DNA of 64,000 nt. It comes from Parahoeflea halophila. Its GTDB lineage: Bacteria; Pseudomonadota; Alphaproteobacteria; Rhizobiales; Rhizobiaceae. Shown here piece after piece: positions 1-64,000 of this stretch. The stretch spans positions 310,001-374,000 of the forward strand of contig NZ_OCPC01000004.1 of assembly GCF_900220985.1 (NCBI RefSeq), read 5' to 3'. Both the position numbers and the translations under genes were made by a program. Numbering within the stretch: the first letter of the stretch is position 1; each line of letters begins with the position of its first letter. The notes beneath the pieces were generated by a model. That model did not search any database, had not been told where the DNA came from, and was given only the letters and a program-made list of their open reading frames with translations.

Positions 1-219
1 CCGATCGCCACGGCCAAGGTTGAGGAACTGATCGACGAATTGCGGGGCAATTTTACCATCGTGATCGTCACGCACTCGATGCAGCAGGCAGCACGCGTGT
101 CGCAGCGCACGGCGATGTTTCACCTGGGCAAGCTGGTCGAGGAGGGTGTTACCGACAAGATGTTCACCAATCCCGAGACCAAGCTGACCCAGGACTACAT
201 CACCGGCCGCTTTGGTTGA
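1..219 (+). CDS. pstB: Phosphate ABC transporter ATP-binding protein PstB (C-terminal part)
   Basis: Only the last 72 codons are present; the gene starts outside the window. The fragment contains the H-loop ([15 protein letters not shown]), where the conserved histidine follows the Walker B strand, then the PstB-typical tail with a TNPE stretch and a YITGRFG end. PstB is the cytoplasmic ATPase that powers the PstSCAB high-affinity phosphate importer. It lies 46 bp upstream of phoU and next to phoB, the usual pst-pho arrangement, so it is expected to belong to the phosphate-starvation regulon. Identification is firm for a fragment because of the context and the characteristic C-terminus. Confidence 0.93.
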
Positions 220-265
220 TCCGACCGATTTATGCATCAAGATTACAGGATAGGAAGATCAGACC

Positions 266-988
266 ATGCCCGAAGCCCATATCGTCAGCTCCTATGATGA
301 TGAACTCCGTTTCCTCGTGCGTCGCCTGTCCGAAATGGGTGGGATCGCCGAGCGGATGGTTGCCGATGCTGTAGCAGCCCTTGTCAATGCCGACACCGCA
401 TCTGCACAGCGGGTGATTTCCGAGGACCTGCTGCTCGATGCCGGCGAACGCGAGATCTACGACAAGGCGGTTCTGGTGATTGCCAAGCGCCAGCCGATGG
501 CGTCCGACCTGCGCGAGATCATCGGCTCCATCCGCATCGCCTCCGACCTGGAGCGTGTTGGCGACCTGGGCAAGAACATTGCCAAGAGGGTGATTGCTGT
601 TCACACCATGGCCCAGCCGCGCAAGCTCGTGCGCGGTCTCGAACACCTTGCCGAACTGGCACTGACCCAGCTCAAGGAAGTGCTCGATGCGTTTGCCACG
701 CGCTCACCGGCAATGGCCAACTCGATCCGCGAGCGCGATGAGGAGATCGACGCGATTTACACCTCGCTGTTCCGCGAGTTGCTGACCTACATGATGGAAG
801 ACCCGCGCAACATCACCGCCTGCACCCATCTCCTGTTCTGTGCCAAGAACATCGAGCGCATCGGCGACCACGCCACCAACATCGCCGAGACGGTTTACTA
901 CGTCGCCACAGGTGAGCAGCTGTCGGCGGATCGCCCCAAGGACGATGACACCGCCAGCATGGTTGCGCCCGAGCCGGGTTCAGACTGA
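266..988 (+). CDS. phoU: Phosphate signalling protein PhoU
   Basis: This 240-residue protein has the length and repeated three-helix-bundle pattern of PhoU. Each half carries the family's acidic metal-binding type motif: E-x-x-x-D around residues 70-95 (SDLERVGDLGKNIAKR) and again near 195-205 (NIERIGDHATNIAE). PhoU is a cytoplasmic negative regulator that links the PstSCAB transporter to the PhoR/PhoB two-component system and prevents toxic phosphate uptake. The ATG is preceded by an AGGAAG ribosome binding site about 8 nt away. It lies between pstB and phoB in one direction and is probably co-transcribed with them. Confidence 0.96.
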   Translation: MPEAHIVSSYDDELRFLVRRLSEMGGIAERMVADAVAALVNADTASAQRVISEDLLLDAGEREIYDKAVLVIAKRQPMASDLREIIGSIRIASDLERVGDLGKNIAKRVIAVHTMAQPRKLVRGLEHLAELALTQLKEVLDAFATRSPAMANSIRERDEEIDAIYTSLFRELLTYMMEDPRNITACTHLLFCAKNIERIGDHATNIAETVYYVATGEQLSADRPKDDDTASMVAPEPGSD

Positions 989-1013
989 CGGCAGCCTACG
1001 GAGTGCATGCAAT

Positions 1014-1703
1014 ATGGCGATGAACCCGCAAATAACGGTGGTGGAAGACGAGGAAGCGCTTTCGGTGCTGCTTCGCTACAATCTGGAAGCCGAAGGCTAT
1101 GAAGTCGACACCGTGCTGCGTGGCGATGAGGCGGAGATCAGGTTGCAGGAGCGCGTTCCCGACCTGCTGATCCTCGACTGGATGCTGCCGGGCATCTCCG
1201 GGATCGAGCTCTGCCGCCGTCTGCGCGCCCGGCCCGAGACAGAACGGCTGCCGATCATCATGCTCACTGCCCGCGGCGAGGAAAGCGAACGTGTGCGGGG
1301 CCTGGCGACCGGCGCCGACGATTACGTGGTCAAGCCTTTCTCGACGCCGGAATTGCTCGCCCGTGTCAGGGCGATGCTGCGCCGCGCGCGGCCGGAGGTT
1401 ATTTCCAGCCAGCTCAAGGTCGGCGACATCGAACTTGACCGCGAAACCCACAGGGTCAAACGGCGCGGACGCGACATCAAGCTCGGACCGACCGAGTTTC
1501 GCTTGCTGGAATATCTGATGAGTTCGCCCGGGCGGGTCTATTCCCGCGCGCAATTGCTCGACGGCGTCTGGGGTCACGATGTCTATGTCGACGAACGCAC
1601 CGTGGACGTGCATGTCGGCCGGCTGCGCAAGGCGGTCAATCTGTCAGGCATGCGCGACACCATTCGCACCGTGCGCGGCGCCGGGTACTCGATCGAGGCC
1701 TGA
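1014..1703 (+). CDS. phoB: Phosphate regulon response regulator PhoB
   Basis: This 229-residue OmpR/PhoB-family response regulator has a receiver domain (about residues 6-120) with acidic pocket E11-D12, phospho-acceptor D55 in LLILDWMLPG, T85 and K107. A winged-helix DNA-binding domain follows, with the usual RTVDVHVGRLRKA recognition helix. It activates pho-box promoters under phosphate starvation. The frame stays open upstream to 840 inside phoU, but homology begins at MAMNPQITVVEDEE and a GGAG lies 10 nt upstream of 1014; the second ATG at 1020 is an alternative. The kinase phoR is not in this window. A terminator follows at 1744-1777. Confidence 0.95.
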   Translation: MAMNPQITVVEDEEALSVLLRYNLEAEGYEVDTVLRGDEAEIRLQERVPDLLILDWMLPGISGIELCRRLRARPETERLPIIMLTARGEESERVRGLATGADDYVVKPFSTPELLARVRAMLRRARPEVISSQLKVGDIELDRETHRVKRRGRDIKLGPTEFRLLEYLMSSPGRVYSRAQLLDGVWGHDVYVDERTVDVHVGRLRKAVNLSGMRDTIRTVRGAGYSIEA

Positions 1704-1743
1704 CCACCGGCTACCAGTTTGTGCGTTGGCAGGCAGATGTAGA

Positions 1744-1777
1744 CAAAAAACCCGGGCGTCAAAACCCGGGCTTTTGC
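1744..1777 (+). terminator. Intrinsic terminator after phoB
   Basis: Two copies of CCCGGG (1751-1756 and 1765-1770) form a hairpin flanked by an A-run on the left and CTTTT on the right. It sits between the convergent ends of phoB and gcrA. The A-run also gives a T-run on the minus strand, so it may act in both directions. Confidence 0.75.
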
Positions 1778-1796
1778 AGTCATGGCAGGCCGCGGT

Positions 1797-2324
1797 TCAG
1801 CGGGCGCGCTTGCGCTCGCTTGACGGCTGAAACGCCAATTTTGCATGATAGCTGCAGTATGGCGAGGCATCGCCTGAATCATTGCCGCAGAAGTGGAAGT
1901 CGTCCTGCAGGGGGTCTCCGACCGGCCATTTGCAGGTCCGCTCGGAAAGTTCCACCAGCGTCAGCCGGCGTGAAATCGGCACGACCACGTCGTCCACGGG
2001 ACGCGTATCGACCTCTTCGGATGCAACAACATCCAGATCCTGTTTCAGCGCGGCGCCGCCGCTTGAGCGGCCGACTGGCCGCGCTGTCTGTGTCGAAGCC
2101 GTGCGGCCTGCATAGTTCGGCGCACGCGGTGCAGCGGTGGTGCGCTTGGTGCGTACCGTTGCCTGTCCGCCGCTTTTGGCACGACCGGGCAGATTGAGCC
2201 GGTGCACCTTGCCGATCACGGCATTGCGGCTGACGCCGCCAAGTTGTGCCGCGATCTGGCTAGCGCTGAGCCCGTCCGCCCAGAGTTTCTTGAGTCTTTC
2301 GACTCTTTCATCAGTCCAGTTCAT
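1797..2324 (-). CDS. gcrA: GcrA-family cell cycle regulator
   Basis: This 175-residue protein begins MNWTDERVERLKKLWADG, the signature N-terminal helix-turn-helix of GcrA, continuing through SASQIAAQLGGVSRNAVIGK to a basic, low-complexity middle. The C-terminal part contains RTCKWPVGDP and a Cys/His cluster ending CSYHAKLAF. In Caulobacter and relatives GcrA is a sigma-70-associated co-activator that works at promoters carrying CcrM-methylated GANTC sites. The start at 2324 was chosen because it matches the family start and has GGAGAG just upstream; the frame stays open to 2375. GANTC sites cluster in its 5' end and upstream region. It diverges from argD across a 473-bp gap. Confidence 0.92.
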   Translation of the reverse strand: MNWTDERVERLKKLWADGLSASQIAAQLGGVSRNAVIGKVHRLNLPGRAKSGGQATVRTKRTTAAPRAPNYAGRTASTQTARPVGRSSGGAALKQDLDVVASEEVDTRPVDDVVVPISRRLTLVELSERTCKWPVGDPLQDDFHFCGNDSGDASPYCSYHAKLAFQPSSERKRAR

Positions 2325-2508
2325 AAAATACTCTCCCTGTATCCCGTATTTCGGGATGGCAGAATCCCTCACCATCGCCCCGGACGACCGGAGCTTGAAA
2401 ACTCGGTTTCAGTGAGGTGAATAGTGTCCGCCGCGAACCTCTATTTCATGATCTCAACTTAGTGGTCGGCAGACTCCGTGACAAGAGTCCGCCGAATCAT
2501 GCTGATTC
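2292..2508. promoter_or_regulatory. Cluster of seven GANTC (CcrM-type) sites at gcrA
   Basis: GANTC occurs at 2292, 2301, 2362, 2472, 2485, 2494 and 2504. Four of these fall within 37 bp in the gcrA upstream region, and two lie in the first codons of gcrA. Chance would give about one site in this length. GANTC is the CcrM methyltransferase target of alphaproteobacteria, and GcrA activates promoters carrying such sites. Direct control of gcrA by methylation state is inferred. Confidence 0.6.
2341..2357 (-). promoter_or_regulatory. Small hairpin in the gcrA leader
   Basis: ATCCCG and CGGGAT form a perfect 6-bp stem with a 5-nt loop, ending 4 nt upstream of the GGGAG ribosome binding site of gcrA. 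It could influence translation initiation or be a DNA dyad. Function is not shown. Confidence 0.3.
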
Positions 2509-2643
2509 CTTTTTGCGGTTTTCCCCAACTTACGCAGGGAGTGCAAAAACATACCAGTTATTACTAAATTAGCGGGCAAAGGTCGAAGTTCAACGCAGTT
2601 GGAGAAGCCGAAGCCGGCTCGTGTTACGGTGCGCCGTGTCTCA

Positions 2644-2701
2644 TTGACAGGCCATGTTGAAATGTAAATAGTGCCCTCGCCGCCCCGAAAAGGCGGCATT
2701 T
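2644..2701 (+). promoter_or_regulatory. Putative argD promoter and leader hairpin
   Basis: TTGACA at 2644-2649 is followed after about 15 bp by TAAATA (2665-2670), a plausible sigma-70 promoter. Immediately downstream GCCGCC (2679-2684) pairs with GGCGGC (2692-2697), followed by an ATTTTGG stretch, so the hairpin would be at the 5' end of the argD mRNA. The rest of the 473-bp gcrA-argD gap (2325-2797) shows only the GANTC cluster and no convincing gene. Confidence 0.4.
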
Positions 2702-2797
2702 TGGTTTTCCGGCAACCCCTTGTCTGGTTGGCGGCCATGGCGGTCGCTGGGAGGGGGCATTGCATTTTGTTCGGTCTCTAACGAGGAGAGAAGCGCC

Positions 2798-3991
2798 ATG
2801 GCCGATGCCAAGCCGCTTTATGATACATACAACCGTGTTCCGATCGTATTCGAGCGCGGGCACGGTGTCTGGCTGGAAACCCCCGAGGGGGAGCGCTATC
2901 TCGATTTTGCGGCTGGCATTGCGGTCAATTCACTTGGTCACACACACCCGCATCTGGTCGAAGCGCTGAAAGCCCAGGCCGACCGTGTGTGGCATCTCTC
3001 CAACGTGCACGAAATTCCCGGCCAGTCGCGCATGGCCGAGCGCCTGACCGAAGCGACTTTTGCCGACAAGGTGTTCTTCACCAATTCCGGTGCCGAGGCT
3101 CTGGAATGCGCCATCAAGACTGCCCGGCGCCATTTCCATGTCAAGGGTCAGCCCGACCGCTATCGCATCGTCACTTTCGAGGGCGCGTTCCACGGCCGTA
3201 CCCTGGCGACCATCGCAGCCGGCGGGCAATCCAAATATCTTGAAGGCTTCGGCCCCAAGGTCGAGGGCTTTGATCAGGTGCCGTTTGGTGACATCCAGGC
3301 GTTGAAGGCTGCCATCACCGACAGCACTGCCGCCATCCTTGTCGAACCGGTGCAGGGGGAGGGCGGTATCCGTCCGCTGTCCAACGAACAGCTGCGTGAG
3401 TTGCGCACCCTGTGTGACCGGAATGGCATCCTGATGATCCTCGATGAGGTCCAGTCGGGTGTCGGGCGTACTGGCAAGCTGTTTGCCCACGAATGGGCCG
3501 GCATCGAGCCCGACATCATGGCGGTGGCCAAAGGTATCGGCGGCGGTTTCCCGTTCGGTGCCTGCCTTGCCACGGCAAATGCGGCGGATGGCATGACGCT
3601 TGGCACCCACGGCACCACCTATGGCGGTAACCCGCTGGCCATGGCGGTGGGCAACGCCGTTCTCGACATCATTCTCGATGAAGGCTTTCTCACCCACGTC
3701 AACGATGTTGCCCTGGTGCTGCGCCAGGGTCTGGCCTCGCTCAAGGATCGCTATCCCGATCTGATCTCCGAAGTGCGGGGCACGGGCCTGATGCTCGGCA
3801 TCAAATGCGCAAAGTCGAATGCGGATCTGGTGCAGGCAATGCGCAATGAACACCTGCTGGCAGTCCCTGCCGGAGATAATGTTGTCCGTCTGTTGCCGCC
3901 ATTGATCGTCACCGCCGAAGAAGCCCGCGAAGCAATTTCCAGAACAGAGGCCGCGCTCGACTTGTTGTCACGAAGCGGCACCGCCAACTGA
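2798..3991 (+). CDS. argD: Acetylornithine aminotransferase
   Basis: This 397-residue class III PLP aminotransferase converts N-acetylglutamate semialdehyde to N-acetylornithine in arginine biosynthesis, and may also act as succinyldiaminopimelate aminotransferase. Visible motifs are the start [26 protein letters not shown] for PLP-phosphate binding, the [13 protein letters not shown] segment with the PLP-ring aspartate, and the Schiff-base lysine K245 in [11 protein letters not shown]. The frame is open upstream to 2720, but the start at 2798 follows a GAGGAGAG ribosome binding site and matches the family. It lies 14 bp upstream of argF and forms an operon with it. Confidence 0.96.
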
Positions 3992-4005
3992 ACGGACTGG
4001 ATTAC

Positions 4006-4929
4006 ATGACCAAGACTACATCCGCCGGCAACCGCCATTTTCTCGATCTCGCCGCTGTCAGCGCGGCGGATTTGCGCACCATCATGGACGCGGCGCGTAC
4101 GGCGAAGACTGCCACCGAAGCGGATCGCCCGCTCGCGGGCAAGATGTTGGCCATGATTTTCGAAAAACCGTCGACCCGCACCCGCGTGTCGTTCGACGTC
4201 GGCATGCGCCAGCTCGGCGGCGAGACGCTTTTCCTGTCAGGCACCGAAATGCAGCTTGGAAGGGCCGAGACCATTGCCGACACGGCCAAGGTGCTCTCAC
4301 GCTATGTCGACCTGATCATGATCCGTACACTTGATCATGAGCGCATGCTCGAACTTGCCGAACACGCCACGGTGCCGGTCATCAATGCACTTACCGACGA
4401 CACCCACCCCTGCCAGATCATGGCTGACATCCTGACCTTCGAGGAACATCGCGGCCCGATCAAGGGCAAGACGCTGGCCTGGACCGGCGACGGCAACAAC
4501 GTGCTGCATTCGCTCATCGAGGGCGCGGCCCAGTTCGGCTACCGCATGCGGATCGCAACGCCGGAGGGCTCGGAGCCAGACGCCAGGTTTGTCGAGTGGG
4601 CGCGCAAGCAGGGCGCCGAGATCGATATCAGCGCCGATCCGGACCGCGCGGTCAAGGGCGCGGATTGCGTGATCACCGACACCTGGGTCTCGATGAACCA
4701 GGAGCACAAGGCGCGTGGCCACAACGTGTTCTTGCCTTACCAGGTGAATGAGGAGCTCATGGCCAAGGCCAATCCGGATGCGCTGTTCATGCATTGCCTG
4801 CCGGCGCATCGTGGCGAGGAAGTCACCAATGAGGTGATGGACGGACCGCAATCGGTGGTGTTTGATGAGGCTGAAAATCGCCTGCATGCCCAGAAGGCTG
4901 TCATGCGCTGGTGCATGGGCGTATTGTAA
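4006..4929 (+). CDS. argF: Ornithine carbamoyltransferase
   Basis: This 307-residue enzyme makes citrulline from ornithine and carbamoyl phosphate in the cytoplasm. It has the carbamoyl-phosphate motif STRTR at residues 56-60, the HPCQ motif in [11 protein letters not shown], the ornithine-side region DTWVSMNQE, and the catalytic-cysteine motif [12 protein letters not shown]. The length matches the family. It follows argD by 14 bp, so the two arginine steps are co-transcribed. The next gene, hslO, starts about 110 bp downstream in the same direction, an arrangement common in Rhizobiales. Confidence 0.97.
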
Positions 4930-5040
4930 CGCCTCTGGCACTTGCCGTTCTTCGTGCCTATATGCTCGTTTTGAGATGTGCAGCCGGACCGGACCTTGCT
5001 GTCTGATGGCGGGCTGTGTCGCAACGAACAATCGGAATTT

Positions 5041-6036
5041 ATGATGGAAACCGACATCCAAACCCACGGTGAAATCGCCTTCGCCGGAGACGACCGCGTC
5101 TTGCCGTTCGATGTGGATGGGCTCGACGTGCGTGGCCGCACCGTGCAGCTCGGTCCGATGATCGACGCAATCCTGGGGCGCCACTCCTATCCCGAACCGG
5201 TCGCCCGGCTGCTCGCCGAGGCCATTGCCCTGACGGTGCTGCTTGGCACCTCGCTCAAGTTCGAGGGCAAGCTCATTGTCCAGACCAAGGGCGATGGCCC
5301 CGTGGACCTGGTTGTTGCTGATTTCACCACGCCGGGAAACCTGCGTGCCTATGCCCGCTTTGACGAGCAACGTCTTGCCGAAGCACAGGCGTCGGGCGCC
5401 ACGAGCCCCGCCGAACTGCTCGGCAACGGAATTCTCGCATTCACCATCGACCAGGGCGAGTACATGCAACGCTACCAGGGCATCGTCGAGATGAAGGGTG
5501 ATACGCTGGAAGCCATGGCCGAAACCTATTTCCGCCAGTCAGAACAGATCCCGACGGTGGTCCGTCTCGCCGTGGCCGAACTGATCGACCGCGACGAGGA
5601 AGGCAAACCGCGTCACAGTTGGCGTGCCGGCGGTATTGTAGCCCAGTTTCTGCCCCAGGCACCGGAACGGATGCGCCACCCCGATCTTCCCGGCGGAGAT
5701 GCGCCGGAAGGCCACGAGGGCGCGATCCACAACGAGGACGACAGCTGGACCGAGGCGAAGGTGCTCGTCAGCAGCGTCGAACCCGGCGAACTGACAGACC
5801 CAGAGGTTGGTGCCGAGCGGCTGCTCTACCGGTTGTTTCACGAGCGTGGCGCGCGGACCTATCCGCCGGTTCCCGTGTTCGACAAGTGCAGCTGTTCGCG
5901 TGAACGGCTAGGCGAGGTCCTCAGCGGTTTTTCCGACGAAGAGATCACCGACAGCGTGGAAGACGGCGTGATTACCGTGCAGTGCGAATTCTGCTCGACG
6001 GCCTATCGTTTTGATCCCGCCGAAATCCGGCGCTAA
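5041..6036 (+). CDS. hslO: Redox-regulated chaperone Hsp33
   Basis: This protein of about 331 residues matches Hsp33, a cytoplasmic holdase activated by oxidation. The zinc-binding redox switch is visible at the C-terminus as a CxC pair (FDKCSCSRERL) followed about 30 residues later by CxxC (QCEFCSTAYRFDP). The N-terminal core contains the TSLKFEGKLIVQTKGDGPV segment. The frame is open from 4978, but the homologous part begins near METDIQTHGEIAFAGDD; ATG codons at 5041 and 5044 are both possible and the ribosome binding site is weak. It lies downstream of argF on the same strand. Confidence 0.94.
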   Translation: MMETDIQTHGEIAFAGDDRVLPFDVDGLDVRGRTVQLGPMIDAILGRHSYPEPVARLLAEAIALTVLLGTSLKFEGKLIVQTKGDGPVDLVVADFTTPGNLRAYARFDEQRLAEAQASGATSPAELLGNGILAFTIDQGEYMQRYQGIVEMKGDTLEAMAETYFRQSEQIPTVVRLAVAELIDRDEEGKPRHSWRAGGIVAQFLPQAPERMRHPDLPGGDAPEGHEGAIHNEDDSWTEAKVLVSSVEPGELTDPEVGAERLLYRLFHERGARTYPPVPVFDKCSCSRERLGEVLSGFSDEEITDSVEDGVITVQCEFCSTAYRFDPAEIRR

Positions 6037-6118
6037 GCTGCTTTCCGCAGGAACATGACGAAACTTTAATTTGCCACGCACCGTCGTTGCGTTACCTGTT
6101 TGCCAACGGAGAAACGCA

Positions 6119-7504
6119 ATGCTCGACAAGGCAGACAGTCGCTTGGATGTACCGGCCCGGACCCCGCGCGGCCAAGCTGCGTCGGTACGCAGCCGGTTTC
6201 TGCGGCCGTTGGTGCAGTTCGCGCTGATGGCGCTCGTGCTTGCCGGGGCCTGGGTTGCAATGGAGCGCCTGGTGGCGTCGAAGAAGGAACGCACGCCGCG
6301 CGCCTTCACGCCTTTGGTCTACACTGTCGAGACGGCCACCGCCGAGCGCGCCGACAACCGGCCGGATATCCGGCTTTACGGCCAGGTCGAGACCGGTCGC
6401 GACGTCGATCTGCGCGTTGCCGTGAGCGGCGACGTGGTCGAGATCCATCCTGATCTTGACGCCGGACGGCGTGTTACCCGGGGCTCGTTGCTGCTGCGCG
6501 TGGATCCCTTTGCCTATGAGGGGGCGCTGGTGGAAGCGCGCGCAAATCTCGCCTCCACCCGTGCCGCAATCGCCGAGATAGATGCGCGGCTGGCGTCCGA
6601 ACGCGAGCAGCTGGAAGCGGCAGACGTCCAGCTGGAGCTCGGTCGGGCTGATCTCGAGCGGGCGCTGTCGCTCTCGCAAACCGGCGCTTTGACCGACAAG
6701 GAAGTCGATGCAAGGCGCCTGGTCGTCTCCCAGCGCGAACAGGCATCGAGCCAGCGCCGCAGCAATATCCTCATCGCCGAAGCCCAGCGTAGCCAGCAGG
6801 AAGCCAATGCCGAACGGCTGGAATGGAAAGTCCGAGAAGCCGAGCGCAAGTTGCAGGAAACTGCGCTCGTCGCCCCGTTCGACGGCATCATTTCTGACGA
6901 AACGGTCGAAACGGGGCGCTCGGTCAACGCCAACGAGGTAGTGGCTTCGATCTATGACGATACTGCTCTTGATGTGAAATTCACACTGACCAATGCTCAG
7001 TATGGGCGCATGGCGACGGATGCCGACCCCTTGATTGGCCGCGGGGTCGATCTGAGCTGGACGGTCGGCGGCACCAATTACACATGGCCCGCAACCATCG
7101 ACCGGATCGGTGCCCGCGTGACTGCTGAGCGTGGCGGCGTCGAGGTCTTTGCCCGCATCGGCGAAGCAGATAACCCGGTGCGGTTGCGCCCCGGTGCGTT
7201 TGTTTCGCTCACCGTGCCGGACCGGATCTGGCCCGAAACCTTCCGCCTGCCCGAGACCGCGGTGCGCAATTCCGATCATGTTTTCGTGGTGGTGGACGGC
7301 AAGCTTGAGCGGCGGGACGTGCGGCTGATCGCCTGGGATGGCGAGGATGCCATCCTCGACGGGGACCTGAACGCCGGCGACAAGGTTCTCGTCACCCGGC
7401 TGACCGAGGCTTCGGAAGGGGTCAGCGTGCGCCAGCCCTCTGACGAACAAGCGCCATCGGACGCACTCTCTGCCAACGGAGAAACCCCGGATGTTGCTCA
7501 ATGA
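6119..7504 (+). CDS. RND efflux periplasmic adaptor (membrane fusion protein)
   Basis: This 461-residue HlyD/AcrA-type adaptor has an N-terminal membrane anchor (about residues 22-45, FALMALVLAGAWVAME) and a lipoyl-like half starting near RLYGQVETGRDVDLR. A long alpha-helical hairpin of charged coiled coil follows (about 140-250), then the second lipoyl half (VAPFDGIISDETVETG), a beta-barrel and a membrane-proximal domain. It bridges the inner-membrane pump to an outer-membrane channel. The start at 6119 follows GGAGAAA with good spacing. Its stop overlaps the permease start by 4 bp (ATGA), so translation is coupled. No TolC-type gene is adjacent. The substrate is unknown. Confidence 0.93.
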   Translation: MLDKADSRLDVPARTPRGQAASVRSRFLRPLVQFALMALVLAGAWVAMERLVASKKERTPRAFTPLVYTVETATAERADNRPDIRLYGQVETGRDVDLRVAVSGDVVEIHPDLDAGRRVTRGSLLLRVDPFAYEGALVEARANLASTRAAIAEIDARLASEREQLEAADVQLELGRADLERALSLSQTGALTDKEVDARRLVVSQREQASSQRRSNILIAEAQRSQQEANAERLEWKVREAERKLQETALVAPFDGIISDETVETGRSVNANEVVASIYDDTALDVKFTLTNAQYGRMATDADPLIGRGVDLSWTVGGTNYTWPATIDRIGARVTAERGGVEVFARIGEADNPVRLRPGAFVSLTVPDRIWPETFRLPETAVRNSDHVFVVVDGKLERRDVRLIAWDGEDAILDGDLNAGDKVLVTRLTEASEGVSVRQPSDEQAPSDALSANGETPDVAQ

Positions 7505-10500
7505 GCGTGCGCGAAGCGCCGGGCCGAGGATTGCTCGCTGGCGGTGGTCTGGTCAGCACCTTCATCCGCCATCCAAACGCGGCCAATCTCCTGATGGTGC
7601 TGATGATCCTCTTCGGCGCCTATTCGATTGCGCGCATCAACACCCAGTTCTTCCCCACCATCGACCGACCGGCGATCACCATCGGGGTTGCATGGTCTGG
7701 CGCCAGCGCGGAGGATGTCGAGACCAACATTCTGTCTCTGGTCGAGCCCGAAGTCCGCTACGTCTCGGGTGTCGATCGCATGACGTCGACCGCCTCGGAA
7801 GGCTCGGCCAGTATCCGGCTCGAATTTGCCGATGGCACAGACATGACCCAGGCGATGACCGACGTGGAAACGGCGGTCAAGGCGGTCGGCAACCTGCCCG
7901 AAGACAGTGAAGATCCGACCATCACGAGATCCGTTTTCTTCGATACCGTTGCCAAGCTCGCCGTGTTCGGCGATGCCGATGAGGTGGTCAAGCGTGCCTG
8001 GGCCAAGCGCATTCGAGACGACCTGATTGATCGCGGCATCGACAAGATCGACTTCACCGGCCTGCGCAGCGCCGAGATCCGCGTCGAGGTGCCGGAGATT
8101 GAATTGCGGCGCTTGGACATGAAGATCTCCGATGTGTCTTCGGCCATCGCTGCCAACAGCCGCGACCTGCCCTCAGGCACGGTCGAGGGTGCCGTCGACC
8201 GGCAGCTTAGAACGCTCGCAGAAGCGCAAGGCGCGCGCGAACTTGCCGATATCGAGGTCAAATCCTTCCCCAGCGGCGAGAAGGTCCTGCTTGGCGACAT
8301 TGCCACCATCACTGATGGATTTGATGCCGACGACATCCGCGGTCTCGCCAGCGGCTCGCCTGCAATCGAACTTGATGTCCGCCGCGCGCCGACGGCCGAC
8401 ACGCTCGAGACCGCGTCGATCCTCTCAAGCTATATAGACGAGATCACCCCGCAATTGCCGCCGGGCGTCGAAATAGCAACCTACGAAGTTGCCTCGGATG
8501 CGCTGGCGGCGCGGATTTGGCTGTTGGTCAAGAACGGGCTTGGCGGCCTGCTTGTTGTTGTCGCGATCCTGTTCCTGTTTCTCAATGCCCGCATTGCCTT
8601 CTGGGTTGCGGCAGGCATACCCGTCGCGATGCTGGCGACCATCGGCTTCATGTATGCCTTTGGTCAGACCATCAACATGATCTCGCTGTTCTCGCTGATC
8701 ATGATGCTCGGCATCATCGTTGACGATGCCATCGTCGTCGGCGAGCACACGGCCACGCGGCTGCAGATGGGCGACGATCCGTATACGGCGGCGGAAAACG
8801 GTGTCGGCATGATGTTCACCCCGGTGATTGCCGCCATGTCGACAACGCTTGCGGCCTTTGCGCCGATCCTGATCATCGGCGACACCATCGGCCAGATGAT
8901 GGCGGTGCTGCCGGTGGTGGTGATCGCGGTGCTGGTTTCGAGCCTTCTTGAATGTTTCCTGGTCCTGCCCGGGCACCTTGCCAACTCCCTGTCCGGGCGC
9001 AGCCCGCCGGGCTGGTCCTGGTGGCGCCAGTTCCTGATCGCACTTGTGCTTATGGTGTTTCTCACCAGTGTGTCGGGGCGTCTGGCCGCGGATCTGGCTC
9101 TGGGAGCAAGTGACACCGACCTGCGTGCTGCCGCACGGAACTTCGCTGAACTTCCGCAGGCAGGCCGGATGGCGCTGATGGTGGCGGTCTCACTGGCCAT
9201 GGCGACCTTTATGGAATGGGCTCTTCTTGCCTTGCGCCGTCGCCAGGGCCGGGCAGGGGGACGGCCTGAAGAGGCTGGCGAAAGCCGCTTCCGCCGTGCC
9301 TTCGACTACGGTTTCGACCGCTTCCGTGATGGCGGCTTCAACAGGCTGGTGCAGCTCGCCTGGAACTGGCGCTATGTCACGCTTTCAATAGCCATTGCCA
9401 TGGTCATGGTGCTTGCCATCGGCCTGTCCCGCTCCGGGCGCGTCGAGTTCGTTTTCTTCCCATCGCCTGAAGCCGAAAATATCTCCGGCACCATCATCTT
9501 CAACGCCGGTCTGCCGGATGAGATTGCACTCAATGCTATTGCAGCACATGAAAAGGCCCTCCGGGAGGCTGACAGGGCCCTGTCGGGGAATGGAACTTCC
9601 TCGATCAAGGCGGTCTTCACCACTTTCGGCGCCTCGGGCCGCAGCGGCAGCACCACGGCACGTATCAAGGTGCAGCTGACCACATCCGAAGAGCGCGACG
9701 TGCGCACGCCTGATATTGTCAATGCCTGGCGCAAGGCCGCGCCCGATATCGCCGGAATTACCCGCTTTGCCGTGGCGCAATTCCGCGGCGGGCCTCCGGG
9801 CCGGGACATCGAAGTCAGGCTGCAGGGTGAGCGTGTGGCGGCATTGAAGACGGCGGCCGCTGATGTGGTGGCTCTGCTGTCAGGCATCAATGGCGTCACC
9901 GGGCTGGATGACAACCTGCCCTGGGGCAAGCCGGAACTTGTCATGCAATTGACGCCCCAGGGCGCGGCGCTGGGCTTTTCCATCGAGGATGTCGGAAGAC
10001 AGATCCGCAATGCCTTTGACGGATCGGTTCCGTTCCGGTTTCCGCGTGCCGATGACGAGGTCACCGTGCGGCTGGTACAAGAGCCAGCCTCTCCCGGGTC
10101 TCAGGCCCTGCGTGATTTCGAACTCAGAAGCCCTGGTGGCACCTTCGTGCCCTTGGCGGAAGTGGTCGACATGACCGAGCGGCAGGGCTTCTCCGCCATT
10201 CAGCGCCGCGACGGAAAGAGCACGATCTCCGTGACCGGCGACCTCGATCCCGCCGTCACCACCACGGGTGCGGTGGTCGAGCAACTGACGACCAGCGGCG
10301 ATCTCGATCTGATCGCAGCACGCCACGGGGTCAGCTACACATTTGGCGGCCGGTCGGAAGAACAGGAGGCCGCCTTCAGCGACCTGCAGATCGGCGTCGC
10401 CGTGGCACTCAGCGTGATCTACATCATTCTCGCCTGGGTGTTCGCCAGCTACTGGCGACCCATCGCGGTGCTCCTGATCATCCCGTTCGGCATTGTCGGT

Positions 10501-10914
10501 GCAATCTTCGGCCACTGGCTGCTCGGTTATCAGCTGACCATCCTTTCCTTCATCGGCCTGTTGGGCCTGGCGGGAATTCTGGTCAACGATTCCATCATCC
10601 TGGTTGCCCGGCTTGAGGAGCGCCGCGCTGAAGGCGACACACTCGCCCAGGCTGCGGTTGGCGCCAGTCGTGACCGTCTGCGCGCGGTATTGCTGACCTC
10701 GCTGACCACCATCGGCGGGTTGCTGCCTCTGCTTTATGAGACCAGCCTGCAGGCACAGTTCCTGTTACCGATGGCGATCACCATCGTCTTCGGCCTGGCC
10801 ATGACCACATTGCTGGTCCTGTTCCTTGTGCCTGCCCTTGTCGGCATCGGCGATGACATCGCCCGTGCCTTCTCTTTCATCTACGGCAGGCGGCCCATGG
10901 CACAGCGGGCCTGA
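7501..10914 (+). CDS. RND multidrug efflux permease (AcrB family)
   Basis: This 1137-residue inner-membrane proton/drug antiporter has TM1 at the N-terminus (NAANLLMVLMILFGAYSI), two large periplasmic loops and two TM bundles. The proton-relay aspartates D408-D409 in TM4 (GIIVDDAIVVGE) align with AcrB D407/D408. TM10 reads GILVNDSIIL around residues 1026-1035, so the AcrB lysine (K940) is replaced, as in other RND branches. It is about 90 residues longer than AcrB: residues 495-597 include two extra hydrophobic stretches between the two halves. It overlaps the adaptor gene by 4 bp. The substrate cannot be told from sequence. Confidence 0.94.
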   Translation: MSVREAPGRGLLAGGGLVSTFIRHPNAANLLMVLMILFGAYSIARINTQFFPTIDRPAITIGVAWSGASAEDVETNILSLVEPEVRYVSGVDRMTSTASEGSASIRLEFADGTDMTQAMTDVETAVKAVGNLPEDSEDPTITRSVFFDTVAKLAVFGDADEVVKRAWAKRIRDDLIDRGIDKIDFTGLRSAEIRVEVPEIELRRLDMKISDVSSAIAANSRDLPSGTVEGAVDRQLRTLAEAQGARELADIEVKSFPSGEKVLLGDIATITDGFDADDIRGLASGSPAIELDVRRAPTADTLETASILSSYIDEITPQLPPGVEIATYEVASDALAARIWLLVKNGLGGLLVVVAILFLFLNARIAFWVAAGIPVAMLATIGFMYAFGQTINMISLFSLIMMLGIIVDDAIVVGEHTATRLQMGDDPYTAAENGVGMMFTPVIAAMSTTLAAFAPILIIGDTIGQMMAVLPVVVIAVLVSSLLECFLVLPGHLANSLSGRSPPGWSWWRQFLIALVLMVFLTSVSGRLAADLALGASDTDLRAAARNFAELPQAGRMALMVAVSLAMATFMEWALLALRRRQGRAGGRPEEAGESRFRRAFDYGFDRFRDGGFNRLVQLAWNWRYVTLSIAIAMVMVLAIGLSRSGRVEFVFFPSPEAENISGTIIFNAGLPDEIALNAIAAHEKALREADRALSGNGTSSIKAVFTTFGASGRSGSTTARIKVQLTTSEERDVRTPDIVNAWRKAAPDIAGITRFAVAQFRGGPPGRDIEVRLQGERVAALKTAAADVVALLSGINGVTGLDDNLPWGKPELVMQLTPQGAALGFSIEDVGRQIRNAFDGSVPFRFPRADDEVTVRLVQEPASPGSQALRDFELRSPGGTFVPLAEVVDMTERQGFSAIQRRDGKSTISVTGDLDPAVTTTGAVVEQLTTSGDLDLIAARHGVSYTFGGRSEEQEAAFSDLQIGVAVALSVIYIILAWVFASYWRPIAVLLIIPFGIVGAIFGHWLLGYQLTILSFIGLLGLAGILVNDSIILVARLEERRAEGDTLAQAAVGASRDRLRAVLLTSLTTIGGLLPLLYETSLQAQFLLPMAITIVFGLAMTTLLVLFLVPALVGIGDDIARAFSFIYGRRPMAQRA

Positions 10915-10920
10915 TTGCGG

Positions 10921-12378
10921 TCAGGAGCGCCAGAAGCGCGGCAGGAACAGCACCAGCACCGTAAACAGCTCCAGCCGTCCCAGCAGCATGCCGGCCGAAA
11001 GCAGCCATTTCTGGATGTCGCTAAGCGACTGGAAATTGCCCGCCGGGCCGATGATGTCGCCCAGTCCGGGGCCGACATTGGAAAGCGCTGTTCCGGCGCC
11101 TGAGAGCGAACTGAGCGTATCGAGTCCGGTCAGCCTGAGCAGGATCGAAAGCACCACGAAAGACGCCATGAACAGGAAGAAGAAGCTCATCACCGAGGCA
11201 ATGACGCGGTCCTGGATCGGTTTGCCGTTGAAGTGAGCGCGAAACACGCCATGCGGGTACATCACCTGGGAAACGTGCTGACGCACGCCCTCGATCAGCA
11301 CCTGGAACCTGAAGATCTTGATGCCGCAGGAAGTGGAGCCGGCACAACCGCCGACAAACATGATGATGAAAAAGAACCCCACTGCATGCGGCCCCCACAG
11401 GCCATAGTCGGTTGAGGCGTAGCCGGTGCCGGTCACGATTGAGATCACGTTGAAGGCGGAATGCCGCAGCCCCTCTAGCCCGATATGGTTCCCGCTGAAA
11501 TGCGCCATCATCCAGCCGGCAACAACGGCTACGCCGAGAAAGCTCATAAAGGCCTTGACCTGCTCGTCCCGGATGATCGGGCGGAACCGCCCCTGAAGCA
11601 TTTGTACGTAGAGGATGAAGGGAATCGACCCCAGTACCATGAACACGACCGCGATCCATTCCACGCCGGCGTTCTGGAAATGTCCTATCGAGGCATCCTT
11701 GGTTGAAAATCCACCGGTGGCCACAGTGGTCATCGCATGGATCAGCGCATCATCCGCCGCCATGCCGACGGCCATGTAAGCGACGGCGCAGATGCCGGTC
11801 ATGGCGATGAAGACGAGTGTGATCGAAGTCGAGATCTGCGTCGCCCGTGGCAGGATTTTTTCAGCCGTGTCGAAAGCTTCCGCCTTGAAGAGCTGCATGC
11901 CGCCGATCTGCAGCATCGGCAGCACGGCAATCGCCATGACGATGATCCCCAGTCCGCCAAGCCATTGCAGCAACCCGCGCCAGAACAGGATGCCCGGTGG
12001 TGCGTAGTCAAGGCCGGTGATCACCGTGGCGCCGGTGGTGGTCAGGCCGGACATCGATTCGAAAAATGCGTCGGTGTAGCTTGGCACGACACCTGACCAC
12101 TGGAACGGCAGCGCCCCGAACGCAATCAGCGTCACCCATGACACCACCGTCATCAGCATTGCCTGGCGTGTCGAGAGACCCTTGGGGATGCCGCGATTGG
12201 CAGCAAACAGAGCAAGCCCCACCAGCATCGTTATCGTGCCGGAGCTGGCAAAGATCATCCAGTCGTCATTGTCAGCGGCGATATCGACCAGCGCAGGCAG
12301 AAGCATGGCAAAGCCCAGCGTCGCCACCAGCAGGCCGGTGACCAGCATCACCGGGCGGAATTCGGCGAAGGCGGTCAA
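10921..12378 (-). CDS. trkH: Trk/Ktr-type potassium uptake membrane protein
   Basis: This 485-residue protein belongs to the TrkH/KtrB superfamily, the channel-like subunit for K+ uptake in the inner membrane. Four pore loops with selectivity-filter glycines are recognisable: [28 protein letters not shown] and [12 protein letters not shown]. It starts four bases inside the end of apaG, giving translational coupling. Its partner TrkA, a cytoplasmic NAD-binding subunit, is not in the window. It is convergent with the RND permease, with only 6 bp between stops. Confidence 0.95.
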
Positions 12379-12767
12379 TTCAGTGTTCTTGCCATGCCCG
12401 GTAGGTCCAGCGAAAAGGCCGGGATCTCGACATCGAACAATTCGCCCGCGGCAGATTGCATTTGGTAAGTGCCGACCATGACGCCGGACGGTGTGTCCAG
12501 CGGGCAGCCAGAGGAGTATTCATAGGTATCGCCGGGGCCAAGCACTGGCTGTTCGCCGACCACTCCAGCTCCGCGAACTTCGTCGACGATGCCGTTCTCG
12601 TCGGTGATCTTCCAATGCCGGCTTTGCAGCTGCACGATCTCTTCGGAATTGTTGACGATGACAATACGGTAACCCCAAACATAACGCCCGTCCTCGGGGT
12701 CCGATTGGTCCTCGAGATAGTAGGGTTCCACCGTCACTTCTATTTCACGTGTTACTGCACGATACAT
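12375..12767 (-). CDS. apaG: ApaG protein
   Basis: This 130-residue single-domain protein is a full-length match to the ApaG/DUF525 immunoglobulin-like fold. It has [22 protein letters not shown] in the middle, the [17 protein letters not shown] segment and the terminal MVGTYQM. ApaG is a small cytoplasmic protein linked genetically to Co2+ resistance and Mg2+ homeostasis; its biochemical role is not settled. The gene is just upstream of trkH with a 4-bp overlap, so both are probably made from one transcript, which fits a shared ion-homeostasis role. Confidence 0.95.
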
Positions 12768-12946
12768 CAGTCACTCCTTGCGACACTCATTCTACAGAGA
12801 GGTCCCCGCGTCAAGCGTTGCAGCGCAACCAAAACTCACGGAAATGCGGTTTGCCGTGACATGAATGTGATGACCTCAAGCCTGCGCCGGAGGTGACGTA
12901 CGGAACCGGCCGCGCTATCACATGCGGCAAAAAGGAAAATGACACC

Positions 12947-13555
12947 ATGATGGACGGGACCGCCCGCAAGTTTATCCAGCCGCCTCTGGACCGGATCGGA
13001 GCCTGGTTGGCCGCACAGGGCGTGAAAGCCAATTACGTCACGGTCTTTGCCTGCCTTGTGGGTCTTGCAGCGGCGGGGCTGGTCACGGCGGGATACATGC
13101 TCGTGGCGCTGGTGTTGATTGTAATCAGCCGGATTTGCGACGGATTGGATGGTTCGGTGGCTCGAGCAAGCCGTCCGACCGATTTCGGCGGTTATCTCGA
13201 TATCACGCTTGATTTCGTGTTTTACGGTGCGGTGCCACTGGCCTTCGTTGTCTACGATCCCGCTGCCAATGCCTTGGCCGGTGCTGCCTTGATCTTCTCG
13301 TTTTACGTCAATGGTGCGAGTTTCCTCGCCTATGCCGTGGTCGCCGAAAAACGTGGGCTCAGCACCACGGCGCGCGGCGTCAAGTCGATCTATTTCACCA
13401 CCGGTCTCGCCGAAGCCAGCGAGACCTATATCGTGTTCGCAATTTTCTGCCTCTGGCCGGCCTGGTTTGCGCCGGTAGCCTGGGTGTTCACCGTCATCTG
13501 CCTTTACACCGCGATCTCGCGGGTCGTGCAGGCGCGGGCTGAGTTCCCGAACTAG
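12947..13555 (+). CDS. CDP-alcohol phosphatidyltransferase family protein
   Basis: This membrane protein of about 202 residues has the full CDP-alcohol phosphotransferase signature in the pattern D-G-x2-A-R-x8-G-x3-D-x3-D (DGSVARASR through GGYLDITLD, residues 48-70). The family transfers a phosphatidyl group from a CDP-linked donor to an alcohol, as in phosphatidylglycerophosphate, phosphatidylserine or cardiolipin synthesis. Six hydrophobic segments are visible. The start at 12947 has AAGGA upstream; the ATG at 12950 is an alternative. It is convergent with metZ, leaving 7 bp. The exact alcohol acceptor cannot be assigned. Confidence 0.9.
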   Translation: MMDGTARKFIQPPLDRIGAWLAAQGVKANYVTVFACLVGLAAAGLVTAGYMLVALVLIVISRICDGLDGSVARASRPTDFGGYLDITLDFVFYGAVPLAFVVYDPAANALAGAALIFSFYVNGASFLAYAVVAEKRGLSTTARGVKSIYFTTGLAEASETYIVFAIFCLWPAWFAPVAWVFTVICLYTAISRVVQARAEFPN

Positions 13556-13562
13556 TGCTAGC

Positions 13563-14747
13563 CTAGAGACCTGAGAGCGCGTGATCGAGATCCTCGATGA
13601 GATCGTCGGCGTCTTCGATCCCCATCGAAAGACGCAACACGCCGGGCCCGATGCCGAGTTCGGCACGGGCTTCTTCGGCAAGATTCTTGTGCGTGGTGGT
13701 GGCCGGATGTGTGATCAGGCTTTTGGTATCTCCAAGATTGTTTGAGAGCTTGATCACCTCGAGCTTGTTCTGCATCGCGAACGCTGCCGGTTTGCCGCCC
13801 TTGAGTTCCAGAGCGACCAGTGTCGAGCCGCCCTTCATTTGCCGGGCACAGATCTCCGCCTGCGGATGGTCGGCGCGGCCGGGATAGATTACCCGCGTAA
13901 TCGCCGGGTGGTCTGCGAGGAAGTCAGCTACCTTGGTCGCGTTTTCGGTCTGCTGGCGCACCCTCAGCGGCAGAGTTTCCAGACCCTTGAGCAGCGTCCA
14001 TGCATTGAAGGGCGACAGTGACGGGCCGGTGTGCCGGAAATAGTCGTGCAGGTTCTCGTCGATCCAGTCCTTGTCCGACAGGATTACCCCGCCCAGGCAG
14101 CGGCCCTGACCGTCAATATGCTTGGTCGCCGAATAGGCCACAATATGGGCGCCAAGTTCGAACGGCTTCTGCATCAACGGCGTGGCAAACACGTTGTCGA
14201 CCACAAGCTTGGCGCCGATCTGATTGGCGAGCTTGGCAACCCCGGCGATATCGACCACCTCAAGTGTCGGGTTGGTCGGGCTTTCGAGGAAAAACACTTT
14301 GGTATTAGGCCGGATAGCGGCCTCGAAATTGGTCAGGTCGCGGCCGTCGACGAGAGTTGATTCAACGCCGTAGCGGGGCAACAGCGTTTCGACGACCCAG
14401 CGGCAGGAGCCGAACAGTGCGCGGGCGGAAACAACGTGGTCGCCCGCCTTGAGCTGGCACAGCAGCGCTGCCGAGATCGCCGCCATGCCCGAGGCGGTGG
14501 CGCGCGCATCTTCCGCACCTTCCATCGCGCACATGCGCTTTTCGAACATGTCGTTGGTCGGATTGGCATAGCGCGAATAGATGAAACCCGGATCTTCGCC
14601 CTTGAACCTCGCTTCCGCGGCTTCGGCGCTGTCATAGACGAAGCCCTGGGTCAGAAAGATCGCTTCGGAGGTCTCGCCAAATCCTGAACGGCTGGTGCCG
14701 CCATGCACGAGCTGGGTCGCGGGGCGGAGGTGTCGGGTGCTTGTCAT
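13563..14747 (-). CDS. metZ: O-succinylhomoserine sulfhydrylase
   Basis: This 394-residue Cys/Met-metabolism PLP enzyme has the sulfhydrylase-type start (HLRPATQLVHGG), the FIYSRYANPT motif and the Schiff-base lysine K209 in AYSATKHIDGQGR. It makes homocysteine directly from O-succinylhomoserine and sulfide in methionine synthesis. Upstream lies a SAM-II riboswitch followed by a terminator, consistent with end-product control by S-adenosylmethionine. The start at 14747 is preferred by homology; a GTG at 14762 is in frame but lies almost against the terminator T-run. Cystathionine-type activity cannot be excluded, but the sequence start and riboswitch favour metZ. Confidence 0.93.
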   Translation of the reverse strand: MTSTRHLRPATQLVHGGTSRSGFGETSEAIFLTQGFVYDSAEAAEARFKGEDPGFIYSRYANPTNDMFEKRMCAMEGAEDARATASGMAAISAALLCQLKAGDHVVSARALFGSCRWVVETLLPRYGVESTLVDGRDLTNFEAAIRPNTKVFFLESPTNPTLEVVDIAGVAKLANQIGAKLVVDNVFATPLMQKPFELGAHIVAYSATKHIDGQGRCLGGVILSDKDWIDENLHDYFRHTGPSLSPFNAWTLLKGLETLPLRVRQQTENATKVADFLADHPAITRVIYPGRADHPQAEICARQMKGGSTLVALELKGGKPAAFAMQNKLEVIKLSNNLGDTKSLITHPATTTHKNLAEEARAELGIGPGVLRLSMGIEDADDLIEDLDHALSGL

Positions 14748-14764
14748 GATCCTGGTCCACACAC

Positions 14765-14796
14765 AAAAATACCGGCTTGCGAAGTCGCCAGCCGGT
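14765..14796 (-). terminator. Intrinsic terminator in the metZ leader
   Basis: On the minus strand ACCGGCT and AGCCGGT form a stem extended by GCG/CGC after one mismatch. It has a 4-nt loop and is followed by ATTTTTG. It lies between the SAM-II aptamer and the metZ start codon, so it acts as an attenuator. Its 3' arm (14771-14780) is an exact complement of the aptamer core at 14837-14846. Confidence 0.8.
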
Positions 14797-14803
14797 TTTG
14801 CAA

Positions 14804-14864
14804 CCCGACCATTTTAGCGACTTGTTTAACGTGGCTGCAAGCCGGTCGGCCAAATCACCACGGG
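14804..14864 (-). promoter_or_regulatory. SAM-II riboswitch
   Basis: The minus strand carries the characteristic conserved core of the SAM-II (metA-motif) aptamer. P1 pairs CGTGG (14862-14858) with CCACG (14834-14830). The GTGATTTG segment, the TTAAACAAGTCGCTAAA stretch, and the pseudoknot pairing CGACC (14848-14844) with GGTCG (14810-14806) are all present. SAM-II is known from alphaproteobacteria upstream of methionine genes, including metA and metZ homologues. It is expected to bind S-adenosylmethionine and lower metZ expression. Here a terminator follows, pointing to transcriptional control. Confidence 0.95.
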
Positions 14865-14951
14865 ATAACCGCGCTTTTAAGCGGTTCCGCCGCTTGCGTC
14901 AATCGCTTCGCCTTGTCATCAAGGCATCAGGCAATTTGGAGCATTGAGATC

Positions 14952-16040
14952 TTGGCAGAGGGTATTCTCTCCGACAGCGCGATTCAGGCGCTCTTTGATG
15001 CGGCAAGGCTTGTCTCCGGCCGGCCTCTTGATGCCGATCAGATCCAGCCTGCGAGCCTTGACCTGAGGCTGGGCGCAAGGGCTTACCGGGTGCGCGCCAG
15101 TTTCCTGCCCGGCCCAACAGCCACGGTTGAAGACAAGCTCAAGCGGCTGAGCATGCATGAGATCGATCTTTCGGCCGGCGCCGTGCTGGAGACCGGTTGC
15201 GTCTACATCGTCCCCTTGCTCGAAAGCCTCGATCTGCCGTCGGAGATCTCCGCTTCGGCAAACCCGAAAAGCTCGACCGGGCGGCTGGACATCTTTACCC
15301 GCGTCATGACTGATCACGGCCAGGAATTCGACAAGATCGCGCCGGGTTATACCGGGCCGCTCTGGCTCGAGGTCAGCCCGCGAACGTTTCCGATCGTGGC
15401 GCGCACCGGTTCACGCCTGTCGCAGATCCGCTTTCGCAAGGGCCATGCCGTGCTGGGCGAGGATGAGCTGTCGGCGCTTCACACCGCCGAAATGCTGGTT
15501 GCGTCCGAAACTCCGAATGTCTCGGGCGGCGGCATTGCGCTGTCGATCGACCTGATGGGGCAGGGCGATGATGGGCTGATCGGTTATCGCGGCAAACATC
15601 ACACCGCAGTTGTCGACGTCGACAAGCGCGCGGCCCAAGAGGTGTTCGATTTTTGGGAGCCGCTGTACAATCGCGGATCCGCCGATCTGATCCTCGATCC
15701 CGACGAGTTCTATATTCTGGTAAGCCGGGAGTCGGTGCATGTGCCGCCACTATATGCCGCGGAGATGACCCCGTTCGATCCGCTGGTCGGTGAGTTCCGG
15801 GTGCATTATGCCGGTTTCTTCGATCCCGGCTTCGGTCACAGCGAAGCGGGCGGTGCTGGAAGCCGGGCTGTACTCGAAGTACGCAGCCACGAGGTTCCCT
15901 TTATTCTCGAACACGGTCAGATCGTCGGGCGCCTGATTTACGAGAAGATGCTGGAGCGCCCCGCTGCCCTTTATGGATCGGGTCTGGGCTCGAACTATCA
16001 GGCCCAGGGCCTGAAACTGTCCAAGCATTTTCGAGCCTGA
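14952..16040 (+). CDS. dcd: 2'-deoxycytidine 5'-triphosphate deaminase (long form)
   Basis: This protein of about 362 residues matches the long two-domain dCTP deaminase found in alphaproteobacteria. The first half shows ILSDSAIQAL, PASLDLRLG and the active-site segment ANPKSSTGRLD. The second half shows a dUTPase-like repeat with FRVHYAGFFDPGFGH and EVPFILEHGQ. It deaminates dCTP to dUTP for dTMP synthesis. No ATG fits the family start; the TTG at 14952 is preceded by GGAG 10 nt upstream and gives LAEGILSDSAI. It diverges from metZ, and its leader is separated from the riboswitch by less than 90 bp. Confidence 0.88.
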   Translation: MAEGILSDSAIQALFDAARLVSGRPLDADQIQPASLDLRLGARAYRVRASFLPGPTATVEDKLKRLSMHEIDLSAGAVLETGCVYIVPLLESLDLPSEISASANPKSSTGRLDIFTRVMTDHGQEFDKIAPGYTGPLWLEVSPRTFPIVARTGSRLSQIRFRKGHAVLGEDELSALHTAEMLVASETPNVSGGGIALSIDLMGQGDDGLIGYRGKHHTAVVDVDKRAAQEVFDFWEPLYNRGSADLILDPDEFYILVSRESVHVPPLYAAEMTPFDPLVGEFRVHYAGFFDPGFGHSEAGGAGSRAVLEVRSHEVPFILEHGQIVGRLIYEKMLERPAALYGSGLGSNYQAQGLKLSKHFRA

Positions 16041-16070
16041 GCAGGCGTCGCGACTTCCGGACTTGCCTGA

Positions 16071-16874
16071 TCAGGACGGCCGCGCGGCATCTGCCTGCAT
16101 CGCCTTGAGCTCGTTGAGGTCCTTGCGGATCGCTTTCAGCTCCTTGAGCATCGCGGTCTGGTCCGACGCGATCGCCTCGCGGTCAGCCGAGGCCTCTGCG
16201 TCGTGTTCCTCCTGCATGGCCGAGACGATGATGCCGATGAACAGGTTGAGCACCGTGAACGTGGTGCTGGCAATGAACGGAATGAAAAACGCCCAGGCCA
16301 TCGGGTAGACTTCCATCACCGGGCGGACAATGCCCATTGACCAGCTCTCCAGCGTCATGACCTGAAACAGCGAATAGGCTGAAGCCGGGATCGAGCCGAA
16401 CCACTCGGGAAAACTGTCACCATAAAGCTTGGTCGCCATCACCGAGAAAACGTAGAACACAAGCGTCAGGAGCAGCATGATCGAGCCCATGCCAGGCAGG
16501 GCGCTGACCAGACCGCCGACCACGCGCTTGAGTGACGGGACCATGCTGATGATCCTCAATACTCTGAGGATGCGCAGAGCGCGCAGTACCGAAAGCCCGC
16601 CGGTGGCCGGGACGAGCGCCACGCCAACCACGACCAGGTCGAAGATCCGCCAGGGATCACGGAAGAAATCCAATCGCCAGGCCAGCAGCCGTGCGGCCAC
16701 TTCAACAACAAAGACGCCAAGAATGAGCCGGTCTAGAACCGTCAGCAGTCCACCAAACATCCGCACCGCTTCCGGCACGGTCTCGAGCCCTAGCGTGATC
16801 GCGTTGATAACGATCAGAACGGTGATGACGTTTTCAAAGCGGCGTGAGGAAAGAACGGATTTCAGCTGGTTCAT
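16071..16874 (-). CDS. Bacterial voltage-gated sodium channel (NaChBac-like)
   Basis: This 267-residue six-transmembrane ion transport protein has an S4 voltage sensor with arginines spaced every three residues (R98, R101, R104, R107 in LRALRILRVLR). The selectivity filter TLESWS at residues 174-179 is the hallmark of homotetrameric bacterial Nav channels such as NavAb and NaChBac. S6 is TVLNLFIGIIVSAM, followed by an acidic neck and a charged C-terminal helix (about 225-260) that should form the tetrameric coiled coil. It acts in the inner membrane. Roles in motility, pH or Na+ homeostasis known elsewhere are inference here. Confidence 0.93.
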   Translation of the reverse strand: MNQLKSVLSSRRFENVITVLIVINAITLGLETVPEAVRMFGGLLTVLDRLILGVFVVEVAARLLAWRLDFFRDPWRIFDLVVVGVALVPATGGLSVLRALRILRVLRIISMVPSLKRVVGGLVSALPGMGSIMLLLTLVFYVFSVMATKLYGDSFPEWFGSIPASAYSLFQVMTLESWSMGIVRPVMEVYPMAWAFFIPFIASTTFTVLNLFIGIIVSAMQEEHDAEASADREAIASDQTAMLKELKAIRKDLNELKAMQADAARPS

Positions 16875-16959
16875 GGGCCGTCATTTGGTTGAAGCGTGGC
16901 GCCATCCATATGAGGTCGGTCCCACATCCAGTCAACCCGGTCTTGGCAGGCAATGCGGC

Positions 16960-16989
16960 TTGACAGCGCTCCGGATCAGCGCCATTGCT
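16960..16989 (+). promoter_or_regulatory. Probable promoter of tRNA-Gly
   Basis: A consensus TTGACA (16960-16965) is followed after 18 bp by ATTGCT (16984-16989), placing the predicted transcript start a few bases before the tRNA at 17003. The -10 is weak. Confidence 0.45.
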
Positions 16990-17002
16990 CTTTTCGGCTC
17001 TC

Positions 17003-17076
17003 GCGGGTGTAGCTCAATGGTAGAGCAGAAGCTTCCCAAGCTTAAGACGAGGGTTCGATTCCCTTCACCCGCTCCA
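17003..17076 (+). tRNA. tRNA-Gly (anticodon CCC)
   Basis: A complete cloverleaf is visible. The acceptor stem GCGGGTG pairs with CACCCGC, the D-arm has AGCTCAATGGTAGAGC, and the anticodon loop TTCCCAA places CCC at 17035-17037. The T-arm is GGGTTCGATTCCC and CCA is encoded at 17074-17076. It closely resembles E. coli glyU. Confidence 0.97.
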
Positions 17077-19066
17077 TGCCCGGCGTATCCTTTTTTATGC
17101 CAGTGGTTTTTGTGAGTGCTGCCCATTCCGGTGTGGCAGCATGCGGCGTCTTCTCCCACAGATGCGTGTTCGACATGAGCTGCCCCAGGGCCCGCCAGCC
17201 AGCCAATGACATCATGAACCAGTAGGCAGGTGTCAGAAAGAACCACGGCACTTTCATTCTGGCCTGTTCGTGGCTGGTAAAGCCGCGCCATCCCATGGCA
17301 ATAAATATGAGATAGCTGCCACCGATATTGGCGAGGTCGATCCACACCAGTGCGCTGTGCAAAGTCGAAACGGACGCGGACGAAGCGCCTGCCAGCCAGG
17401 CCAGGGTGAAGCCGATGAACACGAACATCAGCGGATGGGCAAGTGCGGACACCAGCATGCCGGCAATCATCAGCTGAAAGATCGCGAACCCCGGCATCCC
17501 CAGTGCTCTCATAGTACGGCCGGGCCTGCGCATGGCCACCAGCCAGGTCTGGGCCCAGCCCTTGAGCCAGCGGGTGCGCTGGCGGGTCCATACGCCGAGT
17601 GTGGTCGGAGCGGACTCGACCGTGGCGCTTTTGAGCGTGCCGGTCCGGTAACCGCGCGCATACAGCCGTAGCCCGAGGTCTGCATCTTCCGTCACATTGT
17701 GCGGATCCCAGCCGCCAACCGATTCCAGCGCCGCTCGCCGAAAATGGTTGGAAGTGCCGCCCAGCGGGATTGGCATGCGGGTTCGCGCCAGAAACGGGAT
17801 GAGAACCCGGAACAGGCCGCTGTATTCGAGCGCGAACAGCCCGGAAATCCAGCTTGTCCGCATGTTTGCGATCGCCAGCGGGGCCTGGACGCAGCCGAGC
17901 CGGGAGTCGCCGTCACGAAAGGCCGCCCAGGCTTCAAGCAATTGTCCCGGAGCGGGCTTGTCCTCCGCGTCATAGACCGCGACCAGCGAACCGCGCGCGC
18001 CCTGCAGCGCGTATTGCAGGGCTTTCGGCTTGGTGCGCGGACCGAAATCCGGGATGCGCAAGATCTCGCAATGCGGACCCAGTTTCTGCTCCAGCAGAGC
18101 CTGGATGGTCGCTGAGTCATCAGCCTCGCAGACATATTTGACATCCAGCAGGCTCCTGGGCCAGCGCAGGGCGGACATTCGTGAAACCAGTGCCGGCACC
18201 ATTTCGGCCTCGTCATGCAAGGCAATCAGCACCGTGTAGACGGGCAGGCTGCGTCTCTCCCACGGCTTTGCTACCGGCTTTCGGGCGGGCTTGAAGCCTG
18301 CAGCCAGCAGTGCGGCCAGGCGGAGCAGGATACCACCGGAAAAGAACATGGTCAGGATGACATGCAGCACGGTGAAGGCCAGGAACGGCCAGAGCATGAA
18401 CCCGGTGGCCGAAAGGTAGACTGCCAAGGCCAGAACGAAGCCCTGGGGACCGGTCAGGACACGGCGCGCACTTGCATCCTGCTGATCCTGATCCAGCTCG
18501 AAGGTGATCTTTCGCACGCGGTCGGAGGCGCCTGTCTGCCAGACGGCGCGTCGGATGGTTGCCGGCGAGGCGACCACAAGCTGGTCGCGCAATGCGGGCG
18601 TGCTGGCGAAACGGGCTTTGTCCTCTCCGAGGCTTCTTGCTTCGGGAACGATGACGGTGACCTGTCTACCCGCGCGTGACAACCGTAACGGTCCGTCCCG
18701 GTGCAGCAGCACATCCACTGACCGCAGCCGCACCACCTGATCGGGATCGATCTCGCTGAGATAGGGAAGCCCAAGCTCACCCGCCAGCCAGCAGTAATAG
18801 AGCTCGGAATCAATCACGCCTTCCGCGATCAGCTCCTTCTCGATCGAAGTGGCATTGACCTTTGCGGCTGCTGCTGCGGCACTGACCTGCGGTTTTCCGA
18901 TGCCGCACTTGAGAAAAAAGCGCGCTTCCGAACTTCGTGCCGCCGGTGGAGGACCTCGCGAAAGCGGTGTGCCGTGTGTATTGCGGAAACTTGTTGTGCG
19001 GTTTGCAGTCATCTCCGGTTCGCTGAAACCGGCAAAGCGGTGTTCTGTGCTTTTGTTTGGGGCCAT
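17042..19066 (-). CDS. Family 2 glycosyltransferase with T2SS-E-like N-terminal domain
   Basis: This membrane protein is about 674 residues. Residues 75-180 resemble the N-terminal domain of type II secretion ATPase E (MshEN), also found in NfrB-like transferases. Two hydrophobic helices follow (about 208-255). The GT-A domain has DAED at 366-369, TEDAD at 459-463 and QRTRW at 496-500, typical of processive cellulose- or curdlan-synthase-like enzymes, and further C-terminal helices follow. It probably makes or exports a beta-linked polysaccharide; the product is unknown. The start at 19066 is chosen over upstream in-frame codons to 19237 because the neighbouring gene diverges there. The last 11 codons run antisense into tRNA-Gly, so the true C-terminus is an oddity. 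Confidence 0.85.
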   Translation of the reverse strand: MAPNKSTEHRFAGFSEPEMTANRTTSFRNTHGTPLSRGPPPAARSSEARFFLKCGIGKPQVSAAAAAAKVNATSIEKELIAEGVIDSELYYCWLAGELGLPYLSEIDPDQVVRLRSVDVLLHRDGPLRLSRAGRQVTVIVPEARSLGEDKARFASTPALRDQLVVASPATIRRAVWQTGASDRVRKITFELDQDQQDASARRVLTGPQGFVLALAVYLSATGFMLWPFLAFTVLHVILTMFFSGGILLRLAALLAAGFKPARKPVAKPWERRSLPVYTVLIALHDEAEMVPALVSRMSALRWPRSLLDVKYVCEADDSATIQALLEQKLGPHCEILRIPDFGPRTKPKALQYALQGARGSLVAVYDAEDKPAPGQLLEAWAAFRDGDSRLGCVQAPLAIANMRTSWISGLFALEYSGLFRVLIPFLARTRMPIPLGGTSNHFRRAALESVGGWDPHNVTEDADLGLRLYARGYRTGTLKSATVESAPTTLGVWTRQRTRWLKGWAQTWLVAMRRPGRTMRALGMPGFAIFQLMIAGMLVSALAHPLMFVFIGFTLAWLAGASSASVSTLHSALVWIDLANIGGSYLIFIAMGWRGFTSHEQARMKVPWFFLTPAYWFMMSLAGWRALGQLMSNTHLWEKTPHAATPEWAALTKTTGIKKDTPGMERVKGIEPSS

Positions 19067-19109
19067 GACTCTGATAAACACATGACGGTTGCAGCGGGAT
19101 GATAAATCT

Positions 19110-19991
19110 ATGGTAGTGGAAGCGCGCAGGATTGTACCCCTAGTATTCAAGGGTATTTCGCGTATAACTTGCGCATTGGTTGTTTTTTTTGCGGCCGCTC
19201 TGCCACTGGCGGGCGCAGGCGAAATGCTTGTGCCCAACTACACCGATCCGCGAGAGCGCATACCTGTACCCGACCTGACAGCCTACAGCCGCATTCGGTT
19301 CGTCACCACGGTGGATTTTCCGCCCTTCAGTTTTCTCGATCAGACCGGTCATCTCACCGGGTTTCACATCGACCTGGCGCGCGCCATCTGTGATGAACTC
19401 GACATGCTGCCTCGCTGTCAGATCCAGGCGCTCCCTTGGGGAGAGCTGGAAAGCGCATTATCAAATGGCCAGGCCGAGGCCTTGATATCAGGCCTGGCGA
19501 TCACTGCCGAAAGCCGCAACGACTTTCGCTTCACGCGCCCCTATCTGACTTTACCCGCCCGCTTCGCCGTCAAGAGTGAAACGGTTCGCGAACTCGACAA
19601 TGCCAAGGCGCTGGCCGGCAGGCGGGTCGGCGTGCTCGGCGGCACGGCGCACGAAGCCATGTTGCGCGACTGGTTTTTGGAGCTGAAACCGGTAACTTTT
19701 TCACGGCCCCAATGGATGTTCGACGCCCTCAAGGCCGGCAGCATAGATGCCGTGTTCGGCGACGGCCTGCAATTGTCCTTCTGGCTTTCAAGCCAGTCGG
19801 CACAGGGCTGCTGCCGTTTTCTTGACGGCCCCTATGTCTCCCAGGCCCATCTCGGCGAAGGACTGGCCATTGCTGTGCGGCGGCGCAATGCGCCACTGAG
19901 CCAGGCTTTCGACCATGCGCTCTCCGCGCTCAGCAGAAACGGCCGCTTCACCGAACTTTATCTGCGTTGGTTCCCCAACGGGCTCTATTGA
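19110..19991 (+). CDS. Periplasmic amino-acid-type solute-binding protein (orphan)
   Basis: This protein of about 293 residues has a hydrophobic export signal (about 17-37, ending near LAGAGE) and a type 2 periplasmic binding fold of SBP family 3. Visible are FVTTVDFPPFSFLDQTGHLTGFHIDLARAI, the LISGLAITAESR segment typical of polar amino acid binders, and a terminal RFTELYLRWFP helix. No ABC permease or ATPase is adjacent, so it may serve a distant transporter or a sensory role. An in-frame TTG at 19089 is an alternative start. Divergent from the glycosyltransferase by 43 bp; its 3' end overlaps the convergent hydroxylase gene by 7 bp. Confidence 0.82.
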   Translation: MVVEARRIVPLVFKGISRITCALVVFFAAALPLAGAGEMLVPNYTDPRERIPVPDLTAYSRIRFVTTVDFPPFSFLDQTGHLTGFHIDLARAICDELDMLPRCQIQALPWGELESALSNGQAEALISGLAITAESRNDFRFTRPYLTLPARFAVKSETVRELDNAKALAGRRVGVLGGTAHEAMLRDWFLELKPVTFSRPQWMFDALKAGSIDAVFGDGLQLSFWLSSQSAQGCCRFLDGPYVSQAHLGEGLAIAVRRRNAPLSQAFDHALSALSRNGRFTELYLRWFPNGLY

Positions 19992-20830
19992 TCGGGTTTT
20001 CGCGGTGGTCGCGGCTTCGGCGGAAACCGGAAGGGCAGGACCAGCGTCCAGACGAGCCCGGCGGTACGGCTGTCGCGCCATTCCGCAAGCCCGATCTCGA
20101 TGCCGGTATTGCCCAGGCGCGGTGCCTGCGTGTAGGTCGAAAACAGCCGGTCCCATATCGCCAGGTTGAAACCGTAGTTGGAATCGGTTTCGCGTAGGTC
20201 GGTTGAATGGTGAATCCGGTGCATGTCGGGTGTGACGATGACCAGCCGCAGGACCGCGTCCACCGACTTTGCCAGCTTGATGTTGGCGTGGTTGAACATG
20301 GCGGCGCCATTGAGCACGATCTCGAAAACCAGCACCGCCACCGGCGGCGCCCCCAGGGCGATGATAACGGCGGCTTTCCAGATCATCGACAGAACGATCT
20401 CGAGCGGATGGAACCTGAGCGCCGTGGTCAGATCGAAACCCGTATCGGCATGGTGCATGCGGTGGATGCGCCACAGCAGCGGCCATTTGTGGCTCACCAC
20501 ATGTTCGAGCCAGACCGCGAAATCGAGCACGATGAATGCCAGTATACCTGCAACCCATGCCGGAAGACCGAGCATCGGAAACAGCCCGAGCCCGTTGCTC
20601 TGCGCCCATAGCGCTGTTCCCACCGCGGCCAGCGGAAACACGATCCGGAGCGCCACCGAAGACAGCACCACCATTGCCAGATTGGTGACCCAGCGCCGTG
20701 ACTTGAGTGCCCCGCGCATTTCGTCGCGCTCAAGCCGTGGAGCCGCAAGCTCGATGGCAGCAAGCGTGATGAAGATCGTGGAGAAGGCCAGTAGCCGGAT
20801 CACCGGCTCAGAGAGGCCGAACAGCGACAT
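19985..20830 (-). CDS. Sterol desaturase / fatty acid hydroxylase family protein
   Basis: This 281-residue membrane protein has the histidine boxes of the diiron fatty acid hydroxylase superfamily: HVVSH near residue 110, HRMHHAD near 122, FNHANI near 180 and HRIHHS near 205. Several hydrophobic segments precede the boxes, as expected for an integral-membrane oxygenase that hydroxylates or desaturates a lipid such as a carotenoid, ornithine lipid or fatty acid. The substrate cannot be assigned. It is convergent with the binding-protein gene (7-bp overlap) and stands alone on its strand, about 110 bp before terB. Confidence 0.88.
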   Translation of the reverse strand: MSLFGLSEPVIRLLAFSTIFITLAAIELAAPRLERDEMRGALKSRRWVTNLAMVVLSSVALRIVFPLAAVGTALWAQSNGLGLFPMLGLPAWVAGILAFIVLDFAVWLEHVVSHKWPLLWRIHRMHHADTGFDLTTALRFHPLEIVLSMIWKAAVIIALGAPPVAVLVFEIVLNGAAMFNHANIKLAKSVDAVLRLVIVTPDMHRIHHSTDLRETDSNYGFNLAIWDRLFSTYTQAPRLGNTGIEIGLAEWRDSRTAGLVWTLVLPFRFPPKPRPPRKPDQ

Positions 20831-20944
20831 TCCATATCTCCGTTTCGTGGGACCGCCTTCTCATGCCATAGCTTACCGCAAGGCGCGAAACACGATCCGG
20901 TGAGACGACTGCGGCACGACAGCGCAGGGCATATGGCCGGGTAA

Positions 20945-21358
20945 TCAGATGCGCCTGAACCGGGCTATGGCGCTGCGTTCGATTGCCGCGCAGGTGAGCT
21001 TGTCCAGGCCCAGCCGGTCGCGCAGCATCTGCAGCAGACGGATTTCTTCCTGCTGGATGTTGTAGTCGGCCGAGGCGACCTCGACGGCGAGAGCGTAGGC
21101 CGTGTCGTAGGATTTCGGCGGTACTGCGTCGCGGACAACCTCGAGCACGATGTCGAGCCCTTCAGAACCCTTGAGCAGCTCTGCAGCAGCGCGAGTGACC
21201 CCGATCAGCCGCTCCGTGTCAAACCCCTCGAATACGGGAAGGAAGGTGACCAAACGGCCAATGCGCGCCATCTCCGCATCGTTCATGGCCTTGTCGACAG
21301 CGGACATCGTGACCATGAGATAGATCAAGGCGTCATGGGCAGTTACACGTTCGGTCAT
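20945..21358 (-). CDS. TerB-family protein
   Basis: This 137-residue all-helical protein matches the TerB (tellurite resistance B) fold. The two metal-binding acidic stretches are visible as VDKAMNDAEMARIG near residues 21-35 and ASADYNIQQEEIRLL near 95-110. Homologues of this size in Rhizobiales are annotated as tellurite resistance TerB family proteins, but no other ter genes are nearby, so a resistance function is not implied. It is probably cytoplasmic. A strong purine-rich segment lies just upstream of the ATG. Confidence 0.85.
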   Translation of the reverse strand: MTERVTAHDALIYLMVTMSAVDKAMNDAEMARIGRLVTFLPVFEGFDTERLIGVTRAAAELLKGSEGLDIVLEVVRDAVPPKSYDTAYALAVEVASADYNIQQEEIRLLQMLRDRLGLDKLTCAAIERSAIARFRRI

Positions 21359-21500
21359 GGGCAGTTTCTCTCCTGAATGTGTCCACTAGATAGGTACCGC
21401 GATCGCGGCACACAAGCCTCAAAGCCGTGATGGATCTAAAGGCGGCGTGCAGGGCCATGAAGCCGAATCTGCTCAGCCGCTGCGTCCTGATGGAGCTGGT

Positions 21501-22172
21501 CTACTGGCTGGCCCAGATGATGCGCGCGATCCAGTCGATCTCGCTGACATCGAAGCTGCGATTGGGGTGGTCGGTGTTGAGCGATATCAGCTCGATGGAG
21601 CGCGGTGTCTGGCGGTTAAGTACCTTGGCCATTACCTCGCCCTCGCGTGAACGCACGACCACCCGGTCCCCGCGCCTGATCTGCGCTCCCGGCTCGACGA
21701 TGAGAATATCGCCATCCCGGTAGAGGGGCATCATGCTTTCGCCCTGCACCTCAAGGGCGTAGACGCCGGGTCGTCCGGCGGGTTGCGCAGGGAAATCAAC
21801 GACGTCCCAGCCCTGGCCTGCGGGAAAGCCGCCATCGTCGAAGAAACCGCCGGAACCTGCCTGGGCAAATCCGAGCAGTGGAATGGAACCCGTCTGTGGA
21901 GGAAAGGCACCTTCCGGAAAGCCGTTCTCCGCCACCGGGCGTTCACCGCGCACAAGACCCATGAAATCATCGAGCGAAGAACCGGTGGCCTCAAGCACCT
22001 TGGACAAGGACTCCGTCGAGGGCCAGCGCTGGCGCCCATCAGCGCCAGACCGCTTGGACTTGTTGAAGGCAGTCGGATCCAACCCGGCGCGCCGGGCCAG
22101 TCCCGAGGCCGTCAGGCCGTGACGTTCGGCAAGCGCGTCGAGCGCTGACCAGATGCGTTCATGCGAGAGCAT
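21501..22172 (-). CDS. LexA/CI-like helix-turn-helix regulator with S24 peptidase domain
   Basis: This 223-residue protein has an N-terminal XRE-type helix-turn-helix (about 5-70, SGLARRAGLDPTAFNKSKR) and a C-terminal S24 domain. The expected Ser-Lys dyad is present: S146 in GESMMP and K183 in VMAKVL. An Ala-Gly pair at 105-106 (GFAQAGSGG) sits where LexA-like repressors self-cleave. It may therefore be a DNA-damage-responsive repressor, though no prophage is nearby and the family is conserved in Rhizobiales as a chromosomal gene. The frame is open to 22223, but homology starts at MLSHERIW. Confidence 0.85.
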   Translation of the reverse strand: MLSHERIWSALDALAERHGLTASGLARRAGLDPTAFNKSKRSGADGRQRWPSTESLSKVLEATGSSLDDFMGLVRGERPVAENGFPEGAFPPQTGSIPLLGFAQAGSGGFFDDGGFPAGQGWDVVDFPAQPAGRPGVYALEVQGESMMPLYRDGDILIVEPGAQIRRGDRVVVRSREGEVMAKVLNRQTPRSIELISLNTDHPNRSFDVSEIDWIARIIWASQ

Positions 22173-22320
22173 GGTCGAGGGTTCCCGCGGTTCAGAACAA
22201 AAGCCGGGCATTTCCAAAATCAAGCCCGTATCACGCTTTCTACATGATCAGCACCGGTCACGTAAAGGCGAATAGGAAAAATATCCTCACTGCTGACCGG
22301 GCTCTGCCGGCTCCGCCTGT

Positions 22321-22938
22321 TCAATGCGGGCGGATGGGGTTGCGCCCGGTGCTCAGTGCCTGCTCGAGCAGTTCAATCCGGTCCTGCCCCCAGAACGGTT
22401 CGCCATTGAGCACATAGGTTGGTACACCCACGGCGTCGGCAGCGATTGCGTCCTGCGAGTTGCGCTCGCGAATGGCGGCGATCTCGTCGGTCTTGGCATC
22501 AAGCAGCGCAGGCCGTGCATCAAGCCCCACCTGCGAAAGATAGGATGTCAGAACCGTTTCATCGGCAATATTGTCATCATTGGCCCAGACACCAGCGAGC
22601 ACCTTACCCACGAAGTAGCGAGGATCATGACCGGTCTCGACCAGAGCAATGATGACCTTGTCGGCAAGCGCGGCATCCACCGGCCAGTGCAGCGGCGTGG
22701 TCTTGATCGGCAGCCCGCGCCAGGCGGCGAGTCGTTGCAGCTCGATCAGTCGCAGCCTTTGCCGTACAGGGGGGCGCTGGCCGGGAGGCACGGCGCCAGA
22801 CACGGCCCACAAGGCACCAAGATTGACCGGCTTGTAGTTCAGCGTCGCCTTGTGCCGCTCTGCCACCTCGCACAGGAGGTTATGGCCAAGATAGGTGAAC
22901 GGAGATGCGCAATGAAAATAGTAGTCGATGACATGCAT
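22321..22938 (-). CDS. 2-hydroxychromene-2-carboxylate isomerase / DsbA-fold family
   Basis: This 205-residue protein belongs to the DsbA-fold GST-kappa/HCCA-isomerase group. It starts MHVIDYYFHCASPFTYLG, where the serine after the short Cys segment binds the glutathione thiol, and ends with VPTYVLNGEPFWGQDRIELLE, the cis-proline and WGQDR motif. The natural substrate is not evident; HCCA isomerases act in naphthalene degradation, but homologues are widespread in bacteria without that pathway. The start at 22938 is fixed by a strong GGGAGG ribosome binding site 8 nt upstream; the upstream in-frame extension to 23019 lacks homology. Confidence 0.85.
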   Translation of the reverse strand: MHVIDYYFHCASPFTYLGHNLLCEVAERHKATLNYKPVNLGALWAVSGAVPPGQRPPVRQRLRLIELQRLAAWRGLPIKTTPLHWPVDAALADKVIIALVETGHDPRYFVGKVLAGVWANDDNIADETVLTSYLSQVGLDARPALLDAKTDEIAAIRERNSQDAIAADAVGVPTYVLNGEPFWGQDRIELLEQALSTGRNPIRPH

Positions 22939-23243
22939 GCGATGGGCCTCCCTTTGGCCAGCAGTGCCGACCGGAGCTTGTTCCGGCAAGGCTGTCACGG
23001 CAATTTGGCCCTCCATCATGGGTCTTCGGGGTTAATTTTCTGGCTATCTTGCAAGCCGACACGCCCGCTTGCGACCGTATCGCCAGTTGCGCCATCGTCA
23101 CCGGCTGCGCGCAGGCGGGTTTGCGAGTTTCGGAACTGACCGGATTTCCGCGTTCCAACCGCGAGGTCGACTACGAGGTCTATGTTGGCAATCAGGCGCC
23201 ACTGCCGCTGTGCTACACGCTGATTGCCACGAAAGCCTGACAA
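22939..23243. other. Gene-poor stretch with one doubtful small ORF
   Basis: This stretch separates the isomerase gene from the beta-oxidation operon terminator. A 63-codon frame (23049-23240, plus, TTG start) ends CYTLIATKA just before the terminator; it has no ribosome binding site and no family I recognise. It may be a remnant or noise. Confidence 0.3.
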
Positions 23244-23270
23244 CAAAAAAGCGGGCCCGAAGGCCCGCTT
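23244..23270 (-). terminator. Terminator of the beta-oxidation operon
   Basis: AAGCGGGCC and GGCCCGCTT form a perfect 9-bp stem with a 4-nt loop. On the minus strand it is followed by a run of T residues (23250-23244), 26 bp after the fadJ-like stop codon. Confidence 0.9.
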
Positions 23271-23295
23271 GAAAACTGGGGTGTAGCTGCGGGGC

Positions 23296-25509
23296 TTACG
23301 CCGCAGCCTTGTCTTCCCGGTAAGGGTCGAAGCGCTCATAGAAGGTCTCACCCTTCTCGGCCATTTCGACCAGCAGCTTCGGTGCCTTGAACTGCTTGCC
23401 GTACTTGCGCGCCAGCACCTTGCACATGTCGACAAAGGCCTTCGCGCCCATGGTGTCGATATAGCTCAGTGCACCGCCGGTATAGGGGGCAAAGCCGAAG
23501 CCGAGGATCGTGCCGATATCGGCCTCGCGCGGGTCGGTGACGATGCCTTCTTCCACCGTACGGGCCGCTTCGAGTGCGATCGCCGCGAGGAAGCGGTTCT
23601 GCAGTTCCTGGACGTCAATCTTGGCTGGATCCTGCTGCGGATAGAGCGTCTTGAGTTCAGGCCACAGGTGCTTCTTGGCAGGTTTTGCCGGATAGTCGTA
23701 AAAGCCCTTGCCGTTCTTGCGTCCAAGCCGGCCTTCCTTCTCGACCATCCGTTCAACCAGCTCGAGATGACGTGGATCGACGGCTTTTTCGCCAAGGTCG
23801 GCTATAGTGGCACGGACAATCTTCAGCGACAGGTCGATCGCAACCTCGTCATTGAGAGAAAGCGGTCCGACCGGCATGCCGGCCATCTTGGCGGCATTCT
23901 CGATCATTGCCGGCGGCACGCCTTCGGCCAGCATGTTGTAGCTTTCGTTCATGTAGCGCAGCACGCAGCGGTTGACGAAGAAGCCGCGCGTGTCGTTGAC
24001 CACGATCGGGGTCTTCTTGATCGCGGCAACATAGTCGAGCGCGACGGCCAGTGCCTTGTCCGACGTCTTGCGGCCAAGAATGATTTCGACGAGCATCATC
24101 TTGTCGACCGGCGAGAAGAAGTGAATGCCGATGAAGTTCTTCGGACGCTTCGAATTCTTGGCAAGACCGGTGATCGGCAATGTCGACGTATTGGAGGCAT
24201 AGACCGTGGTCGGGCGGATCTGCTCTTCGATCGATTCCGTCACCGCCTTCTTGACGTCGCGGTCCTCGAACACGGCTTCGATCACCAGATCGGCATCGGC
24301 CAGGTCGGCATGATCGGTCGACAGGCTGATCAGCGACAACAGCTTATCGCCCTCTTCCTTGGTGGTCTTGCCCTTCTGGACACCCTTTTTGACAAGGTCC
24401 TCGGAATAGGCCTTGCCCTTGGCGGCGGCTTCCATGTCCCGGTCGATCAGCACAACCGGAATGCCGGCCTTGGCTGTGACATAGGCAATGCCTGCGCCCA
24501 TGAAGCCGGCGCCGACGACGCCAATCTTGCGGAACTTGGTCTGCTTGATGCCTTCGGGACGGCGGGCGCCCTTGTTGATTTCCTGCAGTGAGACAAACAG
24601 AGAGCGGATCATCGACTGGGCTTCGGGTGTCTGCAGGATATGGCTGAAATAGCGCTGCTCGATCTTCAGCCCGGTGTCGATGGGAACCTGCAGGCCTTCG
24701 AACACGCTCTGCAGGATCGCCTTGGCGGCTGGGTAGTTGTCCTGCGTTTCACGGCGCAGGATCGCAGACGCCGCAGGCCAAAGCTGGGCGCCCTGGGCCG
24801 ACCAGATCTTGCCGCCGGGCAGCTTGAAGCCCTTGACGTCCCAGGGGGCGACCGGCGACAGGCCGTTCTTGATCATTGCCTTGGCGGCCGAGATCAGCTT
24901 CTTCGGCTCGACCACTTCATGCACCAGACCCATGGCCTTGGCGCGGGCCGGTGTCAGCGACTGGCCGGTGGTCATCATCTGCAGCGCGTCCTGCGCATTG
25001 GTCAGGCGCGGCACCCGCTGGGTTCCGCCGGCGCCCGGGAAGATACCGACCTTGACTTCGGGCAGCGCCAGTTTCACCGAGGGCGAATCCGCCACCACGC
25101 GGCCGTGGCAGGCGAGCGACAATTCGAAAGCGCCACCCATGCATACGCCGTTGATCGCAGACACCCACGGCTTGCGGCAGGTCTCGATCTTGCGGTAGAG
25201 CCAGCTCATCCGGCCGACCTGATCGAACAGCATCTGCTGGGCATTGTCCGGGTTGGTGCGCTTTTCTTCCGCCATGCCCGCCAGCATCGTCTTCATCATG
25301 GTCAGGTCGGCGCCGCCGGAAAAGGTCGTCTTGCCGGAAGTGAAGACCACGCCCTTGACTGCGTCATCGGCGACAAAGCGGTCAACCAGCGCATCAAGCT
25401 CTTCGAGAGCTGCCTGGGTGAAGACGTTCATCGACCGGTCAGCCATGTCCCATGTGACCAGCGCGATGCCGTCATTGTCGACGTCTACTGTGTAAATATC
25501 ATTGCTCAT
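23296..25509 (-). CDS. fadJ: Multifunctional fatty acid oxidation enzyme (enoyl-CoA hydratase / 3-hydroxyacyl-CoA dehydrogenase)
   Basis: This 737-residue fusion has an N-terminal crotonase domain with [11 protein letters not shown] and [17 protein letters not shown] for the oxyanion hole and first glutamate, and [17 protein letters not shown] for the second. A Rossmann domain ([20 protein letters not shown]) and C-terminal 3-hydroxyacyl-CoA dehydrogenase domains follow ([13 protein letters not shown]). It performs the hydration and NAD-dependent oxidation steps of beta-oxidation. The start at 25509 has GGAGAA upstream. It lies 17 bp after the thiolase gene, as the last cistron before the terminator. 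The symbol is by similarity; fadB/fadN-type naming is also used. Confidence 0.93.
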
Positions 25510-25526
25510 TGTGGTTCTCCCGGAAA

Positions 25527-26735
25527 TCAGACGCGTTCGATGATCGTCGCGGTGCCCATGCCTGCGCCGATGCACAGTGTCACGAGAGCGGTGTTGAGGT
25601 CGCGGCGCTCAAGTTCGTCCAGCACGGTGCCGAGGATCATTGCGCCGGTGGCACCCAGCGGGTGACCCATGGCAATCGCGCCGCCATTGACGTTGATCTT
25701 GTCGGACGGGATGTCGAAGGCCTGCTGGAAGCGGAGCACGACGGAGGCGAAGGCCTCGTTGAGCTCGAACAGGTCGATGTCCTCGATCTTCATCTTGGCG
25801 CGCTTGAGAAGTTTCTCGGTCACATCGACCGGGCCGGTCAGCATCAACGCCGGGTCGGAACCAATATTGGCGAATGCCTTGATCCGAGCACGCGGCTCGA
25901 GACCCATGGTCTTGCCGCCGCGCTTGGAGCCGAGCAGCACCAGGCCGGCGCCATCGACGATACCCGAAGAGTTACCGGCATGATGGACATGGTTGATGCT
26001 CTCGATCTCTGGATGTGCCTGGATGGCGACGGAGCCAAAACCGCCCATCTCGGCCATCATGCCGAAGGAGGCGTTGAGGCTCGCCAGCGCCTGCATGTCC
26101 GTGCCCGGACGCATGTGCTCATCACGGTCGAGAATGGTCAGACCGTTGATGTCCTTGACCGGAACAACCGAGTTCTTGAAGTAACCCTTCTCCCAGGCAT
26201 TTGCAGCCCGCTTCTGGCTTTCCATCGCATAGGCGTCGACATCGTCGCGGGTGAAGCCGTACTTGGTGGCGATCAGATCGGCCGAAATCCCCTGGGGCAT
26301 GAAGTAGGCGGGAATATTGACGGAAGGATCCATGAACCAGGCGCCGCCCTGGGCGCCGATGCCGATGCGCGACATCGATTCCACACCGCCGGCGATGACG
26401 ATGTCGTCCGCACCCTGGGCGATCTTGGCGGTGCCGAAATTGATAGCATCGAGACCAGAGGCACAGAACCGGTTGATCTGGATACCGGGGGCCTCGGTGG
26501 CGTAGCCGGCTTCGAAGGTTGCCGCGCGGGCAATGTCGCCGCCGGCTTCGCCGATGGCGTCAACACAGCCCATGACAATGTCATCGACCTTTTCAGTGGC
26601 AAGTCCGTTGCGGTCGCGCAGCGCTTCGAGCATACGCGAGGCCAGCCGAACCGACGGCACTTCGTGCAGGCTTCCGTCTTTCTTGCCGCGGCCCCGCGGT
26701 GTGCGGACGTGATCGTAGACAAATACATCAACCAT
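25527..26735 (-). CDS. fadA: Acetyl-CoA C-acyltransferase (thiolase)
   Basis: This 402-residue thiolase has the nucleophilic cysteine C91 in RFCASGL, the histidine H358 in [14 protein letters not shown] and the proton-transfer cysteine C388 in CIGAGMG. It carries out the last, thiolytic step of beta-oxidation and partners the downstream FadJ-like enzyme, probably as a complex in the cytoplasm. The ATG at 26735 has GGAGAT upstream. It is separated by 30 bp from the GST gene and 17 bp from fadJ, so it is in the same operon. A biosynthetic acetyl-CoA acetyltransferase role is less likely in this context. Confidence 0.92.
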
Positions 26736-26765
26736 TGCGGTGATCTCCAGGGTTTGGTGTTTGGG

Positions 26766-27419
26766 TCAGGCGGTCGCCGTGGCGGGGTCCTGCCCGCTCG
26801 GCATCAGCTCTTCGGGTCTCTTGTAGCCCGGCAGGGCTGCGATGCGGTCGAGCCAGGCCGCGATGTTCGGATAGGCAGTCAGGTCCATGCCGATCTGTTC
26901 GGGCCAGTACAGGTAGCCGCACAGCGAAAGATCAGCGATGGTCGGATGGCCGGAAACGACGAAGTCCCGCCCTGCGAGATGCGCATCGAGTACCTTGAAG
27001 GCACCCTCGGCCCGGGCACGGAAGAACAGCGTCACCGGATCGTCGGTTTTCTTCATGAACAGGTTCATGAAACGGTAGGTCGCGACATAGCTGGTCAGCT
27101 TGTGATTGTCCCAGAACATCCAGCGCAGGATCTCACGCCGTTCGGACTCATTGGCCGGGCCAAAACGGTCAAACTCCAGCGACAGGTAGTCCAGAATCGC
27201 CCCCGACTGGCTCAGCAGCACCTCCCCATCCACTTTGTGATGGGTCATTACCGGCACTTCGCCCATGACGTTCATCTCGCGGTACTCGGGCGAGCGTGTC
27301 TGTCCGGTAAAGAAGGCAACTCGTCGTGGCGTCCAGTTGGCGCTGCTGAGTTCCAGCATCAAGGCCGCCTTGTAGGCGTTGCCGCTTTCCATGAAGCAAT
27401 CAAGCGTAAAGTCGGTCAT
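26766..27419 (-). CDS. Glutathione S-transferase family protein
   Basis: This 217-residue protein has an N-terminal thioredoxin-like GST domain and a C-terminal helical domain. The first part reads TLDCFMESGNAYKAALMLE, with GEVPVMTHHKV and LLSQSGAILDYL as the cis-proline and SQSxAI glutathione-binding motifs. The second has YPNIAAWLDRIAALPGYKRP. It lies 2 bp after the acyl-CoA dehydrogenase stop and 30 bp before the thiolase, so it is embedded in the beta-oxidation operon. A role in detoxifying electrophilic enoyl or epoxide intermediates is possible but inferred. The frame upstream to 27557 overlaps the dehydrogenase. Confidence 0.88.
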   Translation of the reverse strand: MTDFTLDCFMESGNAYKAALMLELSSANWTPRRVAFFTGQTRSPEYREMNVMGEVPVMTHHKVDGEVLLSQSGAILDYLSLEFDRFGPANESERREILRWMFWDNHKLTSYVATYRFMNLFMKKTDDPVTLFFRARAEGAFKVLDAHLAGRDFVVSGHPTIADLSLCGYLYWPEQIGMDLTAYPNIAAWLDRIAALPGYKRPEELMPSGQDPATATA

Positions 27420-27421
27420 TG

Positions 27422-28594
27422 TCACAGGCTCCTCGCAATCAACAGCTTCATGATCTCGTTGGTCCCGCCATAGATCCGCTGCACCCGCGCGTCGCGGAAC
27501 ATCCGGGCCACCGGGTACTCGTTCATGTAGCCATAGCCGCCATGCAGTTGCACGCATTCATCCGCCACCTTGCACTGCAGGTCGGTTGTCAGATACTTGG
27601 CCATCGACGCGGTGGTCGAGGTGAGCTGGCCTTTCAGATGCTCACCGACACAGTGATTGACAAACACCCGTGCCATGGTGGCTTCCGATTTCAGTTCCGC
27701 CAGCTTGAACTGGGTGTTCTGGAAATCCATGATCGCCTTGCCGAAGGCCTTGCGCTCCTTGACGTAGTCGATGGTGATCGCCAGCGCCCGCTCGATCATC
27801 GAGATCGCCTGGTTGGCGATCAGCAACCGCTCCTGCGGCAACTCCGTCATCAGTTGGGCAAAGCCCTGGCCTTCCTCGGTGCCAAGCATGTTTGCTGTCG
27901 GAATCCGCACATCATCGAAAAACAGCTCTGACGTGTCGTTACTCTTGAGCCCGACCTTGTCGAGATTGCGGCCACGCCGGAAACCTTCGACCTCATCGGT
28001 TTCGACCACCATCAGCGAAACGCCCTTGGCGCCCTTTGTCGGGTCGGTCTTGGTCACGACGATGATCAGGTTGGCATGCTGGCCATTGGTGATGAACGTC
28101 TTCGAACCGTTGATGACATAGTGGTTGCCATCCTTTTTTGCCGTCGTCTTGATACCCTGCAGGTCTGATCCTGCGCCTGGCTCAGTCATGGCAATCGCGC
28201 CGATCATCTCGCCGGAGGCCATTTTCGGCAGCCATTTCTGCTTCTGCTCTTCGGAGCCGAAATGCAGGATGTAGGGGGCGACGATGGCGTTGTGCAGCGC
28301 GATCCCGAAACCGTCGGTCCCGGTACGGCCGAGCGCTTCGATGATCGCTGCCTCGTGAGCGTAGGTCCCGCCCGAGCCACCATACTCCTCGGGTATCGCT
28401 GCGCATAGAAGCCCGGCTGCCCCGGCGCCTTCCCAGGCGCTGCGGTCGACCATCTCCTGTTTCTCGTAGCGGTCGTAATGCGGAACCACTTCCGCTTCCA
28501 GCCAGCGGCTGGCCATGTCCTCGAGCATGGCAACGTCGTCTTCCATCCAGTCCGGACGGGGTACGCCAAGCACTTCCGATGGCAATGTCGCCAT
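27422..28594 (-). CDS. Acyl-CoA dehydrogenase (long-chain-like)
   Basis: This 390-residue FAD flavoprotein has MTEPGAGSDLQGIKTTA, FITNGQHANL and the C-terminal IYGGTNEIMKLLIAR. The MCAD-type catalytic glutamate position near the C-terminus is glycine (YGGT). The base is expected at E268 in helix G (AISMIE), as in the long-chain (ACADL) and isovaleryl enzymes. The sequence around ELPQERLLIANQAIS supports the ACADL-like branch. It catalyses the first dehydrogenation of an acyl-CoA in the cytoplasm with ETF as acceptor. It is the second gene of the MerR-headed operon, 74 bp after the first dehydrogenase. Confidence 0.92.
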   Translation of the reverse strand: MATLPSEVLGVPRPDWMEDDVAMLEDMASRWLEAEVVPHYDRYEKQEMVDRSAWEGAGAAGLLCAAIPEEYGGSGGTYAHEAAIIEALGRTGTDGFGIALHNAIVAPYILHFGSEEQKQKWLPKMASGEMIGAIAMTEPGAGSDLQGIKTTAKKDGNHYVINGSKTFITNGQHANLIIVVTKTDPTKGAKGVSLMVVETDEVEGFRRGRNLDKVGLKSNDTSELFFDDVRIPTANMLGTEEGQGFAQLMTELPQERLLIANQAISMIERALAITIDYVKERKAFGKAIMDFQNTQFKLAELKSEATMARVFVNHCVGEHLKGQLTSTTASMAKYLTTDLQCKVADECVQLHGGYGYMNEYPVARMFRDARVQRIYGGTNEIMKLLIARSL

Positions 28595-28668
28595 GTCTTC
28601 CTCCCGAAGTTTCAGGCGGGCACATCAACATGCCCGCCCTCATTCTCAATTCAGTCAGCCAATGCCGC

Positions 28669-30465
28669 TTAGAATGCCTCCTCGGCCAGCTCCATCATGG
28701 TCTCGGCGCCGGTTTCGATGCGGGTCTTGCGCAGAGCGGTCTCGGGCATGATGCGTTCCATGTAGAACTTGCCGACCAGCAGCTTGGCCGCCAGGAACTC
28801 TTCCTTGCCGTTGGCGCCGGCGGCGCGCTTTTCAACTGCAGCCTTGGCCATCAGCGCCCACATGTAGCCAAGCGTGACAAGGCCGAACAGGTGCATGTAG
28901 TCAGTCGAGGCGGCACCGGCATTGTCGGGCTTTGCCATAGCGTTCTGCATCAACCACATGGTCGAGGCCTGCAGGTCGTTTAGCCCCTTCTTCAGGCCCT
29001 TGGTGTAGAGCGTCAGCTCTTCATTGTTGCGGTTTTCCTCGCAGAAATCGCCGACTTCCTTGAAGAACGCCATCACCGCGCGGCCACCGTTCTGGCCGAG
29101 CTTGCGGCCCACCAGATCAAGCGCCTGAATGCCGTTGGCGCCTTCATAGATCATGGCGATACGGGCATCGCGGACATACTGGCTCATGCCCCATTCCTCG
29201 ATGTAGCCGTGGCCACCGAACATCTGCTGCGCCATCACTGCATGGTCAAAGCCCTTGTCGGTGAGCACGCCCTTGACCACCGGAGTGACGAGGTTGAGCA
29301 GGTCGTCGGCTTCCTGCACATCAGCCTCGACATCAGACTTGTGAGCGATATCGGATTTGAGTGCAGTCCACAGCATGAAGGCACGACCGGCCTCGTTGAA
29401 GGCGCGGATTGTCATCAGCGTCCGGCGCACGTCGGGATGTACGATGATCGGATCGGCCTTCTTGTCGGGGAACTTGGCGCCAGACAGCGACCGGCCCTGG
29501 AGACGCTCGCGCGCATAGGCAACAGCATTCTGGTAGGCAATTTCACCCATCGCCTGGCCCTGCAGGCCGACGCCAAGGCGGGCCTCGTTCATCATCACGA
29601 ACATTGCCTTCAGACCGGCGTTTTCCTTGCCGATCAGGTAACCGGTGGCCTCGTCATAGTTCATCACGCAGGTTGCGTTGCCATGGATGCCCATCTTCTC
29701 TTCGAGCGATCCGCAGCTGACCGGATTGCGGTCGCCGAGTGAGCCGTCGTCACCGACCATGATCTTCGGCACGATGAACAGCGAAATGCCCTTCACGCCT
29801 TCCGGTGCGCCCTCGATGCGGGCGAGCACCAGATGGATGATGTTGTCCGACATGTCGTGTTCGCCAGCCGAGATGAAGATCTTCTGGCCGGAAATCTTGT
29901 AGCTGCCGTCGCCTTGCGGCACGGCCTTGGTGCGCAGCAGACCGAGATCGGTTCCGCAATGCGGTTCCGTCAGGTTCATGGTGCCGGTCCATTTGCCTTC
30001 GATCATCTTCGGCAGGAACTTGTTCTTCTGCTCGTCTGTGCCGTGTTCGGCAATCGCAGCGACAGCACCCTGGGTCAGACCCGGATACATCAGCAGCGAA
30101 AGGTTGGCCGAGATCATGTATTCGGAAACGGCTGTGTGCAGGGTGTAGGGCAGGCCCTGACCGCCATATTCGGGAGAGGCGGCAAGGCCGAGCCAACCAC
30201 CTTCGCAATATTGCTTATAGGCTTCCTTGAAGCCCTTGGGAGTCGTAACGCTGGCGTCGTCATGACGAACGCAGCCTTCCTGATCGCCGACCTGGTTGAG
30301 CGGCAGCATCACTTCTTCAGCGATCCGCGCGCCTTCCTGCAGAACGGCTTCGACAATGTCCGGACTTGCGTCGGCAAAGCCTGGAAGATTCATGTAGCGC
30401 TCGTAGCCGAGCACATCGTTGAGAATGAAAAGCGTATCGTCGACCGGAGCCTTGAAGACTGGCAT
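28669..30465 (-). CDS. Acyl-CoA dehydrogenase, large form (FadE/DmdC-like)
   Basis: This 598-residue enzyme belongs to the long bacterial acyl-CoA dehydrogenase group with an extra C-terminal domain. Motifs include MNLTEPHCGTDLGLLRTKA, KIFISAGEHDMSDN, EARLGVGLQGQAMGE and the catalytic glutamate E441 in IAMIYEGANGIQALDL. Proteins of this length include FadE-like enzymes and the 3-methylmercaptopropionyl-CoA dehydrogenase DmdC; without dmdB or dmdD nearby the fatty acid role is favoured. First gene of the operon; the predicted MerR-type promoter and operator lie 75-98 bp upstream of the ATG at 30465. Confidence 0.92.
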   Translation of the reverse strand: MPVFKAPVDDTLFILNDVLGYERYMNLPGFADASPDIVEAVLQEGARIAEEVMLPLNQVGDQEGCVRHDDASVTTPKGFKEAYKQYCEGGWLGLAASPEYGGQGLPYTLHTAVSEYMISANLSLLMYPGLTQGAVAAIAEHGTDEQKNKFLPKMIEGKWTGTMNLTEPHCGTDLGLLRTKAVPQGDGSYKISGQKIFISAGEHDMSDNIIHLVLARIEGAPEGVKGISLFIVPKIMVGDDGSLGDRNPVSCGSLEEKMGIHGNATCVMNYDEATGYLIGKENAGLKAMFVMMNEARLGVGLQGQAMGEIAYQNAVAYARERLQGRSLSGAKFPDKKADPIIVHPDVRRTLMTIRAFNEAGRAFMLWTALKSDIAHKSDVEADVQEADDLLNLVTPVVKGVLTDKGFDHAVMAQQMFGGHGYIEEWGMSQYVRDARIAMIYEGANGIQALDLVGRKLGQNGGRAVMAFFKEVGDFCEENRNNEELTLYTKGLKKGLNDLQASTMWLMQNAMAKPDNAGAASTDYMHLFGLVTLGYMWALMAKAAVEKRAAGANGKEEFLAAKLLVGKFYMERIMPETALRKTRIETGAETMMELAEEAF

Positions 30466-30530
30466 GGATCCTCATCCCTTGTGGTTGCGCCGCCGCAGGC
30501 ACGATAGCCCGGCGATCTTCGTAGAGCGGC

Positions 30531-30563
30531 ATACTAAACTTTGACGTTTGCGTAAACGTAAAA
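30531..30563 (-). promoter_or_regulatory. MerR-type promoter with palindromic operator before the beta-oxidation operon
   Basis: TTTGACGTTT (30540-30549) and AAACGTAAAA (30554-30563) form a 10-4-10 inverted repeat with one mismatch. On the minus strand it overlaps a promoter with -35 TTTACG (30562-30557) and -10 TAGTAT (30536-30531), separated by 19-20 bp, the long spacer typical of MerR-regulated promoters. The motif resembles the LiuR operator (TTTACGTwwACGTAAA-like). The rest of the 339-bp gap (30466-30804) holds the merR terminator and no gene. Confidence 0.7.
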
Positions 30564-30750
30564 AATTGGCCTGATGACGTTTTCGACCTCACCTTGAGCC
30601 CGAAATCAATCAAAAACCAGTGTTTTTTGATCCTTCGGTCAAGAAAAACTCAAAAAACAGGCCGGCTCTGTATACTCCCAATTGGGGTTTTCGGCTGTTG
30701 GGTGAAGGGGGCTGCGGCGGTTTGAAGCAATAACTTCAGGGAGTGGGCAA

Positions 30751-30777
30751 CAAAAAACCCGCCTTCTGAGCGGGTTG
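30751..30777 (-). terminator. Terminator of the MerR gene
   Basis: AACCCGC and GCGGGTT pair with a 7-nt loop, and on the minus strand the stem is followed by six T residues (30757-30752). It separates merR from the downstream operon, so the regulator is transcribed on its own. Confidence 0.88.
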
Positions 30778-30804
30778 GGGAAGCATGAAGAAGGTAAGCT
30801 GGTC

Positions 30805-31215
30805 CTAGTCCGATTCAGCCAGCATGTCCCGGACCACTGTTATGGTCCGTTCAAGCTCATCAATTGCAGTGTTGATGCTCTTGCGTTGCTCTTCCAGCAC
30901 CCGCATCTGTGCTTCGCCCTTCGATAGCGCCACCTTGAGCTGGGTGATGTTCTTGCCGCGCGGGTCGTAGAGATCGATCATCCGCTTGACCTCGGTCAGC
31001 GAGAAGCCGACCCGCTTGCCCAGCAGGATGAGTTTCAACCGGGCACGATCACGCTTGGAGAAGAGCCGCGTAACCCCGACGCGCGTTGGTTTGAGCAAGC
31101 CCTTGTCTTCATAGAAACGCAAGGTACGCAGCGTGACGCCGAACTCCTCGGCCAGATCGCCGATTTTGTAAACCGGTTCGTCATGATCGGCACTGGTGTC
31201 TGTCATGTCGTTCAT
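30805..31215 (-). CDS. MerR-family transcriptional regulator of fatty/branched-chain acid oxidation
   Basis: This regulator of about 136 residues has an N-terminal MerR winged helix-turn-helix (YKIGDLAEEFGVTLRTLRFYEDKGLL). The RLFSKRDRARLKLILLGKRVGFSLTEVKRMIDLYD wing follows, then a C-terminal dimerising coiled coil (about 95-130). There is no metal-binding cysteine pair, so it is not a metal sensor; it resembles LiuR-type regulators of acyl-CoA catabolism. The likely target is the divergent-type operator at 30540-30563 before the downstream operon. Starts at 31215 and 31206 are both possible; neither has a strong ribosome binding site. Confidence 0.85.
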   Translation of the reverse strand: MNDMTDTSADHDEPVYKIGDLAEEFGVTLRTLRFYEDKGLLKPTRVGVTRLFSKRDRARLKLILLGKRVGFSLTEVKRMIDLYDPRGKNITQLKVALSKGEAQMRVLEEQRKSINTAIDELERTITVVRDMLAESD

Positions 31216-31337
31216 GGTTGGGCAAAGCCGCTGTCTTGTTTGTTGCTCTATCAATCAATTTTGGTGTGACACTAAACAATCCGATGCGTCAAGTCGCGCC
31301 GTTTGCGGCAATCCCGGCGGAAGAAAAGTAACCTTGG

Positions 31338-31352
31338 TTAACGGGTTGTTTA
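31338..31352 (+). promoter_or_regulatory. CtrA-like half-site pair upstream of the podJ-like gene
   Basis: TTAA (31338-31341), a 7-nt spacer and TTTA (31349-31352) match seven of eight bases of the CtrA box TTAA-N7-TTAA. One GANTC lies at 31394. They fall in the 322-bp gap 31216-31537, where I see no gene. Confidence 0.35.
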
Positions 31353-31537
31353 CCACGTTTCGCCGAATGTGGGTCCGAAGAGCAGTAAGCCCGGATTCGT
31401 TGTATCTTGTTTTTGCCGGTTTGAAGTCTGGCCTTCCGGTGTCCGGGTTTTCCCCCGTGTCCCGGACGGCGGTATGGATGTGCTGCGGACGGGGGTGGGG
31501 CGGAAGCCCCGGTCAACAACGCGAAGCGGAAACAAAA

Positions 31538-34500
31538 ATGAACGGATCGCGATCTCATTCAAGCAGGGCCGGTGCCGGCGGTTCCTCACTGGATTCGCTC
31601 AATCGCACGATCGAGAGCCTTGAAGCGCGGATTGAAAGCATGCTCGGACACAGCGGTGATGCCGCTGCCGGGCGGCAGCCTGCAACATCACAGCAGGCCG
31701 AGCCCAAGAGATCGCAGCCCCAGGGCCTCGGCGGCGACCTGCTGGAGGATATTCGTGCGCGCCAACGGGCGCTGGAGCAGACCCAGCGCGAAGCGGCCAA
31801 GAAGACGGCGAAACACGCACCTGCCGCAGCGCACGGCACCGCCGCCACGGCTCCAGCCTCACGACCCGCACCAAAGGCCAGCGCTCAGTCCCAGCCCGTC
31901 GGCCACCAGGATCTCAAACCCGACCTTAGCCAGCAGCTCATTACAGAGATGGCGGCGCTGCGCCGGGAAATGCGTGAACTGCGCGCGGACGCCCGCGATC
32001 AGTCGCTGCCGCGGGAATTGCGCCAGGATCTCGCCGGCATTTCCGCTTCCATAGATGCACTTGGAACCCATGACGACGGGGCGGGTGCGCTCAGGCTGGA
32101 ACTCGATTCCATGCGCGGTATCGTCGAGCAGCTGGCCCGTGAAGACAGCGTTCGTTCGCTCGAGAGCCGTTGGCAATCGATGGAGCAGCAGGTCTCCGGT
32201 CTGGACATGACCGCGCTTCGCGAGGAACTGGTCAACCTGGCCTATCGCGTTGACGATATCCGCGAATTCCTCGCCACCATGCCTGCCTCGGGCCAGGGTC
32301 AGGCCATTGAAGACAAGATCGTCGAGCTTTCGAACACAATCGAGGCGATGACCCACCAGACCGCAGCGGCGGGACCCGATTTCCCCGCCCAGTTCGAAAT
32401 GCTGGGTGCACGGCTCGATGAGATTACCCGTGCTATCTCCGCCATGCCGGCCACTGTGTCCTCCGCGCCTGACAATGCGCCGTTCGAGCGGCTTGAAGCC
32501 CGACTCGCCTCCGTTGCCCAGAAAATCGATGAACTCGAGCCATCAGCGTTTGAAACCGAACTCGGAAGCCGCATCGAGCACCTCGCAGCACGGGTCGCGC
32601 AACTGGCAGACGAGGATGCAATCGCCCGTCTCGATGCGCGAATCGAGAATCTGCAGTCTTTGGTCGAAAATCGCGCACGTGATGATCGCATGCCCGAACT
32701 CGCCGACTATCTAAACGACATCACCGGCAAGATCGAAGCGCTCGATGCCCGCGGAATCGATGACTCGCTGATCGCCCGCCTGGATCACCTGGCCCACCAG
32801 ATCGAAGGTCTTTCGCTGCCGGCACCTCAGGCGGAAGCGGTTCCCGATGCTGTGATCGGACGTCTGGAAGCCCTCATCGGCCGTGCCGAAGCCACCGTCT
32901 CGCGCAGCGTCGATCCGTTGCCGGGGCTCGAGACCATCGATGCCCGCCTCGCTGACATTGCCCACAAACTGCAGCAGGCTGAAATCACCACCGCTGGGCA
33001 AGCCATGCAGCCGGTCAATGGACTCGAAAATGTCGAGGCGCAGCTTGCGGAGATCTCGGCACGGCTCGACCGGCCCTATGCCGAACAGGCTCCGGTGACG
33101 ATGCCGGGAATCGAAAATCTGGAAGCCCGCCTGGCAGATATCGCCGAGCGGCTGGATATGTCGAGCACAAGCGGCTCGGGTCCCAGCGACCAGGCCATGC
33201 GTGGCCTGGAAGACCAGATTGCCAACTTGTCCCGCCTGATCAGTTCCGCCCCCGCCGGTGCCGGCACGGAAGTCTTTGACGAACGCCTGGCCGCCATAGA
33301 GGAACATCTCGCGAGCAGCGATGAGTTCGTGGTCGAAGCCGCCCGTCAGGCGGCCGAAGCAGCGCTGTCGGCTTATTCCGGCCAGATGGGCAATGCACCG
33401 ACGCCGCAGGCGCTTGCCAATATGGAGGTCATCACTGCGCTGGCCGATGACCTCAAGGCTCTGGAAAGCCTGAGCCGCAAGACCGAAGACCGCACCACCC
33501 GCGCATTCGAAGCGGTTCAGGAAACCATGCTGAAGATTGCTGGTCGTCTGGAACGTCTCGATGCGCCTGCATCCCATGGTGTGGCTGATGCGCAGATGCC
33601 GCGCACCTCGACCGAGGCGCTCGACGAAGCCATGCAGGCTGCCCCGGATTACCAGGACGAAATCCACCAGGTTGAGATGAGCCATGCCGGCAACAAGGCC
33701 AACCCGGCGCGGACGCCATCGGAAGCCGCCGCAATGGCTGCGGCCTTTGCTGCAAGCCAAGAGGCAGAGACGGATGACCCGGAGCTTGCGGCAGAGCCGG
33801 ATGGCGGCAGCGAGAAGTCGTTCCTGTCCGGGCTGGCAGCCCGCATCCGCCCGGGCAAGGAAGCCGCCAAGTCGCAGTACGACCCGCAGTTTACCGAAGA
33901 CAATACGCCTCGCCTCGATCCCTCCATGGAAATGGACGCGGCAACCGCGAACATGCCGCTTGAGCCCGGCTCGGGCGCACCCGATATCAATCGCATTCTG
34001 CAGAAGGTGCGTGAGGCCCAGGCCGCTGAACGCCAGCGCGATCGTGGATCGGCCGAGAACGGTTCGGAAAAAACCGAGTTTCTCGCCTCCGCCCGCCGCG
34101 CTGCCATGGCAGCCGCTGCGGAAGTGGAAACCATCGGCAAGGCACGCAAGGCCGGTGGCGGCATGCTCGAGGTCTTCAAGTCCCGTCGCCGCCCCATCTT
34201 GATGGCAGCCGGCGCGGTTCTGCTGGCAATCATGTCCTACCCGCTGGTGTCCGGTCTTCTTTCCTCCGGGAATGAGCAATTGGCAGTCGTTGAGCCGGCC
34301 ATTGTCGAGCCGGCGACGGTAGAAAACGCCGGGATTGCCGACGACAGCGAGGTCTCTGTGGTCGGTGCCGAGGATCTGCAGCCGGTGACGGCAACCCGTC
34401 TGCCCGAGGTCCGGGTGATCGAACCGGGCGAGGACGCTCCGTTGGAACTGACCGGGACAGAACCGCCGGTGTTGTCGGCGGAGGAGACTGCCGCGATCAC

Positions 34501-35428
34501 GCCGCCAGAGGTTCAGAATGTAAATCAGGCCGAAGTTCAGGCCCCGGCCATCGACGACGCCCTCACCGCAGCTATCGATGCGCTGCCGGCGAACGCTGCA
34601 TCCGGCGCGCTCAAGGCTGCCGCGGCAGCGGGCAATCCGCTTGCATTCTACGAGATCGGCGCACGCTTCACGGAAGGCCGCGGCGTTCCCGTCGATTTGC
34701 GGACTGCCGCCAGCTGGTATCAGCGGGCCGCCGACCTCGGGCACGCACCGTCGCAGTACCGCATTGCCAATTTCTATGAAAAGGGCAGTGGTCTCGAGCG
34801 TGATCTCGATGCCGCCAAGAAATGGTACCAGCTCTCTGCCGAGCAGGGCAACGCCAGCGCAATGCACAATCTCGCCGTGCTTTATGCCACCGCTGGCACC
34901 GTTCCGGATTATGACAGCGCCGCGCAATGGTTCGACCGTGCGGCCGGGGTTGGCGTTCGCGACAGCCAAGTCAACCTCGCCATTCTTTATGCGCGGGGTG
35001 ACGGCGTGCCCCGCGATCTCGAGAAATCCTACAAATGGTTTGCCATTGCCGCCAATGATGGCGACCGGGATGCAGCGGTCAAGCGCGATGAAGTCTTCAA
35101 CGCGCTGCGGCCCGAACAGGTCGAGGCGGCCCGCGCATCGGTGGCGAACTGGACGGCTCAGCCAATCAACCCCGACGCAAACGAAGTCGAGGTTCCTGCG
35201 TCCTGGCAGGGTGCCTCCACCGAAACCGCCGCGGTCGACATGAGCAAGGCCATCCGCAACATTCAGGCAATTCTCAACAACAACGGCTTTGATGCGGGCG
35301 CACCTGATGGCGTAATGGGCAAAAAGACCGTCGCCGCGATCAGGCAGTTCCAGGCCTCGATCGGACTGGAACCCACCGGGGAAATCGACGACGCGCTGGT
35401 CCAGGAACTGCTCGCCCGGAACGGCTAA
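31538..35428 (+). CDS. podJ: PodJ-like polar localisation factor
   Basis: This protein of about 1296 residues has the PodJ layout. A long cytoplasmic region (1-886) is rich in coiled coil with many near-repeats of the pattern LEARLADIAERLD. One transmembrane segment (about 887-908, ILMAAGAVLLAIMSYPLV) leads to a periplasmic acidic linker, then Sel1-like repeats (about 1020-1185: YEIGARFTEGRGVP, YRIANFYEKGSGLER, HNLAVLYA) and a C-terminal peptidoglycan-binding domain (1235-1296, IRNIQAILNNNGFD). PodJ organises the new pole in Caulobacter and Agrobacterium. The ATG at 31538 is chosen because the upstream frame to 31196 lacks homology. A CtrA-like site lies upstream. Confidence 0.85.
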   Translation: MNGSRSHSSRAGAGGSSLDSLNRTIESLEARIESMLGHSGDAAAGRQPATSQQAEPKRSQPQGLGGDLLEDIRARQRALEQTQREAAKKTAKHAPAAAHGTAATAPASRPAPKASAQSQPVGHQDLKPDLSQQLITEMAALRREMRELRADARDQSLPRELRQDLAGISASIDALGTHDDGAGALRLELDSMRGIVEQLAREDSVRSLESRWQSMEQQVSGLDMTALREELVNLAYRVDDIREFLATMPASGQGQAIEDKIVELSNTIEAMTHQTAAAGPDFPAQFEMLGARLDEITRAISAMPATVSSAPDNAPFERLEARLASVAQKIDELEPSAFETELGSRIEHLAARVAQLADEDAIARLDARIENLQSLVENRARDDRMPELADYLNDITGKIEALDARGIDDSLIARLDHLAHQIEGLSLPAPQAEAVPDAVIGRLEALIGRAEATVSRSVDPLPGLETIDARLADIAHKLQQAEITTAGQAMQPVNGLENVEAQLAEISARLDRPYAEQAPVTMPGIENLEARLADIAERLDMSSTSGSGPSDQAMRGLEDQIANLSRLISSAPAGAGTEVFDERLAAIEEHLASSDEFVVEAARQAAEAALSAYSGQMGNAPTPQALANMEVITALADDLKALESLSRKTEDRTTRAFEAVQETMLKIAGRLERLDAPASHGVADAQMPRTSTEALDEAMQAAPDYQDEIHQVEMSHAGNKANPARTPSEAAAMAAAFAASQEAETDDPELAAEPDGGSEKSFLSGLAARIRPGKEAAKSQYDPQFTEDNTPRLDPSMEMDAATANMPLEPGSGAPDINRILQKVREAQAAERQRDRGSAENGSEKTEFLASARRAAMAAAAEVETIGKARKAGGGMLEVFKSRRRPILMAAGAVLLAIMSYPLVSGLLSSGNEQLAVVEPAIVEPATVENAGIADDSEVSVVGAEDLQPVTATRLPEVRVIEPGEDAPLELTGTEPPVLSAEETAAITPPEVQNVNQAEVQAPAIDDALTAAIDALPANAASGALKAAAAAGNPLAFYEIGARFTEGRGVPVDLRTAASWYQRAADLGHAPSQYRIANFYEKGSGLERDLDAAKKWYQLSAEQGNASAMHNLAVLYATAGTVPDYDSAAQWFDRAAGVGVRDSQVNLAILYARGDGVPRDLEKSYKWFAIAANDGDRDAAVKRDEVFNALRPEQVEAARASVANWTAQPINPDANEVEVPASWQGASTETAAVDMSKAIRNIQAILNNNGFDAGAPDGVMGKKTVAAIRQFQASIGLEPTGEIDDALVQELLARNG

Positions 35429-35477
35429 CCGGTTTTACCGCGGGCTCGCCCGACCGCCAAGGAAGTCCTTTGACAGC

Positions 35478-35511
35478 CAGATCCGCTGCCTCCATGCAGG
35501 CAGCGGATCTG
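35478..35511. repeat. Perfect 14-bp inverted repeat after podJ
   Basis: CAGATCCGCTGCCT (35478-35491) and its exact reverse complement (35498-35511) flank a 6-nt loop. There is no T-run on either side. It could be an mRNA 3'-end stabiliser or a protein-binding dyad. It lies in the 322-bp gap 35429-35750, which contains no recognisable protein gene. Confidence 0.7.
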
Positions 35512-35612
35512 CTCGTTGGGGATGGAAGCCGGGATTCCAAATCCCACGTCATTTCCTAGCTTTATCATGTGTTTCTTAGCGCTGGATTGCTTGGTTTGGG
35601 CCGCACGCGGTG

Positions 35613-35644
35613 AAAAAAAACGTTGCGACGGAAAAACCGTCGCA
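35613..35644 (-). terminator. Orphan minus-strand intrinsic terminator
   Basis: TGCGACGG and CCGTCGCA form a perfect 8-bp stem with a 5-nt loop. On the minus strand, three bases later, comes a run of eight T residues (35620-35613). No minus-strand gene is upstream within reach: the neighbours podJ and the TauE gene are both on the plus strand. It may end an unannotated antisense or small RNA starting within about 35650-35800. Confidence 0.65.
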
Positions 35645-35750
35645 GGATCGGCTCAACTGATTTGACTCGCACCTGCGAAACGCGCAAAACCATGGTGCCG
35701 GGCATTCCCCGGCGTAACCCTTTTTCCGTCATTGACCCCCGGGGGGCAAG

Positions 35751-36677
35751 GTGACCATCTACCTGCCGATCGCAGAATTGTCGGTCAATATCTTCGTCAT
35801 CCTCGGGATGGGCGCGGCGGTCGGTTTCCTTTCCGGAATGTTCGGTGTTGGTGGCGGATTCCTGATCACACCGCTGCTGATCTTCTACAATATCCCGCCC
35901 GCCGTGGCGGTCGCCACCGGCGCCAATCAGGTGGTCGCGTCGTCCGTTTCCGGTGCCCTTGCCCATTTCCGGCGCGGCACGCTTGATATCAAGCTCGGAC
36001 TTGTGCTTCTGGTCGGAGGTCTGGCCGGCGCCACCGTCGGCATCCAGATCTTTTCCATGTTGCGGCGTCTCGGCCAGCTCGATCTGATCATTTCGCTGTT
36101 ATACGTCGTTTTCCTCGGCTCTGTCGGCGGGCTGATGCTTTGGGAAAGCGTGAACTCGTTGCGGCGGGCGGCTCAGAACAAGACCGTCTCCCTACGCAAG
36201 CCGGGTCAGCACAACTGGGTCCACCGGCTGCCGTTCAAGATGCGGTTCAAGCGATCGAAGCTTTACCTCAGCGTCATTCCGGTGATCCTGCTTGGCTTCG
36301 CCATCGGCATTTTAACGTCGGTGATGGGCGTCGGCGGCGGCTTCATCATGGTTCCGGCGATGATCTACCTCCTACGGATCCCGACCTCGGTCGTCATCGG
36401 CACATCGCTGTTCCAGATCATCTTTGTCACCGCCTTCACGACGGTCGTTCAGGCGACGACCAACTTCTCGGTCGACATCGTTCTGGCCTGGCTGCTGATG
36501 ATCGCCGGGGTGATTGGTGCGCAATACGGCGTTCGCGTCGGTCAGAAGATGCGTGGTGAGCAATTGCGCGCCGGGTTGGCACTGCTGGTGCTCGGCGTCG
36601 GAATCCGGCTTGGCCTCGGGCTGGTGCTTCCGCCCGACGAGATCTACTCGGTTGTCAGCGGGAGCTTCGGGTTCTGA
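35751..36677 (+). CDS. TauE/SafE-family (TSUP) sulfur-compound transporter
   Basis: This 308-residue inner-membrane protein has eight or so hydrophobic helices in two repeats. The duplicated motif FGVGGGFLITPLLI (near residue 31) and MGVGGGFIMVPAMI (near 195) is the signature of the TSUP family, which moves sulfite, sulfoacetate or related anions. It starts with GTG at 35751 behind a GGGGGG stretch. The TGATG stop-start overlap couples it to the next gene, a TIGR02186 protein, a pair conserved in Rhizobiales. The exact substrate is not known. Confidence 0.9.
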   Translation: MTIYLPIAELSVNIFVILGMGAAVGFLSGMFGVGGGFLITPLLIFYNIPPAVAVATGANQVVASSVSGALAHFRRGTLDIKLGLVLLVGGLAGATVGIQIFSMLRRLGQLDLIISLLYVVFLGSVGGLMLWESVNSLRRAAQNKTVSLRKPGQHNWVHRLPFKMRFKRSKLYLSVIPVILLGFAIGILTSVMGVGGGFIMVPAMIYLLRIPTSVVIGTSLFQIIFVTAFTTVVQATTNFSVDIVLAWLLMIAGVIGAQYGVRVGQKMRGEQLRAGLALLVLGVGIRLGLGLVLPPDEIYSVVSGSFGF

Positions 36678-37483
36678 TGCGCTCCGCTGTCCTCCTGCTT
36701 GTCGTCTCCCTCTGCACAGCTGTTCCCGCCATGGCGCAGCTCGCCGACCCGCCGGTGACCGTCAACGAGAAGTTTTCCGAGCGCATCGACATCGGCATTT
36801 CCACCAACGAAATCGCCATCACCTCCGACTTCTCAGGCGCCGACATCACGGTCTTCGGCGCCATTGAAGGGGCGGACGAGCTGCTTCTGGCCACCTTCGC
36901 CTATGATGTCGTGGTCGCGCTGGAAGGCCCACGCATCCCCACCACTGTGCGGCGAAAGGAGCGAGTGGCGGGAATCTGGATCAACCGTCATTCAATCCGT
37001 TTCGAGCCGATCCCGGCGTCCTATTCGATGTCGAGCACCAGGCCGCTTCCCAACATTACCAACCTGATGGAGCTTGCGTCGCGCGATATCGGCATCAACA
37101 ACATCAGGCTTGTACCGACCGGCGGCGTCGGCGACGGCTCCCGGTTGACCGAGTTTCGCGATGCATTGCGACGTATCAAGCAGGCAAGCGGGCTGTACCA
37201 GCGCCATCCGACCGGCGTTCAGTTCATTTCCAAGGCGCTGTTCCGTGCCGCCGTCCGCTTGCCGGCCAACATCCCGGTAGGCCAGCACGAAGTCCGCGCG
37301 GTGCTCTACAAGAACAACCAGTTCGTCATGGAAAAGGTCATTCCGCTGCGGGTGGTCAAGACCGGTCTCGAACAGTTCATATACAATTTCGCCCACAACT
37401 ACTCGCTGGCCTACGGCTTGGTCGCCGTGTTGCTCGCCACCTTGACGGGCTGGCTTGGAAGCATAATTTTCCGCAAGGACTGA
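36677..37483 (+). CDS. TIGR02186-family membrane-anchored protein
   Basis: This 268-residue protein of unknown function has an N-terminal signal peptide (RSAVLLLVVSLCTAVPAMA), a periplasmic beta-rich domain and one C-terminal transmembrane helix (about 243-262, GLVAVLLATLTGWLGSIIF) with a short basic tail. It matches the conserved alphaproteobacterial family TIGR02186. The start codon overlaps the stop of the TauE-like transporter by one base, so the two are translationally coupled. It is likely to be a periplasmic partner of that transporter, but this is inferred from gene order only. Confidence 0.85.
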   Translation: MRSAVLLLVVSLCTAVPAMAQLADPPVTVNEKFSERIDIGISTNEIAITSDFSGADITVFGAIEGADELLLATFAYDVVVALEGPRIPTTVRRKERVAGIWINRHSIRFEPIPASYSMSSTRPLPNITNLMELASRDIGINNIRLVPTGGVGDGSRLTEFRDALRRIKQASGLYQRHPTGVQFISKALFRAAVRLPANIPVGQHEVRAVLYKNNQFVMEKVIPLRVVKTGLEQFIYNFAHNYSLAYGLVAVLLATLTGWLGSIIFRKD

Positions 37484-37507
37484 TCTGGCAACACCGGCGG
37501 GCAGAGA

Positions 37508-37960
37508 ATGAAAATGCAACAGGAAGGCGACCGCCTCGGTGCTACGGCCTGGTTTCTGGCCGGGCTCGGCGCGGTGCCCTTTGTCGCCATGGCGGTGGCT
37601 GGGATCGTTTCGCCGGTCTTCGCGACGGCGCATCTCGGCGGTGAGACGGCCTTCATCGGCTATGGTGCCGTGATCCTGTCCTTCATGGGAGGTGTTCGCT
37701 GGGGCGCGGCGCTACCGCCCTCGGCAGGTCCGGGTGCAGAGCAGTTGATGATCAGCGTGGCGCCGTCGCTGGTGGCCTGGCTGGCGTTGCTGCTCGAACG
37801 GCCTTGGTCGCTGCTCCTGCTGCTCGCCGGCTTCGCGCTGCAAGGGGGCTGGGACGTGGTCAGCGCCCGTAACGGCGCTCTGCCCGGCTGGTTCGGGCGG
37901 CTGCGCCTGACCATCACCGCCATCGTCGTTGCCTCGATATTGCTTGTGCTGATCGCCTGA
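37508..37960 (+). CDS. DUF3429 domain-containing membrane protein
   Basis: This 150-residue protein has four or five hydrophobic helices (for example GLGAVPFVAMAVAGIV, LLLLLAGFALQGGWDVV and the C-terminal TAIVVASILLVLIA). It contains the family motif FIGYGAVILSFMGGVRWG near residue 60, characteristic of DUF3429. Function is unknown; it is an inner-membrane protein. It follows the TIGR02186 gene by 24 bp and may be in the same transcript. It is convergent with the pdeM-like gene, with a terminator between them. Confidence 0.87.
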   Translation: MKMQQEGDRLGATAWFLAGLGAVPFVAMAVAGIVSPVFATAHLGGETAFIGYGAVILSFMGGVRWGAALPPSAGPGAEQLMISVAPSLVAWLALLLERPWSLLLLLAGFALQGGWDVVSARNGALPGWFGRLRLTITAIVVASILLVLIA

Positions 37961-37962
37961 CT

Positions 37963-37983
37963 CAAAAAGAACCGGTGCCCGGT
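37963..37983 (-). terminator. Probable terminator of the pdeM-lhr operon
   Basis: On the minus strand ACCGG and CCGGT form a short stem with a 3-nt loop directly at the pdeM stop codon, followed by TTCTTTTT. The stem is only 5 bp. Confidence 0.55.
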
Positions 37984-38711
37984 CAGCCATTCATCCGGCT
38001 GAAGGCGACGGAATAGATACGTTCCTTGCCGATCAGGTGTGCCATCAGCCGGCTTCGGTCAAACAATCCGCGCATGGCTGGATGGCGGAGTTCAAGCCCG
38101 CCGGTGGTCGCGCCAAAGGCCGGCATCAAAAGCCGCTTGCCGTCGCTGGCAAAACATGGCCGGCGCACGCCCTTGCCGCGCCGGACCACGCGCGCAGCAG
38201 GATGCAAATGACCGGCAATTTCGCCGTCCGTCATCCCCGGTTTCGGCTCATGCCGGAAGTTGAGCGTTTCCACCTTCAATTCGCTGCAAAAATCCCCCTC
38301 TAGCCCCACCGGCCTGTCCGGATCGTGATTGCCCTCGATCCAGGTCCAGGCCCGGCCGTGCTGCAGGGCCTGGAGCTGCTCGCGGTAGCACTCGGGCAGG
38401 TGAGCTGAACCTTTCCGGTCATGAAAACTGTCGCCAAGACTGACCACGAGACGCGGATTGTAACGCGCAATCGCAGCTGCCAGCCGGGCGAGCGTCATCG
38501 CCGTATCGTAGGGCGGCAGCATCATTCCACGCCGGGCATAGGCAGCACCCTTTTCCAGGTGCAGATCGGACACCACCAGTACGCCGCTGCCCGGCAGCCA
38601 GGCCACGCCGGCACGGTCGCAGATGACGGCGGTTCCGTTGACAGTGACATCCACCGTCAGCGGTGCGCCTGCCTGGGTTTCGAGTGTGAGAGCCGCATTT
38701 GTGCCGTGCAT
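37983..38711 (-). CDS. pdeM: Ligase-associated DNA damage response endonuclease PdeM
   Basis: This 242-residue calcineurin-like metallophosphoesterase has all metal-binding motifs: SDLHLEKG (near 50), GDSFHD (near 93), GNHD (near 126) and GHLHP (near 168). This matches PdeM, the phosphoesterase associated with the bacterial Lhr helicase and an ATP-dependent DNA ligase. It is 17 bp downstream of the helicase on the same strand. The ATG at 38711 is preferred; the frame extends to a TTG at 38726. Activity is by family inference. Confidence 0.9.
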   Translation of the reverse strand: MHGTNAALTLETQAGAPLTVDVTVNGTAVICDRAGVAWLPGSGVLVVSDLHLEKGAAYARRGMMLPPYDTAMTLARLAAAIARYNPRLVVSLGDSFHDRKGSAHLPECYREQLQALQHGRAWTWIEGNHDPDRPVGLEGDFCSELKVETLNFRHEPKPGMTDGEIAGHLHPAARVVRRGKGVRRPCFASDGKRLLMPAFGATTGGLELRHPAMRGLFDRSRLMAHLIGKERIYSVAFSRMNG

Positions 38712-38728
38712 GGCTGTTCCGTTCAATT

Positions 38729-41254
38729 CTAACTCTGTGCCTCGGCAAGCAGATCCTCTGCGGCTTCAGCCAGGATGCTTTCATGCGCTTCGCCGGTCAC
38801 CGGTTCGCGCCCCATCTCCAGCATGATCGGGACGGCCAGCGGCGAAATGTGCTCCAGCGCGCGGTGCCGGATATGGCCCTTGATTCGCTTCAGCATAGCG
38901 CCAAGCCTGTGAATATCCAGAAGCCCTTGTGCCGCATCGGCGCGGGTCGCGCGCAGCAGGATGTGGTCCGGTTCATGGCTTCGAAGCACGTCATAGATCA
39001 GGTCCGCCGAGACTGTCACCTGGCGGCCCGATTTTTCTTTGCCCGGATGCCGCCGCTCGATCAGCCCGGAAATGACGGCGCAAGCGCGGAAGGTGCGCTT
39101 GAGCATCCAGGATTCGTTGAGCCAGGCATCGAGATCGTCGCCCAGCATGTCCTCGTCAAACAGCTCGCCCAGATCAAGCCGCCCGCTCGCAATCATCGAG
39201 CCCATGTCTTCGAGCGCCCACACAGCAAGCGAATAGTCCGTCGCAACGAACCCGAGCGGCTGTGCACCCAGCCGTTCGAGCCTGCGGGTCAGAAGCATGC
39301 CCAGGGTCTGGTGCGCCACGCGGCCTTCGAACGGGTAGAGCACCATGAAAAAGCGCTCTGCCCGCGGAAATGTCTCGATCAGCAGGCTGTCGCGTGCCGG
39401 CAGTTGCGAGACTTGTTGCTGCATTCTCAGCCAGTCTGAAACCTGGTCTGGCAGCGCGCTCCACTTTTCAGGGTCGGCGATCATCGCCCGGACGCTGTCC
39501 GCCAGATAGGTCGAGAGCGGGAACTTGCCGCCGGCATAGGCCGGCACTTTCGGATCCTGGTCCCAGGCCTTGGACACCATGCACTCGTTTTCGCGGATGC
39601 CCTCGAAGCGCAGGATCTTGCCGGAAAACAGGAACGTGTCGCCAGGTGCGAGCGTTTCGAGGAAATATTCCTCGACCTTGCCCAGCGGCGGTCCGCCGCG
39701 CCCGGTCAGCGTGCCGTTCTTGCGGCTGGTCAACCGCACATTGAGCATCGGCGCTTCGATGATGGTGCCGATATTGAGCCGGTATTGCTGCGCCACCTGC
39801 GGGTTCGAGATCCGCCAACGCCCGTCCGGCTGCTTGCGGATCCGGGCGTAGCGCTCGTAGCTTTTGAGTGCATAGCCGCCGGTGGCGACAAATTCGATGA
39901 TCTTGTCGAATGTTTCGCGGTCAAGCTGGGCATAGGGTGAGGCGCTGCTCACTTCACTGTAGAGGTCATCCGCATCGAAAGGCGAAGCGGCGGCCATGCC
40001 GAGCACGTGCTGTGCCAGCACATCAAGCCCGCCATCTCCGCCTGGTGGCGTGTCCTGGGCGCCGACATAATTGGCGTCGATCGCGGCCTGGCATTCGAGC
40101 ACCTCAAACCGGTTGGCCGGTGTCAGGATCGCCCGGCTCGGCTCGTCCATGCGGTGGTTTGAACGGCCGATGCGCTGCGCCAGCCGGCTGGCGCCCTTGG
40201 GCGCCCCGACATGCACCACCAGGTCGACATCGCCCCAGTCGATGCCGAGATCCAGCGTCGAGGTGGCGACCACGGCGCGGAGTTCGTTGCGCCCCATCGC
40301 CGCTTCCACCCGCCGCCGCTGTGCCGCATCCAGTGAACCGTGGTGCAGCGCGATCGGAAGGCTGTCGTCATTGATCCGCCACAGCTCCTGGAACAGCAGT
40401 TCAGCCTGGCTGCGGGTGTTGACAAAGATCAGCGTGGTGCGGTGATCCTTGATCGTCTGGTAGACCTCGGGAATCGCGTAGCGCGCCGAGTGCCCCGACC
40501 AGGGAATCCGCTCCTCGCTTTCGAGAATGGTAATATGCGGACTGGCTCCACCTGCGACCGTGATCCGGCCGGCAAGCGCATCGGTTGCGGGCGATTGCGG
40601 AACCAGCCAGCGCTGCAGCTCTTCCGGATCCGCCACTGTTGCCGACAATCCGATGGTCTGCAATCCGGGCGCCAGCTTGCGCAACCGTGCCAGCGCCAGC
40701 GCCAGCAGGTGCCCCCGCTTCGAGGCGATCAGCGAATGCAGCTCGTCAAAGATCACGTACCGCAAACCGGAGAACAGCCGCTCGGCGTGCTGATTGGCAA
40801 TCAGCAGCGAGACCTGTTCCGGCGTGGTCAGCAGGATGTCGGGCGGGTCGGTGCGTTGCCGCGCGCGTTTGGATTGCGGTGTGTCGCCAGTCCGGGTCTC
40901 GATCCGCACCGGCAGCGCCATTTCCTCCACCGGCCGCGCCAGGTTGCGCTCGATATCGACCGCCAGCGCCTTGAGCGGCGAGATGTAGAGCGTGTGCAGC
41001 GTCCGCGCCCCGGCGGTTCCAGATTTGGGTTTGCCGCGTGCGGCAAGGTCGGTAAGGCTCGGCAAAAAACCAGCCAGTGTCTTGCCGGCTCCCGTCGGCG
41101 CGATCAGCAACATTGAGCGACCGGTTATGGTCTCTGCCAGGAGCTCCAGCTGATGCGCACGCGGCTGCCAGCCGCGGCTGGCGAACCAGCCGAGAAACGG
41201 CTCGGGCAATGAGAACCCCGGATTGTCGGTGGCTGGTGCAGATTCGGTTTTCAC
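38729..41254 (-). CDS. Ligase-associated DNA damage response DEXH-box helicase (Lhr-like)
   Basis: This superfamily 2 helicase of about 841 residues has Walker A APTGAGKT, motif II DELH in VIFDELHSLI, motif III LSATVADPEEL, motif IV-VI segments (TLIFVNTRSQ, VATSTLDLGIDWGDVDLV, QRIGRSNHR), then a winged helix and the Lhr-core C-terminal domain. It unwinds DNA or RNA:DNA duplexes in repair. The start is uncertain: the frame is open to an ATG at 41362, but residues up to 41254 use rare codons and are not family-like, and TTGGAG-N17-TACATT lies just upstream of the GTG at 41254. It is co-directional with pdeM. Confidence 0.92.
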   Translation of the reverse strand: MKTESAPATDNPGFSLPEPFLGWFASRGWQPRAHQLELLAETITGRSMLLIAPTGAGKTLAGFLPSLTDLAARGKPKSGTAGARTLHTLYISPLKALAVDIERNLARPVEEMALPVRIETRTGDTPQSKRARQRTDPPDILLTTPEQVSLLIANQHAERLFSGLRYVIFDELHSLIASKRGHLLALALARLRKLAPGLQTIGLSATVADPEELQRWLVPQSPATDALAGRITVAGGASPHITILESEERIPWSGHSARYAIPEVYQTIKDHRTTLIFVNTRSQAELLFQELWRINDDSLPIALHHGSLDAAQRRRVEAAMGRNELRAVVATSTLDLGIDWGDVDLVVHVGAPKGASRLAQRIGRSNHRMDEPSRAILTPANRFEVLECQAAIDANYVGAQDTPPGGDGGLDVLAQHVLGMAAASPFDADDLYSEVSSASPYAQLDRETFDKIIEFVATGGYALKSYERYARIRKQPDGRWRISNPQVAQQYRLNIGTIIEAPMLNVRLTSRKNGTLTGRGGPPLGKVEEYFLETLAPGDTFLFSGKILRFEGIRENECMVSKAWDQDPKVPAYAGGKFPLSTYLADSVRAMIADPEKWSALPDQVSDWLRMQQQVSQLPARDSLLIETFPRAERFFMVLYPFEGRVAHQTLGMLLTRRLERLGAQPLGFVATDYSLAVWALEDMGSMIASGRLDLGELFDEDMLGDDLDAWLNESWMLKRTFRACAVISGLIERRHPGKEKSGRQVTVSADLIYDVLRSHEPDHILLRATRADAAQGLLDIHRLGAMLKRIKGHIRHRALEHISPLAVPIMLEMGREPVTGEAHESILAEAAEDLLAEAQS

Positions 41255-41355
41255 GACCGACAATGTAGTGCAGCCGTGCAGGCTCTCCAAGAAGGCCGAA
41301 GCTGATCCAAACGCAATCGCAGCGAACACAGGATTGGTGTTGCGGTGGGCTCCGT

Positions 41356-41395
41356 TTGACATCACGCTAAATCATGGATAAAAAATATCCATGAT
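41356..41395 (+). promoter_or_regulatory. rrf2 promoter with perfect palindromic operator
   Basis: ATCATGGATA (41371-41380), AAAAA, and the exact reverse complement TATCCATGAT (41386-41395) form a 25-bp palindrome. It covers the -10 region of a promoter with TTGACA (41356-41361) and TAAAAA (41379-41384), and ends just before the AGGAG ribosome binding site. This is the expected position for an Rrf2 autorepressor site. Confidence 0.75.
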
Positions 41396-41408
41396 AGGAG
41401 AGTGACAC

Positions 41409-41909
41409 ATGAAACTCAGTGACGGGATAGAGCAGGCGATACACAGCGTGACCATGCTCGCAAGGCTGGAAGCGGATGCCGTGCTGTCGGCGTCGAGCCT
41501 GGCTGAGTTTCACGGCGTCTCGACCAGCTACCTGCTCAAGCATCTCCAGGCGCTTTCGAAAGCCGGCATTCTTGCCACTGTACCCGGGCCGAAGGGCGGC
41601 TACCGGCTCGGCCGGACACCGGTGGCGATCAGCCTGCTCGACATCGTGCTCGCTATCGAAGGCCCGGCGCCCGCATTTCGCTGCAACGAGATCCGGCAAC
41701 GCGGCCCAAATCCATTGCCGGAACGCTACTTCAAGGCGCCCTGCGGCATCAACACCGCCATGCTCAGGGCCGAGCAGGCATACCGGGCAGAGCTTGCCGG
41801 GGTCACCATGGCGGATCTCATCGCCGACCTTGCACGAGCCGATGATGGCGGCATCGCGGCCCGTGGCTGTGCATTTCTGGATCAGCATCAACGCAAACCG
41901 GCCCGCTGA
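41409..41909 (+). CDS. Rrf2-family transcriptional regulator
   Basis: This 166-residue Rrf2 winged-helix regulator has the helix-turn-helix GVSTSYLLKHLQALSKAGIL and the wing GPKGGYRLGR. Cysteines are at 92, 112 and 154, not in the three-Cys cluster spacing of IscR, NsrR or RirA. A thiol-based or ligand-free mode is therefore more likely than an iron-sulfur cluster. It lies 26 bp upstream of an AhpD-like gene and downstream of a perfect palindrome, so it probably represses this small oxidative-stress operon. Whether the divergent lhr-pdeM genes are also controlled is unknown. Confidence 0.9.
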   Translation: MKLSDGIEQAIHSVTMLARLEADAVLSASSLAEFHGVSTSYLLKHLQALSKAGILATVPGPKGGYRLGRTPVAISLLDIVLAIEGPAPAFRCNEIRQRGPNPLPERYFKAPCGINTAMLRAEQAYRAELAGVTMADLIADLARADDGGIAARGCAFLDQHQRKPAR

Positions 41910-41935
41910 GGCCAGGTTCGAAAAGGAGAAATCGC

Positions 41936-42397
41936 ATGAAACCTCGTCTTGATTTCCACAAGGCTGCACCGGACGCTTTCAAGGCTGTGCTGCAGCTCGA
42001 CTCCTATGTCCAGAAATGCGGTCTGGAACGCCGCTTCATTGACCTGATCAAGCTGCGCGCGTCACAGATCAACGGATGCGCTTACTGCGTTGACATGCAC
42101 GTCAAGGAATCCCGCCGCGACGGGTTGAGCGAGCAATGGATCAACCTGATGAGCGTCTGGCGGGAGGCCTATGTCTATGACGCCAAGGAGCGCGCACTTC
42201 TCGGTTGGGTCGATGCTGTCACCAACCTCGCCCAGACCGGTGTCCCCGATAGCGAATTCGAAGCCCTCAAGGCGCATTTCACCGAGGCGGAGATCGTAGA
42301 CATCACCGTGGCCATCGGTGTCATCAACACCTGGAACCGGCTCGCGGTCAGTTTCCGCACCCCGCATCCGCTGGATCAACCGGCAGCTGCCGCCTGA
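41936..42397 (+). CDS. AhpD-like carboxymuconolactone decarboxylase family protein
   Basis: This 153-residue protein is a single alkylhydroperoxidase-D domain. The redox motif C48-A-Y-C51 and H55 are present. The residue 12 before the first cysteine is D36, where most AhpD proteins carry glutamate. The family reduces peroxides or acts as a thiol-disulfide peroxidase partner; a decarboxylase role is unlikely. AAAGGAG lies just before the ATG. It forms an operon with the Rrf2 regulator, which suggests induction by oxidants. Confidence 0.9.
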   Translation: MKPRLDFHKAAPDAFKAVLQLDSYVQKCGLERRFIDLIKLRASQINGCAYCVDMHVKESRRDGLSEQWINLMSVWREAYVYDAKERALLGWVDAVTNLAQTGVPDSEFEALKAHFTEAEIVDITVAIGVINTWNRLAVSFRTPHPLDQPAAAA

Positions 42398-42434
42398 CAG
42401 CACCTTGACCGAGACCCGGTCGCAATCGCCGCTT

Positions 42435-43433
42435 TCAGTTGAGAGCGGCGGTCAGGGCCGGGGAAATTGCCAGGGCCGCAGGTTCTTCGGTCACCGTGGC
42501 ACCTGGCCGCTTGCGTGCCACGGCAAGTAGCCCCGAGATGGTGTCCGGGCCGTCCCGCCGGATCGGTTCCCGGCTCAATGTCAGCAAATAGAGGCCATTT
42601 TCTTCCAGTTGCCGCCGCAGATAGGCCTCGCCGTGACAATAGCGCAGCGAGGTTTGCAGCATCCACTCGCATCCCTCGGGGCCTGCCTCCAGCGAAAGCG
42701 CAAGCAGGCCACCAGGTGCGGTCAGGCTGGCGGCCACGGCCAAGACGCCTGAAAGATCGCCGAAATAGGCAAACACATCCGCTGCCGCGACCAGATCCGC
42801 CGGCTGCGCATCCGGTAGCCGCGCCGCCGGGATACCGTGCAGGATATCGGCCTGCCCAAGATGATCGTAGACGCCCTTGTCCGAGGCCTTGGCCAGCATG
42901 CCCTGCGACAGGTCGTAGCCTTCAAGCCAGGATGTCGCCCGCCGGATCCGCTCGCCGAACAGTCCCGTGCCGCAGCCCAGATCGATCACCTTGGCGAACT
43001 GTGCATTGCTGCCAGCCGCGTCTTCAATCAGGGCAGCCAGCCGCTCGGGAACGCGGTAGCCGAGATTTTCCATCAGAGCCGTGTCGAACCGGTCCGAATA
43101 GCCGTCAAACAACGCTTCGACATATTCGGAGGGCGGTGTTGGCGGTGTTTCGGCCTGACCGGTCAGTGACAGCTTCAGCCCGGCGCCGAATATATCATTC
43201 GGTGCAAGCACAAGCACCTGCCGCCACGCGTCCGCCGCGCCGGCCAGATCCCCGGCCTTCTCGCGAAAATCTCCCAGCGCCTGCCAGCCGGCAGCCCAGC
43301 CGGGAGCCAGTGAAAGCGCTTGGACCTGAAGATCCACGGCCGCGCCGAGATCGCCGCCTTCGGCATAGAGACGGGCATAGTGAGCACGGCGATCGGCAGT
43401 CAGATCGCCAGAGGAAAGCTGATAGGATGTCAT
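42435..43433 (-). CDS. TPR-containing SAM-dependent methyltransferase
   Basis: This 332-residue protein has an N-terminal tetratricopeptide-like part (about 1-95, HYARLYAEGGDLGAAVDLQVQAL and WRQVLVLAPNDIFGA) and a class I methyltransferase domain. Motif I is VIDLGCGTGLFGERI (near residue 150) and the motif II region is DLVAAADVFAYFGDL. A helix after that is consistent with a small-molecule or protein methylase. The substrate is unknown. It diverges from the exonuclease gene across about 100 bp. An inverted repeat (42427-42433 / 42444-42450) without a T-run surrounds the stop codon. Confidence 0.85.
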   Translation of the reverse strand: MTSYQLSSGDLTADRRAHYARLYAEGGDLGAAVDLQVQALSLAPGWAAGWQALGDFREKAGDLAGAADAWRQVLVLAPNDIFGAGLKLSLTGQAETPPTPPSEYVEALFDGYSDRFDTALMENLGYRVPERLAALIEDAAGSNAQFAKVIDLGCGTGLFGERIRRATSWLEGYDLSQGMLAKASDKGVYDHLGQADILHGIPAARLPDAQPADLVAAADVFAYFGDLSGVLAVAASLTAPGGLLALSLEAGPEGCEWMLQTSLRYCHGEAYLRRQLEENGLYLLTLSREPIRRDGPDTISGLLAVARKRPGATVTEEPAALAISPALTAALN

Positions 43434-43531
43434 GTGTGAACCGGAGAGGAACTGAGGCTGGAGCCTATGCGTTGACAGCGTGCAAAACGCAAGCCCTTTC
43501 GCACGCGGTTCTGCCGCGCTAGTTGAGTATC

Positions 43532-44548
43532 ATGGCAACCAGACCCGAAGACCTGCTGATCCCCCGCCGTGAAGGGCTTTATTGTCCGCCAGGTGACTTT
43601 TTCATTGACCCGGTCCGCAATGTCGACCGGGCCCTGATCACCCATGGCCATGCAGATCACGCCCGCGCCGGGCACGACCACGTGCTTGCCACCCCGCAGA
43701 CACTCGACATCATGGCTATCCGCTATGGCGCCGACCATGCCCGAGAAACCCAGGCAGCCGGGTTTGGTGAGACCGTCCGCATCAAGGATGTGACCGTGCG
43801 GTTTCACCCTGCCGGACACGTGCTCGGATCGGCCCAGATTGCTGTCGAGTGGAAGGATCTGCGTATCGTTGCTTCCGGAGACTACAAACCGCGGCCCGAC
43901 CCGACCTGCGCCACTTTCGAGCCGGTGCCCTGCGATGTCTTCATCACCGAAGCAACGTTTGCGCTGCCGGTCTTCCGTCACCCCGACGCGATGGATGAAA
44001 TCACTCGGCTTTTGCGCTCGGTTAGCCGCAACCCGGAGCGCGCGCATCTGGTCGGTGTGTACTCGCTGGGAAAGGCGCAGCGCGTCATCCGCCTGATCCG
44101 CGATGCCGGCTATCACCAGCCGCTCTACCTTCACGGTGCTTTGCAAAAGCTCTGCGACTATTACGAAAGCCAGGGCATCGCTCTGGGAGACCTGCGGCCG
44201 GCGACGGTGGATGCCGGTGCCAAGGGTGATTTCGCCGGAGCCATCGTGCTTGGACCGCCGTCGGCCTTCGGCGACAAATGGGCCCGCCGTTTCCCCGATC
44301 CGCTGGTCAGCTTCGCCTCGGGCTGGATGCAGGTGAGGGCGCGCGCCCGCCAGCGCGGGGTCGAACTGCCGCTGGTCATCTCCGACCATGCCGACTGGGA
44401 CGAACTGGCCGACACCATCCAGACGGTCGGGCCTGGTGAGGTCTGGGTGACTCATGGCCGCGAGGAGGCCCTGGTGCGCTGGTGCGCCATGCAGGGAATT
44501 CCCGCCAGGCCGCTGCATCTGGTCGGCTATGAAGACGAAGGCGACTGA
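43532..44548 (+). CDS. Ligase-associated DNA exonuclease (metallo-beta-lactamase fold)
   Basis: This protein of about 338 residues has the beta-CASP/MBL metal-binding motif HGHADH in ITHGHADHARAGH (near residue 40). Further family motifs are FHPAGHVLGSAQI, VASGDYK and the late VISDHADWDEL. It matches the ligase-associated exonuclease family (NCBI naming), thought to process DNA ends with Lhr and the ligase. It ends 3 bp before the DNA ligase gene, so the two are coupled. An in-frame TTG at 43523 is a less likely start than the ATG at 43532. Confidence 0.92.
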   Translation: MATRPEDLLIPRREGLYCPPGDFFIDPVRNVDRALITHGHADHARAGHDHVLATPQTLDIMAIRYGADHARETQAAGFGETVRIKDVTVRFHPAGHVLGSAQIAVEWKDLRIVASGDYKPRPDPTCATFEPVPCDVFITEATFALPVFRHPDAMDEITRLLRSVSRNPERAHLVGVYSLGKAQRVIRLIRDAGYHQPLYLHGALQKLCDYYESQGIALGDLRPATVDAGAKGDFAGAIVLGPPSAFGDKWARRFPDPLVSFASGWMQVRARARQRGVELPLVISDHADWDELADTIQTVGPGEVWVTHGREEALVRWCAMQGIPARPLHLVGYEDEGD

Positions 44549-44551
44549 GAG

Positions 44552-46165
44552 ATGAACCGTTTCGCCGATCTTCTCGACATGCTCGCGTTTACGCCCTCGC
44601 GCAACGCCAAGCTTCGGCTGCTGCAGGACTTTTTTCGCACGGTGCCCGACCCGGAGCGCGGCTATGCGCTGGCAGCGATTGCCCGCGATCTTGACATTCC
44701 AGCGGTCAAACCGGCGCAACTCCGCGAGCTGATATCCGCCCGCATGGATCCCGAGCTCTTCGGCTATTCCTACGACTATGTCGGCGATCTGGCCGAAACC
44801 ATAGCGCTTGCCTGGCCGCAAAAGGGAGAGGCGCTTGCTGGCCGCAACGACATGCCGGGCCTGTCCGAAGTGGTCGAAACACTGATCGCGTCCTCGCGCC
44901 GCGACGGCCCCCGCCTCGTCGAGGACTGGCTCGACCGGCTCGATCCGCCCGGACGCTACGCGCTGCTCAAACTTGTCACCGGCGGCTTCCGCATGGGGCT
45001 GTCAGGCCGACTGATCAAGCAATCGCTGGCGGCTTTCGGGGAAGTTGATGTCAACGAGATCGAAGAGTTGTGGCACGGCCTGGCGCCGCCTTACACCGAA
45101 CTCTTTGCCTGGCTCGAAGGCTCGGGCGACAAACCTGTCAACGCAGCTGCCGCACCGTTCCGCCCGGTGATGCTGTCCCATGCCATCGACGACAAGGATT
45201 TTGAAAAACTCGATCCGAAGGATTTTACGGCTGAATGGAAATGGGACGGTATCCGTGTGCAGGCCACATCGGAGCGCGGCATATCAAGGCTCTATACCCG
45301 GACCGGCGATGACATTTCGGCCACGTTTCCGGATCTTGTCGATGCGATCGGCTTTGACGGCGCGCTGGATGGCGAATTGCTGGTCGCCCGCGCCACCGAA
45401 GGTGGCCTCGAAACCGGATCGTTTTCCGACCTGCAGCAACGCCTCAACCGCAAGAAGGTCAGCGCCAAACAATTGCGCGACTTCCCGGCCTTCTTCCGCG
45501 CCTATGACCTGTTGCAGGAGGGGGACGAGGATCTGCGACCGAGACCGTTTGTAGAGCGCCGGCAGCGTCTCGAGGCATTCGTCTCAGGGCTCGATCCGGC
45601 GCGCTTCGATTGCTCTCAATTGCTTAGCTTCGAAAGTTGGGACGATCTTGCCGCCCTGCGCGCTAATCCGCCCTTCGCTGTCATCGAAGGCGTCATGATC
45701 AAACGCAAGGCGGCGCCCTACCTGCCTGGCCGCCCGAAAGGCGAATGGTTCAAGTGGAAGCGCGATCCTTTTCTAATCGATGCGGTGCTCATGTATGCCC
45801 AGCGCGGTCACGGCAAGCGCTCGGGCTTTTACTCCGACTACACTTTCGGCGTCTGGCGCGAACCGGGCGAACTGGTGCCGGTCGGCAAGGCCTATTTCGG
45901 CTTCACCGACGATGAGCTGATCGAGATCGACAAATATGTCCGCAACAACACCATCGAGCGCTTTGGGCCGGTCCGCTCGGTGCGCGCCGGGGCGGAGAAG
46001 GGGCTGGTCTTCGAGATCGCTTTTGAAGGTATCAACCGTTCCAGCCGCCACAAGTCCGGCGTTGCCATGCGGTTTCCCCGGATAAGCCGTCTGCGCTGGG
46101 ACAAGCCTCCGGCCGAAGCCGACCGGCTGGAAACGCTCGAGCGGATGATCGACGGCACCGAGTAA
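44552..46165 (+). CDS. ATP-dependent DNA ligase (cisplatin-damage-response type)
   Basis: This 537-residue ligase has an N-terminal DNA-binding domain (starting FADLLDMLAFTPSRNAKLRLL), the nucleotidyltransferase domain with nucleophile K230 in EWKWDGIRVQA, DGELLVA, FFRAYDLLQ, IEGVMIKRK and KWKRDP, and an OB-fold domain. It belongs to the ATP-dependent ligase family coupled to an exonuclease and Lhr in bacteria, implicated in resistance to DNA-crosslinking agents. It directly follows the exonuclease gene with a 3-bp gap. NAD-dependent LigA is expected elsewhere. Confidence 0.94.
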   Translation: MNRFADLLDMLAFTPSRNAKLRLLQDFFRTVPDPERGYALAAIARDLDIPAVKPAQLRELISARMDPELFGYSYDYVGDLAETIALAWPQKGEALAGRNDMPGLSEVVETLIASSRRDGPRLVEDWLDRLDPPGRYALLKLVTGGFRMGLSGRLIKQSLAAFGEVDVNEIEELWHGLAPPYTELFAWLEGSGDKPVNAAAAPFRPVMLSHAIDDKDFEKLDPKDFTAEWKWDGIRVQATSERGISRLYTRTGDDISATFPDLVDAIGFDGALDGELLVARATEGGLETGSFSDLQQRLNRKKVSAKQLRDFPAFFRAYDLLQEGDEDLRPRPFVERRQRLEAFVSGLDPARFDCSQLLSFESWDDLAALRANPPFAVIEGVMIKRKAAPYLPGRPKGEWFKWKRDPFLIDAVLMYAQRGHGKRSGFYSDYTFGVWREPGELVPVGKAYFGFTDDELIEIDKYVRNNTIERFGPVRSVRAGAEKGLVFEIAFEGINRSSRHKSGVAMRFPRISRLRWDKPPAEADRLETLERMIDGTE

Positions 46166-46228
46166 CGGACTTGCTCTGGATACCCTGCGTGACTATGTGA
46201 AAGTCAACGGAACACGGGAATGGATGCA

Positions 46229-46495
46229 ATGAGCAATGGTCTGACACGCTTTCTGGGCGACACGCCCGGCCGCACCGCACTCAAGCTGTTGGTTGCATCT
46301 TTCGTGGTCGGCGTGATCATGGCCACCTTCAACTGGTATCCGGTGGATCTGCTGTTCATTGTCCGCGATTTCCTCGTCAATATTTGGGAAACAGGTTTCG
46401 CCGCCTTGGGCCGTTTCGGCAGCTATCTGTTGCTTGGCGCCGGCGTTGTCATTCCCGTCTTTATCGTCCTGCGGCTGCTCAGCCTGCGCAGATAG
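46229..46495 (+). CDS. DUF6460-family small membrane protein
   Basis: This protein of about 88 residues has two hydrophobic helices (about 20-37, LKLLVASFVVGVIMATF, and 61-85, LLLGAGVVIPVFIVLRLL). The start MSNGLTRFLGDTPGRT resembles the DUF6460 family of Rhizobiales. Function is unknown. Starts at 46220 and 46229 are possible; 46229 gives the family-like N-terminus. It follows the DNA ligase by about 60 bp on the same strand and ends 9 bp before the convergent deacetylase gene. Confidence 0.75.
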   Translation: MSNGLTRFLGDTPGRTALKLLVASFVVGVIMATFNWYPVDLLFIVRDFLVNIWETGFAALGRFGSYLLLGAGVVIPVFIVLRLLSLRR

Positions 46496-46504
46496 GCGCA
46501 GGTC

Positions 46505-47410
46505 TCAGGCAAACTCCGCCGCGGCTTCGAAGGTCATGAGATGCCGTCCGGCGACGGCCTCAATGTCGCGGCTGTAGCCGCCGCCGAGCACCGACGCCAC
46601 CGCTATTCCCCGCTCCCTGAAAAAGGAAAACACCCGCCGGTCGCGGTCCTTGAGGCCCCGGTCGCTCAGTGACAGCCGTCCAAGCCTGTCATTCTCGTGC
46701 GGATCCACGCCCGCATTGTAGAACACCAGATCCGGCGTAAAACCCGCGACGCTGCGCGGCAGCAGCCAGTCCAGCGTCTCAAGGTAAGCTGCGTCGCGCA
46801 CCCCATCAGGTAGGGCAACGTCAATCGACGAAGCCTGCTTGCGCACCGGGTAGTTCTTCTCGCTGTGCATCGAGACAGTACGGATCGCATCAGTGCCCGC
46901 GCAGATCTCGGCCGTGCCGTCGCCCTGGTGGACGTCGAGGTCGATTACCAACACCTGCCCAACCTCGCCGTCGGCGAGCAGCAGGTGCGCGGCGACCGCC
47001 ACATCGTTGAAGGTGCAGAAGCCCGCCCCTTGCGCTCGCCGTGCATGATGGCTTCCCCCGGCGGTGTTGCAGGCGATGCCCTCGGCGAGCGCCAGCCGCG
47101 CGGCCATGACCGTTCCGGCCGTCGCCAGTCGCGCTCTCAGACTGACACGCTCGGTGACAGGGAAGCCGATTTCGCGCTCGATGAAGGCCGGCACCTTGCA
47201 GGCCAGCACCTGATCCACATAGACGCGGTGATGGGCGAGCGACAACCACTCCGCAGACGCCGGTCCCGGCGCGTGAACGATTGTCCGCTCGCCAATGTGG
47301 CTCGCGCGGATCAGTTCCATCAGTCTGGTGTATTTGCCCATCGGGAACCGGTGGTCCGGTGCAAAGTTGGCATCGTAATCCGGGGCGTGGACTATGGGCA
47401 GGAACGACAT
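46505..47410 (-). CDS. Histone deacetylase family (acetoin-utilisation/AcuC-like) protein
   Basis: This 301-residue class of zinc deacetylase shows GGSHHARRAQGAGFCTFNDVAVAA with the paired catalytic histidines, and VLVIDLDVHQGDGTAE and FYNAGVDPHEND with the zinc ligands (Asp-His-Asp). It closes with SVLGGGYSRD. Bacterial members remove acetyl groups from proteins, acetylpolyamines or other acetyl-amides; the substrate here is unknown. The ATG at 47410 follows a GGAACG segment; the frame stays open upstream to 47467 without homology. Confidence 0.9.
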   Translation of the reverse strand: MSFLPIVHAPDYDANFAPDHRFPMGKYTRLMELIRASHIGERTIVHAPGPASAEWLSLAHHRVYVDQVLACKVPAFIEREIGFPVTERVSLRARLATAGTVMAARLALAEGIACNTAGGSHHARRAQGAGFCTFNDVAVAAHLLLADGEVGQVLVIDLDVHQGDGTAEICAGTDAIRTVSMHSEKNYPVRKQASSIDVALPDGVRDAAYLETLDWLLPRSVAGFTPDLVFYNAGVDPHENDRLGRLSLSDRGLKDRDRRVFSFFRERGIAVASVLGGGYSRDIEAVAGRHLMTFEAAAEFA

Positions 47411-47494
47411 GGGGCGTTTATGCCCGGCCAGGCTGCACGCGTCCACCAAAACTCCCGGCCCTCCCACGGTTCCACTTAAAGATGAGCGGCCCCT

Positions 47495-48697
47495 CTAGCT
47501 AAAGGCGCGCACGCGCTGTCCTGGTATCTGTGCTGCGTGATCGCGGAAAGCTTCGCCACCGACCGAGACCTGGTTTCGGCCCCAGTTCTTGGCCTTGTAA
47601 AGCGCAAGATCGGCGTCGCGCATGAGCTCGTCGAGAGCCCTTCCTTTCCCCTCCGCCACGCCGATGCTGACGGTAACCGGATAGTCCGTGTGAATTTCGG
47701 GATGCGACTGAGCCTGAATTTTCATGCGCATGGCCTCGGCAAAGGCAAGGGAGGCCCTGCTGCTGCTAAGCGGGATGAGGATGGCAAACTCTTCGCCGCC
47801 AAGCCGGCCGATGACAGCTGTCTCCGGCGAATGTTCGAGCATGACACCGGCCACGCCCCGGATCACCGCGTCACCGGCCTGATGACCGTAGGTGTCGTTG
47901 ACCTGCTTGAAATGGTCGATGTCCAGCAAGAGCAGCGACACAGGAAGTCTGGGGTTTGCTTCACGGATAACCCTTGAGGCCGTTTCGAAGAACCCCCGGC
48001 GGTTGAGGATGCCGCTGAGCGAATCCGTGACCATCTCTTCGTGAAGTTCGTTGAGTATGTCGGCGGCGATGCGCAGCAGAAACAGGATCGCAAACACCAC
48101 CCATGCATACAGTCCGGCTATCTTCAGCGAGACAACCCAGAACGACGTGACCTCGAGTGTGTCAGCATTCGCAGCACCCTCCATCAGAAATGAAGCCAGC
48201 GGACGAAGAGACAGAAGCACCGCCAGCGACGAGAATACCAGGAAGGTGCAGAGATCGATTCGGTTCCAGTTTTTTGCCCGCGTCATCGCGTGCATGGCCA
48301 GGATCATCATTATTGCCATGCCGCAGCTGATGGCCAGGCCGCGAAGGTGAGCATAGTGATGCCCGCCCGACATCCCGAAGGCGATGGCAGTCGTGGCCGT
48401 GACCAGAAACAGCAGGGCGCTGTCAGGGGAGTGGCCGCGATAGCGCAGGCACACCCCTCTGACCGAGAACAGGATGCTGAGCGGAAGCAATGTGTTCACA
48501 CCGTTTTCGAAACGGAAATTTGCGATGAAGAAGTGAAAGAACTCAAACCCGAAGCCGATACTGCCTGCCGCAAAGCCCAGAGCCCAGTTCAGGATATGCA
48601 GTTTTTCGGGGTGTTTCCTCCAGATCAGGAAAAATGTCAGTGTGAGCAAGAGCCCGATGACGGGGTTGATGGTCGACAACAAAAAGGACGAATCCAC
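47495..48697 (-). CDS. Membrane-bound diguanylate cyclase (GGDEF)
   Basis: This 400-residue protein has an N-terminal membrane region of about seven hydrophobic helices (TINPVIGLLLTLTFFLIW to ALYAWVVFAILFLL) followed by a GGDEF domain. The active-site motif is G300-G-E-E-F304, so catalysis is expected. The inhibitory I-site RxxD is absent at its usual place (PETA), so product inhibition is probably lost. The start GTG at 48697 is set by GGAGG 7 nt upstream. It is divergent from the MATE gene across about 230 bp, which carries a repeated GACACATCGG (48764 and 48788). Confidence 0.87.
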   Translation of the reverse strand: MDSSFLLSTINPVIGLLLTLTFFLIWRKHPEKLHILNWALGFAAGSIGFGFEFFHFFIANFRFENGVNTLLPLSILFSVRGVCLRYRGHSPDSALLFLVTATTAIAFGMSGGHHYAHLRGLAISCGMAIMMILAMHAMTRAKNWNRIDLCTFLVFSSLAVLLSLRPLASFLMEGAANADTLEVTSFWVVSLKIAGLYAWVVFAILFLLRIAADILNELHEEMVTDSLSGILNRRGFFETASRVIREANPRLPVSLLLLDIDHFKQVNDTYGHQAGDAVIRGVAGVMLEHSPETAVIGRLGGEEFAILIPLSSSRASLAFAEAMRMKIQAQSHPEIHTDYPVTVSIGVAEGKGRALDELMRDADLALYKAKNWGRNQVSVGGEAFRDHAAQIPGQRVRAFS

Positions 48698-48927
48698 TCG
48701 AATGCCTCCATCGTTAGGGTGATTTGCGATTGCCCCTCGATAGCCGCTAGGGGTTAAAAAACAGACACATCGGTTGTCCAGCAATGGGACACATCGGGCA
48801 GCGCTGACCATGCCACGGACGCCAAGGGCCCATGCCCCTGTGATCGACCCTGGAGCATCCATCAGCAGCATTGATGAGGCTATCGGAGTTCTCCTCTTTA
48901 CAGCCGCGACCATCTCGCAGAGGAAAG

Positions 48928-50319
48928 ATGCACCATGAGCTCACGGAACCGCGCCGCTTGACCGATCTGCCGCTCAAGTCCGATCTGCTGCCACCTGAAG
49001 GCCGCCCCTTCGAGGTCAACAACCGCATGGTTCTTGCCATTGCGGTGCCAATGACGCTTGCATTCCTGACCACGCCGGTGCTCGGCCTTGTCGACACAGC
49101 GGTGGTCGGCCGCCTGGGTGATGCTGCACTGCTGGGCGGACTGGCCATTGCCGCGATTCTGTTCGATCTGGTATTCACGACCTTCAATTTCCTGCGCACC
49201 GCGACCACGGGTCTCGTTGCCCAGGCCATGGGCCGGGGTGACCCGGCTGAGCAACAGGCGGTCTTCTGGCGTTCGCTGATGATTTCGGTCGTCGCGGGCG
49301 GTCTCGTCATCGCCGCAACGCCACTGCTCCTGGCCGCCGGCCTGGCATTCATGGGCGCCCGGGGGGAGGTTGCCGCCGCCGCCTCGACCTATCTGATGAT
49401 CAGGGCACTGTCGGCGCCCGCTGCCCTGGCCAACTACGCCATTCTCGGCTATGTGCTCGGCCGAGGCATGGGTGGAACCGGTCTGTTGCTGCAAACCGTT
49501 ATCAACGGTACCAACATCGCCCTGTCGATCTTGCTCGGGCTGGGACTTGGTTTTGGCCTTCCGGGCGTCGCATGGGCCACCGTGATTGCGGAAATCACCG
49601 GTTGCGCCGCCGGTTTCCTGGTCATTCGGCGCAACTTCGACCGTACGCACGCGCCGTCTTGGAAACAGATCATCGATCGCGCAGCTATATTGCGGTTGAT
49701 GTCGCTCAATGGCGACATCATGATCCGGTCCTTTGCACTGATCGCCGCATTTGCCTGGTTTACCCGCCTGGGAACCGGCTTCGGGGAGACTACGCTCGCT
49801 GCAAATGCCATCCTGATGAACATCTTCATGGTCGCGGGATACTATCTTGACGGGTTCGCCACCGCAGCCGAGCAATTGGCGGGCCGGGCCATCGGCGCGC
49901 GCTACCGCCCCGCATTCGACAAGGCGGTGCGGCTGACCGTTTTCTGGGGATTTGCGCTGGCCGGGTTCACCACCGGCTTCTTCCTGATCTTCGGCGATGC
50001 CATGATCGGGTTGATGACCACCCTCGAACCGGTGCGACTGGAGGCCGGGACCTATCTTTTTTGGGCCGCTTTGACGGCGGTTGCCGGCGTGCTTGCCTTC
50101 GAGATGGACGGGGTCTTCATCGGTGCCACCTGGTCACGTGACATGCGCAACATGATGCTGCTGTCGCTGGCCCTGTTCATCTTGTTGTCAATCGGCCTGA
50201 CCCGGATCTGGGGCAATCAGGGCCTGTGGATCTCGCTCAACATCTTTCTCGTTGCGCGCGGGCTCACCCTTCTGGCGATTCTGCCGCGCCGCAGGGATCA
50301 GGCCTTCGGCGCGGCGTAA
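48928..50319 (+). CDS. MATE-family efflux transporter (DinF-like)
   Basis: This protein of about 463 residues has twelve predicted transmembrane helices in two similar halves. It includes the MATE N-terminal segment MVLAIAVPMTLAFLTTPVLGLVDTAVVGRLG. The half-repeat arrangement and VDTAVVGRLGDAALLGG match the DinF branch. It exports drugs or cationic metabolites using a Na+ or H+ gradient. The start at 48928 has AGAGGA upstream; the frame is open from 48871. Convergent with pyrD, with 2 bp between the genes. Confidence 0.92.
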   Translation: MHHELTEPRRLTDLPLKSDLLPPEGRPFEVNNRMVLAIAVPMTLAFLTTPVLGLVDTAVVGRLGDAALLGGLAIAAILFDLVFTTFNFLRTATTGLVAQAMGRGDPAEQQAVFWRSLMISVVAGGLVIAATPLLLAAGLAFMGARGEVAAAASTYLMIRALSAPAALANYAILGYVLGRGMGGTGLLLQTVINGTNIALSILLGLGLGFGLPGVAWATVIAEITGCAAGFLVIRRNFDRTHAPSWKQIIDRAAILRLMSLNGDIMIRSFALIAAFAWFTRLGTGFGETTLAANAILMNIFMVAGYYLDGFATAAEQLAGRAIGARYRPAFDKAVRLTVFWGFALAGFTTGFFLIFGDAMIGLMTTLEPVRLEAGTYLFWAALTAVAGVLAFEMDGVFIGATWSRDMRNMMLLSLALFILLSIGLTRIWGNQGLWISLNIFLVARGLTLLAILPRRRDQAFGAA

Positions 50320-50321
50320 TC

Positions 50322-51404
50322 CTATTCCGGGATTGCCAGTCCCGCGTAATGGGAGGTCCGGCTGTCGCGCAGATCTGAAAGCCTGGTCAGATTTTCGCGG
50401 TCGCAAAGCCGGGAAAGATCCCGCAGGATTCTCCCTGGCAACATCGGTCCGCCATAGATGAACCCGGTGTAAAGCTGAACCAGGTCCGCGCCCGCTCGGA
50501 TTTTCTCCGCGGCGGTCTGGGCACTGTCGATACCCCCAACCCCGATCAGGGGCATGTCCGGGCCAAGTTTCCGGCGCATCTTGGCCAGCACGATGGTCGA
50601 GCGTTCAAACACCGGCCGGCCCGACAATCCGCCTGCCTCGGCAGTTTTCGGGTCTTGGCTCAGGCCCGAGCGCGACAGCGTTGTGTTGGACACGATCACG
50701 CCGCCGAGTCTTTGTGTCAGGCATTCCGCCGCGATGTCATCGAGATCGGGCTCGGTCAGATCCGGTGCGATCTTCAGAAACACAGGAATGCGTCTGGTCT
50801 GGGCATCGCGCTCGGCAAGAACCCGGTTCAACAACTCCGAAAGCGCTGCCCTGGTTTGCAGATTGCGCAAGCCGGGGGTGTTGGGCGAAGAGATATTGAC
50901 GGTGAAATAGTCGGCCACGTCAGCAAAGCGCGTTATACCCGAAACATAATCGCCGACCCGGTCGTCGGTCTCCTTGTTGGCGCCGATGTTGATTCCGACG
51001 ATGCCGTCCCGGTGCCGGCCCGAAACCCGCGCATGGGCTTCAGCGTGCCCCTGATTGTTGAAACCAAGCCGGTTGATCACCGCGTGGTCCCTGACCAGGC
51101 GGAAGATCCGCGGTTTCGGATTGCCCGGTTGCGGTTTCGGCGTCAGCGTGCCGACTTCGACAAAGCCGAACCCCAATCGCGACAGCTCGGCGGGAACTTC
51201 GGCATTCTTGTCGTAACCGGCGGCCATACCGAGCGGGTTCGGAAAATCGAGGCCAGCGATACTGACCGCGAGCCGCGGGTCGCGATCGCGCCGACAACGC
51301 GGCAGTAGCCCACTCTTGAGCGCTGCGACCGACAGCTCGTGCGCGGTTTCCGGGTCGAGTGCGAAAAGCGCGCTTCGGGCGAACCTGTCAATCAGGCTTT
51401 TCAT
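50322..51404 (-). CDS. pyrD: Dihydroorotate dehydrogenase (quinone), class 2
   Basis: This 360-residue protein has an N-terminal membrane-associating segment (about 1-40) typical of class 2 enzymes, AGYDKNAEVP for FMN binding, the catalytic-serine region FTVNISSPNTPGLRNLQ, KIAPDL, VSNTTLSR and GGIDSAQTAAEKIRAGAD. It oxidises dihydroorotate to orotate in pyrimidine synthesis, passing electrons to quinone at the inner membrane. The start overlaps the end of the DUF952 gene by 4 bp (ATGA), so the two form an operon. Confidence 0.96.
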   Translation of the reverse strand: MKSLIDRFARSALFALDPETAHELSVAALKSGLLPRCRRDRDPRLAVSIAGLDFPNPLGMAAGYDKNAEVPAELSRLGFGFVEVGTLTPKPQPGNPKPRIFRLVRDHAVINRLGFNNQGHAEAHARVSGRHRDGIVGINIGANKETDDRVGDYVSGITRFADVADYFTVNISSPNTPGLRNLQTRAALSELLNRVLAERDAQTRRIPVFLKIAPDLTEPDLDDIAAECLTQRLGGVIVSNTTLSRSGLSQDPKTAEAGGLSGRPVFERSTIVLAKMRRKLGPDMPLIGVGGIDSAQTAAEKIRAGADLVQLYTGFIYGGPMLPGRILRDLSRLCDRENLTRLSDLRDSRTSHYAGLAIPE

Positions 51405-51754
51405 GCTTCCATGTCCGGAAACACATGGCCGCCGTCAGGGCCCAGCGGCAGCGGCTTGACCCATTTTACCGCCGCAAGCGGCATATCAGCGTAAAGATGC
51501 GGGAACAGCGCACCCCCGCGGGACGGCTCGAAGACCAGCTTGTCGCCCAGCGCGCCGGCATCGACAGCCACCAGCAACAGGTTCTCCTGTCCCGCGAAAT
51601 GCTTCTGCGCGGTCTCGATGGCTTGTTCGCGGGTCGAAAAGTGAATGAAGCCGTCCGCCAGATCGACTGGCGCTCCGGTGAAACGGCCCTTGGCTTCAGC
51701 CTCGCGCCACAGCGCTTCGGGGGCAATCTTGTAGATGGTTGCATTCATGTTCAT
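51401..51754 (-). CDS. DUF952 domain-containing protein
   Basis: This 117-residue protein is a full-length DUF952 (GST-/RNase-inhibitor-like small protein), with IYKIAPEALWREAEAKGRF at the start, DGFIHFSTREQAIETAQKHF and HLYADMPLAAVKWVKPLPL. Its molecular function is unknown. It lies directly upstream of pyrD and its last four bases overlap the pyrD start, a linkage common in alphaproteobacteria. Start codons at 51754 and 51748 are both possible. Confidence 0.9.
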   Translation of the reverse strand: MNMNATIYKIAPEALWREAEAKGRFTGAPVDLADGFIHFSTREQAIETAQKHFAGQENLLLVAVDAGALGDKLVFEPSRGGALFPHLYADMPLAAVKWVKPLPLGPDGGHVFPDMEA

Positions 51755-51872
51755 TCGTCTCGCTTTGCCGATGCCGGACCTGTGAGCAAGTTCTGCCAGC
51801 GTCTCTTCGGGCTTGTTTCTCGATTTCGTCGTTATTGCGTGTCACCACATACAGAAACAGGAGGGTTTCGTC

Positions 51873-52316
51873 ATGATCCGTTTTCAGTTTCTGTGTGTCG
51901 CGGTCCTGGTTTTGATCGCTCCCACCTGGGCGCTGGCGCAGGAGCCCGCATCAAACCGCTATACTATCGAGAGGTTCGCAGACGGGTTTGTCCGGCTCGA
52001 TACCGAGACCGGCGAGATGTCGATGTGCACCGGGACGGACGGCCAGCTTGTCTGCAAGATGGCGGCCGACGAACGCCACGCCTTCAAGGACACCTTGTCG
52101 GATCTCTCGGCCCGGGTTGAGGCGCTCGAAAACCGTCTTGACCCGGCGACGCCGCGGGAAGAGGGAGGCGGGTTTCCCGACGACGCAGAACTCGACCGGG
52201 CCATCGGGGCCATGCAGAAGATGATGCGCCAATTCTTTGGCATGGTGGAGGAATTGCGCAGGGATTTCGAGGCATCGCCAACAACACCGTCTGAGCCTGT
52301 CCCCGACCGAACCTGA
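51873..52316 (+). CDS. Small exported protein of unknown function
   Basis: This 147-residue protein has a clear signal peptide (MIRFQFLCVAVLVLIAPTWALA, cleavage near residue 23). A short beta-rich part (TIERFADGFVRLDTETGEMSMCTGTDGQLVC) with two cysteines precedes a charged helical C-terminus (about 65-145) with coiled-coil character. I do not recognise a family with confidence. The ATG at 51873 has a strong AGGAGGG ribosome binding site; the frame upstream to 51813 is not expected to be translated. It is likely periplasmic. Confidence 0.7.
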   Translation: MIRFQFLCVAVLVLIAPTWALAQEPASNRYTIERFADGFVRLDTETGEMSMCTGTDGQLVCKMAADERHAFKDTLSDLSARVEALENRLDPATPREEGGGFPDDAELDRAIGAMQKMMRQFFGMVEELRRDFEASPTTPSEPVPDRT

Positions 52317-52450
52317 CATCCGTCAGCGGTTTCACATTGGCCTGTCCCACGTTCCATGTACTTGCGTGAAGGCTCGGCCCGCCGCTAAGGTGAGTGCGCA
52401 AACAGATTGGGCCTGATTGCAGCGAAAGCGCGATCAGGAGGGGAGAGCGC

Positions 52451-53107
52451 ATGGCGCAATTGACATTCATTATTGCGGACGATCATCCATTGTTTCGGGG
52501 CGCCATGCGGCAGGCGCTGGAGGGAATCGGCGCAACGATTGATATTCTGGAAGCTGGTGATCTCGAAAGCGCCCGCAAAAAAGCTGGTGACCATCCGGAA
52601 GCGGATCTGATCCTTCTCGATCTGACCATGCCGGGCGTGTCCGGTCTTTCGGGGCTGATTGCCTTTCGCGCCGAGTTTTCAAGTCTTCCGGTGGTTGTCG
52701 TCTCCGCCACCGATGACGTCTCGACCATGCGCCGCGCCCTGGAACTGGGCGCATCCGGCTTCATTTCCAAATCCGCCAGCATCGACGAAATCCGCGAGGG
52801 CGTGCGAACGGTGCTCGACGGTGGCATCTGGACGCCGCCGGATGTTGATCTGGGCTCCGAGCATGATCAGGAGATCGCGGGCCTGATCGGCCGGGTCAAG
52901 ACCCTGACACCGCAGCAGGGGCGGGTTCTCGGGATGCTCGCGGAAGGCCTGCTCAACAAGCAGATCGCCTATGAACTCGGTGTTTCCGAAGCCACCATCA
53001 AGGCGCATGTTTCCGCCGTGTTGCAGAAGCTCGGCGTCGACAGCCGCACCCAGGCCGTCATTCAGCTTTCCAAGATTGGTGCCGAGGTTTTGAGCCAGAG
53101 CGAGTGA
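52451..53107 (+). CDS. LuxR-type response regulator (CrbR/ErdR-like)
   Basis: This 218-residue NarL/FixJ-family regulator has a receiver domain with acidic pair D10-D11 and phospho-acceptor D57 (LILLDLTMPGVSG). A LuxR helix-turn-helix follows (LTPQQGRVLGMLAEGLLNKQIAYELGVSEATIKAHV). Length and architecture match CrbR/ErdR/AgmR-type regulators that control acetyl-CoA synthetase and acetate use in other proteobacteria. Its stop is 11 bp from the stop of the convergent SSS-domain hybrid kinase, its likely partner. A GGAGGGG ribosome binding site precedes the ATG at 52451. Confidence 0.9.
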   Translation: MAQLTFIIADDHPLFRGAMRQALEGIGATIDILEAGDLESARKKAGDHPEADLILLDLTMPGVSGLSGLIAFRAEFSSLPVVVVSATDDVSTMRRALELGASGFISKSASIDEIREGVRTVLDGGIWTPPDVDLGSEHDQEIAGLIGRVKTLTPQQGRVLGMLAEGLLNKQIAYELGVSEATIKAHVSAVLQKLGVDSRTQAVIQLSKIGAEVLSQSE

Positions 53108-53118
53108 GCAAGGCAGCG

Positions 53119-56100
53119 CTATTCTGCTGCACTCCGCCGGGCAAACGTCACCTGGTTTAGGAATGCACGCAGCGCCGCAGGCTTGATTGGCTTGTTCTGA
53201 ACCGCAATGCGCTCGGCCTCCGCCATGCTGCGGACTTCGGGCGTGCGATCGGCGGTCACCAGCAGGCCGGGGATGTCCATTTTCCACAGTTTGCGCAGCG
53301 CCACGATTGTCTCGATACCGGTACCGTCATCGAGATGATAATCCGCAAAGACAACGTCCGGCGCGTCCTCTGTTTCCGCAATTGAGAGGCCTGTATTGAG
53401 CGAATCGGCTGCCAGAACCGTGCAGCCCCAGCCGCTCAACAGCAGTGTCATGCCTTCGAGGATCTTCGGCTCATTGTCGATGCACAGGACTCTCAGTCCC
53501 TTCAGATTGGTGTTGGCAGCGTCCGCAGACTTGAGCTTCGGTTGCGCCTGATTGCGCGAGATGTTGGTTTCGATCGGCAACTCCACCCGGAACTCGGTCC
53601 CCTTGCCTGAGAGCGAGGCAATGTCGACCGAGTGTTTGAGAACCCGGGCAATCCGGTCGACAATCGACAGGCCAAGCCCTAGTCCCGAAGCCGTGCGTGC
53701 ACCTTCCTCAAGCCGGGCAAATTCCCGGAACACGGTGCGGAACTTGGTCGAAGGGATCCCGATTCCGGTGTCGATCACCTGGATCAACGCCTTGTCGCCA
53801 CGGCGCCGGACACCGACCAGAACCCGGCCTTCACGGGTATATTTGATAGCGTTGGACACCAGGTTCTGGATCAGCCGGCGCAAAAGATTGGGGTCGGAAC
53901 GGACATGCACGCTCGTCGGCATAACCGTGAACTTGAGGTTCTTCTCCCGCGCCACCGGGGCAAAATCCGTCACCACCCGCTGCAGAAGGTCGTTGAGCGG
54001 AAAGCTCGCCAATTGCGGCTTCATCGCGCCGGTATCGAGTCTGGAAATATCCAGCACCGCACCTAGAATGGCTTCCACCGATTCCAGCGATGAATCAATG
54101 TTCTGAACCAGCTTCTGATCGGGGGAACTGCCCAGCCGTTCGACCAGCGTGGAGGAATAGAGCCGTGCCGCGTTGAGCGGCTGCAAGATGTCGTGCCCTG
54201 CGGCGGCGAGGAACCGCGTCTTGCCGATATTGGCCTCCTCGGCGGTCAGTTGGGCTTTCTCCAGCTCCCGGTTGACCCGGGTCAGTTCCGCGGTCCGCTT
54301 GCTGACGCGCTGCTCGAGCGTCTCGTTGGCCTGTTTCAGCGCCATGTCTGCGGCCACGCGCTCGGTGATATCCGCATAAGTCGTGACAATTCCGCTGTCG
54401 GGCATCGGATTGGAGCGGATCTCGATGATCCTCTTCTCCCGGCCGATGGTCAGGGAGAATGCCTTGTCCATCTCGAGAAAGCGGTCCAGTGCCTCTTGTT
54501 CCTCACCTGGCTTGAGATCTCCGCGCTCGACCAGAATCGCAATGATGCTTTCCAGCGGAAAGCCGACCTGGCCGACTTGCTCCGGCAGTTCCAGCAGCGA
54601 ACGGAACCGCTTGTTCCAGACGGTCAGCCGGTTGGAATTGTCGAACACGGTGATGCCCTGGTTCATCTGCCCAAGGGCGGTCTGCAGCAGGTCGCGGTTG
54701 TATTGCAGGGCTTCGGACGCCTCATCCAAGAGCCGCGCGGTGTCACCAGGAATGTCATCCGCACGCTCAAACAGAAGCGATAACACCAGCCGTGCGGAGG
54801 CTGAGCCGATGGCACTGCCGAGCAACTGCTCGGCAAACCGCAACATGCCCATGTCGGCCGGGTCCTGTTCGTTTATCCAGCGGCCGATGGCACGTTCGTG
54901 CGAATGGAACGAGCGTTCGGTACGCTCCTGGCCCAGATAGCGGCTGATGGTCTGTTTCAGATCGCCGACCGTGACCTTGGTCTTCCAGCTGCGCCCCGAC
55001 GTGGTCAGCCGCTGGCTTTCGGGGATGAACATCGCCGCCTGTATCCGCTCGATGGATTTCGGTCTGCGCGACAGCGACCCGATTGCGTAGAACAGGCAAT
55101 TGACCGTCAGGCTCAGAACCACCGCGTTGAACAGCGGATCCGCCCCGGCACCGGTGAAGCTGTAGGAGCCGGGAATGAAAAAATCGAGAATAGCTGCGGC
55201 CACATGGCTATTGTCTGGCCCGCCGAGGCTCGGCACCATCAGGATATAGGCCCAGATGGCAATCCCGCTGGAGAGACCTGCAACGGCGCCGCGGGCGTTC
55301 GCCTGCCGCCAGAACAGCCCGCCGAAAAACGCCGGCGCCAATTGCGCGATCGCCGCAAAAGACAGCAGTCCGATGGAAGCCAGCCCGGCATTGATGTCGG
55401 CCGCCCGGTAATAGGCGAAACCGAGCAGCAGGATGCCAATGATCGCGGTGCGCCGGATGATCAGGATCAGGCCGGAAAAATCGCCGCTCTGGCCGCGGCG
55501 GCTGCGCCGTCTGAGCACCACGGGAACAATGATGTCGTTGGACACCATGATCGCCACCGCCACCGAGGCCACGATCACCATCGCCGTGGCTGCGGAAAAG
55601 CCGCCGATAAAGGTGAGCAGAGTGACCATCGGCATGTCGTTGGCCATCGGCAAGGCTAGCACGAACAGATCGCTCGAACCGCCCGAACCGAATTGCAGCA
55701 CACCCGCAATGGCCACCGGCAGCACGAAAATATTGATCGCCACCAGGTAGAGCGGCAACAGCCATCCCGCCAGGCGCAACTCTCCCAGCGTCCGGTTTTC
55801 GACCACAGCCACATGAAACTGCCGCGGCAGCAGGATGATCGCGAAGGCCGACAACACTATGAGCATCACCCAGCGCAACAACGGGGTCTCGTGGGTCATT
55901 GCCTTCATCACCTCGGTGTTTAAGGTGGCGGCCTGCAACAGATCCCACGGACCGTCGAACATTACGAACACCACGGTCAGGCCGATCAGCGAAAACGCCA
56001 GCAGCTTGACCAGGGATTCCATCGCAATTGCCAGGATCAGGCCATCCTGGTGTTCGGTCGCATCGGTGTGGCGGGTGCCGAAAATCGCTGCAAACGCCGC

Positions 56101-56619
56101 AAGCACCAGCGTAACGAAAAACGAAATGTCGGACAGGAAGAAGGTTTCCGTTACGCGGTTCAACTGCTCGACATCGACCATCACCGCGACTGACGAGGAG
56201 ACCGCCTTGAGCTGCAGCGCGATGTAGGGGATCGTGCCGATCACGGCGATCAGCGCGACCAGCGCTGCGACCAACGGGCTCTTGCCGTAACGCGCTGCCA
56301 TGAAGTCTGCGATTGAGGTGAGTTTTTCGGCCTTGGCCAGGGTGACGATGCGTTTGAGGATCGGCATCCCAAGCGTGAACATCAGGATCGGACCGATGTA
56401 GATCGCGGTGAATTCCAGCCCACGCGAGGCTGCGAGGCCGACGCCGCCGAAATAGGTCCAGGAAGTGCAATAGATCGCCAGGCTGAGCGAGTAGATGATC
56501 GGACGCCCGGCTGTCCGCTTGCGATGCTGACGCGCGGACCGGTCGCCATAGGTGGCGATCGCGAACAGCATCAGCAGATAGAAAAGTGCTGATCCGAACA
56601 CCAGCCAGCCGGGCATCAT
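53119..56619 (-). CDS. SSS-domain hybrid sensor histidine kinase (CrbS/MxtR-like)
   Basis: This 1166-residue hybrid kinase begins with a sodium:solute-symporter-like membrane domain of about 13 helices (1-530). A STAC-like linker (about 540-640) and a PAS-like segment come next, then a long coiled helix and the HisKA H809 in AAGHDILQPL. The HATPase has RRLIQNLVSNAIKY and GLGLGLSIV, and a C-terminal receiver has D1093 in FADYHLDD. It matches CrbS/MxtR-type kinases that sense metabolic state, often acetate. The start at 56619 has GGGAGGAG 7-8 nt upstream; 56616 is the next ATG. Tail-to-tail with the LuxR-type regulator. Confidence 0.9.
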   Translation of the reverse strand: MMPGWLVFGSALFYLLMLFAIATYGDRSARQHRKRTAGRPIIYSLSLAIYCTSWTYFGGVGLAASRGLEFTAIYIGPILMFTLGMPILKRIVTLAKAEKLTSIADFMAARYGKSPLVAALVALIAVIGTIPYIALQLKAVSSSVAVMVDVEQLNRVTETFFLSDISFFVTLVLAAFAAIFGTRHTDATEHQDGLILAIAMESLVKLLAFSLIGLTVVFVMFDGPWDLLQAATLNTEVMKAMTHETPLLRWVMLIVLSAFAIILLPRQFHVAVVENRTLGELRLAGWLLPLYLVAINIFVLPVAIAGVLQFGSGGSSDLFVLALPMANDMPMVTLLTFIGGFSAATAMVIVASVAVAIMVSNDIIVPVVLRRRSRRGQSGDFSGLILIIRRTAIIGILLLGFAYYRAADINAGLASIGLLSFAAIAQLAPAFFGGLFWRQANARGAVAGLSSGIAIWAYILMVPSLGGPDNSHVAAAILDFFIPGSYSFTGAGADPLFNAVVLSLTVNCLFYAIGSLSRRPKSIERIQAAMFIPESQRLTTSGRSWKTKVTVGDLKQTISRYLGQERTERSFHSHERAIGRWINEQDPADMGMLRFAEQLLGSAIGSASARLVLSLLFERADDIPGDTARLLDEASEALQYNRDLLQTALGQMNQGITVFDNSNRLTVWNKRFRSLLELPEQVGQVGFPLESIIAILVERGDLKPGEEQEALDRFLEMDKAFSLTIGREKRIIEIRSNPMPDSGIVTTYADITERVAADMALKQANETLEQRVSKRTAELTRVNRELEKAQLTAEEANIGKTRFLAAAGHDILQPLNAARLYSSTLVERLGSSPDQKLVQNIDSSLESVEAILGAVLDISRLDTGAMKPQLASFPLNDLLQRVVTDFAPVAREKNLKFTVMPTSVHVRSDPNLLRRLIQNLVSNAIKYTREGRVLVGVRRRGDKALIQVIDTGIGIPSTKFRTVFREFARLEEGARTASGLGLGLSIVDRIARVLKHSVDIASLSGKGTEFRVELPIETNISRNQAQPKLKSADAANTNLKGLRVLCIDNEPKILEGMTLLLSGWGCTVLAADSLNTGLSIAETEDAPDVVFADYHLDDGTGIETIVALRKLWKMDIPGLLVTADRTPEVRSMAEAERIAVQNKPIKPAALRAFLNQVTFARRSAAE

Positions 56620-56845
56620 GCGCTGTCTCCTCCCCACGCCTCCAAGGCGCAAGCATAGGCCCAAATTGATGCCAAACAAGGCAGCCTTTGGTCGATGAAC
56701 GGCTTGTCCAATAAGCAGTGTATTGCCGAATTTTGCCAGTTTTTACGCGCGTAACTGTGTTAGGAGTGCCTGAACCGGTTCAACGGGGCGCGCGGGCCCG
56801 GTTATGCTCGGACAGGGACATCCGCGACCAACGGAGAGAATTGAC

Positions 56846-57259
56846 ATGTTGAATGAGTTCAAGGCGTTTATTGCCAGAGGCAACGTGATAGATCTTGCCG
56901 TCGGTGTGATCATCGGCGGTGCATTCAGTCTAATTGTTTCATCGCTGGTCGATGATATCATCACGCCGATCGCGGGCGCGATCTTCGGCGGATTTGATTT
57001 TTCCAATCTCTTCATCCCGCTTGCCGGCGGCGTGACGGCAACCACACTCGAAGCGGCCAGGGAGCAGGGTGCCGTGCTCGCCTATGGCAACTTCCTGACC
57101 GTGCTGATCAATTTCCTGATCCTGGCCTGGATCATTTTCCTGATGGTGCGCGCGGTCAATTCCCTGCGCAAGAAGGAAGAAGTCGCCCCGGCCAAGCCTG
57201 CTGCACCGCCGGCCGACATCGCGCTGCTCACCGAGATCCGCGATCTTCTGAAAAAATAG
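56846..57259 (+). CDS. mscL: Large-conductance mechanosensitive channel
   Basis: This 137-residue protein matches MscL in length and motifs. The N-terminal amphipathic helix [20 protein letters not shown] leads to the glycine-rich first transmembrane helix [21 protein letters not shown], then a periplasmic loop ([13 protein letters not shown]), a second helix ([24 protein letters not shown]) and a charged C-terminal bundle ending IRDLLKK. It opens under osmotic downshock in the inner membrane. The start at 56846 has GGAGAGAA upstream. It is followed by an intrinsic terminator. Confidence 0.96.
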
Positions 57260-57317
57260 GGCTCCGGACCACGCTCCTCTCTGCGATGGGCAGGGATGGA
57301 GCGATGTTTTGCATCAG

Positions 57318-57344
57318 GCCCCGGTCTCCGTGCCGGGGCTTTTT
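57318..57344 (+). terminator. Intrinsic terminator after mscL
   Basis: GCCCCGG and CCGGGGC form a perfect 7-bp stem with an 8-nt loop, followed by five T residues, about 60 bp past the mscL stop. Confidence 0.9.
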
Positions 57345-57448
57345 GCTGCGTGTGCACCGGTTTGCATCAGAAAAAACCATGGATCGATAAGCCCTGGGTG
57401 GATGCGAGGCTCCGCGCAAACAGCTAAGAGAGGCAAACGGAGTTTGCC

Positions 57449-58615
57449 ATGAACCAGTTCCAGAACCTCAGCCGCCGCGCCATCCAGGCCCCGGAAAGCG
57501 GTATCGTCGCCGTTGTCAATCACGGCCGCCTCAAGCCGGGCCTCATTCCGCTCTGGTCCGGCGAGGGCGATGAGACGACCCCTGAATTTATTGCCCGTCC
57601 TGCTTCCGAGGCATTGCTTAATGGTGAAACGTTCTACACCTGGCAGCGCGGCATTCCCGAACTGAGGCAGGCCCTGGCAGATTACCATGCCCGGCTGTTT
57701 GGCAAACGGCTGCCGCTGGATGCATTCTGTGTCACCGGATCCGGTATGCAAGCCATCAAGATTGCCATTGAGGCCGTGGTCGATCCCGGCGACGAGGTCA
57801 TCCAGCTGACACCGGCCTGGCCCAATTTTGCGGCGGCACTTGGCATGTCCGGCGGCATCCCGGTTGCGGCGCCGCTGGACTACGCCAACGGCCGTTGGAG
57901 CCTCGATCCCGAGCGGCTGGCTGCTGCGATCACGCCGAAGACCCGGGCGATCTTTTTCAATTCGCCCTCCAACCCGACCGGCTGGACGGCGACGAGGGAG
58001 GACCTCGACGCCGTCCTTGAACTGGCGCGCAAGCACGGCCTCTGGATCATTGCCGACGAGATCTACACCCAGTTCCATTATGCTGGCGGGCGCGCGCCGT
58101 CCTTTCTAGACATCATGCAGGACGACGACCGCATCATCTTCGTCAACACCTTCTCCAAGAACTGGTCGATGACCGGGTGGCGGGTTGGCTGGATCGTGGC
58201 GCCGCCCTCGATCATCCAGGTGCTGGAAAACAGCGTCCAGTACCAGACCTCGGGCGTGCCCCAGTTCATGCAGAAGGGCGCCCTGGCGGCGCTTGAACAT
58301 GGTGATGATTATGTCGGCGCGCAAATCGCCAAGGCCGCCGCTGCGCGCGACCTGTTCTGCAATGCGCTGACTGCTACCAACCGGGTGGTCACCCAGAAGC
58401 CTGACGGCGCGTTCTATGCCTTTTTCCGCATCGACGGCATCACCGATACCAAGGCTGCGGCCATCGACATCGTTGATCGTGCAAGCGTGGGCCTGGCGCC
58501 GGGCACCGCGTTCGACAAGGGCGGCGCCGAGTTCCTGCGCGCCTGTTTCCTGCGCCGCCTCGACCATGTCGAGGAGGCGGCGGGACGGCTCGCCGATTAC
58601 ATCTCTTCTCTCTGA
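57449..58615 (+). CDS. PLP-dependent class I/II aminotransferase
   Basis: This 388-residue fold-type I aminotransferase has VTGSGMQAIKIAIEAV for cofactor phosphate binding, FNSPSNPTGWTAT (NPTG motif), IIADEIYTQF with the PLP aspartate and tyrosine, and the lysine in VNTFSKNWSMTGWRVGW. C-terminal ACFLRRLDHVEEA includes the substrate-carboxylate arginine. It belongs to the aspartate/aromatic-type group; the amino acid substrate is not clear. A GAGGCAAACGGAG segment precedes the ATG. It stands about 100 bp upstream of galE on the same strand. Confidence 0.88.
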   Translation: MNQFQNLSRRAIQAPESGIVAVVNHGRLKPGLIPLWSGEGDETTPEFIARPASEALLNGETFYTWQRGIPELRQALADYHARLFGKRLPLDAFCVTGSGMQAIKIAIEAVVDPGDEVIQLTPAWPNFAAALGMSGGIPVAAPLDYANGRWSLDPERLAAAITPKTRAIFFNSPSNPTGWTATREDLDAVLELARKHGLWIIADEIYTQFHYAGGRAPSFLDIMQDDDRIIFVNTFSKNWSMTGWRVGWIVAPPSIIQVLENSVQYQTSGVPQFMQKGALAALEHGDDYVGAQIAKAAAARDLFCNALTATNRVVTQKPDGAFYAFFRIDGITDTKAAAIDIVDRASVGLAPGTAFDKGGAEFLRACFLRRLDHVEEAAGRLADYISSL

Positions 58616-58715
58616 CGGCAGACCTTCCTGCTCCAGAGCGGAACAGCCGCGATTCACGGTTTCTTGAAACTTGAGGTTCATCCTGCGGTGGTGAAAGCAC
58701 CATTAAGGGGTCGGC

Positions 58716-59837
58716 ATGACGGTTCTGGTAACAGGCGGAGCGGGGTATATCGGCAGCCACATGGTCTGGGCACTGCTCGACGCCGGCGAGGACGTGGTCG
58801 TGGTCGACCGCCTGTCGACCGGCTTCGAATGGGCGGTGGCGCCTGAGGCGAAACTCATCTGTGCTGATGTCGCCGATACCGGCGCCATTGCCGAAATCAT
58901 CCGCGACCACGGCATCAAGGAGATCGTTCATTTCGCAGGCTCGATCTCGGTGCCGGACTCGATGGCCGATCCGCTGGGCTATTACCGGAACAACACCGCC
59001 AATTCCCTCGCCCTGGTTCGCGCAGCGATCGAAACCGGGGTCAGCAAGCTGGTGTTTTCCTCCACCGCGGCGGTCTATGGCAGCCCGGAAGGCGATGGCC
59101 CGGTCGCGGAAACGACGCCCACTTTGCCGCAATCGCCCTATGGCCGTTCAAAACTGATGACCGAGATGATGCTGGCGGATACGGCAGCGGCCCATGACTT
59201 CCGCTATGCGGCGCTGCGCTACTTTAACGTCTCCGGCGCCGATCCGCTCGGACGGACGGGACAATCGACCCGCGGCGCCATCAACCTGATCAAGGTGGCG
59301 ACGGAAGCAGCCATGGGCAAGCGTGACGGCATCGAGGTCTTCGGCACCGATTATCCGACCCGTGACGGCACTTGCATACGCGATTTCATCCACGTGACCG
59401 ACCTGGTTGCCGCACATCTGGATGCGCTGACCTATCTGCGCGGCGGCGGCGACAGCCTGGTCGCCAATTGCGGTTACGGCCGCGGCTACACGGTTCGCGA
59501 AGTGCTGGATTCCGTCAGACGGCTGAGCGGCCGCGATTTCGAGATCCGTTTCGGCGACCGCCGTGAGGGCGACATCATCACCTCGGTGGCCGATTCAACC
59601 CGGGCCCGCACCATTCTCGGCTGGAAGCCGCAACATGACGACATTGACGAGATTGTCGGCAGCGCTCTGGCCTGGGAAGCAGCGCTTGCGCGCAGCAATC
59701 ATGTCATCGACGAGACAGAGCAGGCACCCCGCCGCATCGTGCTCGACTGGACACCGCCGCATGACGACACGGAGGAGGTGGTTGGAAATGCGCTCGCTTT
59801 CGCACCGGTCCTGGCCCGCCGCAGATACAATCGCTGA
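58716..59837 (+). CDS. galE: UDP-glucose 4-epimerase (GalE) with duplicated C-terminal segment
   Basis: This 373-residue extended SDR has the NAD-binding VTGGAGYIGSH (residues 6-16), FSSTAAVYG, the active-site SPYGRSK tyrosine/lysine, YFNVSGADP and the CIRDFIHVTDL motif. It interconverts UDP-glucose and UDP-galactose for cell-surface polysaccharides. The usual epimerase end (ILGWKPQHDDIDEIVGSAL near 300-318) is followed 42 residues later by a second, diverged copy (VLDWTPPHDDTEEVVGNAL near 342-360). This makes the protein about 40 residues longer than typical GalE. Confidence 0.9.
   Translation: MTVLVTGGAGYIGSHMVWALLDAGEDVVVVDRLSTGFEWAVAPEAKLICADVADTGAIAEIIRDHGIKEIVHFAGSISVPDSMADPLGYYRNNTANSLALVRAAIETGVSKLVFSSTAAVYGSPEGDGPVAETTPTLPQSPYGRSKLMTEMMLADTAAAHDFRYAALRYFNVSGADPLGRTGQSTRGAINLIKVATEAAMGKRDGIEVFGTDYPTRDGTCIRDFIHVTDLVAAHLDALTYLRGGGDSLVANCGYGRGYTVREVLDSVRRLSGRDFEIRFGDRREGDIITSVADSTRARTILGWKPQHDDIDEIVGSALAWEAALARSNHVIDETEQAPRRIVLDWTPPHDDTEEVVGNALAFAPVLARRRYNR
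59613..59825 (+). repeat. Tandem-like duplication of the GalE C-terminal segment
   Basis: Two in-frame segments of about 29 codons, 59613-59699 and 59739-59825, start 126 nt apart. They encode matching patterns (L-x-W-x-P-x-HDD-x2-E-x-V-G-x-AL-A), with 15 of 29 residues identical. DNA identity is moderate, so the duplication is not recent. Confidence 0.75.
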
Positions 59838-59859
59838 GACCGGCCGGATTGCCTGGCCG

Positions 59860-60690
59860 CTATTTTGAAACCGGCTTCAGGTCGTCAAACTCAGGCGCGC
59901 GCTTCTCACCCTTGGCTGTATAGGCTTCCCTGATGTCGTCGGGGCGCAGCATCGCCGCGTTCCACACCGAAATGTAATCCAGCGTGTCGGCGGTCGTATG
60001 ATCGCGGGAATAATTCGCCATCGCCTTGCTGCCGGTGACCGCGAGCGGCGAGTGCGCGGCAATCCTGTGCGCGATTGCCATTACCCCGTCAAGCAGTTCG
60101 TCGTGCGTCTCGAAAACCTCGTTGACCAAGCCGATTTGCATCGCCTTCTCCGCCGGAAGCCGCTCGCCGGTATAAGCCATCTGCCGCGCCCAGCCTTCCG
60201 GGATCAGTTTCACCAGCCTCGGGAAGGTGCCCACATCGGCGGTCATGCCGATGGCCGTTTCCTGCACCGCAAAGAACGCGTCGGCCGAGGCGTAGCGGCA
60301 GTCGCAGGCCGTTGCCAGGTCGACCCCTGCGCCGATCGCGCCGCCCTGGATCGCCGCCAGCACCGGCTGGCGCGCCCGTTCGAGCGCGGAGAAAGTCTCC
60401 TGCAGCGCCTTGATCTTGTAGCGGAAGGCCTCCGCCGAGACCTGCGGATTGGCCGCATCGCCATCCAGCCCGCCGCTCATGAACACCGAGATGTCCATGC
60501 CGGCGGTAAAGTGCTTGCCCTCGGACGAGATCACAATCACCCGCGCCTCCGCGTCATTGGAGATCTTGTCAACCGCCTGAGGCAGTTCGGCCCAGAACTT
60601 CGGGGTCATCGAATTGGCCTTCTCCGGCCGGTTGAAACGGATATGGGCAATGTAGTCGGCAATCTCGACGGTGAAGCAGGCATAGTGCAT
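59860..60690 (-). CDS. Crotonase, Delta(3,5)-Delta(2,4)-dienoyl-CoA isomerase-like
   Basis: This 276-residue enoyl-CoA hydratase/isomerase family protein shows FTAGMDISVF for the first oxyanion-hole segment. IGAGVDLATACDCRYASADAFFAVQETAIGMTADVGTFPRL carries D, E and D at positions that align with the catalytic Asp-Glu-Asp of ECH1-type dienoyl-CoA isomerase (family knowledge). It would move conjugated double bonds in unsaturated fatty acid breakdown. The ATG at 60690 has AGGGAGAG upstream. It stands alone, convergent with galE, far from the main beta-oxidation operon. Confidence 0.85.
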   Translation of the reverse strand: MHYACFTVEIADYIAHIRFNRPEKANSMTPKFWAELPQAVDKISNDAEARVIVISSEGKHFTAGMDISVFMSGGLDGDAANPQVSAEAFRYKIKALQETFSALERARQPVLAAIQGGAIGAGVDLATACDCRYASADAFFAVQETAIGMTADVGTFPRLVKLIPEGWARQMAYTGERLPAEKAMQIGLVNEVFETHDELLDGVMAIAHRIAAHSPLAVTGSKAMANYSRDHTTADTLDYISVWNAAMLRPDDIREAYTAKGEKRAPEFDDLKPVSK

Positions 60691-60900
60691 GGCAGACTCT
60701 CCCTTTGCCCTCCTTGTAGCTTCGGAACTGTGTGTGAGAAACCGGGGCAGTGCGCAATCGCATAACAATCTGCCCCAGGCTGCGTCCAATTGGTCTCATG
60801 ATGTCTAAATGGACCGGAGCGCCTTCAATGTTCCGGCAATCCAGCCTATAGCGGGATCAAGACCGGTCAACGGACGGCATTGCGAAACTGGAGCAAGAAC

Positions 60901-62034
60901 ATGAACATGACGACATCGCCCGTGGACCCCGATGGCCTGATGGAATTCTCGGTGGTCTTCACCGACCGCTCCCTCAACCACATGTCTAAAACGTTCCAGG
61001 GCGTCATGACCGACCTTTATGCCATGTTGTGCGACGTTTATCAGGCCGAGGCAGCCGTGATCGTGCCCGGCGGCGGAACCTTCGGCATGGAATCGGTTGC
61101 ACGCCAGTTTGCCACCGGCCGGAAAGTGATGGTCATCCGCAATGGCTGGTTCTCCTACCGCTGGACCCAGATCTTCGACATGGGCGGCATTCCATCGGAA
61201 ACGACCGTCATCAAGGCCGGCCAGGTCGGCAACGAAACCACTTCGGCTTTCGCGCCGCAGCCGGTCGAGCTGGTGACCGCAAAAATTCGCGAGCAGCGGC
61301 CCGGTGTCGTGTTCGCGCCGCATGTCGAGACTTCTTCGGGCGTCATTCTCCCTGATGACTACATCAGGGCCATTGCCGACGCCGCTCACGATGTCGGCGC
61401 TCTGTTCGTGCTTGATTGCATCGCCTCGGGCTGCATCTGGGTCGACATGAAAAAGACCTGTGTCGATGTTCTGATCTCCGCGCCGCAAAAAGGCTGGAGC
61501 GCCTCGCCGGCGGCCGGCCTAGTCATGCTCGGTGAGCGGGCGCTCGAGCGTCTCGGAAAGACGACCAGCTCAAGCTTTGCTGTCGATCTGCGCAAATGGC
61601 ACGACATCATGCAGGCCTATGTCGCAGGCGGCCATGCCTATCACGCCACCATGCCCACCGATGCGCTGGTGGTGCTGCGCGACCGAATGACCGAAACCCG
61701 TGACTTCGGCTTCGAAAATGCCCGCAAGATGCAGTGGGAGCTTGGCCGCAAGACCCGCGCCCTGTTGGCCGCCAACGGCTTCAAGTCGGTCGCTGCCGCT
61801 GGTTACGAGGCGCCTGGCGTGGTCGTCAGTTACACCAGGGACCCCGAATTCCAGAACGGGAAGAAATTCGCGGGCCAAGGCATGCAGATCGCCGCCGGCG
61901 TTCCACTGATGTGCGACGAACCCGAAGATTTCCGCACCTTTCGCATCGGCCTCTTCGGCCTCGACAAGCTTGGCGATGTCGACGGCACGGTGGCAAAGCT
62001 GGAAACGGTTCTCGGCAGGCTCGCAAAAGCTTGA
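60901..62034 (+). CDS. Class V aminotransferase (alanine/serine-glyoxylate-type)
   Basis: This protein of about 377 residues is a PLP enzyme of aminotransferase class V. It has VIVPGGGTFGMESVARQF for cofactor binding, HVETSSGVILPDDYI, VLDCIASGCIWVDM with the PLP aspartate, and the lysine K197 in SAPQKGWSASPAAG. The family includes alanine-glyoxylate and serine-glyoxylate aminotransferases; the specific substrate is unknown. GGAGC lies 7 nt before the ATG at 60901; the in-frame extension to 60880 is unlikely. A hairpin at 62109-62145 follows, before an SDR gene on the same strand. Confidence 0.85.
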   Translation: MNMTTSPVDPDGLMEFSVVFTDRSLNHMSKTFQGVMTDLYAMLCDVYQAEAAVIVPGGGTFGMESVARQFATGRKVMVIRNGWFSYRWTQIFDMGGIPSETTVIKAGQVGNETTSAFAPQPVELVTAKIREQRPGVVFAPHVETSSGVILPDDYIRAIADAAHDVGALFVLDCIASGCIWVDMKKTCVDVLISAPQKGWSASPAAGLVMLGERALERLGKTTSSSFAVDLRKWHDIMQAYVAGGHAYHATMPTDALVVLRDRMTETRDFGFENARKMQWELGRKTRALLAANGFKSVAAAGYEAPGVVVSYTRDPEFQNGKKFAGQGMQIAAGVPLMCDEPEDFRTFRIGLFGLDKLGDVDGTVAKLETVLGRLAKA

Positions 62035-62108
62035 CGCGAGGCTGCGAAGCGGTTTGGGATCGCCTGATCCTGTCGAGATTGAACAGGTTTGAAGGCGCAA
62101 TTTTTCGG

Positions 62109-62145
62109 CGGGCCGGAGGACGGAGCGGCCCGTCTCGCATTTTTT
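62109..62145 (+). terminator. Possible terminator between the aminotransferase and SDR genes
   Basis: CGGGCCG and CGGCCCG form a perfect 7-bp stem with a 10-nt loop; a run of six T residues starts 7 nt after the stem, so efficiency is uncertain. It overlaps the SDR upstream region. Confidence 0.45.
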
Positions 62146-62166
62146 GGTATCGGGGCGAGGAACGAG

Positions 62167-62919
62167 ATGACTGAGAAAGTGGCATTGGTAACGGGCGCCG
62201 CGCGCGGCATAGGCCTGGCGACCACGCAGCTGTTCATCGAGCAGGGTTGGCGCGTGGCGATGGTCGATCGTGATGGCGAAGAATTGCACAAGGCAGCCAC
62301 TGGCCTGAACCCGGTCAGCGCCTTCGTCCACGATGTCTCGATTCCCGATCAGGTCGACGACATGGTCCACGCGGTGCGGACCACTTTCGGGCGCATTGAT
62401 GCTGTGGTCAACAATGCCGGTGTTGCCGATTTCGGTCCCATCGAAGACACCGATTTCGCCCGCTGGCGCGCGGTGATGGCGACCAATCTCGACGGGGTCT
62501 TTCTTGTCTCGCAGGCCACCATCCCGGCATTGCGCGAAAGCCGTGGCGCATTCGTCAACATCGCCTCCATCTCCGGACTGCGCGCCTCGACCCTGCGGGT
62601 TGCCTATGGCACGTCGAAAGCTGCGGTGATCCACCTGACCAAGCAGCAGGCCGCTGAACTGGGCGAGTATGGCATTCGCGCCAATTGCGTGTGCCCCGGC
62701 CCGGTCCGGACCAAGCTGGCCATGGCCGTCCATTCGCCTGAAATAATCGCTGCCTATCACGACGCCATCCCGCTCAACCGTTATGGGACGGAGCGCGAGA
62801 TTGCCGAGGTCATCACCTTCCTGTGCTCGGAAAAGGCCAGCTACGTAACCGGTCAGGTGATCGCCTCTGACGGAGGTTTTGAAAGCACCGGCGTAGGCTT
62901 GCCCGCACTGCGCAGCTAG
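62167..62919 (+). CDS. Short-chain dehydrogenase/reductase family protein
   Basis: This 250-residue classical SDR has the cofactor motif VTGAARGIG (residues 8-16), NNAGVADFG, the catalytic serine in NIASISG, the Y-x3-K motif in VAYGTSKAAV and the C-terminal VTGQVIASDGGFESTG. It is an NAD(P)-dependent oxidoreductase of unassigned substrate. The start at 62167 follows GAGGAACG; the frame stays open to 62089 but is not homologous. It lies 132 bp after the class V aminotransferase and may act in the same pathway, but this is not shown. Confidence 0.9.
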   Translation: MTEKVALVTGAARGIGLATTQLFIEQGWRVAMVDRDGEELHKAATGLNPVSAFVHDVSIPDQVDDMVHAVRTTFGRIDAVVNNAGVADFGPIEDTDFARWRAVMATNLDGVFLVSQATIPALRESRGAFVNIASISGLRASTLRVAYGTSKAAVIHLTKQQAAELGEYGIRANCVCPGPVRTKLAMAVHSPEIIAAYHDAIPLNRYGTEREIAEVITFLCSEKASYVTGQVIASDGGFESTGVGLPALRS

Positions 62920-63044
62920 CCCTTTAGCTTCAGCATCTCGTCGATTAGAAGCTGCCCGGCGAATCAACCTGATATCCAGCGGAATAGCAACGCGACCGCG
63001 ATGCGCCGTCCGGATCTTGACTGGGATCTGTTCCGGAAAAAATC

Positions 63045-63119
<75 letters not shown>

Positions 63120-63520
63120 CCTTGCTTCGGTTCTCAACGGCGATCAGACGGCAGATTGTCTCCGTCAGCCGCGGTCCGTGTCGCGCTCCCGATCAGATCG
63201 AGAGGCTGTAAACGACTGAAGCGGCCCGCTATTGCCACAGCTTGAACAGGAGTGCAAGCGCAAACGGGCGATTGCTGCGACAAGTTTCGAAAAGCTTGGA
63301 AATGGCCGCGCCGGAACCCGTCATGCCGGCGCATCGTGTGCGATCCGGGCCAGGCGAGCACACGTTTTTGCATGAACTTGCGGTCGAGCCCGCATCTGTC
63401 GTCCCGCAGGTCGACCGCTGTCGGCCCGGTCAGGCGTGCGAATGCCGGGTCAACGCCCGGAGCGCGACCAGGTGACAAGATCTTCACCCGTGCACGCTTT
63501 TGCGTTATCAAATGCGCATC
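63120..63520. other. 401-bp stretch without a supported gene, next to tRNA-Thr
   Basis: Several overlapping frames of 60-125 codons cross this region on both strands, but none has a ribosome binding site, family motif or consistent codon use. It could be decayed sequence, as found next to tRNA integration sites, but no integrase or direct repeat of the tRNA end is visible. Confidence 0.4.
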
Positions 63521-63742
63521 ATGACCGACAGGACCGATCCAGAATCAGGGGCCAAGCAACGCAGGGCCGAAGTCGAGCGTCTGGCCGCAAAGCGTGCCGA
63601 GCGCAGCGCCGCACAGTTGCGTGCCAACCTGCAGCGGCGCAAGGCACAGGTCCGTGCCCGCCGTGAGGGCCAGGCCGACGAAACCGAAGGACTGCCCGCA
63701 TCCGGCGGCCAGGCTGCCCGAAAGGGCGGCGATTCCGATTAA
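63521..63742 (+). CDS. Small basic coiled-coil protein upstream of murA
   Basis: This protein of about 73 residues is rich in Ala, Arg and Gln, with a helical middle (AEVERLAAKRAERSAAQLRANLQRRKAQVRARR split over two heptad-like stretches). Small proteins containing an LRANLQRRKAQ-type segment occur directly upstream of murA in Rhizobiales, so it is probably real, but its function is unknown. Starts at 63521, 63512 and a TTG at 63500 are in frame; none has a strong ribosome binding site. murA starts 117 bp downstream. Confidence 0.6.
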   Translation: MTDRTDPESGAKQRRAEVERLAAKRAERSAAQLRANLQRRKAQVRARREGQADETEGLPASGGQAARKGGDSD

Positions 63743-63859
63743 CTGCGGACCGGTCCTTGTGTTGCCGCATTCCCGTTGATGGTCTAAACAGCGCACCAGA
63801 TATTTTTCAGGGCCTGGCCGCCGGGGCACCGGCGCAACCCGAAACTTCAAGAGGACAGC

Positions 63860-64000
63860 ATGGATCGCATCAGGATCGTTGGCGGGAATCCGCTCAATGG
63901 CGTCATTCCGATTTCCGGCGCGAAGAATGCGGCCTTGCCGCTGATGATCGCCTCTCTGCTCACCGACGATACGCTGACGCTGGAAAACCTCCCGCATCTC
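63860..64000 (+). CDS. murA: UDP-N-acetylglucosamine 1-carboxyvinyltransferase MurA (N-terminal part)
   Basis: Only the first 47 codons are present; the gene runs past the window's right end. The start [27 protein letters not shown] is the classic MurA N-terminus, including the Lys-Asn pair that binds UDP-GlcNAc and the [10 protein letters not shown] segment. MurA catalyses the first committed step of peptidoglycan synthesis and is the target of fosfomycin. AAGAGGA lies about 5 nt before the ATG. The downstream catalytic-cysteine loop cannot be checked. Confidence 0.95.

Follow-up and report, generated by a model that had tools for sequence, protein, structure and literature searches.

The metZ leader

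The window, i.e. the whole analysed stretch of 64,000 nt, carries a SAM-II riboswitch that adjoins a methionine/SAM biosynthesis gene, metZ, located downstream of the aptamer. Positions 14871-14793 of the minus strand match covariance model RF00521 (SAM_alpha) with 83.5 bits (E 2.3e-17; gathering score 36), and the match spans model positions 1-79 of 79. All six P1 pairs and all 12 P2 pairs of the aptamer are standard, the P2 register having been assigned by us from the sequence. Elements of the locus are listed in Table 1.

Table 1. Elements of the metZ leader and their positions in the window
Feature	Position	Strand	Basis
SAM-II (SAM_alpha) riboswitch aptamer	14793..14871	-	RF00521
P1 5' strand (partner 14835-14830)	14857..14862	-	RF00521 structure; all pairs standard
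P1 3' strand	14830..14835	-	RF00521 structure; pairing check
P2 5' strand region (core, S5; includes the core of the earlier note, 14846-14837)	14837..14849	-	12/12 P2 pairs standard
P2a 3' strand (CAAGUC)	14819..14824	-	fold, pairing check
Outer half of proposed antiterminator, AAGUCGCU	14823-14816	-	fold, pairing check
P2b 3' strand (GGUCGG), inner half of proposed antiterminator	14805..14810	-	fold, pairing; coevolves with terminator 5' arm
Intrinsic terminator hairpin	14771..14796	-	folding, -17.4 to -17.7 kcal/mol
Terminator 5' arm and loop, proposed antiterminator partner of P2 3' strand	14782..14795	-	14 bp
Terminator 3' arm, 10 nt, exact complement of 14846-14837	14771..14780	-	sequence
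Terminator U tract	14765..14769	-	sequence, folding
metZ, O-succinylhomoserine sulfhydrylase (start 14747)	13563..14747	-	NF005696, 765 bits; TIGR01325, 554 bits
-35 element TTGACG (GATTGACGCAAGC context)	14897..14902	-	TTGAC conserved in metZ leaders
Putative -10 element TTAAAA, 16-nt spacer	14875..14880	-	inferred from upstream sequences

An intrinsic terminator is situated between the aptamer and the start of metZ, which lies 58 nt past the P2 3' end. The hairpin stem has 7 bp followed, after a G.A mismatch, by 3 more, with ACUU as the loop and AUUUUU as the tail. It was revealed by folding; a simple consensus terminator scan missed it and listed two other minus-strand sites.

Among the best 80 of 572 matches, the nearest named relatives of MetZ come from Hoeflea (H. 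alexandrii, 93% identity). The host genome belongs to the Hoeflea group, and SAM-II is present in all 18 genomes of the genus searched, the host included. Two copies are found in the host genome. The second (locus L002) precedes a MetA-family gene, recognized with 448 bits, which is under the model cut-off of 460.5, in a tested frame that starts upstream of the gene. The L002 leader possesses a terminator too (-14.8 kcal/mol). In Sinorhizobium meliloti, control of metA is described as acting on translation, and a terminator occurs there as well (PMC9373788). On the opposite strand, the divergent gene at 14952-16037 codes for 2'-deoxycytidine 5'-triphosphate deaminase (NF005734, 621 bits). An opposite-strand frame, 14703-16040 (+), spans the entire riboswitch and enters this gene; it is probably just a long open frame.

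For comparison, 246 loci were collected, 191 of them metZ; 184 metZ leaders were parsed and 180 used, of which 136 are distinct and represent 88 clades at 95% MetZ identity (90% gives 53). Seven of the 246 loci, all metZ, were dropped for failing a strict aptamer pattern, and the parsed set lost three leaders without a terminator and one with an incomplete aptamer. The loci were partly sampled from the larger family and order and are mostly higher-scoring matches (one metZ set is the best 80 of 572), and the aptamer profile was trained on oriented sequences. Loci L001-L030 and L058-L063 supply the Hoeflea set of 17 distinct leaders; Hoeflea sp. SAT27 (L066) was counted with the others. With a threshold of -8 kcal/mol or better, terminators were found in 181 of the 184 parsed metZ leaders versus 32/184 when the downstream sequence was shuffled (one shuffle each). 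Leaders not assigned to metZ contain a terminator in 42 of 55 cases and none in 13.

Predicted pairing of the P2 3' strand with the terminator

In the host leader, the P2 3' strand is predicted to have the terminator as an alternative partner. Its two halves, 14823-14816 and 14810-14805, pair with 14795-14782 (5' arm and loop) through 14 standard pairs, including 3 G-U. Calculated without the pseudoknot and without SAM, the energy of this helix is -18.5 kcal/mol, compared with -17.7 for the terminator, -16.8 for the helix formed by the core and the 3' arm (core:3' arm) and -7.1 for P1. In the minimum-energy fold it sits nested inside the core:3' arm helix, and the two alternative helices are compatible, amounting together to -35.5 kcal/mol.

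Folds of the growing transcript place these events in order. At 56-80 nt, another fold of the aptamer is preferred and P1 has a probability of 0.30 at most. The helix of P2 3' strand and 5' arm is formed at 89-92 nt, ahead of the 3' arm, and the full core:3' arm helix requires 101 nt. In snapshots preceding the 3' arm, at least five antiterminator pairs are predicted in 83 of 88 clades; the five clades with few or none include one Hoeflea (L011). Of the six possible pairs between the P2b 3' hexamer and the 5' arm, all six are formed in 55 clades, five in 28 and four in 5 (88 clades in total).

When both P2 strands are blocked, a proxy for the SAM-bound aptamer, the terminator reaches a probability of 0.97. 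The same value results in the host leader from blocking the P2 3' strand alone and from blocking the core alone (0.32 when free). Since the core block has this effect, pairing of the P2 3' strand is by itself insufficient at equilibrium in the host leader. For full-length, ligand-free leaders of the 88 clades, the median terminator probability is 0.83; it is below 0.5 in 20 clades, a number that drops to 16 on blocking the core and to 3 on blocking the P2 3' strand. The ligand-free equilibrium thus favours the terminator, and antitermination would therefore have to be kinetic. Judged by sequence, energy and coevolution, the predicted antiterminator would be mutually exclusive with both the aptamer and the terminator; in most clades the terminator is predicted to dominate at equilibrium.

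Coevolution was estimated by a swap test, in which native duplex energy is compared with that of partners exchanged between clades (5000 permutations; the tree above clade level is ignored). The pairing of P2 3' strand with 5' arm gave z -8.3 across 88 clades, with 0/5000 permutations. This signal is as strong as that of P2 itself (-6.7); the terminator gave -15.5, and two control pairings that are not expected to form gave -0.5 and +1.1. With 53 clades, the corresponding values are -4.4 for the P2 3' strand and 5' arm, -4.3 for P2, -12.2 for the terminator and -1.2 and -1.1 for the controls. The signal persists among clades with constant core sequence (z -6.8 in 43 clades, -2.8 in 37) and among those with constant 3' arm motif (-7.3 in 46, -3.1 in 12), and is therefore not carried over from P2 or the terminator. 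It also appears outside metZ, with z -3.8 for 38 distinct leaders (from 42 with terminators) that were not reduced to clades.

One antiterminator pair illustrates the process: it is G-C in 47 clades, G-U in 20, A-U in 20 and A-C in 1. Mapped on the MetZ tree, its P2 side has undergone 12 changes and its arm side 17. Both sides change on five branches, in each case in a compensatory manner, which is matched by 22 of 10000 random placements; for 7 of the 12 P2-side changes, a partner change is found on neither the same nor an adjacent branch. The identity of the SAM-II antiterminator strand is readable from coevolution across 88 clades.

Proposed mechanism and its alternatives

An earlier note on this locus held that the terminator 3' arm (14780-14771) is the exact complement of the core (14846-14837) over 10 nt, and that without SAM the resulting helix can act as antiterminator. 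The complementarity itself is correct. The 10-mer occurs at only two sites of the window when both strands are considered, 14771-14780 and 14837-14846, on opposite strands; two or more occurrences arose in 6 of 100 window shuffles. When the 40 nt behind the aptamer were dinucleotide-shuffled, a complement of at least 10 nt to any part of the aptamer appeared in 23 of 5000 trials, which makes chance an unlikely origin. The match is largely explained by near-identity of the core and the terminator 5' arm, as 14796-14787 differs from the core by a single base. These two segments are alike because each is a pairing partner of the P2 3' strand; the 3' arm pairs with the 5' arm and therefore nearly complements the core too, so that the 10-nt complement is largely a by-product. 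The search for the unbroken Watson-Crick run of 10 nt compared the folded 3' arm with the core segment of 13 nt. Of the distinct leaders, 8 of the 17 from Hoeflea contain the run; the other 119, each of which has a terminator, all lack it.

We consider it very improbable that the core:3' arm helix acts as the sole antiterminator. Several observations speak for it: the complement exceeds chance, the helix is part of the minimum-energy fold, blocking the core strongly promotes the terminator in the host leader, and over 88 clades its mean duplex is about as strong as the other helix (-14.8 vs -14.9 kcal/mol). If G-U pairs are allowed, 84 of the 119 non-Hoeflea leaders have a run of at least 8, but only 3 reach 10. 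However, the helix requires the 3' arm, at which point the local terminator can already form; taken alone it is weaker than the terminator, and the nested fold loses P1. When the P2 3' strand is unavailable, moreover, the terminator falls below 0.5 in only 3/88 clades. Swap values for core:3' arm are z -2.6 in 88 clades (23/5000), -1.0 in 53 clades (877/5000) and +1.9 in the non-metZ leaders, and the test has little power here, as the core hardly varies (three forms only among 88 clades), so that coevolution would hardly be visible; with the core held constant, the S5:T3 permutation has no variance and carries no information. Its rejection as sole antiterminator rests mainly on the order of synthesis, on energy and on how poorly the unbroken run is conserved. 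The helix of P2 3' strand and 5' arm is the better-supported antiterminator.

Similarly improbable is purely translational control by occlusion of the Shine-Dalgarno sequence, with the hairpin being merely a constitutive terminator. Such control has a precedent in the best-studied SAM-II member, whose Shine-Dalgarno sequence is embedded in P2 (PMC10907184). In the present leader, however, the terminator separates P2 from the metZ start, and the P2 3' strand coevolves with the terminator 5' arm.

We thus favour, with a probability of roughly 0.8, a SAM-II transcriptional OFF switch for metZ in which the P2 3' strand paired with the terminator 5' arm serves as antiterminator. From the computed anatomy, pairings, conservation, coevolution and energies, we infer SAM binding, the order of events in the cell and actual termination as follows. 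At low SAM, the P2 3' strand would capture the 5' arm and loop during transcription, before the 3' arm is synthesized; the terminator would then be blocked and metZ transcribed. With SAM bound, P2 would stay closed and both of its strands occupied, leaving the 5' arm free by the time the 3' arm appears; transcription would then end at the terminator. An OFF switch in which aptamer and terminator compete for strands is what the earlier note had proposed, and that part stands; the core:3' arm helix as sole antiterminator probably does not, being formed later than the P2 3' strand helix, coevolving weakly or not at all (at low power), being weaker than the terminator and costing P1. The result offers a direct mutational test and corrects which helix should be mutated first.

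In Hoeflea, the open P2 would allow the core to catch the 3' arm as well, and the core:3' arm helix may thereby add a second lock. A stronger version, in which Hoeflea needs both helices, so that P2 and the terminator are exchanged for core:3' arm and P2 3' strand:5' arm among four strands, is a tentative possibility. The nested and compatible combined fold agrees with it, and so do the effect of blocking either partner strand in the host leader and the full complement kept in about half of the Hoeflea leaders. On the other side, 13 of the 17 Hoeflea leaders have a free-state terminator probability above 0.5 and only 4 have one below it, the full run is missing in 9/17, and P1 must open. Expressed more generally, and with equally limited confidence, the Hoeflea platform might copy the aptamer pseudoknot. 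The two P2 strands would have their complements in the two terminator arms, and in the ligand-free state strands would therefore be exchanged to give two helices that tie up the entire terminator, a state to be reached kinetically; the wider family would use one helix. Sharing of a pseudoknot strand with the antiterminator is familiar from transcriptional H-type pseudoknot riboswitches such as preQ1-I, which differ in ligand and aptamer.

By its predicted anatomy, the host locus is an ordinary SAM-II transcriptional switch of an already known type. As early as 2005, putative terminators were noted in many SAM-II representatives, placed after P2 and ahead of the gene, which suggested an OFF switch (PMC1273637). 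In 2007, transcription was predicted to be the level at which SAM-II elements most commonly act in alpha- and beta-Proteobacteria (PMC2258182). For this group, the latter contradicts the opinion, voiced in the earlier note, that a transcriptional SAM-II switch is unusual. The Agrobacterium tumefaciens metA element has the P1 and P2 pseudoknot aptamer in common with ours; the word "antiterminator" is absent from the main text describing it (PMC1273637). Gene and riboswitch class are shared with the SAM-II element that belongs to the O-succinylhomoserine sulfhydrylase gene in Gluconobacter oxydans, where coverage of the 5' UTR was reported in 2018 to be 20-fold higher than that of the ORF; these RNA-seq data suggest termination, and a terminator/antiterminator prediction is cited in the same work (PMC5756330).

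The closest counterpart is S. meliloti metZ, which shares the aptamer class, the gene and a terminator predicted on SAM binding (PMC9373788). In this organism, SAM was reported in 2022 to raise the RZ sRNA, whose size of ~100 nt fits termination, and to lower metZ mRNA (PMC9373788). Because promoter activity and RNA stability also shift with SAM (PMC9373788), RNA levels alone are no proof of termination there. The regulon is covered in PMC4239095 and metZ mRNA half-lives in PMC12218461. Structural work on SAM-II is described as centred on a translational member (PMC9373788), and SAM-II is treated as a translational example in PMC10907184. The alternative fold of S. meliloti metZ is drawn in Figure S1 of PMC9373788; in the paper listings and the passages of the papers cited here, the P2 3' strand is nowhere identified as the SAM-II antiterminator.

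Promoter region

Upstream of the aptamer, a TTGAC box is found within 40 nt in all 18 Hoeflea metZ leaders and in 117 of 118 other metZ leaders, the latter being those of 167 with at least 70 nt of upstream sequence. A consensus promoter scan of the window did not list the -35 element TTGACG of the host.

A palindrome-like sequence, CTTGATNNCAAG (14912-14923, minus strand), precedes the TTGAC box by exactly 9 nt. At this spacing it recurs in the Hoeflea metZ promoters with one exception (17 of 18). It is absent from the 12 Hoeflea leaders not assigned to metZ and from all 118 further metZ promoters whose available upstream sequence covers at least 70 nt. The pattern has 21 genome matches versus 2 for the reversed pattern, one palindromic site being counted on both strands. 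It is a possible site for a regulator. Another arrangement, GACAAAACCA upstream of TTGACGCAAG, was spotted by eye among nine printed promoters and is shared by five metZ promoters of other Rhizobiaceae (L065, L069, L074, L099 and L116).
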